A stretch of 64,000 nt of DNA, taken from contig NW_026570282.1 in the NCBI RefSeq assembly GCF_019649055.1, positions 434,001-498,000 of the forward strand, given 5' to 3'. Source of the stretch: Paramacrobiotus metropolitanus. Lineage: Eukaryota; Tardigrada; Eutardigrada; Parachela; Macrobiotidae. The notes beneath the pieces are model-generated. The model made no database searches. It was not told the origin of the DNA and saw only the letters and a program-made list of their open reading frames with translations. The translations under genes and the position numbers were made by a program. This document shows, piece after piece, positions 1 through 64,000 of the stretch (its first letter is position 1; each line of letters begins with the position of its first letter).

Positions 1-281
1 GGACGTGGGGGAAACATATTGGGGGGAGGGCGCATGGGGGTCATATTGGGTGGTGGGCGCGGCGGCGGATTGAACTGAGGGGGCCCGCCGGGCGGAGGCA
101 TGCCGAGATTCGGAGGTGGGGCGTTCATTCCTGGCGGGGGCGGCATGGACATGGTGCCCGGGGGGCCGGGTTGCGGGGGCATCCCGGGGGGAGGGGGCCC
201 GGGCATCCGAGGCATGCTGGGAAAGCCAGGAGGGGGAGGCATCATGCCCATCGGGGGGCCAGGTGGCGGAGGGGCCGACAT
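1..281 (-). CDS. Pro/Met/Gly-rich N-terminus, gene cut by window edge
   Basis: An open reading frame begins with ATG at 281 on the minus strand and runs off the left edge (93 codons plus 2 nt, no stop). It encodes almost only P, M, G and N in runs such as PPPPGPPMGMMPPPP and PPPNMFPP. This composition is typical of N-terminal tails of splicing and transcription-elongation factors that bind WW domains or the spliceosome, for example PRPF40-, TCERG1- or SNRPC-like proteins, but no folded domain lies in the window, so identity is open. The plus-strand glycine-rich ORFs here are its shadows. It is divergent from the MRPL11 gene, with about 600 bp between the two start codons, so a shared promoter is plausible. 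Confidence 0.55.
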   Translation of the reverse strand, partial: MSAPPPPGPPMGMMPPPPGFPSMPRMPGPPPPGMPPQPGPPGTMSMPPPPGMNAPPPNLGMPPPGGPPQFNPPPRPPPNMTPMRPPPNMFPPR

Positions 282-881
282 CGTGGCTTCTGCAGGGATT
301 GGGAAAGATGGTCGCACTACCGCATAAATTATAACACAAGACTCGATCAGGGATTCAGAGAAGAGAGTGTGTCTTCCCAGCAGATAAGAATCGTATTCAG
401 AGGAAGAACATACCAAGGTTCCTCAACGCCACGCTCAAAGCGTCACAATGATCTCCCGAAAAGGTAGTTCCAAAACTTACACAGTGAATACTAATCACAC
501 TTTAAAATGGTAAAACGAACCAGTGCCACAATCTGCACAATTATCGAGGAAGTTATATCTGGATTCTGGAGTAGATCCGATTCCCAGTGTACGAGAACTT
601 CGCAAACTAGAAAAATAAGATTACTGTATAAGAAAAGTTGAAAACGAAAACTTTTCGCTTTGCCGTTTGCTGCCTTGACGGCAGGCATTTGTGTTTGTTC
701 CGTAGCTCTGCGCTCTGGCACGACTGTTACGTATAAAGCAACTTGCGTTTACAAGTTTACATAGCGTCCTCGCTGCCTGTTTCAACTGAAAACGTTATTG
801 GAAACTTCATAAGAATTTTTGTGTGTTAGCGTTAGTATATTTTTCACTGGCTGCATACGCTTACGCGGCAACGTCCTTAAA
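282..881. promoter_or_regulatory. Intergenic region between two divergent starts
   Basis: This 600 bp stretch separates the start codons of the Pro-rich gene (minus) and MRPL11 (plus). It must hold both 5' UTRs and probably both promoters. I see no TATA box or other motif I would defend. Confidence 0.4.
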
Positions 882-2005
882 ATGGTGGTCAAGAAGGCGA
901 AAGGATACCGAAAGTTGGTTATGAAAGTCATCCATGGCCCGATCATGAAGACCAATATACCAGCAGGTGCCGCTGCACCAGGACCTCCACTAGGGCCGAT
1001 GCTTGGCCAGGTACAGTCCACTTTGAATTTTTCTTGGCTTTTTCGTTTTCTGGTTTCTAGGTATTGTTTATCATATTGCTTGGATGGTTAATTATTCAAT
1101 TCTCTCTGCAGCGTGGGTTAAACATTGCCGTATTTTGCAAAGATTTTAATGAGAAAACCAAAAATATTAAAGAAGGGCTTCCTTTGCCAACAAGAGTGAA
1201 GATAAACGTGAGTGCTGAAAATGGTGTTAGTATTTTTTACGTAGAGGCTGAATCTGTTTACTAAATTTTATGTTACTGAAAATCAGTATTTTGCTGACCA
1301 TAGTTTGTTTGTTGTTTCCCTTTGCAGCCTGATCGTAGTTACGAATTAACCATACATCGACCGACGCAGTCATATTTTATCCGTGCAGCTGCCGGGATTA
1401 ATCGCGGCGCAATGATGGGAAGTGAGTAATGATTAATCCAAATTTTTCAGTGACAAGATTCAACAGTGCATCTAGGAATTTTGATGAATCGTTGTAATAT
1501 AAAAATTGAATAATTAAATTGAAAAGTTGAATAATAAAATTAAATATAAAAATATGCTTATGCTAGAATGACAGGACATTCTGTGCATGGTATTTCTGGT
1601 GATACTGTACGTATGCGGTATGCCATTGAAATGGAGCTTGTGCTGTACAATTGTATACCTGTAGTCGCTTGTGCTGCCGATGTAAATCATGTAACAAATT
1701 GCACTTACTGACTACATTTGTATTCCGCAGCTAAGGAAACCGCGGGTAAAATAACTCTGAAGCACGTCTATGAGATTGCAAAAATTAAAAGCGAAGATCC
1801 TCCACTGGAGAACGTAGATTTAAAAGAGATCTGTGAAGATATTATTGACCAGTGCCGCCGAATGGGTGTGCAAGTTGTTCGGGATCTGGACGCCGAGGAA
1901 TATGGCAGATTCCTGGAAGAACGAAAGATTGTTGTAGCCGCTCAGCTCAAGGAACTTGAGGAAAAGAAACAAGCTAAAATGCTAAGAACAACGAATGCGG
2001 CGTAA
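882..2005 (+). CDS. MRPL11: Mitochondrial large-subunit ribosomal protein uL11m
   Basis: Four coding exons at 882-1010, 1112-1207, 1328-1421 and 1731-2005 join in phase to give 197 aa; human MRPL11 is of similar length. The N-terminal L11 domain shows the [11 protein letters not shown] segment followed by [16 protein letters not shown], and PTRVKINPDRSYEL follows. The C-terminal rRNA-binding domain carries [17 protein letters not shown], the hallmark of this family. The protein is part of the mitoribosomal GTPase-associated stalk base. The ATG was chosen because it directly precedes a basic leader ([11 protein letters not shown]) and no upstream in-frame start is obvious. All introns are short GT-AG introns (about 100-310 bp). 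The gene ends 384 bp from the convergent end of the delta-catenin gene. Confidence 0.93.
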
Positions 2006-2389
2006 TGAGGGAATGCAAATTTCTCGTCTGGAAAGCACGAATGTTTGTGTGGATTGTGTTATTGTTTGCATTTTATTGAATCCTTGTAAATAGTAAACGA
2101 ATTTAACTGTCTCCGTAAAGCATATTTGCGATTACTTGTGGAAAAAAATTTCATTTCTTGTATGTGGCTGCTTCTTCATGACTTGGAAGTTAGCAGTGAC
2201 GATACTAAAATCAACAATAAAAACAGAAATCTCAATCTGAGTAGCAACATGTCAACAACAGGTATGGTCACTTCAGTAACCTTTCCGAACAGTAAAAGCG
2301 CGTTTATAGCTGCTGGAAGACAGAGAACATTTTAATTGTAACCCAACTATGAGACAACAAACAACGGTACAATCCTCTTTATCCCCAAT
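2006..2389. other. Convergent 3' region of MRPL11 and delta-catenin
   Basis: About 380 bp between two convergent stop codons; it must contain both 3' UTRs. AT-rich, with no ORF that looks conserved. Confidence 0.5.
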
Positions 2390-5300
2390 CTACACCCAAG
2401 AATCACCACCCATCCCATCTTCCGACATCATATCGGCTGACCCGTCGCCGTTGTCCCGCATTTGGCGCAGACGGATCTTCTCAGCTCGATTGACTTGTGC
2501 GTACACCGGTTCCGAGAGCCGACCTCCGCCACTTTGAACCCGCGAGGAACTGGTCCCGTTCATTGGCACACCAGAATCCTAAATCATAGAAAAACCGCTT
2601 TTAAAGTCTATGCTGGGAAAACAAAAATCTACAAAAAGGTGAAGTATATATGCGTATAAACTTTCAACAGGCCAAGTACGACGAGAGAAGATAAATTGTG
2701 CTACGGCAATTTAAAACAGGCTCAATACTGTTGCATAAAGCCTGTGGTCACTATAAAAATGTTGCTAAATGTTGCTGAATGTTGCTAAAAATGTTGCTAA
2801 ATATTACTAACAGTAAATCGAACAAAAATGTGGTAAGCTACGGCTACTGTGAAGCATTAAAAACAAGAGTGAAACGGCTATCTATATCGCACCGTTGCCT
2901 CCAAAATTGTTTAATCCAATCAATTAAAGGATAAAAATTTAAATTATCAGATAATAACAGTACAGAAACCGATAGGTACCGATACTCCTCACACTTCTTA
3001 TTCCAAGAAGTACTGTTCTCGTGTGCATTGCATCCATGCTGTACTCGTATAATCGTACTTATTGACAGTGGGAACTGTGAAGTATTGAAAGTGCGATCAT
3101 TGAACCCTGTTTTAGTATAGTGCAACTAGTTAAGTAATATAATAAAACTAATTTCCTATTAAAAATTGTTAGCTAAACGGAAACAAAAAAATCTCATTTC
3201 AAACTTGACAGCGTTTGTATGGTAAACCTGGTTCAGCACTAGACATATAACGAATGGTTACCATATCGTATGGCTACCGTAACTTGTACTACCGGTAGGT
3301 CTTATCCCACCGAATTGGCGAAATGGCACCAAAGAAATAATTTACCTGGTCATCAGGCATCATTCCTCTCGGCAACGTTTTGTCTTCGAACTTTGTAGCT
3401 CCTTGTGAGCTGAATGTCCGGCCCAGGGTGTCCGTTCCACCCAGTGTTTTGGTTCCCATGTTGGGTGGTTTAGAGAGAAAGTGTGATTCCTTAAAGCCGG
3501 CTGACCTATACACTTCGTGTAGGCTCTGATGACTCCATAATGTTTGCAAAACCTGCAAAAGAAACGAGTTTAAGTTAAAATGCAAGCCAAACAATTTACT
3601 GTCGCGATCCTTCTTTAGAATAATGCTGTACGTACCAGGAAGGCGAATCGGACGATTTTACTGGAATACTGGCTATAATGGGTTGTGATGTACACGAGTT
3701 TCTCCACGCCCTTGTAGTCCAAGAAAGCCCTAACGGAATGGAAGAAATAAAGCGCATAAAATTATGTGCTGGTAAACTTATCGACACATGTTTCCAGTAA
3801 AGTTTCCTGTTAAATTTAAAGACAAATATTGTAGCGAACGGCAGTGGTAATTTAAAATCTGGAAGCTGTCAAATATTAACGTACTCGGCAAGATCATAAG
3901 ACAACACTAGGTATTTAGGAGTAAAAAAGTACTAGTACAAAAACAATACCGCCGGAAACCGCATGAACCGATCACCGCAAATTCGGGGTCTTGTTGTGCC
4001 AGTAAATCAAAATCGCAATTACCACTAAAGGGCACAAATTTATTTACATCCCGCCATGATTTTTTCGACAATTTCATCCAATTACAGCGTCCGTTGACCC
4101 CTCGCAACGCCATGACCAAGTGACTTCTCATGCGACCCGCATTAACTTACGACACGACAGCTTGAAAACGAGAGTAAAAAAATCGATTGACTACAATCAT
4201 GTCACTAATATGATCCGAAAAAAGGCTCCCATCTCTCAAATTCTCATTTCTCAACCAGCCCAAAAACAAGTGCTCTACTGACAGCTATCACCCCATATCG
4301 AAATGCCGTCGAGTACTGAGTTGTATAAGTACACAACCGAATGTTCAATAACCATAAATCGCTCAGTCCCGCGTGTACGCACCGAGCAAATTCCGGATGC
4401 TTTTTGACAACTTCGTTAACGGTAGCCAGAGCGGCAGCCATGGTCTCTTCGGATGTTGGCACAGCCGGCACAATGCTATGACTGTCGGGATGGGCAGGCG
4501 GACCGGGGATTTTTTGAACCAAATCACCCATGGCGTACTTGCCTGTGAGTAACAGGGAAACAAGGAATGATGCTTCATAGCAAACGCCGCACAAGCACAA
4601 TCAAACACAAATATTTCCGCCTTGATCGCTTACGCAACGCGTGTCTGGTAAAGCGAAACGACATACCAATCAATTCACGGTTTCTCTGGTCAACGGCAAG
4701 ATTCCTAAAGGCACGCAATGTAGTGCACTTCACTTTGTCGTTATCTATCCTCAACGACTCCACCAACACTGGAAGACCTTTCTCCTTCCGTACAGTAGCC
4801 CGCACTTCCATTGCCGGCTAAACAATCCAGTAATATGGTCAAATATTACCGAAGTTAACACAATAAAGTGGACAAGCTATTTGTAAAAACTTCCGGTATA
4901 ATCTCAAAAATTATTTACAACAGCCAATAAAAGTCAACCGTATAGCAGATAACTAAATGTGACAACAGGAAAATACAACGTAATTCAAAATCAATATACC
5001 TGCCAAAAACATGCCGAAAGATTTTGTAGAATTCCAACCGCTGCTTCTATCGTGTCAAGGTTGGCTGACTTTTGTATCAAGTTCAAATAGGCTTGAATAC
5101 TTTCCAGACTCCACAGCGCATCCATGCCTTTCAAGTTGGTATATACGGTATTCTTGGCAGGGGTCCTGCATGGACGAACGGCAATGCAAAAAAAGCAGAG
5201 AGCACTGATTAGTTCTCTTTGTCATATAAGTCAGAGTACTCTAAATAGACACAAGTCAACCAAATGACAATCGTACCCATTCAGACTTCCGGGAGCACTC

Positions 5301-8300
5301 GCTGATCCTACAAACACCATCTCGTAAGTATATTGGTATCCGCTTCACAACCTATTCTCATATCAGTGTCGTCTATGCATCGCAAACACTTACATAACAT
5401 TTAATCAAATGTTACGATGGAAAGGAGCAGTTAATAAACTTCGAACAACGCAAGCGAACAGCAAAAATCAAATCTGACAAAGACACTTCTAAACCGAATG
5501 CGAATAAAAAACTTTAATTTTAACAGATTTTTTCTTAAAATATTTCACATGGTAAATCCATCTTTGTTTCATAAATTATTTTTCGGTAAAACTGCAGCGA
5601 AAAACTTACAAATTAAAACGACTAAAATTTTTCATGCACTAACCTTTGTCCTTGTTTCCCTTTTTATTTTTAGGCTGCCGCTTCCTATCATAATCGGGAT
5701 CTTCGACTTCCTGGCAGCGGAAAGACAGATTGCGTAATATGCAGACGACGTTCTCCACACTCTTATTTTCATTGTCTTGATTGTTCACGGCATCCTTCAA
5801 TATGAAGAGTAATGCTCCTATGAAGTCTTCACTCTCACGCAGTGTCTTTCGCGCTTGAAAACCAGCCGAGCTCACATTTCTTAACAAAAAAACAACACAT
5901 TCGATCAGATTACAACCGAAGCCATTGAACGAAATCCAGCGTCGCTACCTTAAAACGCCGCTCGAATTGCGAAAGACAGTGGAACTATACAATACTGGAC
6001 GCCCGGCATCAGCGGAGTGTGCAGAACGCTGCTTATAGCCGGATCGGGGGATAATAATCTGTTTTATCAGCATCGGACAGGCTTCGTCCAGTATCGGTTT
6101 CTTCAGTTCATCACAGCTCGACAAGATCCATAAAATGGCCGTTACCAGCTCGCCAATCTCATTATCATGGGTCTGCTTGAGGAGTTTGATTAATGTAGCC
6201 AATCCCCCGCTACTCCGTACTGCTCTCTATAGCGAAATGTCAACAAATAATCGGTCCAGGGAATGAATACAATTTTATCAGATTTCCATATTTATTTAAG
6301 ACAGTCTGGTAAATACTACCCAACATCTTCAATAACCGGGATTCTCCTTAAACACCCCCTTTACACTGGGGAATTCATTTAAAAACCAATAAAAATATTG
6401 CAAATTGTCCATCATTATCGCTCACTTCCACCAAGCCGGATTTTAATAAATTTTTGACTAGCCATAATGCAATATCGATTAAACTCCGTAGCTTAAACTC
6501 GTTATGCTTGTACGGAAAGTCTCAACAAAATACAATAAAGCAATCGACAAAGAAACACATGTACAACTACAGAAATTGCACCAAGAGTTAATTAAGCACA
6601 GCCCATTTGATGTAGTGTATACACCGAAATAAAAAATATTAATCTGATACACGCTCTTTTAAAGAAATTCTACGTAATTATTACTTTAAATACGAAACTC
6701 AGTGCACCACTACAAAGACCATCCATGACGGATCATAGCTGTATCAAATCAACCAAACATCCCCACACAGCGTATGCACACAGCGCAACTGACCTTATTT
6801 TCATCATTCTCTCTGCCAAACGCGAGATTCCTCAATGCACTACAGGCATTCCGCTGCAGTTCCGGAATATTGGATCCCAGCATCTCCAGCAACGGCGGGA
6901 TGCCATGCAGTTGGCGGGTGAGATGTTTGACTTGGTCATTGTTAAAGGCCAGATGGGCCAGATGCGCCGCCGCATTGGCTTTGATCACGTTGGAAGGATT
7001 GCGGAGGAATTCAATCACTTCCGGTAATTCGGGATCACGATATTGGGTAATGGGCTGTACATGGGGGTGCGAATTGGCCCGCGATGAGGTCCCGTTGGTA
7101 TGCTCGGCCGGGGCCATTCTACTGCCACCGTCGATCTCTGCAGTCGGCGATCCCGAATAATCACCAACAACCAACTGGTCACTCAGATATGATCCATATA
7201 ATCCAACTACAATATTCCACAAACCGAATAAGAAGACCATAAATAATCAACGAGACACGATCTGTACAAACAAATCTGCAAGCGGCATCAACTATGCACT
7301 AAAGTATGCAATCCCGAAAGCCGGGAAACACTTTGGGTTGTGTACAACAAATTTGATTGATTTGTGCAAAACTATTCTTTACCCAGTGTTACAGAGCCGA
7401 GCGCAATGAAAGCACTTGATTGTATACTTATCGCCGCTAAACTATCGTAGATATGCTGCCACTATGTAATTAAACCACCATCACGCGTACGCGTCTATTA
7501 TAAAGCACAACACACCACTTTGTCGCACATCGAGACGGTAATATTTTTCGTCAACAAGCCAACACAACCGATCTGACAACAAAAATGGCCGCAGCCCACG
7601 CAACAGGAATTCACACTCGCTACCAAGCAGCAGCTCTACGACCATGACCGCTCAACGAGCCAAATCGCCACGCCCGACACAATAGTAAATGCTGTATGGT
7701 GCGCGGAGAATCAGCCAAACAACCATATTATTACCGGCTCAGTATTACAATTACGTCTTGTCGAATGTGTGCAAGACATCGTACAAAATCCTTCCGGAAT
7801 AATTGGTTACGCCGCTCGGCTCACTATGCTCTGTTGGATACCGAAAGAAAAACTCGACCCTCGTTTAGAAACGCGCGCGATGTGTACTGCTTAAAGCTTA
7901 TAATAGAATGGCTGCGCCAACTGAATATATTCATTTATTGAATAAGAGGTAAGCATATGAACATGAACTGACAACGCTACCACTTGTCCACGCACAAAGC
8001 GAAAGGTATCTTTCCAATTATACTGAACCGTTAATCAAATTTTATTATGGTTACGAATTATTTCACAAACGAACATATAGCTTCGTTTAAACTGCTGCAA
8101 TAAACAAACATTAAATAAGGGCGCCAGATGGCAAAACAAGAATTGCGATCTAATTAATCTGATTAAAATCGATATGTTTTCAGATTCACCCCCAAAATTC
8201 GGGTTGCTCAGCGGAAGGCATTTCATTCCAGCCACCTTTTGTATGTGTGCGGTGGTGGCTTGCTTTGCCCTGGCGCAGATCGATTGAGCTAACAATAAGA

Positions 8301-11300
8301 CGGAAGCTGTAACTCGATTACTCCATCCCCAGAAAGTACCATAAATTATGCATTTCCGTTCGATTCCCAGATAACGATAGGTCGTTAAATGAAATCAACA
8401 TCCTAAGCACTGACCGGCCCGCGCTGTTTGACTCGTTGCAGCGGACTGACCGTGGATCTTCTGGTGAATATTAAACTTTCCTGTAACGCTTATTAGCATG
8501 TAAAACACAGTGTTTTCAAATCAATTTATAATCAGCAACTGGTGCGCTTTTATTTCAGTTAACTTGCGCAAAAATAAACTGGTTTCAGTATTCACATTAC
8601 ATCAATAATATTCATTAGTACGGATGCTGAACGAAAGCTCCAAAAATTCAAAAAATCATTTTAGATCGCACAGCATTAATCCACTTAAAAATTGCATTAA
8701 ATTTTCGAAATCATTAAAATGATTTCTCGAGTTCTACAGCAATGCTGTCGAAAAAGATATCGTAAATAAATAACTATCAACCTTAAGCTGGATCTATAAT
8801 CTGTCTAAATAGGGAATCAAGTAGAACATTTACCGTCCCTCCAGTTAAAGCATAATTGTCTTCCCCAACCGCCAACCGGAACTGTACAATGCCCCGCTCA
8901 GATGATAGTTAATATCCCCTTTGCGAGCGCACGCGCAAGGCCAATCGCTCTCCATAGCAGATAAAAATGGACACTAATGTCCATGGAGATGAATAACCCC
9001 TATCAAAGACTGGTGTGATGACCACTCGAAATAATCTTTTCAACATTGGATGACGACAAAATTTTCCATCTGACCTCATCCAAATCACATCTCCAATCTC
9101 ATCGTTCCATTCTGACTTACGTGTTCACGCCGACCACCATCAATAGCTGATTCAAACTTTCCCCAACCCGAAACGGTATACAGTTTACAACAAGCTGCTT
9201 ATCCCGGACATCATTCCGGCAAAGCTTAGTTAATACACAAAAAGTCACCTAACGACCACTACTAACTTCCACATTAGGTTAAATGAAATCATTAAAAATT
9301 TTAGCACAGAAAACAAAATAAAAATTCCTGTTCTCAATGTCACAACGGGAAAATTTATCAAAGATTTGTACGATTATTACCAGAAAATGGAAAAAGTCCC
9401 ATAATAAATTTATTCTGCAGCCATGTAGTGATTTGTTTATTTTACGTGTAGACAGACAACCCACCAGGCTATTATTAATATATTATTAATAATCAGTGTT
9501 TGCGTTGTTTCAATATACCGCCACATGAACACTGACCATCGTCATGTGGACCGGAAGGACGAGATTTGCGACTGGACCCCTTGGTGGAATGCGTACTGCC
9601 ATACAAATCACTGCGATCGAAAACATCCCCGTTGGTCGTCGGAACAGCAGCCGCCGTCGCATTCCCATGCGCCGTTCCATTGACATAATCAAATCGCTTG
9701 GGTGACCCATATTTCCGGTAGGGCCGTGCATACAACTGGGATTCATAGTCGGCAAGGTACTCTTCGGGATAGTCATAGTCACGACTGTTAATTCCCGACG
9801 AAAGGGTTTCATTGGGGACACGCTCATAGGTGCGGTACACCTTGGTCACCGTTGTCACCTGCCGAAAGACACACAGAACCCGACTATTAGTAACTGGATC
9901 TACGATTGTGTGCTTTACAACGCGGTCCAAATCTCATAAGATTTATCGATTTTTAACCGGCTCACTGGTCAGAAGAGCATGAAAATGCCGAGAGAGCGAT
10001 TTCCCTGCCCTGATGGGATCTCGGGTAAGTAGCTCAGGCTGTACATTACATGTTACACGCGAAAAAAAGGCAACGATAAACCGCGGCAATGCGATATAAA
10101 CAGAACCAGTGAGTGCATATCTAGGTCATCTCTGCACAAGATCAACAATTTCTGCACTGATTCTTGTATATTTTATTCCCTGCAAAATGAATTACATTCT
10201 AAAAAGACTAACGAAACATAAAGCGGACAAACAAATAGTGGGCTGAATCAAGGAGAACACGGCATATCAACGTAGCACTCAATTTTCAATATCAACAGGA
10301 AACTGGAGCGCATTATAATAAATAATTTCCCGAATACTATGTTAAAAACAGCGAACTGTATATTATTATTTGCAATTACCAATTTCGTGGCAGATTTTGG
10401 ATGTACACTACTAATACTTATTTAGAGATGTTAATTAAAATTTGGCTGTGCAAAAAAATATTACCATTTCTGTAAGTATACTTCGAGCAAGCGTTCCATA
10501 ACAACTGTTTACTTGAAGCATGAAAGCTGGGATGTATGAATTATTTATGTGCTAAAATACAACTGACCATGCGCACTGCGCAAATCCTCAGCATCTTAAG
10601 TGAGCGAATTTATATGCACGAAAGTTGAAGAAAAGATGAAGTGACGAACCTCTTGGGTGGTGGTGCTGGAAGTGTTGCGGCTAACTAGGTTAGGATCTGA
10701 GCCTAACGATCCATTATCCAGAAGATCTGGATTGGGCTGACAGTTGGTATGAGTGGTCGTGTATCGCGATTCGTGAATAGGCACCTCATCCTGCGGGTAG
10801 CACGATCCGTCAGCCCTGGAAAAACACAAGTGCAATTAGACCCTCATTACCGTGCAAAGCGTCCGTTATTGGGGGAAAATGTGAACACATATACAAATAA
10901 CAAAAGCGTAACAGATATAGAGAATAGGCTGTGATAGAACGAAAACAAGCAGTTCAGTTCGATCACCCTCTATTAAGGATAGCGAAATTTGGTGTGACAG
11001 TGGACAGCATCCAGCCGACACCCTGGAATGCTGATGCGGCGATACAACATGAGGACTCTTGGGAAATGAGCCATCTGCTCACTCTTTCCATCTGTATTTT
11101 GCATTTCGCCCCAAACTTTTAAATTATTTTACACAGGCCGACACTTCCTCCTTAAAGCTATCGCTACCCATTTACTCATAAGTGCGAAGCTTTTCAATGG
11201 AAATTTCGCTCAGCCAACAAGACTTTACGCCAACTTACCCGTAGCCAGAATCACCAATCACTCGCCTGCAATTAAAACACGTATTTCAATGACTCTAGTA

Positions 11301-13436
11301 ATTGTCAGCTAATGTAAGCCTAATGAACTATTTCAAAATAACATCGTCAGCATTTTATATAAAATACTAAAACGGTGGTATGCTGGGACTTCAAAAGACA
11401 ACAACGGAGGCACATACATATAATTTAAGGGATAGAGAATCTCATTTGCCACTTTCATTAAAATACGACTGCTTTGTACAGGAGTTACCGGATAAATTCC
11501 TACTGCACAGTTCCCGGTTATGCAAATGAGTTTAGTTTTAATAAATATAAAAGAATTCCTGTGACAAAGCAGTATCATTTTACGGAAAGCATGTTAAATC
11601 AAAACCAATAAGTCAAATCAATTATGTAAACAAACGTGAAAACGAAAAACAAAACAGCCTCACTTCGAAAAAAATGCAAAAGATGTCGCAGTTTTATTTT
11701 GTTCAATTTTTTTCGAAGCATAATCGATACAACAAGAATGTGTTTGCTGGCTTGCGCCGCGGTACGTGCTAGGGTTATTTCCTGTTGCTCACTAACCTCT
11801 GTATCCGCTCCGATCGGTAAACTTTTTTATCGACTTTGGTGTCGACTTTTCGGTTGATCAATCTGAAAACGAAGCCGCAAGGCCTGATTTAAAAGCGGAA
11901 CTGATGCGGAAGAATGCCAATACCAGCGAGAGCAACTGTTAGAGATTCACAATTCCACGCAATTTCTGTGCTTGTCAATGTGTAGAAACTTCTTAATACT
12001 CCAAGTTGGTAAAGATCCACACAATAGGCAACGACATATCTCAGTTTTTCTTAACAAAAATATTTTCATATCAGAAAATTTTCGGCATTAGTTAATATCG
12101 GTGTGTTTACGGATACGGAATGCCACAGCCAAACTCCAGTATAAGACTCAAATAAAAAAAAAACTAAAGTTAAAATAATTAGTTTATTTTTTCGTCAAGA
12201 CACTTACACCGGATCAGTAGGATCGTTTTCGTAATCTTCCGGTATCGCTGGACCGACGTTGTTCCATCCTCGATAACCGGTATTACCGTCGTCCAAATAG
12301 CCCGAACCGGACATACCGCTGTCTCGCGATAACCGCACCTGTCAATGCAACATATACTTGACAATATGTTACACCTTAGAGAGATTTAATGAAGAGAAAA
12401 ACTGCTCATAAGTCAAGCGCCATGTGTAAATTTGTATCATTAATCATATTCCACCGTCATCTATGGTTTCGCTCAGGGCATCTCTCACAAAAGGCAGATA
12501 ACTGATTTAATAGCCGATAGCCCGTAGCACGGTATTTTTGACAAGATCATTCACATCGTTTTTGCGATGTCTTCAAAAGCTTTCAATAAAAGTATTGTGA
12601 TTCTGCCCACTTGAATGCTGCATCTCACTCACAATCAGCATGTTCGATATACGAGTATTTCTGAGCCAAAACGGTGTTCCTGTTTTCTTTATTTAATCAT
12701 TATCGTGTCAGTTAAGGTTTGGACAAAAACAATGAACAACCCTATTTCCCTTCAGTCAACAGCGGCACTTGATCGTTAACTACGCTTTAGCAGTTTACGC
12801 AATAAAAAACAAATTAATCGCGTAATCCATCAATGCCAACCAGATATTCTAAGCAGAAGAGAAAACGCAAAAAAAAAAACATTCAAACTGAATAACGTGC
12901 CGAACTGCCGATATGAGCAACCCAAACTACAGTCAGTTATGAAGATCAACATACCATAAATGCAACGTTATTTCCGGTTTTGAAATCTGTCGTAAAACGA
13001 AACAGTTAATAACTGACGGAGATCAACATCCAGTCAATCGAAGACGATAGTGCCACATTTTAAGAGAAACAGTAAACAATTCGCTTTACTGTTGACGAAA
13101 TAACAAACCAAAAAAATAGCAATGGAAACGAAGAAGTCTGATTTTCCAGTCTAATCTACAGTTACACTACCAGCTACCATCAAGAAGTAAAAACGGTAAT
13201 CGGAATGGAATGTGCTTGGGTTACGTGCGAACACCATTAGACTGCACACCAACTTGACCAATGAGCCAAAGATGCCATTAGTGGGACGATTTACGGTCTC
13301 GCGTATGCATTTATGCACTTGCCTTTTCGAGCTGGTTAGCGACGCTCCGTCTTTCGGCTGCTAACTGTTCAGTCAACTGAGCAAATTTTTCCTGTTCAGC
13401 CAGAACAGTCTCATAAACTGACGCCGGGTCCGCCAT
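2390..13436 (-). CDS. Delta-catenin / ARVCF / p120-catenin family protein
   Basis: Fifteen coding exons chain in phase: 13436-13323, 12338-12208, 11265-11239, 10815-10650, 9858-9537, 7137-6794, 6226-5949, 5879-5644, 5307-5277, 5165-5000, 4817-4667, 4542-4383, 3729-3636, 3552-3346, 2578-2390 (2616 nt, 871 aa). Residues 5-38 match the p120 N-terminal coiled coil ([17 protein letters not shown]). The armadillo region starts near residue 286 with [13 protein letters not shown] and runs to about 750, with typical p120 blocks such as [11 protein letters not shown] and [13 protein letters not shown]. The protein ends in DSWV, the PDZ ligand of the delta-catenin/ARVCF/p0071 branch. Family members bind the cadherin juxtamembrane tail and tune adhesion and Rho GTPases. 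Odd points: a GC donor in intron 1 and microexons of 27 and 31 nt. A long intron (7138-9536) follows exon 5. Confidence 0.9.
2757..2805. repeat. Short tandem repeat ATGTTGCTAA
   Basis: Four imperfect copies of a roughly 11 bp unit (aaatgttgcta) lie in the last intron of the delta-catenin gene. Simple replication-slippage repeat; no function is suggested. Confidence 0.6.
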
Positions 13437-15367
13437 GGTCAAATGCAGTGGCAAGAAATATAAAGACTCCTCTGTATACAGCTTGTCCAAACAAATCGCC
13501 TCACTGGCAAATTAGGGCAAAAAAATAAACAAATCACGGCACAGGTAACAGACGTGCTATAACTTCCGCGTTGGAATATCCATTTCCCGAGAAATAAATT
13601 TAACGGATACCAATACACATTTTAATAGCCCGAGCAGCCGCATTCAAGTCCCAGCCATTTATTCGCATTCCACATCTGCCACCTTAATTGTCGGCCAAAT
13701 GGGGCAATTAGCCAGTCAGAATAGTAAATCGGTAAATGCTGTGCAGCGCGGCACAGTCAAATACACACACCTCAATCAATACATTTCCGGAGCGGTCCAC
13801 AACAATGTAACAAGGTTATGATATTCAGCTGCTGCTAATTACCCAGGACGGATACAAGATACTGGAAGCCGAAGCACCACACCATTCAACATCAGGACAA
13901 ATTTTGTCCTTGTACAGTAAAAAATGCTGTTGTAAAAAATTCCGTTACTGGATGGCAAACCACGTAGCAGTTTAGGGAAACTGGCCGGTTGATTCTCAAG
14001 CAGGGCGTAAGCTAAAGGGAATCATTCCATAAGTGATAAGTTTCCGCATCAGATAACGTTAACGATTTAACAATAAAATAATTCCAAAGCACAAACTGAA
14101 TGCACGATGAATGTGGCTCAAGGATATAAAAATTTTCCAAACAAAATGGAATTTCATAACACCACAACAAATGGTCAAATGCTGTCTAATGTTCGCACTA
14201 TAGCTATTTTCACTTTCCAAAACATAATCGCAAATGAATGAGACAGAATTTTTGTTGAATTTGTTGTCAAAGCATCATGCGCTGTTAAGAAGATTGCACA
14301 CGAGTGCACGAGTCGGCCATCAGCGGAACCAAAGCATTTGCGACGGCAAATATGTATGAAGCTGACAGTGCTGTGACGGCGTACTACAATAATATACGAC
14401 CAAACTAGCGTAGCGCACTGGGCACTCCCCCTTGTTGCAAAAGCACTGTTTTAACCGTCTCGCGTTTCGGCTTATCAAGATCGCCAAACGCAGGATCGAT
14501 TCCCGCATGCTTTCTCAAACAAGTCTACTTCTAGCGCAGTCTCTTTTAGACGTCGCCGAAGTATGTACCAGAATACGTATAATACATATATATATACAAT
14601 TCTGGCATGGCCAGAATCTGCCCTTCAGGAATCGGTTGCAGTATCTGTACAGGTACTGCTGCCCTACCAGTATCGTACCAATATTTAGTTGTCAAAAACT
14701 GCCAGTCTCCTAGAAAAATGATTACCTTTCCAGCCATTTTTAGTACTGTATCCGTTTATCTATTCCGTCGGACCTTCATTAAATTCATTTCATATCGCGT
14801 GGTACTTGTACCAAGGTAAACGTATAAGAGATAAAATCCTATGTACCCTGCTTGTGCTACTGCTGAGTGCTGACCAATGTCCACGAACAAATTAATTTTA
14901 TATATAGATATAAGGTATCAGCTGCTGAGCTAAATATAAACTTACATAAATGTAATAATTATGTACTTACTACCAAGTATCGATGTGTTATAACGGTTAA
15001 AAGGTACTTATTTCAGTTATTTGCAAACCGGTGAATTCGAAAGCACTAAAGCCGAGAAGCATATAACAACACCAACAGCCGGTGTCCACTGTCTAGGCTA
15101 GTAATCAAAACAAAATTAATAATAACTGCAAGCCTGATACTCTTTTATCGTTACTGGTTAACCGCAAGTGTCTTTGCAGCTTTAAACCGGATGCTCGTAT
15201 TATACTTACACCCATGTACAATACAGTATCTGTACTTCAGCGGTACGAAGTACAAAATTTTTCAGAGGACGGTAGCGGCCATATTAATTTAAAAGGTGTA
15301 GTATGCATTGTTTACCAAATTACTCGTAACGATTCACCTAACCGCTATTAAAACATGCCGTGATGGA
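13437..15367. other. Intergenic, delta-catenin 5' side and PRC1 3' side
   Basis: About 1.9 kb between the delta-catenin start codon and the proposed PRC1 stop. It contains several overlapping ORFs of about 60-90 codons on both strands near 14320-14820, with no recognisable domain. It should hold the delta-catenin promoter and 5' UTR. Confidence 0.4.
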
Positions 15368-18300
15368 TCATCGGTGTAGCTTTAGAAGGCCGTATTCAAA
15401 TGGAGCTAGTGGCTTACGTTTTCTGGAACTGGTCACTGGACAGTGTGAGAAGTCTACGGTAGACGTTGAGAACATCAGAATAATAATAAGACTTATTCAA
15501 ATCGGGAAAGCTCTATCGTAAATTTTACCGAAACATGGATATGTGTTGCGTACTCCGTGTATGCAGGAAGTTACATCATTATCTCCATGTAACAAATTAC
15601 TACCAAGCAAAAACATAAGATAACATTTTGCAGTTTACTTACTTCCAGCAGAAACTTGTCTGGAATGGAACAGGATGCCATTTAGTATCCATACCGTAGT
15701 GTGAAGATAATAGCAGCCGCTCAAGGTTTTGACTTTAAAGTTCATTTATTAGTGGTTAACTGCTAAGATAACCAGCAGTAATGGCAACAATATTCGATTC
15801 CACAACTTCAGTCTTAAGAGATTAAGGCACACCGAAACGGACAAAACAATAATGACAGTAAGTACTCAACTGAACTGAACTTACACATGTCTGAAAACAG
15901 TTTCTGGACTCTGGCATTGTCAGATTCACTCATATCTCCACAACCTCGTTAAAACAGCAGAGGCTCTGAAACCCACATACACCTACATTTCCGAATAAAA
16001 AAGTTTTAAAAAACTGGAGCAGATCCATATAAATAAACGGCGTTCCTTTTTAACGACGGAGGAATTACATCAGTCTGAAGCAACAAAGCAGAGCAGAAGC
16101 TTGGTCAGAATAGATTGCGAATTTGCGAGTTGCTGTGTACTTATCCTGTAGTTAGATATACCTTCAATTCCATTAGGCCGCTTTCCCTTTGCCATCGGGG
16201 AACGAACCATTAGTCCGCCACCTCCCGCATGAGCAGCAGATCCTGCGCTCCCTTTCACCAACTAAATGAAAGGCACAAGGTCAGTATCGTATACTCAAAA
16301 TGTCTCCCTACGGTTTGCGCGACCTATATACAGTGTACAATAAAACACGTAACAATAAATCGCCGTAGACAAGGGTCGACCACATGCACTACGGTAATGT
16401 TTTCATGTGTTCGCTCGATAAAAAAAATTTATTTGATACTTACTAAACACATCCTTAGTGACAGACGGCACATTATTACTATCACTGTGTGTACTGTATC
16501 GCACAATCGATGAAATGGCCATACCTTTGATACTTCGAGCTTCCCGGTATTGAACTCGTTCTTTCTTTTACCCAACTGTGCTCCACCTTGTTGCTCTTTC
16601 TCTTTTGCACGACGACGTTCTTCTTTTTTATTTTCCTGCTGGGCCTGATAAGCAGAACGTTGCTCATCGACGAACTCTTCGTATATCCTCCCGTAAACCG
16701 TGAATGGACGCTTGTGCTCCCCTTCCCACTCGTGGGTTTTCTGAACCAATTCGGCATCCAACTGTCGCCAGAAAAATTCAACATATATAAATCACATAAT
16801 ATAAAAGCAACTTTCGAGTTTTCAAACTGATTATGGTACATTACTCACAATTCCCAACAAATCAACTTTCGCTGTGCAAACATTTTACAAATATGTTAAG
16901 ATAGTACTTCGGGCCTCTTAGGCTGAGGCTGACCTTTTTAAGTTCATGTTCCACTCTAGCCTTCTCCTGCTGGTCACGCAACAGTTGACCTCCTCGGTTC
17001 AGAAGACGTGCGGGGTCGCTTTCCTTCTCCTAAAATCGTCTCTCGCATCAAATAGTGCACCAGTGCGCTGACAAATTAACGAAAACTCGAGCTCACATCC
17101 AATTCCATTTTCTTCTTCCAGACCTCTTCCCTTCGAACAATTTTGGAGAAGAACTCGATGTTTTGCTTGTAAAGATCTCGCAAACGATTGCATTCTTTTT
17201 CATGTTCTTCCAGCGAAGCTTCATCATAAGTCCCTGAAAAACAGAAATACAAATTTGCCGATATGCCACATTTACTGCCAAATAACAGCAGGCATTTTTA
17301 CTGCGATTCCTTAATCTAGTCAGCGCAATACCTGTATCGGATTTTAAATCGATCAGCTTTTGCTGCTCTTCCGGGCCGGTAAAGCATTTGTTGTACAGGT
17401 CCTTGATTTCCGCCCGTAATTGCTCAACAAAGTTATTCAGGTTTTCCTTTTTCATGATCTCTAAGTGGGCAAGCTCCCCTTGAAGCTAAAAAGAATTCAC
17501 ATCAGGAGCAAGTTGAGCAACCTGATACAAGGATAAAGTTAACAAATTATTTCAAAATACGTAAATGCACAACATTCTTCCACGAAAAACCGAAAACACA
17601 ACTACTGTCCTTTCCTGCTTATTTAAACAAGATGCTATAAACTCAAAAGTGCAAATGTTTTCATCGAAACTGAATCTTTTAAACCAGGTGTTACAAAGTT
17701 TAAAATTTTCGAATTAAAAACCAGAAAATTTCAGAAAACACAACTGTGCACAACCGAGCACCGGGTGCTTTATAGTAAATTTAAAGGATAAAGTCAACCA
17801 CAATACATACCAAATACGTACCTTTGCTATAACATCAGGATCGCACAAGTGGTCGACAACATCGGAACTTTCAATGGAAATCCTTGTCGGAAGGTCCATA
17901 CGCTTTGATAAATATTGTATGCGGTCCAGTAGCGACTGACCCTGCTCTTCGGCGGCTCGCTTCTTTTCAACCATCTTCGAGAAGATTGAATTAAATAAAC
18001 AACCAGTGCGTAGATGACTATTCGTTGACTGGAAGCAAACACGTAGACCAACCTGTTTTTCGAAAGCTTCCGTGTGTGTCATATTGTGATCAGAAAAATC
18101 CTCCAGATTTACATGAGATATGTCCACCTTCAAATCTTTTGCGATTGTTCTGATATGATCTCGTCGGGCAGCCATGATATTTCTTCGTCTATTCTGCAAA
18201 AATCACGGAAACACACAAAATAACCATCGCTTCTTGTAAATTAAAAACACTGCAACTACCAGAATGATCAAGTGGGCATCGTTAACTTTCGCCAGTCGAT

Positions 18301-19538
18301 CAAGAACATCTGTACGATAAAGCAAACCAGGATCCGATACGTGAAAACGTTCAACCCCGAGCAAGCCCGCATAATTATCGTTCTCGGCCTGAAAGAACAA
18401 CCATTAATTTAAACAGTGTTTACACGCTTTGGTGTTTGGTCAACGGCATACGGTTTCCATGAATTTAAGGCAAATGAAAATTCCCGAAAACAACCATGTT
18501 CATCGAGGAAAGCGAATGGATTCCAATAACGCACCTGCAGTCTGTCCACCATTTTTTTGCGATCTTCTTTTATGATTAACAGTGGTTGAAGAAGCTCTTC
18601 GCGATAGTACTTCTCCAAATCCACCATTTTCATGTGGGATGCTTTCTAAAACATAGCAGTTTACTTGTACTAAAGCTTATGATGATGCTAATTCTTTACA
18701 AATACAGTATCGACATTCTTGAAAAATTCCTGTGAAATCCCGATTTCAACCAGAAAAGGTAAGTCAAACTGCCAAAACATAAAACGCCTGACGCGTTATA
18801 CGGTTTTCTCAATTACCTGATCGTCGGGTTTACAGGTGACTCCCAAATAATGCTCCAGATTCACCAGTTCAGCTTTGCAGTCGTCGATGGATTTAAGCAA
18901 ATCCCTTTGATAGTCCTGCTGAGTCTTGAGCCCTTTATTCAACACCCATGAAGTGGAAGAATAGTACGCTTCTTGGAGGACGTCAACGCGAATGCGGATG
19001 TCATCATCCGATAATCCAATACTATCCCAACATTGCTCGATTTGTTTAGTGATGTCCTTTTGCTCGTCGTTCAAGCGAAACAGATCACTGCAAAATAGCT
19101 AAAAGCTAAAGAAAATATTGAACAAACTATTGACCATCATAATAATGATCTTGTGATAAGTGATAACTCAACTTATGAGCCTACAGTAGTTCTACACTCC
19201 ACAGTTCGCTGTTTGGAGTACATTGTGAAGTTTTTTTAATCATATCGGTGGATGATTGCAGTCATTTAACCCAATCCACGATAAACTTTCAGCAATCGAT
19301 GTTACCACCATCCACTGCGTTGGGGTAATGTGCCTTAAGGAATGCTCATAAAGCGTCGTAGGAAATGTTATTTCGAAACTTTCAGCTTTTATAAGTTTTA
19401 TTGCTACTTATTACTTAAGCATCAACCATTTTGTCACAAGTCAATCCATGCAAAATTGCAAATCGATTCAATCACTAACCTGAGATTTCCCGTTTTCCTG
19501 TTCCAGTCGTCAGGCGACTGAAAAGTCATTTGACTCAT
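15368..19538 (-). CDS. PRC1: PRC1/Ase1/MAP65 microtubule-bundling protein
   Basis: Exons at 19538-19480, 19087-18817, 18768-18700, 18645-18535, 18388-18260, 18193-18053, 17974-17822, 17485-17332, 17233-17097, 17029-16934, 16761-16525, 16261-16162 and a tentative last exon 15453-15368 chain in phase (1743 nt, 580 aa; human PRC1 is about 620). The first two thirds are coiled coil. The spectrin-like microtubule-binding domain shows the family segment RLLNRGGQLLRDQQEK at about residues 416-431 and a following WEGEHKRPFTVYG. The tail is basic and low-complexity. PRC1 crosslinks antiparallel microtubules in the spindle midzone and supports cytokinesis. Exons 1-12 are firm. The last exon, ending with KRKPLAP then a stop, fits the phase but rests on one acceptor. 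Confidence 0.88.
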
Positions 19539-21056
19539 CTTGATGGCTCAAGAAAAGGAGACAAACAGGTAAAAGTTCCACACCAGAGTTCCTCTAACGT
19601 GTACACGGTTTCATCACAAAACGAACAGTTGCACAAATGTATCAAGATGAGTTAACTTTTGAAGTAGTCCTAAACTTTACTTTTACAGATTAACACTTAC
19701 ACGGACAACCAGAGATATTCAAAAAAAGTAATTACTGTACAGTGTACTATAAATCGCAATAAGGTACTATTACTGCTATTATTACTAATAATAATAAATA
19801 ACCAGAAAACTCCAGACTGGCGTTGGAAATAAGAACGAAAAATCGTAGCAAGCGATCCACATAACAGTTAGCGCGGGTTACTGGCAAAGTAATCAGCTGC
19901 GCCAAATATTGGTGCGCATTACCCATACTGTGGTTTACAGTATAGTGTTTAAACGAGAACGAGGAAGTTTTGGCTGAAGCCGCTATTCCCAAACGCCACC
20001 CCAGGCCGGCCAGGCGGACACGCGTCATGCACCAAACGGGATGCCGTATTTCATAATTTTATTTATTTTCAGTATTTTCATCCTGATTCCTGATTAGCCT
20101 GATTCTGTTTTACAGTGCGCACTTGCGACACATTTTGACGTAGTCTATTGGGTAAAGCTCTTGTTATTTCGCTTAAAAATATACTTATTCTTTCAACTGG
20201 CAAATTCAAACTGCAAAACGAAAATATATAATACGAGGCCCGCATAACAAATTAGTGCGGGCACGGCAGCACATAATATTTGTATTATACGAGACTACGG
20301 CAAAGTTAAAAAATCAGTCTTGAACGGAAAAGAAATCAAACATGCTTCGCAAAATCTGGAGCATCTGGAGTCCAGCTTTCCGACTTCCCTTCGTTTACCG
20401 TGATCGAGACCGCGATAATCATGAATCATGTGCATATAGATGTTATTTCTTTTATTACGTATTGAAGGTCGTTGCTAACTATCGTATGGATTAGTTAGCT
20501 ACGACCCGATGTAACATGAGGCCTATATAATGTGCAGCAATAGAAAATGAATTCAATTGCAATTATAGAAGTTCATGATTTGCGTCCCTTGCGCCAACAC
20601 AGTTTGATTTTCTAGATCGAATTCCGTTCCAGCAAAACTGAAAATTAATTACAAGTTGGATCAAACTTTTCTTGATGAAAACACACCGAACACTGCTAGG
20701 AGTATTAACAATGATAATTAATTAGCTAGTAGTATCCACATTTCTGATTGAGCAACCCAATTCAATCTAACAGAATTAAATTTTACATAAATGCCAGAAT
20801 ACATTCTTTCCAGCTGTTATCTAATAAAGCGATTTGGTAAATGTGATACACTTTATGTGCCGACTGCTACGCGGTCACCCGTTTGTATTCGCCTACAAGA
20901 AGGCAAGACAGCATACTTTTCGACAGGTCCGTGGCTCACTGGCTATCAACCGGGGACGGAAGGCATTCAAGTGAAGCGAATCGGCGCTGTTGGCCGAATT
21001 TTTTGCTGTTGTGTTACTTGCATAAATTGCGGACCTTGCATAGCCAGCGGCCAGAA
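19539..21056. other. Intergenic, PRC1 upstream and NIM1 downstream
   Basis: 1.5 kb between the PRC1 start and the NIM1 stop. ORFs of 80-100 codons near 19750-20030 and 20790-21096 show no domain, and the latter runs antisense into the NIM1 last exon. Presumably the PRC1 promoter and NIM1 3' UTR. Confidence 0.4.
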
Positions 21057-24000
21057 TCAAAGAATGGTGCACAATTTGGACACCTTATTGCCTTGACCAG
21101 CGCCGGGGAACCCTCGATTCCCTGTTGATAAAGGATTTATTTTTAATCCTCTTCCCCCGCGGTTTCCTTTGCCAGACGAGGGTGCACTGCCCGCCGTGTT
21201 TAGCGCTGATGGCGCAGATTCGGTCATGTCGTTTCCATTGGTTGCATATTCTTCATACTGGATCCCTAAGGCTTGTTTCTGAATGCGATGCAGTACAATC
21301 CGGTAAGTCCCGGTAATGCTGGACCGCGATTGTTTACCCATGGATTTTTGTATGACGTCGCGTGTTATTCCCAGTTCTTTTAGGACCTTTCTTGCTTGCC
21401 GTTCTTCGCCCGTTAGATTATCTGCAATTATTGTTGTTAATGTGCTGCAACATGTGATCCAGAAGGGTGATGAAATACTTAGCGTAGGTACGTCAGTATA
21501 CTACTTAAACTTCACAGAAAATACCCGATGTGTCTTGTAATTGGTGGGAACCACTACATGCCAGCAATTGTCATTCAGAGCAAACTTACAGTTTGAACAC
21601 TTTCTAAATAATATACCGATACGAAATGGGACTCTGTGGTTTTTTCGTATTTTTTATCGACAGCTACGGGTAGCATGCAAACGGTGACTTGTACTCATAG
21701 CTAGATTCGTTTACTTAACCTCGCATTGCCTGTAAAGCAGCTATACTTACACAATGCAGTGCAGCTATGTAAGGTATCTATTAAAGGTTAATTTTCCATC
21801 GTTACGAAAATGAATGCCTGAATACCAGTAAAAGTACCTATTAGTATATCGGGACACATTCGCTGTCACATAATAACCGGCGCACGCATGACCTTTCGAC
21901 CATAGAATAAAATTTTTCACTGTATGGTATTTACCTATGTCGTATGTGTTTAGTCTACAATTTTCGTTTGATTATGCGCACGCTCTGGAACATTCGCTCA
22001 CGGGGTCCGATCAAACGATTAGAAAGGTATCGATCGATATATGAAATAAATGGATAGCGAACAGTAAGCATCACATTTAATAGGCGACCTATTGTGTCTA
22101 GCTCCCATGGGGAAGAAATATCTGCATACCGTGCATTATGTCATCAGGATTGAGAGTGAATGGTTTTAACGGATCCGGGTACGTCGCACCATGCATCCAC
22201 TGGAATCTGCGTGTACCGTGAACGGATGGCCGATCGGCTGCGACGGGTCGTAGTAGTGCCGAAATTAACTGAAATTACAAAAAGTATTACTACATGCGGT
22301 TGAGGAAAATGTGTGCGGACATCAGCAGGAGCAAAAAATCCAATAGAATACACTACGCCATGACGTTATATAATCCCCACCTCAATGCACTGGACACTTA
22401 AGTACGTCGGGACGGAATATACACCTGCAACGATGAGTAAAGAAAATCAATAAATATCTTTTCCGGAAAACATGAACAGCGGCTTTTGTGATTTAGCTAG
22501 CTACGACGCTGGTCGTGGCTGCCTAGTTAATTGACAGCAGATCATCACGTGCATCCGGGACTTTTAGACCATTTTTCCTGCGGACGTTCAGTCAACAATC
22601 ATAGCGCAAGTTACCTGGTTCGCGTATATGACTTCAAATTTTTTCAACGCTACCGAGAAGGGATAATCAGTTATCGTGCGGTGCAACGAAAGCATAGTAA
22701 AGGTTGCGGTGTTCGTGCAAAGCGATTATGTGAGCACGGTGAGATGTACGAGTAGATACCGACATACTTCTACAACAAGTAAGAGAAATACGAAAAGCGG
22801 CGACATCAGGCGTAGGACTAATTGTATTGTATCAATTAATTAAGTACTGCACTAATTGTAAACGAAATCATAATTCATTGATTCATAACCTAACAATTAA
22901 TGGGGATCGCGAAATTGAAACACTTTTTCGTCAAATAGGATTATGGGACTATAATTAATATCAAGTATACCATAGCATGCATACAAGCATGAACTTTTAC
23001 CTTCAAGTATAGCTTTCTTTAGTTTGCCGACGGTTTCTCCTCGGAACGGAAGCATGCCGGTGACCATAAAGTATAACATAATTCCCATGGCCCAAACATC
23101 AACAGGACGCCCTTCATAACTTTCATCCCGAAAGAGTTCCGGTGCGGCATACGGAGGTGAGCCACAGAAGGTAGTCAAGGCCTGGCCCTGAAGGCTAATT
23201 GTGCTGAATCCAAAGTCACCGACTTTGATTGTATTTGGTCCAGAAAAGAAGACATTCTCGGCTTTCAGATCCCGATGAATAATATTTAATGAATGCTGGA
23301 AAAACATTATAGAATGAAGTGAATTATTCAAGTAACGCCGTATAGGAAGAGTAGTGAATATACCAGATGATCCATTGCGGAGATAACTTGAGCATATAAA
23401 GGCACAGCGTCGGGCTCTTTAAGGCGACCTTCGTTGGTAATCTTGGCAAATAACTCCCCTCCACCGGCGTATTCCATTACCAAGTAAAGTTTCGCCAGAG
23501 TTTCGACCACTTCGTACAAGCGAACAATGTTGGGATGATGAACACGCTCCATGTTGGCGATCTCTCTGAAACGTAGCAATATATGCAGATGATGTGCGCA
23601 TGCTTATTTCTTCAACAAATTACGGATATTTTCACGGCTATATGGTATGTTCTGTTAGTGGTTTAGCCTTAGCGAGAGTACCTGGCCACAAGTCGTTGAG
23701 TTTTTTGGTCCAAACGCGCTTTATCCAGAATCTTGATGGCCACTTTTTCTGTCAATCGAAATACATTATTATGTATTATTTACTGCATTTCATGGGTGCC
23801 ATTTGTTAACCCTAAGTAGGCACACCGTTGATTGCATAATCAATAGGAATAAAGAGCAGAAGTAATTTGAGTGCTTGTGTCTACCTCTCGTGAGTGCGTG
23901 TACAGCCATCTTCACTTGGGAGAAATTTCCGGAGCCAAGCTCGGTCCGTATCCGATAGAACCCCACTCGCCGACCCAGTGTAATTTCCTTCAATGTGCGT

Positions 24001-24554
24001 TTATCATTGGCCAGCTCTTGAGACACTTGCTCATAAGCGGTTAACTTCCGTGCCCTGGCTTTGGCCGCTGCACCAGCCGCGGCAGGCACCTCCCCCAGCG
24101 ATTTGGATTTGCTGGACACACTGTTGCGACGTTTGTCACCCGCTGCGTGAGAATCCACCGGTACGCCGTCAACGGTCTTGACCACACCGTCGTCATCATC
24201 ATCATCGTCATTGTACTCTTCCTCAATATCACTTTCCAATACTGTTAAAGGCTGTGCTGGCGCTTTAGGATCAATTACCACGACGGAAGGCACCAGTGAA
24301 TCATGACCGGCAACAGAGGATTTGGCTTTCGATGCTGGCACCGTGCTGGCAGTTGATGAAGGTGCGGAGGAATTATGACGAGATTTCAAAGCTTCGCTAA
24401 TTGGCTCGGTTGCGTTAGTTTCAGTGGAGATAATTTCCGGTTCCACAGAGGGCATCTCCCCTCTACCCACTTGCAGATTATTTGGCATCTGCTTGGCTAA
24501 AAGCACCTTAATATCGCGGCCCAGCTTCGGACCATCTGTGGCGTCAGGTCGCAT
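21057..24554 (-). CDS. NIM1K: NIM1-type AMPK-related Ser/Thr kinase
   Basis: Seven exons (24554-23885, 23748-23682, 23565-23364, 23295-23001, 22424-22381, 22268-22130, 21421-21057) give 593 aa in phase. After a low-complexity acidic, Ser-rich N-terminus (D-rich run, then KARARKLTAYEQVSQEL) comes the kinase domain: glycine loop GSGNFSQV (207-214), VAIK lysine 229, HRDLKAEN (320-327), DFG (340-342), and activation loop LTTFCGSPPYAAPE with Thr355. ITLGRRVGFYRIR before the loop and RSSITGTYRIVLHRIQ near the C-terminus are NIM1-specific. The protein ends in CTIL, a CaaL box that would predict geranylgeranylation. The extended N-terminus is longer than that of vertebrate NIM1. It is an AMPK-related kinase; substrates are not evident from sequence. 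Confidence 0.92.
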
Positions 24555-27500
24555 TATGATCCTTCATCTGTTCAACAATTGACATAATAAGAGTTTTAAT
24601 AATTCGGAAACTCAGGAGTCAGCACGGGCAAATTATACAGTTTCTAGCAACACGATTCCGATTTCATGAAACGTTTTCCTCAGCGTGACCAATGACGATT
24701 TCGTACTTTCGTTTGAAAAGCTTCTGTGCACTAATAACTGTAGCATTTAAATCTCAATAATTACAAAATCTAGGGTGCCGATGCTGTCTCCTGCATCTTT
24801 CACATAAAACGAGTACTTTGCATAGGCGACACTGATTAATTACGCAATATTATAGCCTAATTATCAAAACAGTTAAATAAAATTTGGGCACACATAGTCG
24901 GAGTTTACCGAAAGTGTATCAGACATTATGGTATAGCTTAGAAGTTTGACGCTCCAAATGTATGGGTTCACCTTTTCGCTGCATGTGTGCGTTTAGAGGT
25001 ACAAAGTATAGTTGTTATAGACTTTTTTTACAGCCTTTCAGACAGCAGGGATTTTCTTAGTTAGTACGATATGGACAATACAGTTTTTCGATGATTTGCA
25101 GCATGAGAATGTTCCAGACGACGGCATTTAGACAACCACACTGCTGTACCAACTGCTATTGTACGTATTATAGTGCTTCCACTTATGCGGTATATGATTC
25201 TGCCGATTTATCTTGTACCGAATACGCTTCACTAAAAACAATTCGGCGTAATAATTTGGTCGTAATGAACGAAAAATACATTCACGCACGTTCGGAAAAG
25301 AGATATGTACGTAGATCATGCCTGTTGTTACAATTAAACAAAGATTCCTACCGTTTACCATGTGAAATCAAAACGTACAAAGTTATCAGTACACGTTATT
25401 TTGCGTAAACTGTAAACTCCCGAGAGCATATATTAGTATCATACTATGCACTACGAGGTCGATCGTTTTTATTCCGAAAGCATGGGCTTGAAAATGTAAG
25501 ACTGTTAGCAGCTACAGCTAGACAGCACTTACCGTTTGCCGCAAAATTTCTCAAGAAACCGTTGTAAGGCGTGTGAAAATATAACGGAAAGGTCCAACAA
25601 GTTTACGGATTTATTATAAGCTGCAGTTAAATGGGTATCGCAAGAGCACCATCCAGTACACGTTCATAGTGAGTTATTCCGCAACAAAACAATAAAGGTA
25701 ATTGTGAAACTTAGCCATGTTCCCCGGTAAGAGAGGTTACGGCCAGCAGTGTGCAGCTTATCAGGTGCAGCAAGCAACCTCGGGATCGGGTCGATGCGCA
25801 TGAGAGAGTCTGCTCCTGTTTGGATTCCACTCCGCGAGAGCATGGTGATCCTCAAATTGTCCCCGCGTGTACCGGCAGCAGCCGCAGCCTAAGCTCACCT
25901 GCGCCAGGTACATACGCCGTCGGTATGTACGCAGCCGGGACTAGGGAGCCGGTTGTTGTTAGTTGGGGACTCATTATCGATATTTTGTGTTTGATTATTA
26001 GTGCATTATATTCAGTCTATGAACAGCCAAGGCTGGTATTCAACTCTCTACACTGGATTGAATTTCAGGGCCGGTTTGCGTATGGATGTCGTCGGGAATC
26101 GGGATCGATAGACGTTTTCTGCCAATATTGCGGCATATGTATTAAATAATAGACGGTGGCATGAAAAATGCTGGATGTTGGGATACTGCAAATTTCATAA
26201 ACGTTTTTACCATTAGATACCTTCACTAGAACGCGCTGTAAGTGTATATCCTCCATGGATTTGTTTATCGGAATTCTGTTCAATATTACGATTTCCGGGC
26301 GGTCAAGAGAATTACGCACTGCAACAATTTTGCGAAGTTCTGTAAAGTGCAAGATCGGTATAGACTCTATGCGTACTTGTTGGATATGACGCAAGTTGAC
26401 AGTACAGCGCATGCAAGTGTATAGATCAACACAAAATTTTGCGTTTCCTACCGCACAAAAGTGGAGCATTTCATGGTCATTCGCGTCCCTTGCGGTAAAC
26501 ATTCAGAAATGTTTACCTAAACTGCCTCAATATTATTGTTGGTTTTTTATTTTTAAATCCATCTTGTTCTATGAAATCAACTATTAGTTGCATAAAGGCA
26601 TTTTAATATCGATGAATGTTTGGTATCGTACAAATTTTGCGAAATAAAGTTGATCCACATAAAAAAAACATTATGGAGTACAGAATTATGCATTTCAGTT
26701 TACCTAAAGATTTTTCTAGAATTCATTGCATTTCATATGAGCGCTTGCCCTAGATATTAATACGTAAAGAATCGGGTCAATTCCCAAATTTTTATAGGCT
26801 TTTTTGTATTATTTTTTATTAATTTTTTTAAGAATTCGAAGCTGTGCATTCTAAGTTTTCATTAAAACAGCTTCTAGATAATAATATCTAACGGAAGCAC
26901 TTTGGATGCGTCTCCAGCACTTTAATTTATCGCATCTGTATGACCTAAGAATTACTTCGCGCAAATACCTCAAAGGTCGCAGAATAATACTTAAGTATGG
27001 AAGCGGCACATACGCTTCAGGTTTGTACAGTCCGTACATTCTACTTTTACGTACATATCTGTAGCTACCTTGCTTTCCGTCTCTCCTTTGCTCTTTGCCG
27101 TTTGTTGTTGTTGTTTTGTCAACTTTTTAACATACCATAATTATGCATAATTATACAAGGACATGCACACAATTGTTATACCTAATTACGCATGACATCT
27201 AATATCTACATAAACATATGCACATGAAATACATTAATTAAACGTATTTCTCCCACATTAAAGATTACAAGCACTACTCCCAGTTTCGTGGGCGAATTCA
27301 AGCTTGAAATCGCCGAAAGATTCTTGCAACTATCCTTCGATTTCCATAGCGTACCAACAATTAAATGATCGAGGAAGAAATCAGAATCCGTGTGATGTTC
27401 GGTAGCAATTATCTCATCAAAATTTCAAATTAGTCATTATAAAGCTCAGTTTCCATCTCTTTTCTAATTGCAGTTCTAATTAGAGTGTTCTTGTTTCCGA

Positions 27501-28509
27501 GTACGTTTGATCAGAATAGGCTTCTGCACTGCACTTATGGTTAGAACAATTGTCTCAATTTGTCTGTATAACACCATTAACCCATACAGTACCGAAGTAT
27601 TTATTGTACGAAAATCTCTGGGCATTTAACATATCACTATGGCACTCGTACTTGTTTCATGTATCTTCGCACCTCAACGTCAGATGTCATCATGTCCTAA
27701 TATTTTATAAAAGTTGTGCTGGGCGGATACCCTTTCAGAAGTCCATATAATTATAATACCGACCGCCGCGTATATCGCTTTATGAAGCAACAGCCAAAAC
27801 CAACGAACGAACCAACAGCCATTTTACTGTAGACCCGTGTCCAAATTTCCGTCGGACTGTGTTTTTATTTGGTAAAGGGTACACACATACTTACTGTACG
27901 TTGGGCCGGACGGGAATGCTCTGACAGGAATGTCGTATCCTAATGCGGCTGTTGGTCGCAGCGTTGTTGGTCGCACCGTTGGTGTGCGACCTGTTGCACC
28001 GGAAAAACCATATTTGTTGAAGGACGTATGCCATAAGGACCCTTCAAAAAAGTAGAGGGTAGGTAAGGGACAAGGGTAGGTCGCTACCAAGGTCAGGGGC
28101 TTCGAAAAAGTGCGTATGGAATTAGGAAGCCAAGACCTTGGTCTTGGCTTCCTTATCCACCATTTTAGCCACATGTATCACCGGATTTTAGCATTGTATC
28201 TTGTAATTGTAAGAGGGTAGGTACAAAGTGGTCCAAATCGAATTTTAAAGCTAGTAAAGCCAAACGTATAATTTTTAATTACCAAATATACAGTTTTGAC
28301 AGTGATTTTTCAGAAAGCGGTTTTAAGGTTTTAGCGGTTTTATTAATAATATACTGTAGCGATGGTATTGGTACGAACGATAAGACCACCCAGTTATGAT
28401 TCGTCATTCCATCGCGTTATGAAATTTGTCCACTTTACCGGCTAGTTCCCTTTCTCATGAATTTCTAGAATTCAGTCTAGTTTTGTACTCAACTTGCTAC
28501 AGCTTGCAT
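24555..28509. other. Gene-poor intergenic region upstream of NIM1
   Basis: Nearly 4 kb with no gene I recognise. Unconvincing ORFs occur at 25091-25408 (+), 25751-26149 (+, Pro/Ser-rich then hydrophobic), 26065-26502 (-) and 27824-28174 (-). None shows splice-flanked conserved blocks. The NIM1 promoter and 5' exons are probably in the right-adjacent part. Confidence 0.4.
28124..28153. repeat. 30-bp near-perfect palindrome
   Basis: Two 14-bp arms (AGGAAGCCAAGACC and its exact complement) are separated by only TT. It lies in the gene-poor block. It could be a small repeat-element core or a cruciform-forming site. Confidence 0.7.
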
Positions 28510-28938
28510 CTACTTGATCAACTTTGTCCTATAATCTCTTGCACCAAACAGCTTGCTCCGTTTCTTGAACGCCGTTGTCATTAAAGAAATCTCTTTTCCG
28601 AACTCATACTGAATGTATGATTTAGCTTGGTACTTCCCTCGTTTGTTGCCAGCAGAGATGTTATAAAAAATACGGTGTAAAATATTCTTATCGACCAACA
28701 AGGTTACCGATTTGACAGAAGAATGCAGGTGCCACGGCCGAATTTTGCCATGCCATAAGAATGCTTTTCTGGCGTTTGCTTTACAACGGTGAAATATCAA
28801 GCCGCAACGGTGAAATATCAAGCTGCACGACCTTAACAGTTCATCCTTGCGTACAAGTGCGCACAGATACATAATGCACGCTTGACAACAACTGCAATTC
28901 AGGCGCTGACCAATGGCCATAATTGTATCGTCTTCCAT
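28510..28938 (-). CDS. Unproven 142-codon ORF with Cys/His-rich start
   Basis: An ATG at 28938 opens 142 codons without introns. The N-terminal half is rich in Cys (NCSCCQACIMYLC) and contains a duplicated heptad, LIFHRCG-LIFHRCK, caused by a 21-bp tandem DNA repeat at about 28785-28826. The C-terminal half is basic. I recognise no family. It lies just upstream of, and divergent from, a retroelement relic, so it may itself be repeat-derived. It could also be a chance ORF. Confidence 0.25.
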   Translation of the reverse strand: MEDDTIMAIGQRLNCSCCQACIMYLCALVRKDELLRSCSLIFHRCGLIFHRCKANARKAFLWHGKIRPWHLHSSVKSVTLLVDKNILHRIFYNISAGNKRGKYQAKSYIQYEFGKEISLMTTAFKKRSKLFGARDYRTKLIK

Positions 28939-28994
28939 AGTCGAGCGTTAGAGTTCACTCGCGGGAATTAAAGACAGCCAGCTTCCCGGCCAAA

Positions 28995-29390
28995 ATGGAA
29001 CGAAAAGGCCTGTCCGTTAAAGTTCTCAAAAGGCCGGATGTCATCTCTCTAGTACAATGGGCACGAGGTAAACCTTTGGCCGTGGATGTTACTTGCGTTG
29101 ACACACTCGCGGCCTCCTATATTAATCGCACTTCCCTGAACGCCGGAGCCGCCGCGGAGCAAGTTGAAAGGGGAAAGCTAACGAAGCACAGTTGGTTGCT
29201 ACCAAGATACGATTTCGTCCCGGCAGCGTTCCAAATCTACGGACCGTGGGTAGACGGCACCATGAAACTCGTGGACAAGATTGGAAGCTTCCTAGTTCCT
29301 GCTACCGGCTAGAAACGCGCCAAAGAGTTTTTTCGGCAGCGCTTGTATATACAGACAGATACAGCGCGGGAATGCGATAGGTGTAATGGG
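28995..29390 (+). pseudogene. Retroelement polyprotein C-terminal relic
   Basis: The frame from 28995 encodes KRPDVISLVQWARGKPLAVD, then VTCVDTLAASY, an AGAAAEQVERGKLTKHSWL segment and YDFVPAAFQIYGPW. This order (GRP.. W..G+PL..DVT..DTLA.., A-rich stretch, FVP.A.ET.G.WG) is what I know from the region after the reverse transcriptase in many invertebrate retroelements. A TAG stop at 29310-29312 interrupts the frame, and the expected RAKEFFRQRL continuation follows in the same frame before homology fades at about 29390. No reverse transcriptase or endonuclease domain is seen nearby. I read it as a 5'-truncated, decayed copy. Domestication cannot be excluded because the 105 codons before the stop are intact. 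Confidence 0.6.
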
Positions 29391-32341
29391 CACGATTTCC
29401 GAGCAAGATGATAGAAGTGTTCTTGTTGTGATTCGGGCGTATTTGTTGCGGACTGGTTACAGTACATGTATAATTAAATTTCATCTGCAGTGTTAAGTAA
29501 ATGGCATTAGAAATGGAAATACATTGAAACTTGAAAGCGTTTTAGAACAGATGATGAGAATATATAGCGCGGAGCACTGTAGAACTGGATGCGATCTGGT
29601 AGACCACCCCAAAAGTACGCTTTAATTCTGGACCTAACTACTAACCACGAATAAAATCGCTTCCCCTATATATAATTAAATTAGGTATGCCAAAAAAAGC
29701 TTGATGGTTACACAGTTGATATTATTATAAGGTTTAGGTTTAATGGTTTAATAACGTCCGCACACATTCAGGGCAAGAGCCCAGTTCGAGGCAGCAGACA
29801 CTAACAACAACAACAATTCTCCAGTTACAGATTCACAGCATTTCAGATCAAGCTTTAAACATATTATGTTATTATAATTTATTTTAACTCGGTCTGTCGT
29901 TACCCTGTAATCTTACGCAGCCGGACAAGTAATATTAATTAAGACTAAAAGCAGCAGACGCCGTAAAATAAAAAACTAATAGAATAAAAAACTTTTGATA
30001 AGATATTACTTAAAAGTTCTAAGAAACAGCATTAAAAATAATAAAGGCTGACCCTGACATGTTGATTAGTGAAGTAGCCTTAGTCAAATGAAGCATGCAT
30101 TAATTCCTAAAGAACGTACGATATACGCAGAAAAAGGTCACATAAAAAGGAGCAGATGCAATACCAGATTATGAATAGCATCCGAGAAACAAATGCAAAA
30201 ATTCTAAAACAGGCATATTCTGTAACTTTAATTTTAATTTATAAAATCCGGGAAGAGATACTAGCCGAAAGGTCGCGCGAAATTCAAATCCGAATGAAAT
30301 CTTTAAAATTTTCGTAATGGGTATGAAATATAAAATATTACGCATTTTACTTGTAATTATATGCGATAATACGTATTGAAAAATTCCATAAAGCTGGACG
30401 ATAACTTTAACAACCGACTGCAAGCTTTTTTATATAAGCATAAAGCTTTTTTATATAAGCATTTAATATATCAATTAATTATCTATGCTCTACGCATTAT
30501 GCAGGTACTCGATCTACACAGAGAATTTTGATAGACAAACATGAACGACTAACAGTTCTTCTTGTCTTGTAAGGCATTTTAGTGTGAATCTACAAAAGGT
30601 GGAACCCCCACTGAGAGGACGTTTGTAAAAACGCCATTTAATTTATATTATTTAACTAATTAGTCTATAAGGAACTGATTTCCGATTCAAATCACGAAGC
30701 TATCAAGTGGTAGTAGCAATTGCCATTATCCGTCTGACCACGATGCAAGCGAGGTAGCAGTGCACTATTCCGCCTACAATGGTAGCATTACGTCTCTCAC
30801 AGGATTGATCAAGAAATGGCCTAAGCGTATTGGGCTAACAATCACTTGGACTCCCTGGTCTGGTTCATTGAGTTCGTTATTCTAATCTCCTCTCACTTCC
30901 GGTTGCAACAGCGGATGTGTCAGTTTGGGGGTAAGATTAGTATACAGATATATGGTACAGCCGGCTGCATAGCAGCAGCTTCACGCCATGCGTTGTGGTT
31001 ATCCCGTTATCCCATATCCAGTTGGACGTGTCTTATACGTGCACACCCGGCGCAACGACGAGTAAATTCCCAACACTTGTCACTTGACTGACAGAACCAG
31101 GCAAATGGATTAGGTATGATAATTCTCCCTTTTTCAACGGGTACACGCTGTTTGCATGATGAACACCTTAACCGGTGTTTAAGGAGTGACACTAATGTTT
31201 GGCCAACCTGGAAAGGGTCCTGTTCGTCTTAGGTATGTGGCCTACCAAAGCAAATAAGCGGTGATAATCATTTAAGTCGATTTCGGAGTGTGCTCTTTTT
31301 GGGCGATTGCACTGAACTCCCGGAAGTGCAGCACCGAACAAGTGGACAATACTTTGCCGCAGATTGTGCCTCTCTGCTTGATTTTATGTAATCGAGACGC
31401 TGCACAGTGCACATCTTTCGGATAAAGGTTTGTTTGAAAGACATTGCGGCCTGATGTACGTAATTGATAAACAAAGTTCGCTCAACGTTTTTCAGATATT
31501 GACTCCACACGAAATCTAACCGCATATATAAAAAGGTATGCCGTATGTATGTTTAAAGTAATGGATTTGTGCTGTTGGAGTAAAGGAGACTGATTCATCG
31601 CAATACCTCTGCTGCATAATTTTTCTGCTGAGGCAATAATTTTCGGTCTGTTACCAAATCTGCGAAATGTGGTAAGCGGAAGCATTGTTTCATCTTTATA
31701 ATTGATTCATAATTAGTAGGACGTTCACGGACGATTAAAATTTTCCAGTGCATGTTATTTCGAATTTAGATTGGTAGAGCCCATTTAAATACTGAAATGC
31801 ATTCAGGCAGGTACCAATATCATACGAATGATACGATCGACCAACGGTATCACTGCATATTACGATAATTACAATTGCATTATCGTCAGTCTTTATAAAT
31901 TAAACAGACTCTTTCCTACTGCAAATTTATTAATATTGTATTACTTTGTATATCACCCATGTCGGTGTCAATGAGCACAACCTGGTTTTAATATGCACGC
32001 GTATGGTGTACGCCTCCGTACATAACGGAATGCAAAAGAGCTTTTACGAGCGTAAAGGATGTGGTGTTTTTCCTAATGCAATTTGACGCAAAAGAAGGAT
32101 TCTGTTGTTCCGTGAAAATATTTATACTTCAAATGTCTGGTTTAAATTCCCTTGTCATTTGCGAACCCAATCCGCCACGCGTAATTGACAGGTAATCGGA
32201 TTCAACGGCGGTAGATAATGGGATTTATACGTTCCCGATTAGTCGGTGTTCAGGTTATGATTACATCTGACAGTCCGATGCAGAGCAACGCAGCGTAGTC
32301 TGGACTCCAAACCGTACTGTCGATACGAAAAAACCACAAAA
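29391..32341. other. Gene-poor intergenic region upstream of HMIT
   Basis: Almost 3 kb of AT-rich DNA. No confident gene. A Cys-rich minus-strand frame at 31007-31165 (CSSCKQRVPVEKG...CAGCARIRHVQLDMG, six or more Cys) lacks its own ATG and could be a last exon after the AG at about 31166. An 85-codon minus ORF with ATG at 31525 lies upstream of it. Neither is recognised. Confidence 0.3.
30422..30462. repeat. 21-bp tandem duplication
   Basis: AAGCTTTTTTATATAAGCAT occurs twice in a row with a 21-bp period. Local slippage-type duplication in intergenic DNA. Confidence 0.8.
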
Positions 32342-35300
32342 ATGCCATCCAGGATAATGGACGACGTAGAATCGGATGAAGAACGACTCGCCATAGATCG
32401 AGTGCGGCGTTATCCGACCAAATTTGCCTATCTGTCACGTCTGCTAACGGGAGTGGGAGGATTTTTAATTGGTTATGATGCCGGCGTTATATCGGGTGCG
32501 ATGTTGATTATCAAAGAGGAGTTCACGCTAACATATGTATGGCAAACAATGCTAATCAGCTGCACTGTCCTGCTGGCGGCATGTTCCGCGTTGATGGCCA
32601 GTTTTCTCAGCGATCGTTTTGGGCGGAGACCTGTCATCCTGTGCGCCAGTTTCCTTTTCTGTCTGGCATCACTACTGGAGAGCTGGGCCACAAGCATTAG
32701 TGTCCTGCTGTCCGGGCGGATATTGATAGGCGTATCATTTGGTGAGTGACGGGCGTCTATCGTTTGTTTGTTTTTATCCGCTGATGGCAATGTGAGATGA
32801 GTCTGATTAAAAATTGGCAGCTTCACCAGGCAAAATATAATTTGATCGGGTAAGTTCAATACAGGCGATATGGGCACTGTCAGACAAGTTGCAAAAATTA
32901 GTGAGAGCTGGATGTACAGTGCAAGCGGACTCACATGTACATGAACGTTATCCACAGTACCGCCATCCGAAAACGCCGGTCACCCCTTTAACTTACAACG
33001 CAACTTTAAAGGTTGATAAAATTATATTAGAATGTAAATATGTAGTGATATTGAAGCCGCTTATAATTACGCATTGAGTTATTTCATCAAAAACTTCCTT
33101 ACAATTAGGTTCGCACTACGCCGAATATGCGTATGCATAGCATCTACAACTACAGACTAGATCTATTGCTCGGTAAATTTTAGAATTATAGGTGTCTTAT
33201 ATTGAGATGCATTATACAGATATTTATTTTGGATTATATTTGTGTGCTCGTGCCGATAAATCACTGTTTATCCATGACGACGTTACAGCGGTCAAACTGT
33301 ATTCTTCAGCTATTGGATTGAGTAGTTCAATAGTAGAAAAACTCTTTCCATGAAAGTGCAAATTTAAACTTTAGAACGTCACAATAACTTGATATTACTA
33401 TCTGTACTAGTATATGGCTGCATCGCGTTGTCATCTTTATTATTTGAGAAACTGTTTATATTATGCAATCGACATAAGTACGCAATAATAAAATCAATAA
33501 CGGTGGCTAAAATCATCGCAACGTCCACTGATATGGTTGCTTCGCTTTCTCGATATGTAAACTTTAATTGTGTAAAAAATAATTCACAACAGCCACCTTG
33601 TATATTTTGACCAATTAAAAGCGATGAAATAAGCTCACATCGTTAGGTTTAACATCTGCAACATCACTAATATACTTTTCGGAGCTGTCACCGGAAATCC
33701 CCCGCAAAAATCTGTTGCCGATTAGCCTCGTAATTGTATCGGGAGGCCAGTTGACCGGAAGCGTCATTGATGGGATCTGCGGGCTTTTCGATAGCTACAC
33801 GTGGAGGTATACTGCAATTTGGCTTCGAATTGGATACAATCACTGTTGCCGATAAAAACGATTGCATTACGAATCTTCTTATGTAAATGTGCATAAGCAA
33901 TGGATGCAAACTATGTATAAAGTGATAGCGTATGCGTTTCTCTTCAGAATTTCGAATTTCGAATACTGTAATTATGATTTTGAATTTTGCTGTATTATAG
34001 TTATGGAGCTTTGATTTTGGTAGGATTATGCTCGGACTTGGCTGCATCCCATCAGTGGCACAGCTCATCGGTTTTATTTTCATGCCCGAAAGTCCATTGT
34101 GGTTGACCATTCAAGGACGCTATGAAGACGCTAAATCGGGGCTGTATAAACTTCGGGGAATAAATGCTGATATAGACGAAGAATTCGATTTGCTCAAATT
34201 AGCTGCAGAAGAGCGGATTCGTAATAGACCGAAAGGCATGTACCGACTTTCTATGACACCTATCACAATTTTTTTGTGTTAAAAATGCCCTTTAATTGTG
34301 TAATGAGGAAATCAATACTCCTCATGCAGTGTGCGTTTTGATTGATCAGGATCAACAAGATGGATGAAAAACGATATGCTCTGGCAACCAGCTTTTAGGC
34401 GGACATTACTTGTTGGCTGTGGACTGCACGCCATCGTTCAATTCACTGGTGGCATAAACTTATTGTAAGCAATTACGGAAAATCATTTCAAACCGCGACC
34501 TGCATGCCACTCCATTAAGAAACTGGCAAAATTAAGTCGTGATTCGGTATACCGTTTAGAACTTCTGTAGGCAGTATAGTGAGTATACATACTGTAAATT
34601 GTAGTTTTTTTATTAGTTTTCTTGCTCATTAGTATTAATACTTACCTGTACTCGATCGTGTTAACATGCCGGCATATGCGCAATGCTGGTATAAGTGCAT
34701 CTGCATGACTGACAAAAATGTAACAATGAGTATTACATAATAATATTTGCAATGCGCAGTTTTCCTGCACTTACTGTATTGCTTCTACACACATTAAGTA
34801 TTTCGTTTTATAATTATTTATTTGGGGATGCAAGCGGGCCAATCAGCTGGTTCTCTTACTACATAAAACAATTATGGATCCTGAACAAATTTTCGTATAT
34901 GTTCTTCTCAGGGTAATCTGGCTGCTGTCAAATGTCAGTTCACTAGCTGGTATACTAGTGTGTTTCTTTTGTTCTTTTTTGAAATTAAGTTTCCCTCACT
35001 ATTGTAGATACTACGGGGGCACCGTAATCCAGATGACGGGACTGAACGGAAAAGCAACAATAATTTGGCTAACTGCTGTAACAAACGTTATTGGCTTACT
35101 GGGCTCCTTTGTGGGTTTGTGTCTAACCGACAGGCTTGGTCGGCGACCCTTGATGTTGTTGAGCTTATTTGGTAAAAGTGCTTAGAAAGAACTTTCAGCT
35201 AATTGAGATTTGAATATGCACTACATTTTTTTCCTATAGGCGTACTTATGAGCCTGGTGGTGCTGGCCGTGAGTTTCCAGCTCGGCGCCGTAAACTCGCC

Positions 35301-37358
35301 TCTTGTGACATACAGGAATGAGCCACTTTCAACCGGCAGCAGTAGCAGCAGCGGAACTGGTGGTCCTAGCGTCAGCGAAATCTGTCGTTCCCAAATGTAA
35401 TTGCCTTCTTTATAGTGGAAATTAAAAATTATGCCACTTTCTCGGATAACCCATGGGTTTAGCAGCTTTTACAGTTTACACATAACACCAACCGGCATCG
35501 ATTATTCGCAAAACACACGTCTCTAACGCCATCCAATGCGCACAACAGCTTAAGCCTTAAGCCGTAAGCGTATTCCTTAAGCAGGCTATATATCTGTTTT
35601 GGTCTGTTGCAGAAATTGTGAAGCATGTATTGAACAGAGGCAATGTGGATTCTGCTATGTAAGCAATGAGCTGGAAAGTGTTTCCCAAGCGTCCTGCACG
35701 GATGCGGCGGAAGAGGATTTCACACATGCAGCGAAGGGGCGCTGCTATAATGTAACCACTGCAGCGCGAAATAATTTGTTCTGGAGTTTCGACGCGTGTC
35801 CGACATCCTACACTTGGGTGCCGCTGTACGGCTTAATGCTGTATTTAATGTTTTTTGCAGCAGGTAAAGGCACTTAGCTCAAATGAAATTCAGTAGAGGT
35901 CAGCGGTATTAAATTAATAACGTCTCTTCGTCACAGTTCGTACATAATGAGGAAGTCAAAGCTTTCATGCAAGTGTTTGTCGCCGCAATGGGTTTTAAAC
36001 AAAATTAAAACTTATAAGTACAAAAAACCAAGAATTTTACCGTTGTCCTGTGTTTCTTTACAATACAATTAATTAGTTAAACAAAGTGGGCATGGAAGAT
36101 ACTTTAAACTGCGATACCAAATTAGATCTTGATAGCAATCTGAGGTACAATACATGTATGCTGTCCTTGTTCGATAGTGTACTAAAGGGCGACGTCGATT
36201 TGCATTTCGTTTTTGAGTTTTGTTATTCTGCATGCAGGGACGGACTTTGGGAGATGCGAACCTCAAAAATTATTTTGTCGCAAACATCGTCTCGTTTCAG
36301 GCACACTCGTAGAGAGCGTGCGACTCGATAGTGAATAATTAAATTCTAAATTTAGGTCAATGTAATAAAATAATTTAATGTGTTCTATCACGTATGCAAG
36401 CCCTGTAATTTAGGTCTTGTAATGGATATTAGCCTGGATAAGCAGACTTCACACACAGGAGTATATTTTGCAAATAAGTACTGGTGCAGGTTACTTTAGT
36501 GGTAATATCGGAGCATTCATTATTTGTACGATAATTTGGTTTCCGCTGTATATGGGTCGATAAAAATTAGATTTTCTAGGCGTTGCGCCGGGATCGTGGG
36601 TGGCCAGTCATGAGATCTACTCCCCAACGTGCCGGGATACCGGCATTATCGCAGCGGTAGCGGCGACCTGGTTCAGCGCTTTTATTACCACTTCCACGTT
36701 TCTTTACCTGGTTCAAGCCATTTTCAAGTTTGGTAAGTACTGTAACTGATACTGGACACTTGCCGGCTACTTTAGGCGGTATGCCGGTTGCATGCTAACC
36801 GAATAATGTAACTGTGACATAATACCCTACGTTTCTATACATACGTAGGTACTGGTGTCCGAATTTACCGCCGTCGATGTTCATTGTCTTAAATCAACAG
36901 TTCATTATTATTACGTATTACGCATTAATTTATTTCGCAATACCTTTCTCGAGAAGTTTAGCTAGGGTTGATCGGACCGAACGACTCCGTGATATCTTTG
37001 ATCTACCCTTCGATCGCGGGTTTTTCTGAAAAGTGCAATTATACAGTAGTCTGCATGTCATACACACACTTTACCGCTGTATTTTAAAACAGGAAGATTG
37101 ATCTGATGGTCGCTGCTTTTTGCAGGCATATTTTGGTTGTATGCTAGTGTTGCCGTTCTTGGTTTATTTTTCATCTATTTCGCCGTACCGGAAACGAAGG
37201 GAAGAAAGGCCGAAGAAGTGGAAGGGCTCTTTGCTATGCCATTTGCCCAAGCCGCCAACGCCGTCCTCCCGCTGGAAAAACCAGTCCAGTTTGTCAGAAT
37301 ACGCGGACTCAACCGGGATGGTCAGCAAGACTCAGTGGAAAGCGACGACTCCGATTAA
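32342..37358 (+). CDS. SLC2A13: SLC2A13/HMIT-like proton myo-inositol symporter
   Basis: Nine exons (32342-32741, 33647-33806, 34024-34235, 34350-34464, 35008-35171, 35240-35396, 35613-35863, 36580-36732, 37126-37358) yield 614 aa in phase. It is a 12-TM sugar-porter MFS protein: GGFLIGYDAGVISGAM in TM1, DRFGRRP and DRLGRRPL loop motifs, PESPLWL after TM6 and PETKGRK after TM12. The HMIT hallmark is the large extracellular loop between TM9 and TM10 with clustered Cys (CEACIEQRQCGFCY). Expected role: H+-coupled myo-inositol uptake. Divergent points: the QQLSGIN motif reads VQFTGGIN, and the usual GPxPW segment of TM10 reads GVAPGSWVASHEIY. Intron 3 appears to start with GC (AAAG|gcatgt); a GT alternative 6 nt downstream would need another acceptor. 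Confidence 0.88.
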
Positions 37359-38072
37359 AACGGCTGACTTTTGCCTGCTTGGCAAACCTTTCCTATCTTT
37401 CCTACTCTTGTTTAGTAGAATTCGTTTATTCTTTTATTCCAAACCAGTTCCACGAAACCGATTTTTTTACTTTGAAAACTGTAGCCAGAATGAGTTTGCA
37501 TTAAGAATATATATATTTATTACGACTATCACAATACATACTCAGCTTTTCAGTATCAATCTGTTGTAGAACAAAAATAAAAAAGTGCGTTGCATAAAGC
37601 TGTCATTACATTATTCGGATTAACGAGTCGATGGTTACTATTGGTCACTGCTTTCTGGGTAGGGTCAACAGCATCGCGACATAGGCCTTTAGTGCAATAT
37701 CGTACCTTTTAATGTGCGAAAACGTCTACAGAAAATGTTCAACCAACAATCACTGACCATGAAAAGAACACGGGCTACAACATGCAAGAAAAAAGTACCG
37801 CGTATCATGAGCTATCTTCTCGTTAACTATCGCATCCCCATAATTATATTATTCAGGACGACATGTTTCTGTTAAGCTGCCAAAATTCGTAAGACCAGAT
37901 AAGCAGCATCTGAAAGCTATTACAATTTCCACCAGGAACAAATTATGGCAACTAAGACAGGGTCATAAACGGCTACACTCCGTTTGAAAGGAACTTTGAT
38001 AATGAGGGAAAATATCACAGCCAAGCATTCACTGAGAATCGCAATCCAACCAAACGCATCAAGGCAATCCGT
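37359..38072. other. Convergent 3' region of HMIT and lipid phosphatase
   Basis: 714 bp between convergent stop codons, AT-rich, holding both 3' UTRs. No ORF of interest. Confidence 0.5.
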
Positions 38073-40202
38073 TCAAGCGGTGATCTTTGGATCACTCGTA
38101 ACAACCTTAACGTTATCTAAGTCCGTGTCCTGATGGCCATTCTTGACAACATCTTGATCTAGCTTTTTAAATATTCCACGGATCTTGGCTCTCAGTGCTC
38201 GGCGGTCAAGAAAGTAATCACCAACAACAAACACCTGAAAACAACATACATCAACTGATTTCGATACACTATTGCAGCCTTTCAAGGTTCCCCAATAGAC
38301 CACTTACCACCACTGTACTAACAACAATCCCCAGTGCACTGCCCGCCATAACATCGGTAGGATGATGCTTATTATCACTGACTCTTGACATCGAACACAA
38401 GAGCGCTGCTAAAAAAACGGCAAACTGTAAGAATGCCTTGAAAAAGCGCATGCTCATCCATTTCAGCCGGGTCTCCAAGTAGAAAATAACAAAAAATGCG
38501 CAATAAAAAGAAAACGATGAGTGGCCCGATAAAAATGATAATCGCGAGTCGGCGAAACGGGAAATAATGACCGGATCAGTGCTGGACGCGGCACGGCAGT
38601 ACGGCTCTTCGACATAGGTGCAGTTACCGGGATAACCGATAATTCTGCTAAAGTCCGGATCGCAGACGGATATGAAGTGCGGGCGCAGTCGGCCGACTGC
38701 ATACTTGGTTATGTCGGTGATGGAGACGCAAATAAGTGCTCCGTAAGCATACAGTGCGTTGATTCGGATGGCACTTGAGAGAAACGGCGGAATTTTCAAC
38801 CCCAGTAGTTCGTAGCGCGTCTCGTAATCATTGTAAGGGCTCTTGGACAGGGTGAAACGGAAAAACTCGCCACAGAACACCTGTTATTGGAAAACGAACA
38901 ACGCTTTAAAATTTACAGAAATTCGGTAATAATAATCCACAGCACAACAGAAATCAGCAGTAGCTCAGGAGAAGTACGAAATATCTGACTTATGAGCAAA
39001 TGTTCTTGAGGAAACCATTTTCTTGGTTAATCATCTCAAATGCATAAAATTTACTAATACACAACTGTACTTAGCATTAGCATCACAGATTCGGAACATT
39101 TTTATCCGTCATAATAATAAACCATACCAATCATTATGTACAAAAAGCATCACACATCAACCTCGTATAAAAAGGAAGGTCCAATTTCCTTCACTCCTTC
39201 AGTAAACTGATTCAAGGGAAAAACGCGACTTTACAGTTAAAAACTGTATGGAAATCCACTCATTGCAAACAAGTACTGTACCTGCCAATGGGCTGCCATA
39301 GATTATCATCCATTAATCATTATCATAAATAATCCAAGAGAAAATATCATTTTTCGTTGTATTTTGTTGACGGGACGTTTATCTATTACGGAAGTATAGG
39401 ATACTGATATTATTATGAAAGTCGAATCAATCGAAAGTCAGATGCTGATTGTCGAAGTACCAAAATTCCGATAGCCAAACACTGTGCTCGAAAAGTTAGT
39501 GCTTTTAATCGTCTATCAATTTTACTGCTCTTTCTGCACCTGAGAAAGTCAACTATTGGACACTGGCATAATATTATCATCAGTATCAACTATTAAATAG
39601 TACGACGCTACACAGAACACTACAAGCAGCAGACAGGCAAATGGCACAAAATACTGTGCAACCATTCACTGTCTTAAAGTTAACTTAGTTTCCAACTAAA
39701 ATTTTCTATGACAGAACGTACAGAACCAGAATACTGCGCTCTTTAGGGGCACAATAAAAAAGGAAGTTAGAAAAGGAAGTCACACCTATAAATCACTCAC
39801 CACAAGAACCGGAACAAGGACGCCTGTCATCGCCAAAATACTAAATGGAACCGTATCATCTTTATACGGCAACTGAATATCTGGATCATTGCAGAAAAAT
39901 CCTCGTTTGTATCCACCCATGTAGCGTACGACGATGAACGGCACGCAAGCTAAAACGGTGGAAATGAGGAACTTTTGTTGAGTAGTTAAGACAATGTTCA
40001 AATTGGAAGTGAACATCGTAGTTTCACGTTTTTACACACTTTTCGGAGTTTTTTCACTGCGAAAATCCCACAAGAACATACCAGCAATTATAGAACCCAG
40101 TTCAATGGCATTCCGCAGTGACACGATCGATCGCCATCTGATAACTTTGCATTTTCCGTAAGTCTCGCTGCGCAATGGTTTCGGGGAAGACGGTGTATCC
40201 AT
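38073..40202 (-). CDS. Lipid phosphate phosphatase (PAP2 family, LPP)
   Basis: Four exons (40202-40082, 39949-39801, 38880-38308, 38234-38073) give 334 aa in phase. Six membrane segments are expected. The three PAP2 catalytic motifs are intact: KYAVGRLRP (149-157), FLSGHSSF with His210, and SRVSDNKHHPTD (255-266) with the catalytic His262 and Asp266. YKRGFFCND after TM1 and the extracellular GNCTYV with a likely N-glycosylation site are typical of animal LPP/wunen proteins, which dephosphorylate phosphatidate, LPA and S1P at the outer face of the membrane. The ATG at 40202 is preferred. An in-frame ATG at 40292 would add 30 residues of unlikely composition. Confidence 0.93.
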
Positions 40203-41271
40203 CTTCGCTTGGCAGCGGGGCGATCCGGTCGGTGGCAAGTTCTGTCGTCTGTGACTAGAACACCTTAATGGCCCAAAGCCAACTGCGAGCACATCTTGCC
40301 GTTGTTCGTGCTATTAGAGTGCGCGTACCTCGCAAAGAAATACCGTATGTAGTATGTACTATGTATTTACAGCGGAAGAGAATCAGTGATTAGTCACAGA
40401 ATAAACTGTCGGAGAACCAGTCCGTTATCACGTTATCAGCTAAAGGCCCAAAACGTATCATTCAGATATGAGCGCTAATAAGAGTGAGCAGCGTATGGGT
40501 GCAGAATAGACACCACAAACAGTGTATTCATTATGGCCTTACGCCGTATGCTTAAATTGGAATCTCTGTTAATAATCTGTGTACAGTACCCACTTACAGA
40601 AGTACTACGGTAGGCCGCCTATTTCCGCTATTGGCTCTGCAGTCGAAAAAAACGCGTAAGCGAAAACCTTTTACTCTTTTACAGAAAACTTGTGACTGTT
40701 TTGTGCCGCCCGTCTGGATTTTTAAAAAATAACTACCGTAGGTGTTGTACCTACAAATGGTTAAGTACTTCTGCAATACATTACGAACATGGCCACATCT
40801 ACAGTAGCTTGGCTCGCAAGAATTGGTTGAAGTAACTTGTACTTACAACTTCTTATCAGGTGAGTCGGTGACCATAAAGTACAGTAATTTATTGTTAAAA
40901 GTCATAGAGCAGATTACCAGCGATGTAATAAAAAAAAACAACGGCTAATGGTAAGCTACAGTAACTTAACTACAACATTATGATATACAACCATGACAAT
41001 TAGGTACTTACAATGCACTGAATACAGCACTTCCATGCGTGTACCTATTGTATTGTGCAGCAACAAACTGTCACGATTGTCATTTCTGCACTCCGCAGAT
41101 CCTTTTAAATTTTGCAAGTTCTGCAGTCATAGTACATATACTTCTATAGGTACTTGGCGTTATGGACATGATCATACAATAAAAACTCGACAGTGGTCAT
41201 TGAGTAGCTGATATCATTCGCAAAGAGCATAATTGATCCGCGCGACCACTGCCCAGCGGGACATCTTGATA
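40203..41271. other. Intergenic, lipid phosphatase upstream region
   Basis: About 1.07 kb between the LPP start and the stop of the MGST-repeat gene. No supported gene. Presumably the LPP promoter and the 3' UTR of the repeat-protein gene. Confidence 0.4.
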
Positions 41272-42171
41272 TTATCCACCGTAAGCTCCACCTGATCCCA
41301 TGGTGGAGGTCACCGGTCCAACGCTGGATCCCATTGTTGATCCCATGGTCGATCCCATTGTGGATCCCATTGTTGACCCCATGGTCGATCCCATAGTCGA
41401 TCCCATCGTTGATCCCATGGTGGATCCCATTGTTGACCCCATGGTCGATCCCATGGTAGATCCCATCGTTGATCCCATTGTTGACCCCATTGTCGAACCC
41501 ATCGTTGAGCCCATTGTCGTGGCTACAGAGAAATCTAGTTGTACTGTAAACCATGGCTTACCGAAGACCATTATCTTCGCGTTTAATACACAGGGGTAAA
41601 CTAATGCCAGTGGTATAATTAATTCTTTTTTAGTTAATTTGCACAATATTTGCTACAGATTGTGACATTGTTAGGAACTTATGATGATTATGAAAGAGCG
41701 AAAGTCGAACCATCTGTATACAAAATATACAAACGAACCATCTGTATACAAAATATTGTTCCAGATAGAGCGAAAGATGATTATGATTACTTATGATGAT
41801 TATGAAAGAGCGAAAGTCGAACCATCTGTATACAAAATATACAAGTCGAACCATCTGTATACAAAATATTGTTCCAGATATGCCTTGGCGATCAGAAATA
41901 TGCTGACAACAGACACTACGGAGTAGGGTATACCCTACAGTCTGTACTCAACAAAACTTGCTGAATATAATTGCCGTTCGATTGAACAGCAATTTTATTT
42001 TGCAGGAGTGTCGATATCAATGGTTTTTTAACTATCAATAAGCACTCGTAGATTTTAGTTGCGGGTAATTTGGTACAAAGTTAATACGTTACCCATGCTG
42101 GATGAGTAGTTAACGGGTTGTCCGACAGCCACCGAACAAAGAACGGCTAAGGTCACCAGTTTTAAATCCAT
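41272..42171 (-). CDS. Small secreted protein of MGST tetrapeptide repeats
   Basis: Exon 1 (42171-42093) encodes a signal peptide, MDLKLVTLAVLCSVAVG, then QPVNYSSSM. A donor (ATGG|gtaacg) in phase 1 joins exon 2 (41522-41272), whose acceptor tttctctgtag gives ATT followed by 15 exact MGST units, one MGSS, and the tail VGPVTSTMGSGGAYGG before TAA. The total is 109 aa. Codons inside the repeat differ freely at third positions (GGN, TCN, ACN) while the amino acids do not change, which argues for selection on this frame. The mature chain has no Cys and no charged residue. I know no named family. A structural, mucin-like or cuticular role is possible but is only a guess. An unspliced reading from an upstream ATG at 41646 exists but lacks a signal peptide. 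Confidence 0.65.
41300..41520. repeat. 12-bp coding minisatellite, about 16 units
   Basis: On the plus strand the unit reads approximately GATCCCATNGTN with degenerate positions every third base. It corresponds exactly to the MGST codons of the minus-strand exon. Unit sequences are mixed and not blockwise identical, so the array is not a very recent expansion. Confidence 0.9.
41677..41880. repeat. 112-bp tandem duplication in intron
   Basis: The segment beginning acttatgatgattatgaaag at 41677 recurs at 41789. Each copy also contains an inner direct repeat of cgaaccatctgtatacaaa. The array sits inside the single intron of the MGST-repeat gene. Confidence 0.85.
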
Positions 42172-45100
42172 GTCAGAGAATTGGAGTTTATTTGCAGATA
42201 AAATATCTTAGCTGATGGGTTTGCTAAGCAGCCGAAAACGAAATAAATTAAAGCTGCACAACTGACTTGAAGATTAAAACCAACTACCGAGTTACAAAGC
42301 ATAGAGACGTACACGAAATGCAGGTTATTCAAGCGATTGCTGGAACGTTTAGGACAGCATGGCAGAGAAGCAGGCTGTTTCCGTGACTGAAATATTGATC
42401 TTTGTGAAATATGATATGTTCCACGCGTCATCCGAATGACCAGTAACCAGTTTGCTACGAACAGCGAGTGAGTTCGGCCTGGGGCATCGGAGATTTCCTT
42501 TGTTCGGCGATAGCCACGACGCACGATTCTATCACGCCGCTGACCATGGGTCAAACCTGGGCGATCAGAAATATGCTGACGATACATATATGCAGCGGCG
42601 CATGATAAAACTGAACATGAAATTGGAATAGGCATACTTCGAAGTACAGATATGGCAGATTTGTCTGACAGCGCTGTCCGCTTCGAGTAGCCACAGGCGT
42701 GTAGCTCTTTCACTCCGGCGCCGCTCTCCCGTTTCCGGCTTTTTGAGTGTCGAATACATTTAGTTTCAAAAAAATTATTGCAGGCTTCCTTCTATTTATT
42801 TCCAGAAGAATGCGAAAGCGAACAAATAATTAAACTGCTCACTCCCTTTGTAATTAAAAACCAAGTCGGTTAAGTTTATTATTGGTGCTTCCGCTTTGTG
42901 AGTATTTTAAGTTTCGATTTCGACCGAGTACAGAGTATTTTAATCGTTTTGTGTTCCGAAAATAAAGAAGGATTAAGTGAAAATACGACACGTATCATAT
43001 ATGCTACCTGATTTGGTGTAGAAAAATACGGATTTAATTAGGATCGACAATATTGTTTTATGGCCGGGATGTTAAGAATTGAGAGTGCTCCGGGCACCAC
43101 CTTTTACCACCATAGGCTCCCGACATTACTGTTTGCACCACTTTTTGTCTCTGGCCACCACTCATTATACAGTAATACAATACCGGTTGTCTCAGGACAT
43201 CACCTCATGTCGCATTAATTGTTCGTGCACATTCGTCCGTTTACCGTAACATACAAGACAGTTCAAAACCGGAGAAATGGAATTGATTGTGGTCTTTCTG
43301 AGATAGCATTTGCATGCGATTTGGTAAAAACGCATATGATCCCGGAAGAGGTCCCTTTTCCGGGAAAACGATAAGGGAATGGGCGATAGCTTCCTTTGAG
43401 GCGAAGCGAATTCAGAAGCTCAACCACCGCCCAGGTAAAGGAGCAGAACGAGTTCGGCCAAAGGACGTCGTCACGATTACAGAAATGGAAACACGAGAGT
43501 GGCACGTAAAAATGAGCTGAACCTCGACTAGGCAGTGCTGTGTTTTTCCCTTCTGTGATAACATGAAACTAAAGATTTTGCAAATAGTAGTGACCGGAGA
43601 CACCACTACTAGTGGTCTGTGCATTTCTCGTGGTGGTGTAACGAGATTTTGATGGTGTACCCTTTAAAATAAAAACTAATTATATAGGGGTGTCGGCAGC
43701 TTGGTGGTGGTGAAACATGGTATCGGGAGACTTTGGTGGTGCAAGATGGTGTCCGGAGCCTTCCCTTTAAAAATTTGTGAAATTACAAGGTAGAATAAAA
43801 TGGCCTTTATGAAAACTGTTTGGTATGAAACTGTCATGCCTTGTTTTTTCGGATCCGTCGGAATAGTTATATGCCACACCCACAGGCCCAACTGCGAAAC
43901 CAAGGTCGGCTGCAGTTATCCTGCAAAATCCTCTTCAGCGTATTCTCCGATAATAAACTTGAAGATGAGCACCTCCAAATTGAATTTTATTCTTTATAAA
44001 GAAAGCAATGCCATCGCGGGCGCAGATATCTATCCTGACTATTTTTGTCAATGGGAAAGCAGTTTACGAAGCCACAAGCAGCGCCACTGCAGAAACGACA
44101 GAAATTAAAAAAACTGCTTCAAAGCAATTAACTGAAATTACGTGGCCGAAATGCGTACTGTCCAAATATACTGAAGTATATATGCATAAAAAACAAACGA
44201 TATTATAATGGCATCACAAATTGGTTACGCTTCCTACAATCCACAGATGTTTTGTTCCTAAAATGCTAACGTGCTCGCATTTCTTTAAGACTTCGCACAA
44301 ATGGTTTTAAAGCTTTCATTTGGTTAATTTTTGCTACAGAATTAGTGCCATTAAACAATGCAAAAGTGTTTGAGAGTGCTGGAAATCGAGAATTACCGTG
44401 GATGTGCACGATTTTGGGATGATATGCATCGGGCCATTTTCCATATTAATAAATGTGACACGCACGGCTAACTGATTGTGTTGGTAGTCAGGAAGCACAA
44501 CTGGTTTACCTCGCGTCCGGGTACCGAGCGGTGAGCGCATAGCCAGTTTATGTCGTGTCCTAAATTTTGCGCTTAGCTTTCATAAAATTTAAGTTTTTAC
44601 CGTAATAACTTGATTAGTAAGTACGAGCTGTATATGCTTTTATCGGAAAATTGTCTAGATATTAACTAGTACTTTAGGGAATGCCGATGCTAGACTTCTG
44701 TGGACATTTTGATGGGAAAAGAACATTTCAAGAAAGGTATCCAGAAAGCGTATGCACTTGCAGGAACCACGACAAGCAAGTACCTTTTCTGCTTGCACCC
44801 CCAGTAAGCGGAAAGTGTAAGAAGTAACTAAAACTCGAAGCGAAGCAGTCCGTTCACACGAATTTTTCCTGCAGCGATTGTCGCTGGAGATTCAGCGGGG
44901 TAACGCAGCTTCACAATCGGTCATGGGCACCGTGGAAGGAGTGCAAATGGTTTAATGAACTGTTGTTAATGTAATGTTTCCTATTCTAAAGTTAAAACCC
45001 GTATGTGTGTTGGTTTGAAATAAGGTGAGAATTTAACTAAAACTGAATTTTCACCGCTGCACTATCAACTAATTGTTAGCTAAATATTTAGTATCTTGAC

Positions 45101-45548
45101 TATTAGTATGTACTTGTAGCTTGAAGTTTCTGCAGCGCATGGATACAATACTTACTTGATGCCTTCCCTAAAGTACTGTACTTCTTGTAATTTTTATCAC
45201 TTACACCGTTGTAATTCGTTATCAGGAATAGTGCTTGACAGTTGATAATTTCACGGGTTCGATTATACTGTACTTGCGTTATTGTTAATAACGATAATAT
45301 TTTATTTATACTTGTACGTACCTGATTCTTCTTATAATAAGTAACTCTTTATGTCCGCTCGCTGCTAGCAGTTGTGTGATACAGTAGGATTATACAATAA
45401 TTAATTGCAATGCAGATAGACTGCATGCTGATAAAGCACCTTAATCATTTACACACACATACTTTACTGTGCCTTTATTTTTCTTGAGCAGTAGTTTGCA
45501 GTTTGTAATTTTCTGTTTACGTCTTCGACCACCGTCACGGTAACCATT
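42172..45548. other. Intergenic region with fold-back repeat, upstream of MYORG
   Basis: 3.4 kb without a supported gene. It holds a 21-bp direct repeat of intron DNA (42560-42580 matches 41887-41907), the fold-back repeat at 43087-43759, and several ORFs of 60-180 codons (for example 42162-42713 minus and 43800-44108 plus) with no recognised domain. The MYORG promoter should lie at its right end. Confidence 0.4.
43087..43759. mobile_element. Possible fold-back/MITE-like element
   Basis: The left end (from 43087, gctccgggcaccacctttta) and the reverse complement of the right end (ending 43759, gctccggacaccatcttgca) align at roughly 75-80% over about 45 bp by eye, including a shared ctcccga block. 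The 673-bp interior has no transposase. A small stem (TCCCGGAA/TTCCGGGA, about 43339-43364) and a CACCAC/GTGGTG-rich internal part also occur. I cannot see a clear target-site duplication, so the ends are approximate. Confidence 0.4.
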
Positions 45549-48180
45549 ATGCCTGTAGGAAACCAACCAGAGAAGATCCAGATGACCAGCAGGAAGTGGA
45601 CAACCACGTACAAAGAGAGCGAAAAGGAGCAGTTCCAGCGCAAAAAGAGAATTGCTTACGCCATCACAGGTATCGTGGTTGTCGTCTGCGCTGGAGTTCT
45701 ATCCGGTATGATCATTTGGTTTGTCCTCCGCGACCCTCCACCCTCGTTAACCCAGCTGCCTCTCAGTGTCCCTAGCGGCAATGCCTCGCTCCATATCCCG
45801 ACAAAAGGACCCATAACCTTGACTCTGCCGTTGCCCGGAAAATCGTACCGGCAGAATGTCGTAATGGGCAGCGTTCTCGGAGACAATTCCGAACTCTTAC
45901 AATGCGAAAACACCCCGGCGTCATGGTCGTGCTATCAGTTTACCAGTGACCAGCGGAGGTACTCGCTGTCGTTCAAAAGTGAAGATTTTGGCAACGACAC
46001 CTCGCTACAGTGTACCTCCGCGGCGTGGAGTACACCGTCGTTGGATGGAGAGTTAACAGACTGCATTGATCTGGGTTCGTCACACTGGTTCGGAGGCGGA
46101 TTGCTGTTTGCTCAGCACTGGCCCATGCAACTGCAGAAACCGATGACCCCCTTTGTTTCCGGCGATATTTTACAAGTTCCTACGGACTATGGCGGAGTTT
46201 TGGAGCCCTATTGGGTATCCACGGATGGAGTGGGTGTAATTGTGGATTACAATGCGAAGGATCAACCGCTGCATACATCGTGGAATGCCAGTGGCAATGA
46301 TCGGCTGTGCTTTTCTTCCCGGTTGGCGAATTCACTGTACAAGCACGCCGGTCAACGCGAACTACGGTTGAATTATAAAGTCTGCACGGCAAAAAATGTG
46401 GTAGAACTCCATAAAGGTATTTTGAAGTATGTAAAGCCCTGGAGTAAACCCGCTGGTATTCCATCCCGGAATCTCTTTGAGAAGCCAATCTGGAGTACAT
46501 GGGTATCATACAAAACGAATGTATCCCAGAATAACGTTATGGATTTCATTACGGACATTGTGAGGAGGAATTTCACAGCTAGTAATATCGAAATTGACGA
46601 TGGATACCAAGAGAAATATGGAGATTTCACATTCAATGCTGCGAAATTTAGTAACGTTAGCCAAGTCGTGGAATTCAGTCATAGAAAGGGATTTAAGGTC
46701 ACCGTTTGGGTATATCCGTTCGTTAATGCGGACTCGGCATCTTTTTCGGAAGGATACGATAATAAATATTTTGTGATGAGCCCCAATTCGTCAAGAAATA
46801 TTCCGGCAATGACTTCGTGGTAAGTTTCAGTATTTCTCTGCTTTTGACATAGAATTACTTCCCTGAATATGCCCCGCTCATACAGAATTTGTTGCAATCT
46901 GCTTTTGCATTTCTGCAGGTGGCAAGGCAAGCTGGCATCTTTGGTAGATTTCACGAATCAAAAAGCATCGAACTGGTATTTTAATAAGCTAAACGATTTT
47001 CGGCATAAATATAATTTTGAATCATTCAAATTTGACGGAGGTGAAGCTAACTGGATGCCATTTTGTCGAACCTTTGACGAAGATGCGGTAAGTCCGGATT
47101 ATTACGGACGTATATATGCACAGCAAGCGGCTGAACGTATCGGAAATGGTCTGGAGGTTAGAGTCGGGCTTCACAATCAGCAACTACCAATTTTTGTGCG
47201 TATGTTGGATAAAGATTCGGTTGTCGGATACGATAATGGCTTGAAGACTCTGATTCCAACCGCGCTTACCTTTGGCTTGTTGGGTTATCCTTTTGTACTG
47301 CCCGACATGATTGGAGGAAATGCATACAGAAATCTGTCTCAAGGGAATAACCAAATGCAGGGATTATTAGGTTAGCATTTCTTAACCTTTGCATTTTCTT
47401 GTTTCTCATAAATGCAATCCGTTTTAGTATGTGCGCCACTTTGAAGTTGTTAGCTTGAAGTATTTTTCATTTTCTTTAAAAAAAGGGTACGCTTTCTTTA
47501 CGCGGAACACTTTGATAGGAACACTTGCGCTAGAGTAATCCTGCGGTTACAAACTAAGTCTACGACAGTTTACCGTAAACTTCGAAACAGCTGGAATTGG
47601 TTTCACATAGATTGATAAGTGCAGAGAAAACAACGCGCTGTTTTCACTCTGTTAGGGTTTTTACAGATATTTTCTCTTTTCATGTTAAATGGATTATTTA
47701 GTTGTTGTTTTTGCAGAAAGTCAATATCCGAATGACCGGCTCTATTTGCGATGGCTAGGCGCAACAGTATTTATGCCTAGTCTGCAGTTCTCAATCACTC
47801 CCTGGTACTACGAATCGCGATCGAAATATGATCCAACCGAGATATCCAAAAGGCTACTCCAGCTTCGGGAGCCTTATACGGAGTTGTTCGTCCGACTAGC
47901 AAATGAAGCAGTTACGACAGGATATCCCATTATACGGCCTCTCTGGTGGATTAACGGCGATGATGCGACTAGCTGGACTGTGGATGATCAGTTCCTGGTT
48001 GGCGATGACCTTATGGTGGCCCCTATTGTTGACGACGAGTTTGACTATCGTACGATATATGTTCCACCCGGTGAATGGCAGGATGTGTTATTACAAAGAA
48101 ATATCACCGGGCCACTGACGTTGAATCCTTACACAGCTAACCTGGATCAGGTTCCTATTTTTAAGCGCTGGCCTAAGTGA
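45549..48180 (+). CDS. MYORG: MYORG-type GH31 family glycosidase, type II membrane
   Basis: Three exons (45549-46819, 46919-47370, 47717-48180) give 728 aa in phase. A short basic cytosolic N-terminus is followed by one membrane anchor (residues about 36-58, YAITGIVVVVCAGVLSG...), then a luminal GH31 catalytic domain. FKFDGGEANW places the catalytic nucleophile at Asp463. RMLDKDSVVGYDNG (about 518-531) should contain the acid/base Asp. VLPDMIGGNAY and the C-terminal beta domain (VDDQFLVGDDLMVAPIVD) are typical. Vertebrate MYORG is an ER/Golgi alpha-galactosidase, and this protein has the same architecture. Multiple N-x-S/T sites fit a luminal protein. Its stop is only 169 bp from that of the convergent SLC46 gene. 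Confidence 0.9.
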
Positions 48181-48349
48181 AAAATCAAAATTGTCTGTGA
48201 TAACTGATAAATTACATGCATGGCCTCTGCTTTTATTAAATGGCTTCTTGAAAAATCGAGATTAGTCGTACTAGCATTAGTCGTACTTCGTACTATATAA
48301 AAACCAACAAAAACCGGAATGAAAAGGGATAAATATTAAACTGGTTACG

Positions 48350-51172
48350 TCAGTTCGACTTTCTCTGCCGTAAATTGCTCTCTGGACCATAAACTGCTTG
48401 TCGCCGGTCCACGTCAATATAACAATAAGCTGCTAAGGCGCTGAGCATTATCATTGCCGCCAAGGCAAAAGCAAATCCCGACCACCAGGATACACTGGCC
48501 GAGAACACTGATGTGAAGATAAGGGTTCCTAAAAGCGGGAACACTGCCTGAAATGATGCAATGACCGACATCATCTTCCCACGCTCGTTCTCGTCGACCA
48601 AGTTAGTTAAGAGAGAACGAAGAGAAACAAATTGTAAGCTACTCAGGGCTCCTATCGCTGCATACGCAACAGCCATAAAAATTTTTGTCGTAGCGGAAAG
48701 GGCAATTAATGCGAATATCGCCGATGTAATCCCCACGATTCCCACGGTGGTATCAGCAAAGTGGAAGAATTGTTTCAGTAACGGCACCGTCGCCATCACC
48801 ACTAAACCTGATAGGAAATAACACACATAATGTAGATTGATGATTAAAGTAAGATAATCAAGCCAGATAAAAACATTACCAGTCACAATTCCTGTCATTG
48901 CCGAAAATATGGTATACTGCTTCGTACTCCAGTTTAACGGAGCCGTCTCGAAAAACAGTTGCTGTATAGCACCCGTTCCTAGAACGGAAGATGATGTACA
49001 CAGATGTCATTCAATTGTATTGTAGCTGAAAACATTATATTTTTGATATGCGTTTGACATACCAACAGCACAAATTAGTCCGATGACCGCGCTGAACAGC
49101 AAGAGCCATATATGCCGTTTTGTCCTGCCTATCCGTTCCTTAGTCAACATTTCATAGTTCTCTTTGACGTTTTTTGTGGTAAACAGGCGGGCAAAACTAT
49201 GCCGGTTGAATTCCCGCACCAACACCCGCCGATCACTGACAGCGATACCCATATACACAATGATCAGAGTTAACAGGCCAGAGTACAAAATCATCGGGTA
49301 CGGGAATCCGTACTGCCCGTACAGCACCCCGCCGACAATAGATCCAATGTTGGACGCCAAATTCAAGATACCATCGAATACAGCGATATCGATGGCCAAC
49401 GTGGCGGGACTGCTGTAGTCACCCAGGTAGCTGTAGATGGCGGCCGACGCAATGATCCATCCCCCCAAAGAGGCCGACACAAAAGGGAATACAAGAAGGA
49501 CAAGCGGATGTGTGGGCACATAGGCAAACACAATTAGCAGAATGCCACTTAGCACCATTCCACAAAATGGGATCTTAAACAAAAACGTGTTAGTGCATCG
49601 TATAGATTGTGTACACATGCAAAATTGGATCAACAATATATGGTAAGTGCAGGGACATATTCCGTGCATAAAGAAATCTAAATAAAGACGTGCTAATGCA
49701 TTATTACACATGGTGTTATGTATTTGCGTGCAAGGGCAATATTATTCTGTACTCCTATTTATTATACCATCATCGGGAGTTTCCGTCCGAAGTGGTCGCT
49801 CCATGAGCCTAAGAAGAGAATGAGAGTGAACGTAATGGGTCTGCACCAACGTTGTACCCAACTCAAGATCATTGCATTATGGAGCTTATTCACTTTGCAA
49901 TTTCAGTTGTTAGACATGTAAGTCCATATTGAGCGCCACTACATGCTGTCTATGTTATTGATCGACTTGGAAATAAGGTTTACATATTCATCCATGAATA
50001 CTGAGAGGTTATAAGTACAGTATACCCGTGTCGGCAGCATCCAAGTTTTCTACTTGGTTGCAACTCGCACGTGTTTTTTGTTCTGCCGGGATTCCCGGTC
50101 TGCATATCTCAAAAATCAAAACGACAGACCCACGCCGAGTGCAACTGACTCTGTGGGCAAATATGTACCATAAATTACAATTTTCAGCTGTAATTTCTAG
50201 AAAATGTAAACATTTCTATCGACAGTCATAATACGGCTTCAGATAGTTGTAAGGTCACCTGTAAACACCGCGAACAGGATGCTTGGCAAGCTAGCAGTCA
50301 AGCTGAGTAGAAAGGAGTAATGTGCTGCAGTGGACACAACCAAATCATTTTCTTTTCGGTGATGACCGTCATTTAAATTTTGACACGTGTCATTTTGGAA
50401 AGCATATTCCTTTTCGCAAACCTAACAACGACAATTCATATAGGTGCCGCTGTAGTTCAATAATAACCAAACCACACAGATTGTATAGTAATCTGCAGGC
50501 TACAGCAATGTATACAGCATTTATCAAAGCTACAGCATTTATTTAGGTACACATAAAATGGCGTTGCCGAATCTGTTGCAACAGTGTGCAGTTCACGTCC
50601 GACGGGGGCAGCTGTGTTTTGTATTTGTTTTTATCTGTAGGATTATGAATTCGTATGTCTTTACTGCAGTATATTCGGTAAAACATAGTTACCCGCAATT
50701 TGACTAATTCCGTTACGATTGGTCCAGCGATTCCCACCGCAAGTCCGAAGAAAAGTGCAACAGGTGCTAATTTCAACGAAGCATAACAAGGCGGAAGTCT
50801 GGTCACAGCAACCGCGGATGGCGCAGAGGTAAAAATACTTTCATCATCCACATCCGGATTGAGAGCTGATTGGGGACTGATTTGTGGAATCAGAGAGGAA
50901 CCTTCCGTTGAGTTATCATCGTCCGCTGCCGCCAGAGGAACGCTAACGGGCTCGACAATTATCTGTTCGGCACCTTCTATGGGGAACGGACGCGAAAACA
51001 CAGGTGCCACATCAGTCTGATCACCCGGATTGTACGGTGATAGTACTTCTGGATGATGCGTTACCGCGGCTGCGGATTCAGCTAGTCGTAAAGGCGAATC
51101 ACTTGGACCAGCTATTTCGTCGTTCAGATTAAAACTTGCCAGATCATTTCGCACTCGATCCACATTATCCAT
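48350..51172 (-). CDS. SLC46-family MFS transporter, paralogue A
   Basis: Six exons (51172-50693, 50421-50259, 49808-49768, 49573-49063, 48978-48880, 48807-48350) give 583 aa in phase. A hydrophilic N-terminus of about 135 residues precedes TM1 (APVALFFGLAVGIAGPI). Loop 1 carries two Cys (VCEKEY, DTCQNL) and an N-glycosylation candidate as in SLC46 proteins. The MFS motif A reads GSWSDHFGRKLP. The second half shows DENERGKMMSVIASFQA, and a CYIDVDRRQ tail ends the last helix. SLC46 members move folates or bacterial muropeptides with protons; which substrate applies here cannot be read from sequence. It is paralogous to the gene at 55955-60558 and has two more introns. Confidence 0.88.
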
Positions 51173-52249
51173 AACTGCTTTAGTATTTGGAATATCTTGG
51201 AAGATCCTCAGTTCATTTTGTACTTACAGATATCACTCATGTGAGTATTTAAGTGCGTGCATATTTGTCCTTGTTAAGTTAGTATTGTCGTCATTCAAAG
51301 ATTAAAAGGCTTTATTTACTAGTACCAAACTTAAACTAGCAAAGATGAAATTTGATGCAGATGCAAACAACTTCATGGATGCAAGCGCGAAGCGTAAGAA
51401 ATTCAGAATGTCTGCGCGTTACGCCGGGGGCTGTATCTGTTGAAACCTGTTTGGTCGGTTTTTCTTTCTGTCAAACACATGCATTTAATAATATCACGTA
51501 TTATATACAGCCATGTATTAAAAAATTAATCAAGCTTTAGCGTGCGCCGTGCAGTGTTAATTTTAAGTAAATAAGTTAAGCGCATGTGTTGCTGCAAACG
51601 TAGCTCCGACCATACGCTAGCACAAAAAACACTATGAATTAGCTCTTATGTTTACTTCACAGGAAGACAGGAAGAAATATAATATGTAATTTCCCTGCAA
51701 ATTTCCCTGCACAAATTTTCCTGAAATTTCCCATTCTTGATTACTCTCTACAGGCACGAGTATCGATTGCAGTATCGTGCATGCGTCGTAGCAAGTGTGA
51801 ATAATTTCATTGGCTGTTCACTTCTCACAATCAGCGTCATTATGAACAGTACTGCGTGCACTTCCTGCCGTTTGATTCCTTTCCCTTACCTTTTTGAGGC
51901 AATTTAGCTAGCTCGTATAACCATATGAATCCAACTATCAATCTTTCTTAAAAATACCAGCAACACAAATTCACTTAACTGCAGAAATGCCGACAAAAAC
52001 GGTTTTTTGGCTGATGATTTGATTGTTAATGCGTACATTTGCAATAGAAGTGTACCTGCAGTACATTAGGATTATGACCGATTGTCAAAATAGCGGTCTA
52101 AATTCGTGTTCTTGTTTCCATTAAAAAGAGTGCAGCAGGATTGAGGGCTATAATTTTTGGTGATTTTTACCACCAAGTGTATCATTACAAAAATGGGTGA
52201 CAGATATTATCTCATCTTAGAGAAAATGCCGAACATTTGTATAAAAGAG
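51173..52249. other. Intergenic, SLC46-A upstream and GPCR downstream
   Basis: 1.08 kb, AT-rich, no supported gene. A 62-codon plus ORF at 51352-51540 has no features. Confidence 0.4.
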
Positions 52250-53939
52250 TTAAGATGAACGATGAAAAAGACTCTTAACAGCGTTTCGCATATCTTCAGA
52301 GTAGGCATGATAGAGTAAAGGATTCAAAAAACAATGTATAAAAGTGGAAAATGTTGCCAGTTGGTAGAATACGTGTGTCGCCCATTTAGAATCTAGCGCC
52401 GCCACGAAATAGTAAATATCCGCTGGGAGACAGAATACAATCACCGACAGCACGAGGGCCGATAATAACCGGAAAGCTTTTCGGTCTTTGTTCGGCCTTC
52501 TCTGTCTCATGGACGTTGACAAGGTATCGACAGCGTAATTGGTCTGTGATTTAGCAATTCCTTCCAACCGTAAAGGCTGCTCCTCATTCTTTCCTTGCCG
52601 GAAGTCTGCAAATGTATCCTTTGTATGCATGACTATTGGGCACCAGAACATGAATATTTCTCCAGATGCATTTATTTTAAGAAAATACGAGTACATGCCG
52701 TGACGCCCACTGTATCAGTAATGTACTAGTATTGTTCCCTGCCCGCACAAAATGCGTAGATATACGTATGCATTTGGTGGGTTACGATTTCGTTGTTTAT
52801 TGCTCAGAATTAATAATGTCAGCTTTTCCGAATATGTATTCAGTGAAATGTAGGAAGGAAATGCATAATACTTCGATAAATCCATTTGTCGAATTTTCGC
52901 TGTAAATGTACTTCTTGTGTCCAGCCATAAATTCGGTATGCGCAATCTGGTTGACATTTCATTTAGAAAGCCGGGATTTAATATTAATGTTATGAGGAAC
53001 TTCTAGAATTTTTGTTAACGATTTTTATTTTTGCTTTTGAATCATGCAGAATTAAAGCCAGTACAATATGAGTACCACCTTAGTTACAGTGTAGTAAACT
53101 CCGAATTGCTGCACTTTTTTACTCAACAATTAACAGTAACGCAGTTATAATAAGATAACTTCAGTTTAATTAAAACGTACACAATAGCTATTGTTAGCTA
53201 CAGTTTATGAGCGTCTTATAATTAGCTCACCTGAGTCTAGACTATTTGAACTGGGAGTGTCCACAAATTTCTTCCTTGACCGCATTTTTAATGCAATGCG
53301 GATATAAGCGGTGATTGTAACGGTCTCGGGCAACCAAAAAACTAATATAACACACGTGATTAGCCATCCCGGATGCGCATGATAATCAATACTACATCGT
53401 TCCGATGCGGCATCATCGGGCAATGTCGCACGATCCAGCAAAATCGACGGAAGTATGAGCAGATGCAGCCAGATCCACACCATTGCTATAATGATCACAG
53501 AATACTTGGATGACTGATATTTCCGGTAGAACATGGGCCAACTAATGCACACGAGGCGATCGAGAGCCACCATGGCCATAGTCCATTCGGTCATGGCACT
53601 GAACATGAACTCAGAATACAGCCACGCAGTACATGCTCCCGATGAGAAGGGATAATATCCGTAATACGTTAAGGGACAGAAATTACCCAGGGAGGAGACC
53701 GAGAAAATAATATCCGATACGGCAATATTCAATAAATAAAAATTGAAATTGGTACGCAATTTGGGAAAACAGAGAATGGATATTGTAATTAGGATGTTGG
53801 CTATCAGTGATGACGCCAGCAGTAGTATTGCCAATAGACACAAAACGATCGACGGCTGCAGCCATGGGCCTGCCGTTTGATCCACGGGCATAGTAAGGGA
53901 TGCATTGGCGCCATGCCAAGAAAAGTCTGGATCTGACAT
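52250..53939 (-). CDS. Orphan class A (rhodopsin-like) GPCR
   Basis: Two exons (53939-53231, 52605-52250) give 354 aa in phase. Seven membrane segments are visible: TM1 SLIANILITISILCF, TM2 FYLLNIAVSDIIF, TM3 from the conserved Cys in GACTAWLYSEF to VALDRLVCISW, TM4 VIIIAMVWIWLHLLILPS, TM5 after CSIDYH, TM6 LVLSVIVFCLPADIYYF, and TM7 FLNPLLYHAYS. Counting from Cys3.25, position 3.32 is Glu instead of the aminergic Asp, the DRY motif is DRL, and the TM6 toggle Trp of CWxP is replaced (FCLP). The ligand is therefore unknown. The first ATG (53939) is used because the upstream in-frame extension lacks an ATG. Intron 1 lies in the third cytoplasmic loop. Confidence 0.88.
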
Positions 53940-55954
53940 TTGGGTCGTTAAAGGCAAATTTCGTTATCACATCAATGGGACTTGCACATGGGGCTTAGCG
54001 GAAAGCATTTGATCCGTGATATGTAATGTAGTTTCATGTAAATGGCAATAATAAAAAGCGGATCGGCCCCGGTTGTCGCTTTCGACAAACGTTCGAATTC
54101 AGTGTGTGTACATATGCGTATACATAACACCGAATATGGTTCGAAAAAACATACAACGGAAAATGTTTCTCTAAGAGTATTTCCGCATACCGCAATTAGC
54201 AGAGCGGCAACTGTATTATCATCGTAATAAAGACCACATCACACAGAATGATTATTATCTCATTCCAGAGACAGTGGCACCGGCGACTTTCGGAAAATGC
54301 ACCGACAAATGCCCACAGCATCATAGCAGAACCTCACTAAATAGTAAGGTCATTAACTCATATCCATGCGCTACGCTACGTTGACCGGTAAGACCGACGT
54401 TTCCCCGGCATCCACAGATCGAGCGTGAACAGCAGCTGCCGTTGGGTGAATCGAGCGGAACCGGGACTCGCTGGAGAGGGGTTTGTCAGGTAGACAGCGC
54501 CATGCTGCAGCTCTCCAGCCGGGAGGCGTGTCCGGTTGTAATGGCTTGTTATAATGGGCAGGATTTTCATGTCATCAGGGCCGAATGAAATTACACTGGT
54601 CGGACCGAAGCGCTCATGTACGCTTTTTTAACTGTATGAAACGGATTCCCTATGGTTCGGGATGAAAGTGACGGCAGTAGCAAATTGAGCAAGTTATAAA
54701 TGTGCATCGAAATGCCTGTAATGCCTTCATGGCGATCGGCTTTACAGCTCTACACACTCTGCTGGCCGTTTTAACCTAATTATAATGTTATGCAGGACAA
54801 GATCCCTAAGTTTTCAGCTTTGCGATCAGTTTTATCTTCTTAACCTCTGCAGCTTTCCATTATTATCTTTGTATTTTGAAGATTGCAACTGCGTGAATTT
54901 TTTGGTTGGTAGCTTCTACCTTTAAAAACTTGCACGCGATACGGACACTACAGAATACCATCATACACCTGATTGTACTGTTAGGAGTACAACTAGTGAC
55001 ATTAAAAGGAGAATCGTGATTGCGTGACAGATAAGCGGTTAATTTTTCATTCAGCGGCCACACGAAATGGATATTATCTCTTCCAGTTTCCAAATATTAT
55101 CTCTTTTTTCTGTTCTTCTTCCTTTAAAAAGTAATGAGATGAGATTTCAAGATGAAAACAAAATGTTTGTATCAAAATATTTGTATCACTCCCGTTCCTT
55201 TCTTATTACAGCAGATATTATGGCAAGTCGGATTGAGTTCGAGGGTTGACTGCGCGACAAAATTTTGATTACTGATGATACTAATTATTGCGAGGCGAAT
55301 TCTCAGACATACACCAGCTACAGATAAATTATGAAGGGCGAACCATCAGCGCGCTCTTGCATAAGAAAACGGCCATACGAAGAATATTATGCCGTAGTAT
55401 CTCTCATGTAACTGAAATGGCTCGACAAGGGTCAGTAATGATTTTGTTATTAGGTCCGAGACGACTTGATTTTCCTTCAAGGAGCATTAACGTATCGTTT
55501 ACTCGACTAGCACTTCCGCTCCGTTGTCTGATTATTGGAGCTGTCAAGCATACAATCAAGTGTGACGAATGCGCATCGCCGAATCTAACTCTTTGCCATA
55601 GTTGTAAGCAAACTTTCTGGAAAACATTGCACAGAAATTAATCGTATATTTTAATATTACGTATATAATACACAAAATCATTCTGCATAGACTTCATTAG
55701 TTAGTACGATATACAGTACAAAATCATATACCGCAAATTAGGGATAGTTTTTCCGAAGTCACCTACATACTAGGGTAGTATTTGCAAAAGGCTGTTCGTC
55801 ACCTTTAATATGAAAAAAAGAGTATACCTGAATTGGGTTATTAATTCTGAACATGCTGTTATTATTTTAGAGCACCACAGATAACTCATTTACTTGGGCA
55901 AATAAATTTGCACGCATTAGAAAAGCAGCTTAGAAGGTAATTTTTAGTTTTCTG
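53940..55954. other. Intergenic, GPCR upstream and SLC46-B downstream
   Basis: 2.0 kb with no recognised gene. A plus-strand ORF at 55288-55641 (117 codons) ends in a Cys pattern (CDECASPNLTLCHSC) but has no recognised domain or splice context. The GPCR promoter should be in this block. Confidence 0.35.
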
Positions 55955-58900
55955 TTACAACGAGTAAATTTCGTTTTGTCGATCCCAGTCAATGTAACAA
56001 AAGATGGCCAATGAGAGTACAAAAGCAAAGCTGCCCAACACGAAACAAAATCCGGGCCACCATGCCACGGTCAAAGCGAAGATGCTTCCGAAAAACAGGG
56101 ACTGGAAGAGTGGGGCAATAGCTTGGAGTGTAGCATAGGCGGACATCAGCTTTCCCAGTTCATCTCGAGCAACCATGGGCACCAGCATAGCCCTGGCTAG
56201 AACAACATGGAAGTTGCGTAGTATCCCGGTGGCTGCAGCCACGAGCAGCGTTGCTGTCGAGTTGGAGAAGGCATAACCATAGCTGCATAGTACAGCGGAA
56301 ATGCAACTTATTATTGCTATCCAAATGTCGGAAGCGGCCAGCACACGGAATAAGGGCACCAGCAGAGCCAGTGCGAGTCCCACAGCGACATTCTGAACCG
56401 ATATGAACTTAGTAAATGTTGCAACATCCCAGGAGAATGGAGATTTTTCTGTTATCAGCTGAAGCGCAGTCTGATCACCTGAAGAATTAACAGGAGAAAG
56501 ATTAGTCTGCTGTTGACACGGATTCCCATGAGCACAACAGTGCTGGATTAACACAGAAATTCTATAGAAGGGGCATATCTCTCTATAGACACAGGATCGA
56601 AGTCATTTGATACATATTTAATACATTAATCCATATTTGCAGTTAATGTAATCATACATGATCATGATCCCCGACAGAGACTTATAATATGTGAAATTAC
56701 TTGTGTATATAATGTACGCCATTAATATTACATACTATTGTTGTGGGTATACTTAATTGACTGGATTCTAAAGTGTAGTCAAATTTTTTAAGCATATTGT
56801 ACCTATGCATTGATAACAGCTGCCTGTTGTGCTCGAGTGCACCATACGTAGTGTTTGAACAAAAAGACTACTATATTCGTTTTGATTCTGTTAATATAAC
56901 ATTTCTCATTAACAAATACTTGGTGTGCTGTCAGTATTTTTTTATCCAGCGGGCAAATGTTTTATAGTAAGTATTGAACGCTTTTCGTACCTACTAGCGT
57001 TACTTACCCAAAAATATTAAGCCAAGTGCAGTGGATAACAACAGCAGATGGATATGCTTTCTCGTATTCCCCACCCTTTTCTTTCCTAGCACGGCCGCAT
57101 TATCCAGCAAATTCTTTGTGGTGAATACCGCGCAGCTGAATTGCTGGGACGTTCCAAATACACCACGTTCCTTTACAAACACCAGCACATAGCTCACAGC
57201 CAGGATAGGCAATGTCCCAAAGATGAACAACGGTATAGTAAATCCGTATTTCGACAGCAACTGACCACCGGCCAGTATGCCGGCCGTTTTCCCCACGAGC
57301 AGCGAGCCATCCACTAGAGCGACCGCCGTCGATCGATTCTCCGCAGTAGTATAGTCGGCTACGTAAGAAAACACCGCCATAAGGAGCACGACCCAACCTC
57401 CAAAAAGCGACATGGAAAACGGAGATAAGAGAAGGATGTAGGGATGCAGAGGATAATTAGCCGCCAGTGTGGTGACAAATGCTGACAGGATAAACCCCAA
57501 AAATGGCAATGCCATCGGAAGTTTCCGGCCAAAGTTGTCACTCCAAGAGCCTGAAGTTAAATGACAAGCAAATTCAGTTGTACGTACTGATCTTCCTCTC
57601 CATGTCTTAACTTAAACTTTAAATGTACAGAAATTATATAATATGGACTGTGGCGAATATGAAATTGTATCAACTTCACCACTTGATGTGCAGTATTTTG
57701 CGCCTACACTTTGTCCAGTTGGATAACTATTCAGTAACATTCGAGATACATAGTTTTATCGCTTGATACAATTATAGCCACTTGTTGTTAGATATTTTTG
57801 AAGCAGTAGGGAAATTACAAATCTTGTCGGTCAATCTCACCCATAAACAGCGTAATGAATAAACATGGAACACTCGACAGGAGGCCACTGATGGCAGTGA
57901 TTTTTGCGGTGGCTTCGGTGGTCTCCGCACCGATGTCCGAAGCATTGTTTCCGGTAAAGTTTGCCAGATCCAGACAGATAGTTCGTGTAAAATTAAAGTT
58001 GTACTCACATATCTGCAAATTATTTTTTTACCCTAAAGTGACACATGAATACGTACTACCCCACATGCCGGTTAATTATTTGTACTTCTATAGAAAAACG
58101 AACTCAATTGTTTTGCTTGCAGATAAATTACTTCATTCCTTTACCGATCGGTTAAAAAACTTGCTTTATCTCAACATGCATAATATGTAGAATTGCAGTT
58201 CTATGTAGAAAAATAGTTATTTCTATCCCTGACCACGGGTAAGAAAGATCTCCTTTACCCCATTGTACGTTCGAGTATCGTCATTTCGTGATCTTCAGTC
58301 TACCAAAAAAATATGAATAAAGTACAACGTAAGACTTTCTGGGGTACTTGCAAAGTAATTTATACGAGTAACTGACTGCGAATTTACGAGCACCATCTAA
58401 AAGCAAACCCATTGCAAAAACTGATTTCATTCAGTTCATGGGAGGCGAGACAATGACTGAGTTACTGCGCTATATCAATATCAATAGATTCATATATCCT
58501 TACGTCCTTATTTTTTGGAAATGATCTCCTAAATCAAGATTGATTTTTCAATAAGTTGATAATTTTATAAAATTGAGCATCGTGCAAACGTTCCTACCTT
58601 CATCTTTAAAAAAATTTTAAGTTTTGGAGAAAGGTCTAAAAAAGTTTTTAGAAGCTGCAGTACTTAAAGGTTGTTAGTACTTAAAGGTTGTTAGTTTTGG
58701 AAATTATCTCCTAATTCGAGGTTCCATTTGTGAAGCTTTTGATTGTTTTATAAAATCCAGCATCTTCTAAAGCTTCCTACCTGCAGCTTGGAAAAAATTT
58801 TGGTTTCCGGAACGTTTTCAAAAACCCTTTCAAACATTCAGTACTTAGCGTTTAAAGTTCATAGAAATTTCCAGTAAACTCTATAAAAGTCTCGAATGAG

Positions 58901-60558
58901 CAAATACAAGTTTCGCAACTTAGCAGCCTAAACTATAGTTATTTAAAATTGTCAATCCCATCAAACTTATAATTTTTTTTTTAATTCTTGAAACCTTTAA
59001 GATGTTTTTAAATCTGTTTGAATACCTCTAAATAACTATAAATGTTTCGAAAGTCGGCTCCAAAGCTTTTACATTTCCAGAATTTCTAAATATTTCGACT
59101 CGGCCCCGCGCAGCGGGGCCGTTACCTCTATGTTTTTGAGCCTCCAAAGTTTCGAAATTTAAAAAAATCTATTATCTAGAAATTTGAGTACCTCAATATC
59201 TCACGGTCTAAATTGTCTAATTTATATGTAATTTCTAAATATCTAAAAGCCAGCCCGCGGCCCGTTTACCGTATTCACTCACATAGCGGCTCTGTGGTAC
59301 TGGTGGTAGCGTGGGTATTCACTAACCCCAAAATCTAATAAATATGTATTTATTTTATTTTTATAAATACTCAAGAGCTTGACTGAATGGCCAAAAATCT
59401 TACAGTTAGTAGCTAAAGATGCAGCCTGCCAGGTCACCTTGGGCAACCGTTAATTGTTTCTCACAAGTTTCCATTAATTCTGCGCTAAAACATCGGCTGA
59501 ATGGTTTTTGCGAGCATCGTGTAAATGATCCCACTTCATTCATTTAATCACCGTTTAAATATTATCGGTCGTACAAAAAAATTCAAGTTTTCAGTTCGTT
59601 AGATCGGCAATATAAAGTTACGTTAAAAACGTAAAAAAGAACCGTGAAAAATGCAAACAAAACAAAAAATTGCGGAGACTTTCACAGTTTTTATAACACT
59701 AGTCGAATTTAACCGGAAAGCTTGAAAACTGTCCTCATTTCTACATGTTAAAATATTTTCGTAGCTGGCCTCGCTGGGGTTTCATATATAAAATATTTTT
59801 ATTGCTGTACGAAGTATATTCTGCATTTTTTTCATTACTCCATACCTCGAACACAACTGGTCGCGCGCTAGCGCGACCGATACTTGTACGTTAATAACGT
59901 TACTGCAGTACGTGCATTACTGTATTTTTTCAAATAAACAGTAGAGGTACTGCAATGCATATTTTTTAATTCTCCCAAATTTAGCTGTACCTATTTAAGA
60001 TTGTTTTTTAAAACCTTTACAAGCTCTCTAAAGTTTGTTAAAAGATTTTACAGTTATGTAGTACAATCCTCACTTGAAATTCAGCTGTTCTGGAATTTTG
60101 AATTACTGTACGAGTACGCTACTAATGAAATATAAATAATCCGGTAAGAAACTTAAGTTTTGTACGCAGAGCTTTGTGTACTAATAACTATTACAAAAAC
60201 TTCTGAATTTGAAACAGAAGAATTAACCACTCACTCGGCTTTTGAAAAGTTCAACAATCAGTGGTTCGTAGATGCCGAGAGCCAACCCTAACATGGCTAC
60301 AATCGGCACCATGAGCAGTGTAGCTGACAATGGACCTGGAGAATCGGCGGCAATTTCTGGTTCCATTTCTGGTATGGTCCCGTAGTGGTTAGAGGAGTCG
60401 CGCCGCTTCACTTTCTGTGGCAATAAAAAGTCCTTTTCCGGCTCGATCACCTCTGGGTAGACTGACCCCAGAGCCAGGTTTCGTTGTTTTTTGGACTTCA
60501 TGGGTTTATCTTTAGGCTTCGACACCGCGATCAAAGTATCGGTTTCCGAATCATCCAT
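55955..60558 (-). CDS. SLC46-family MFS transporter, paralogue B
   Basis: Four exons (60558-60235, 58012-57841, 57550-57008, 56478-55955) give 520 aa in phase. The N-terminal cytosolic part is Lys-rich and TM1 is LLMVPIVAMLGLALGIYEP. The extracellular loop 1 has paired Cys (ICEYNF, TICLDL) and N-glycosylation sites (NFTGNNAS). Motif A reads GSWSDNFGRKLPM. The C-terminal half has ARDELGKLMSAYATLQA and ends in CYIDWDRQNEIYSL. It aligns along its whole length with paralogue A. Exon 3 here corresponds to exons 3 and 4 of A, and exon 4 to exons 5 and 6, so intron loss or gain followed duplication. Intron 1 is 2.2 kb and repeat-rich. Substrate unknown. Confidence 0.9.
58513..58811. repeat. Diverged tandem repeat, period about 182 bp
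   Basis: Within intron 1 of SLC46-B, ttttggaaatgatctcct at 58513 recurs as ttttggaaattatctcct at 58695. The unit ends ttcctacct... plus an A-run at about 58590 and about 58774 also match. A 17-bp exact duplicate (tacttaaaggttgttag, 58661-58694) sits at the junction. Confidence 0.6.
59101..59121. repeat. GC-rich 9-bp stem hairpin in AT-rich intron
   Basis: CGGCCCCGC, loop GCA, GCGGGGCCG: a perfect stem in otherwise AT-rich intron sequence. A similar hairpin lies 740 bp further on, so a dispersed hairpin element is possible. Confidence 0.7.
59859..59878. repeat. GC-rich 8-bp stem hairpin
   Basis: GGTCGCGC, loop GCTA, GCGCGACC. Same intron as the hairpin at 59101-59121; unrelated in sequence but similar in form. 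Confidence 0.65.
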
Positions 60559-61242
60559 TTTATAAAATAAGAGTTTTAAAAAGTCAAACAATTTGATAAG
60601 CTGAATCTCTAAATCTGGTGAGTTTCGTTAGTGAATAGTTCGAAGTAAAGGAGAACGTATCCAAACTTTGAACGCGTGCGCTTTGCGCACGGTTATCGCT
60701 CCCGGTAAACACTGCCAGATACCAGTTTCCCAACAACTCTGATAAGAAATGCAACTTATCATCTAATGAATCCAATCAGAACTGGTATCCTTATCGGCAG
60801 CAGGCTAAAACAAACTGAAGAAGACGATCAAAACAAGTCTGAAGATCACTTAAATTAGTTTTGTTCTGGCGGGTCAAATGATTTTCTCGTACGACAAGTT
60901 TGCCGGCCATTTTGGTTGTGCCGGAAACCAACAATGTGTAAGGGCAAACAAATTAAGCGATTTACATCTAGTTATTACAGATTTGGGGCAAAAGTTTTTG
61001 TGCAATTCGTTTTAATTAGCGCCAATAAATACGCTTATTATGCATGCGCTGTTTTGCCAACGGTGAGGTTGCTAATGACCCGATAAAGTACAGTACAATT
61101 TTAATAGTTGTAACCGTTTAAGTATTCCATTCGTGCAGATATATATCTTGAAACTGTTCATGGAAATTAACTCCGAAGGCTAGATTTTGGTTTTAACAAT
61201 ACGCCCAGTATATTGTGGAGATTGCCCGCCTAGGGTTGAGTA
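60559..61242. other. Intergenic, SLC46-B upstream and LRR gene downstream
   Basis: About 680 bp, no supported gene; presumably the SLC46-B promoter and the LRR gene 3' UTR. Confidence 0.4.
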
Positions 61243-63013
61243 TTATCGAAAAAGCGTAATAATAAAGTTAGTGAAGTACAACAAAAATATGAAATTAAGC
61301 AACGCATGTGAATGCCTTCGCTGCACAGAATCTTGAGATCCGCTGCACTGGAGGCCCGGCACACAGGATCGCAGGCGATCTCTATTTAAAGGGCGCAGAA
61401 TTGGTTTAGACACAGTAACGGTTTGGGTTTTGGGACGGCATAATGTGGCATTCCATAGTGATAACATGGGGACACCGTTTCCTTCGCATAGTAATTCATG
61501 GCTTTGATCACTGGTGGGATTCTCTCGCTCCAGCCAGCAAATAAACCAATCCATATTATTTCCACAGAATAAAGGATTACCTAACAAAAAACCGAAATCG
61601 ATAACAGTACTTTGCATTAGGAGTATGTAAAATTCAATTAGGCTGTAATGTTAAACTGAATAAATAAAAGTGGAAAATTTTTAATTTCGGATGAACAACT
61701 AGTAAACTAAGTAAATGTGTAACTGTAGGTTGTGATATTTCGACACTATAAGACGCAAAAAGCAGCCACTTCCATATGATTCCGAAGGGATCTTTGCCTG
61801 CGCACATGTCTTGGCTTAATTCTGCACTTGTTTTTCGGTCCATCAATTAAAAATACCTGTGAGACTTGCAATTAATGCAACTTTTATTGATGAACCGTGG
61901 TAATTACTTATTTGGGCGATTGCAACAGACAATTATTGTAAACAAACCTCTCAAATTCCAAGGTTTAACGAATTTCCTGATGCGGGCTGGAATATCGCGC
62001 GGTTTAAGGACGGAAAGATTATTGGCGCTTAAATCAACATCCGTATCATTTCTGATGTTCTTTAGCCCAACAGGGAAGTTGCTAATTAAGTTATCTCTCA
62101 GAATAATGCTCTCGATAACTGGCAGTTCAAAGATGGACGCCGGTATGTCGCGGATATGATTGCTAACCAGCCGGAGACTCTTCAGACCCGGCTTCAGCTG
62201 CTTCAGGGCGGTAAGAAACTCTTCCGGGATGCGGCTAATCTGATTGTGCTCTAAATGTAAGGCCGACAAGGAATATGGAAATGCCACAGCAGAAGGGATG
62301 GAATTGCTTTCCAGGGTTGATAAATAACCGTGATTGATTGTTAACGTCTGAAGATTACGCAAAGTGGTCAGAGCAGCATAAGGTATGTACCGGATGGGAT
62401 TTCCTGACAAGTCGAGTTGATACAAGTTGGTATTGTAACTGAACGCGTCATCGTCGATGCTCTCTACTAAACTGTCAACAATTGATAGGGACTCTAGATT
62501 GCTGTTTGGAAAAGCATTTGCTGGAATGCGTGGAGATCCAAATCCACCATCACGAAACTTCAGCCAATTCAGATTGGAAAGGTCACCGAGGAAAGTTAAC
62601 GGAAGTCGCAGGTCGGTGAAGTCGGATATCTCCAACCGGCTAACGCGGTGAGTGATATTCGCTAGTTTGTCGTGCCATGACTCCGATGAAAGGGATGCTG
62701 ATGTTTTGAGGCTGATCTTGATCCAGAAAGTAAACAATTTCTCTATCTGATTTAGGTCAAGAAGATCGTCCAAACCGTTGGAACACGATATGATAACTAG
62801 CTGACCGGCGACGGAGCAAGCGCAGGGAAGAACGATGGCCAGCAAATCATCGTTACAAGCTGATGGTAGGGCATATGCAGTTGCGGTAGTGTTTGTGTTT
62901 TTACGCTCTGCATTGCCCGTAGAAGCCACGGCGTAAGATGGTACTGACCACACATTCATCAACAGGTATACTTCAATTATGTATACAGCAGCTGAGATCC
63001 TACGCCCATCCAT
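61243..63013 (-). CDS. Extracellular leucine-rich-repeat protein, probably membrane-anchored
   Basis: Two exons (63013-61948, 61580-61243) give 467 aa in phase. A signal peptide (residues about 1-30, VYIIEVYLLMNVWSVPSYAVA) and a Cys-rich N-cap (LPCACSVAGQLVIISC) precede some eight leucine-rich repeats between about residues 110 and 345, for example NLYQLDLSGNPIRYIP and LKSLRLVSNHIRDIP. The LRR C-cap spans the intron: NPLFCGNNMDWFICWLE plus two later Cys. The last 22 residues are hydrophobic (LLNFIFLLYFTNFIITLF) with almost no cytosolic tail, which suits a GPI signal or a tail anchor. Many metazoan adhesion and innate-recognition LRR proteins look like this; no orthologue is named. Confidence 0.82.
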
Positions 63014-64000
63014 TTATGAACTCTCTAATAAATAAAAAAACGATATGCTTTTGAAAAGTTTGATACACCTGATAAGTATTCGTACGTGCGTGAAAATAAG
63101 TAATTATTGATAAGGACAAATACAAGCATCATTATACTGACTTCTTTAGACGTGTACAAACAGAATCCCACAGTAGACGCTCGCTAGTCATTTGTAGTGA
63201 TAAGCAACAACGAATAACATTAATATGGTCAAAAAGTAATATAGAAAAATTTCTTATCATTACTGTCGACAGTATTAACTGCAACTTGATGAGTCGTAAT
63301 ATTAGCATAGGAAGTAAAAACAATTGTCTATCGAATTTGGATAAATATTATACATACATATTAGGCCTTTCCATGGGGCTCACGATACTCTGGGATGCTA
63401 CGGGCAGTTTCCGCTGATAATTTTGGCCTTGACAGCCAAAAGAGTACACGAATAGACTTTAATCTTCCGTCATGCAAGAAGACCATTGATTGAAAACCAG
63501 CAAAATTGTACTGCTTCAGTATATAATTCTGACTAAGTGAATTAGAAAATACCGTTAAGCAAGATGTATCAATCTGTAGCGGTTGGTTGGTTAAAATCTG
63601 TTAAAAATAACAGATGCCATTCGTGGATATCAGTCATCCATGTACAGCACGCGGAATGTTCAAGGGAAAATGACCGGCCGGCTATCCACTAGAAAAACAA
63701 ATTAGCCGGCACAAATGCCACTGTGCACAAGCAATCAGTCGTAAAAATGGGATAGACTGTACGTGTTTGGGATAATTTGACAGTAAAATCCTTGTCGTAT
63801 ACCGCATCTCTCATAAACATTTTACGAGGTTTTCCAAATGAAAAATGATGACAGAATTAAGTGGGTCATTCATACAACATTAAAGTGGAATTCCTCACTA
63901 GAGCAACATCCTCATCTTCTCCGTATATACAATACGTACATTCCGCACAATACTTTTCCAACTATAGTATTTCTAGAAGTACTTGTGTACAATACGTAAA
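63014..64000. other. Intergenic, upstream of LRR gene to window edge
   Basis: Nearly 1 kb of AT-rich DNA with one featureless 63-codon minus ORF (63132-63323). Likely contains the LRR gene promoter. Confidence 0.4.

Follow-up and report, generated by a model that had tools for sequence, protein, structure and literature searches.

The question raised by this locus of Paramacrobiotus metropolitanus is whether a tandem array of 12-bp units belongs to a gene and, if so, what kind of product it could give and what that product might do. The genes of the DMRT family make the assignment to this species, a eutardigrade of the Macrobiotidae, very probable: five are described for it, including two paralogues on scaffold 5 in a region drawn at 1.96-2.37 Mb (PMC11191345), and the DM domain matched 5 places in the genome searched here, two of which lie on C5 at 2.135 and 2.163 Mb. 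A lipocalin search returned a fatty-acid-binding protein, uninformative as to phylum. The window analysed (the whole stretch of 64,000 nucleotides) contains on its minus strand 15 exact copies of the tetrapeptide MGST, lying in a candidate two-exon gene for a preprotein of 109 aa (42171..41272). The elements of this gene model and the frame open opposite to it are the following:

42093..42171, minus strand: candidate exon 1, 79 nt, starting with ATG and ending in phase 1; its product is a signal-peptide-like N-terminus, MDLKLVTLAVLCSVAVG, followed by QPVNYSSSM as the predicted start of the mature chain.

41523..42092, minus strand: putative intron of 570 nt, GTAACG...TCTCTGTAG, with GT...AG borders and a pyrimidine-rich acceptor, TAGATTTCTCTGTAG.

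41272..41522, minus strand: candidate exon 2, 251 nt, completing the split Ala codon and ending with TAA at 41272; its product is TT(MGST)x15 MGSS VGPVTSTMGSGGAYGG, then the stop.

41335..41514, minus strand: 180 bases encoding the 15 exact MGST copies, starting at 41514 and followed by a 16th unit, MGSS.

41285..41599, plus strand: antisense open frame (VDP[MI])n, 104 aa.

Base changes within the array argued strongly for a coding sequence on the minus strand that is kept exact as protein. Tandem Repeats Finder delimited the array at 41327-41517, with periods of 12 and 36. The 15 units displayed 10 distinct DNA sequences and a single peptide; 9 of the 12 columns were invariant, and the three variable ones, each presenting all four bases, were the wobble positions of GGN, TCN and ACN. 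Base differences from the modal unit numbered 22. They were all synonymous in this frame and in this frame only, the corresponding shares being 0/22 for the second and third minus frames and the first plus frame, 11/21 for the second plus frame and 0/21 for the third. The claim of an earlier note on this DNA, that the units differ solely at synonymous third positions and the peptide stays exact, was thus borne out. When single-base variant types were compared with the modal unit, all nine synonymous types were seen and none of the 27 non-synonymous ones (hypergeometric P = 1e-8, a value that overstates independence because units arise through duplication). With the 16th unit included, codon departures amounted to 23 synonymous and 1 non-synonymous.

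These counts bear on two readings in which the minus-strand frame would have no meaning. A 12-bp minisatellite outside any gene, with its open frames due to chance, would agree with an array that is open on both strands, but it is very unlikely given that complete synonymy (22/22) was confined to one frame, that a signal-peptide-like exon can be joined to the array in phase, and that the two-unit DNA pattern occurred in the genome (169,799,020 bases in 533 contigs) at 14 overlapping places, all inside this array. It is more improbable still, to the point of being hardly credible, that the plus strand is the one translated, giving (VDP[MI])n. The 104-aa frame at 41285..41599 is indeed open and 4 of its 8 variant types were synonymous (P = 0.03); however, 10 of 21 departures altered D/E or I/M, in agreement with the earlier prediction that residues would change on this strand, and the free third base of CCN was constant across all 15 units. 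We judged this frame a by-product of the minus-strand gene.

The gene model as a whole, and splicing at 42092/41523 in particular, appear plausible from the sequence. Joining exon 1 to exon 2 through these GT/AG sites keeps the frame and places the stop after GGAYGG, the spliced product reading MDLKLVTLAVLCSVAVG-QPVNYSSSMATT-(MGST)15-MGSSVGPVTSTMGSGGAYGG, where the hyphen after VG marks the predicted cleavage site. The proposal that a signal-peptide exon joins the repeat exon in phase therefore stood as regards the frame and the product of 109 aa, although other junctions would serve too: with 7 GT sites, counted from base 31 onward in the first frame, and 8 AG sites ahead of the array, 22 of the 56 pairings keep the frame, so that an in-phase join alone is weak evidence. 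The donor at 42092 scored a mediocre 5/9, a value shared with two other GT sites, and the acceptor before 41522 presented 8 pyrimidines out of 11, the highest number among the 8 AG sites that precede the array within its open frame. Exon 1 was judged signal-peptide-like by a simple rule and not by SignalP; its core, VTLAVLCSVAV, has a mean Kyte-Doolittle value of 2.64, with Lys at position 4, and its frame is one of 3 that obeyed the rule among 727 open ATG-led frames of 26 residues in the window. The first AATAAA lies 379 nt beyond the stop, and a polyadenylation site for this gene is not obvious.

The array could also be coding and yet non-secreted, its exon being unspliced or joined elsewhere and translated without a signal peptide from an ATG such as that of MVFGKPW... 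On the minus strand the open frame through the array covers 126 aa in all and holds this ATG (MVFGKPWFTVQLDFSVATTMGST, MVFGKPW...) upstream in the exon 2 frame, just before the array, which makes an unspliced product possible; some alternative splice pairings keep the frame too. We consider such a product rather improbable, in view of the good pyrimidine tract of the acceptor before 41522 and of the signal-peptide-like ATG frame (3/727) that ends 570 nt upstream of it.

The spliced model predicts a mature chain of 92 aa and 8.7 kDa, composed of S (24%), G (24%), T (21%) and M (20%) for the most part, in which K, R, D, E, H and C are all absent (GRAVY -0.02). It had been described beforehand as neutral, Cys-free and made of Met, Gly, Ser and Thr only. 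The first of these features was confirmed for the mature sequence and the second is valid after the signal peptide, which itself holds one Cys, whereas the third applies to the array but not to the mature chain, where Q, P, V, N, Y and A also appear. An NYS N-glycosylation sequon lies close to the N-terminus, and a single Tyr is found near either end (QPVNY..., ...GGAYGG).

Methionine accounts for 18 of the 92 residues (19.6%) and occupies every fourth position in the array. Residues so regularly placed might scavenge oxidants or bind Cu(I) extracellularly, which would be useful when the animal dries, and the methionine-rich domain of yeast ataxin-2 is reportedly redox-controlled. Against such a role, MxxxM is not the classical Cu(I) Mets motif, the chain is without His, Cys or charge, and none of the neighbouring ORFs scanned with Pfam suggested metal handling; we regard it as quite unlikely. 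Neither does the composition favour a protectant in anhydrobiosis, that is, a disordered extracellular chain which would vitrify or hold water beside the secreted SAHS proteins. The host is a tardigrade with anhydrobiosis genes and the chain is small, of low complexity and probably secreted, but its hydropathy close to zero and its lack of charges set it apart from CAHS and LEA proteins, and this role seems improbable.

As to structure, exon 2 modelled alone with AlphaFold2, without relatives, gave a single helix at residues 2-63 (pTM 0.38), with block values of pLDDT 79-88 across its first 60 residues and means of 60-75 among the five models. Helices modelled in repeats are often artefacts, and this one carries little weight against a disordered chain. 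Foldseek found no match to the model in the PDB at E ≤ 10. The helix would nevertheless fit a glycine zipper in which the GxxxG of each repeat and a stripe of Met pack on themselves or on a membrane, giving fibres or bundles. Sequence comparisons pointed the same way: Pfam Gly-zipper_Omp (PF13488) matched exon 2 with 23.1 bits, under the cut-off of 25, and a PDB search returned SlyB, which we take to be a glycine-zipper lipoprotein, at E 0.13. Both matches are sub-significant, however, and the GxxxG spacing that the chain shares with these proteins could explain them by itself; the model comes from a single sequence, and Gly, Ser and Thr do not readily form helices. Moreover, glycine zippers combine GxxxG with a hydrophobic transmembrane helix, and the highest hydropathy over 11 residues in the mature chain was 0.41. 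A glycine-zipper helix is thus unlikely. The composition is not that of mucin-like PTS domains either, which are rich in Ser and Thr and contain Pro (here Ser plus Thr 44.6%, Pro 2.2%).

Relatives were sought for both exons. Exon 1 matched only itself in the genome at E ≤ 10; no second copy of the gene was found there, which does not prove its absence. Two Pfam families matched exon 2, both below the curated cut-off, and the exon 1 frame gave nothing in Pfam at E ≤ 0.01. Among PDB sequences exon 2 gave nothing at E ≤ 0.001 and two weak rows, the best of which (P230, E 0.0064) was taken as low-complexity noise. One Acidobacteriaceae metagenome-assembled locus (L023) passed tblastn among at least 590 bacterial stretches fitting a pattern, and was dismissed by reading its bases, which form a 12-bp DNA repeat of short extent, close to a contig edge and interspersed with other residues. 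In viral contigs, 12 stretches fitted a pattern and none was a relative. Neither Rfam families at gathering scores nor tRNAs were detected in the window. The repeat strings were absent from the papers searched, and among the papers listed on tardigrade eggshell, cuticle, tandem-repeat, low-complexity and methionine-rich proteins none dealt, judging by title and abstract opening, with this protein.

The statement that the protein fits no family consequently holds for Pfam (both exons) and for PDB sequences (exon 2), but its style and exactness recur within the genome. One ORF of C16 (L004, 1147-2556) begins with a hydrophobic segment and carries a TMGP stalk together with PATPPGTP repeats; the ORF that comes after it matches Pfam Sulfatase (50.9 bits vs. 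a cut-off of 25). As in the MGST array, the TMGP motif is a period-4 Thr-Met-Gly-x, and PATPPGTP is exact with synonymous-only departures: 8 of 8 copies were identical as peptide and came from 8 distinct DNA sequences, with 31/31 base departures synonymous and a mean pairwise DNA identity of 0.77, vs. 0.84 for the MGST units. Unlike MGST, these arrays are Pro-rich and apparently form the stalk of an enzyme, and the likeness may be one of composition alone. C23 (L020, 1438-2587) contains a Gly/Ser/Tyr-rich ORF with TMAP repeats, then SPTPSQPTPGGYG repeats, and GGYG motifs that recall the GGAYGG tail of the MGST protein; the region probably holds exons from a large protein with Gly/Ser/Tyr/Pro repeats, of silk- or eggshell-like style. 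Its TMxP tetrapeptides resemble the MGST unit, whereas the protein is longer, contains much Pro and has an array of variable sequence. In C162 (L018, 1090-1857) a hydrophobic stretch is followed in one ORF by Gln-rich GPQQGQNQ repeats, giving a further low-complexity protein that looks secreted. No Pfam match over the cut-off was obtained for the C16 stalk ORF, the C23 ORF or the C162 ORF.

Codon departures from the modal unit of each array were counted as a control. In C16, the octapeptide array treated as 16 tetrapeptides presented 31 synonymous and 8 non-synonymous departures, the true unit being the octapeptide; six PTMG units gave 7 and 0 (in the TMGP register, where a flanking Thr is included, 7 and 1) and five PTMG units 6 and 1 (5 and 2 in the TMGP register). 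The eight units of C23, whose ORF has a sub-threshold match to the Pfam PT repeat, displayed 11 synonymous and 2 non-synonymous departures. In C219 (L021, 393-1376, minus strand), a 327-aa frame of GTT[KNM] units faced by long open frames on the opposite strand, non-synonymous departures (34) exceeded synonymous ones (16) along its longest run of 39 units. Weak matches to the MGST repeat were also found in C3 (PT-rich arrays, whose pattern gave no run in this count), in C1 and C80 (short period-4 stretches) and in C458 (7 stops).

The ORFs of C16 and C23 indicated that low-complexity tracts occur in probable extracellular proteins of this genome. Since PATPPGTP is equally exact and its DNA more diverged, an exact repeat that diverges at wobble positions alone is nothing peculiar to MGST in this genome; such divergence supports coding, rather than a uniquely strict constraint on this peptide. 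For the same reason, MGST does not stand out as the longest exact array of those compared, the PATPPGTP octapeptide being as exact (8/8), and the qualification of the secreted chain as unusual has to be weakened in view of the TMGP, TMAP and GTTX arrays. The protein looks like one of a kind already known, that of lineage-specific low-complexity matrix proteins, built on a repeat for which no relative was found in the sequences searched.

The closest parallel in style comes from the pharyngeal cuticle of Caenorhabditis elegans. The proteins that make up this cuticle are secreted, of low complexity and depleted in charged and hydrophobic residues, and those rich in Cys, Pro or Gln peak during its construction (PMC9629831). 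Six of the families have no obvious homologues outside Nematoda (PMC9629831). IDPA, IDPB, IDPC, APPG, NSPB and FIPR resemble the predicted MGST protein in being secreted, low-complexity, lineage-restricted and domain-free and in coming from a secretome biased against charge; unlike it, they form families of several members (PMC9629831), whereas no second copy of MGST was found and its unit is a Met/Gly/Ser/Thr tetrapeptide. With a signal peptide (by the simple rule and the putative splice) and a charge-poor low-complexity chain, the tardigrade product would share a style with these nematode proteins, not membership of a family.

Secretion, splicing, expression, tissue and function of the MGST protein are all inferred here from sequence. 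The reading that we favour, with a probability of roughly 0.4 and low to moderate confidence in the assignment of function, is that of an uncharged low-complexity filler or spacer of extracellular material, such as the cuticle, the egg envelope or a secretion of mucous or adhesive type. The two-exon gene would give the 109-aa preprotein. Once its signal peptide, about 17 residues long, had been cleaved, the 92-residue chain would be secreted as a low-complexity polymer that carries no charge and is extended or disordered. In the material that it fills or spaces, it might be anchored through N-glycosylation at NYS and O-glycosylation at Ser/Thr, and cross-linked by peroxidases joining the terminal Tyr residues. 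If expressed, it would be a very simple natural polymer, secreted, without charge or Cys, with its peptide kept exact over time; (MGST)n would be simple to synthesise and test as a material. The protein would also extend the set of secreted low-complexity proteins of tardigrades, a group on which little literature was found. A bolder reading takes the strict four-residue lattice as required, because the repeat is exact while all its wobble positions are saturated. The protein would then be a new charge-free, self-assembling former of extracellular fibres or hydrogels in tardigrades, by means of a Met/Gly/Ser/Thr helix or sheet, possibly linked to the egg envelope or to survival of drying; we give this only a slim chance.

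The putative intron contains a local duplication at 41677-41880, with copies 112 bases apart, one 56-base block identical in both and sub-repeats of 28-29 bases. A transposon origin was considered for 41800-41917 (118 bases) and rejected, as this segment matched only itself and the neighbouring copy in the genome and looks like a local duplication; the search skips very common words, so that the exclusion falls short of proof. A direct repeat of 25 bases, 96% identical, links 41883-41907 in the intron with 42556-42580 upstream of exon 1. Farther along the window, 48350-49741, 50543-51223, 55955-57611 and 60223-60627 look by eye like minus-strand exons of at least two related membrane transporters arranged in tandem; 48350-49006, the single segment compared with Pfam, matched MFS_1 just above the cut-off.
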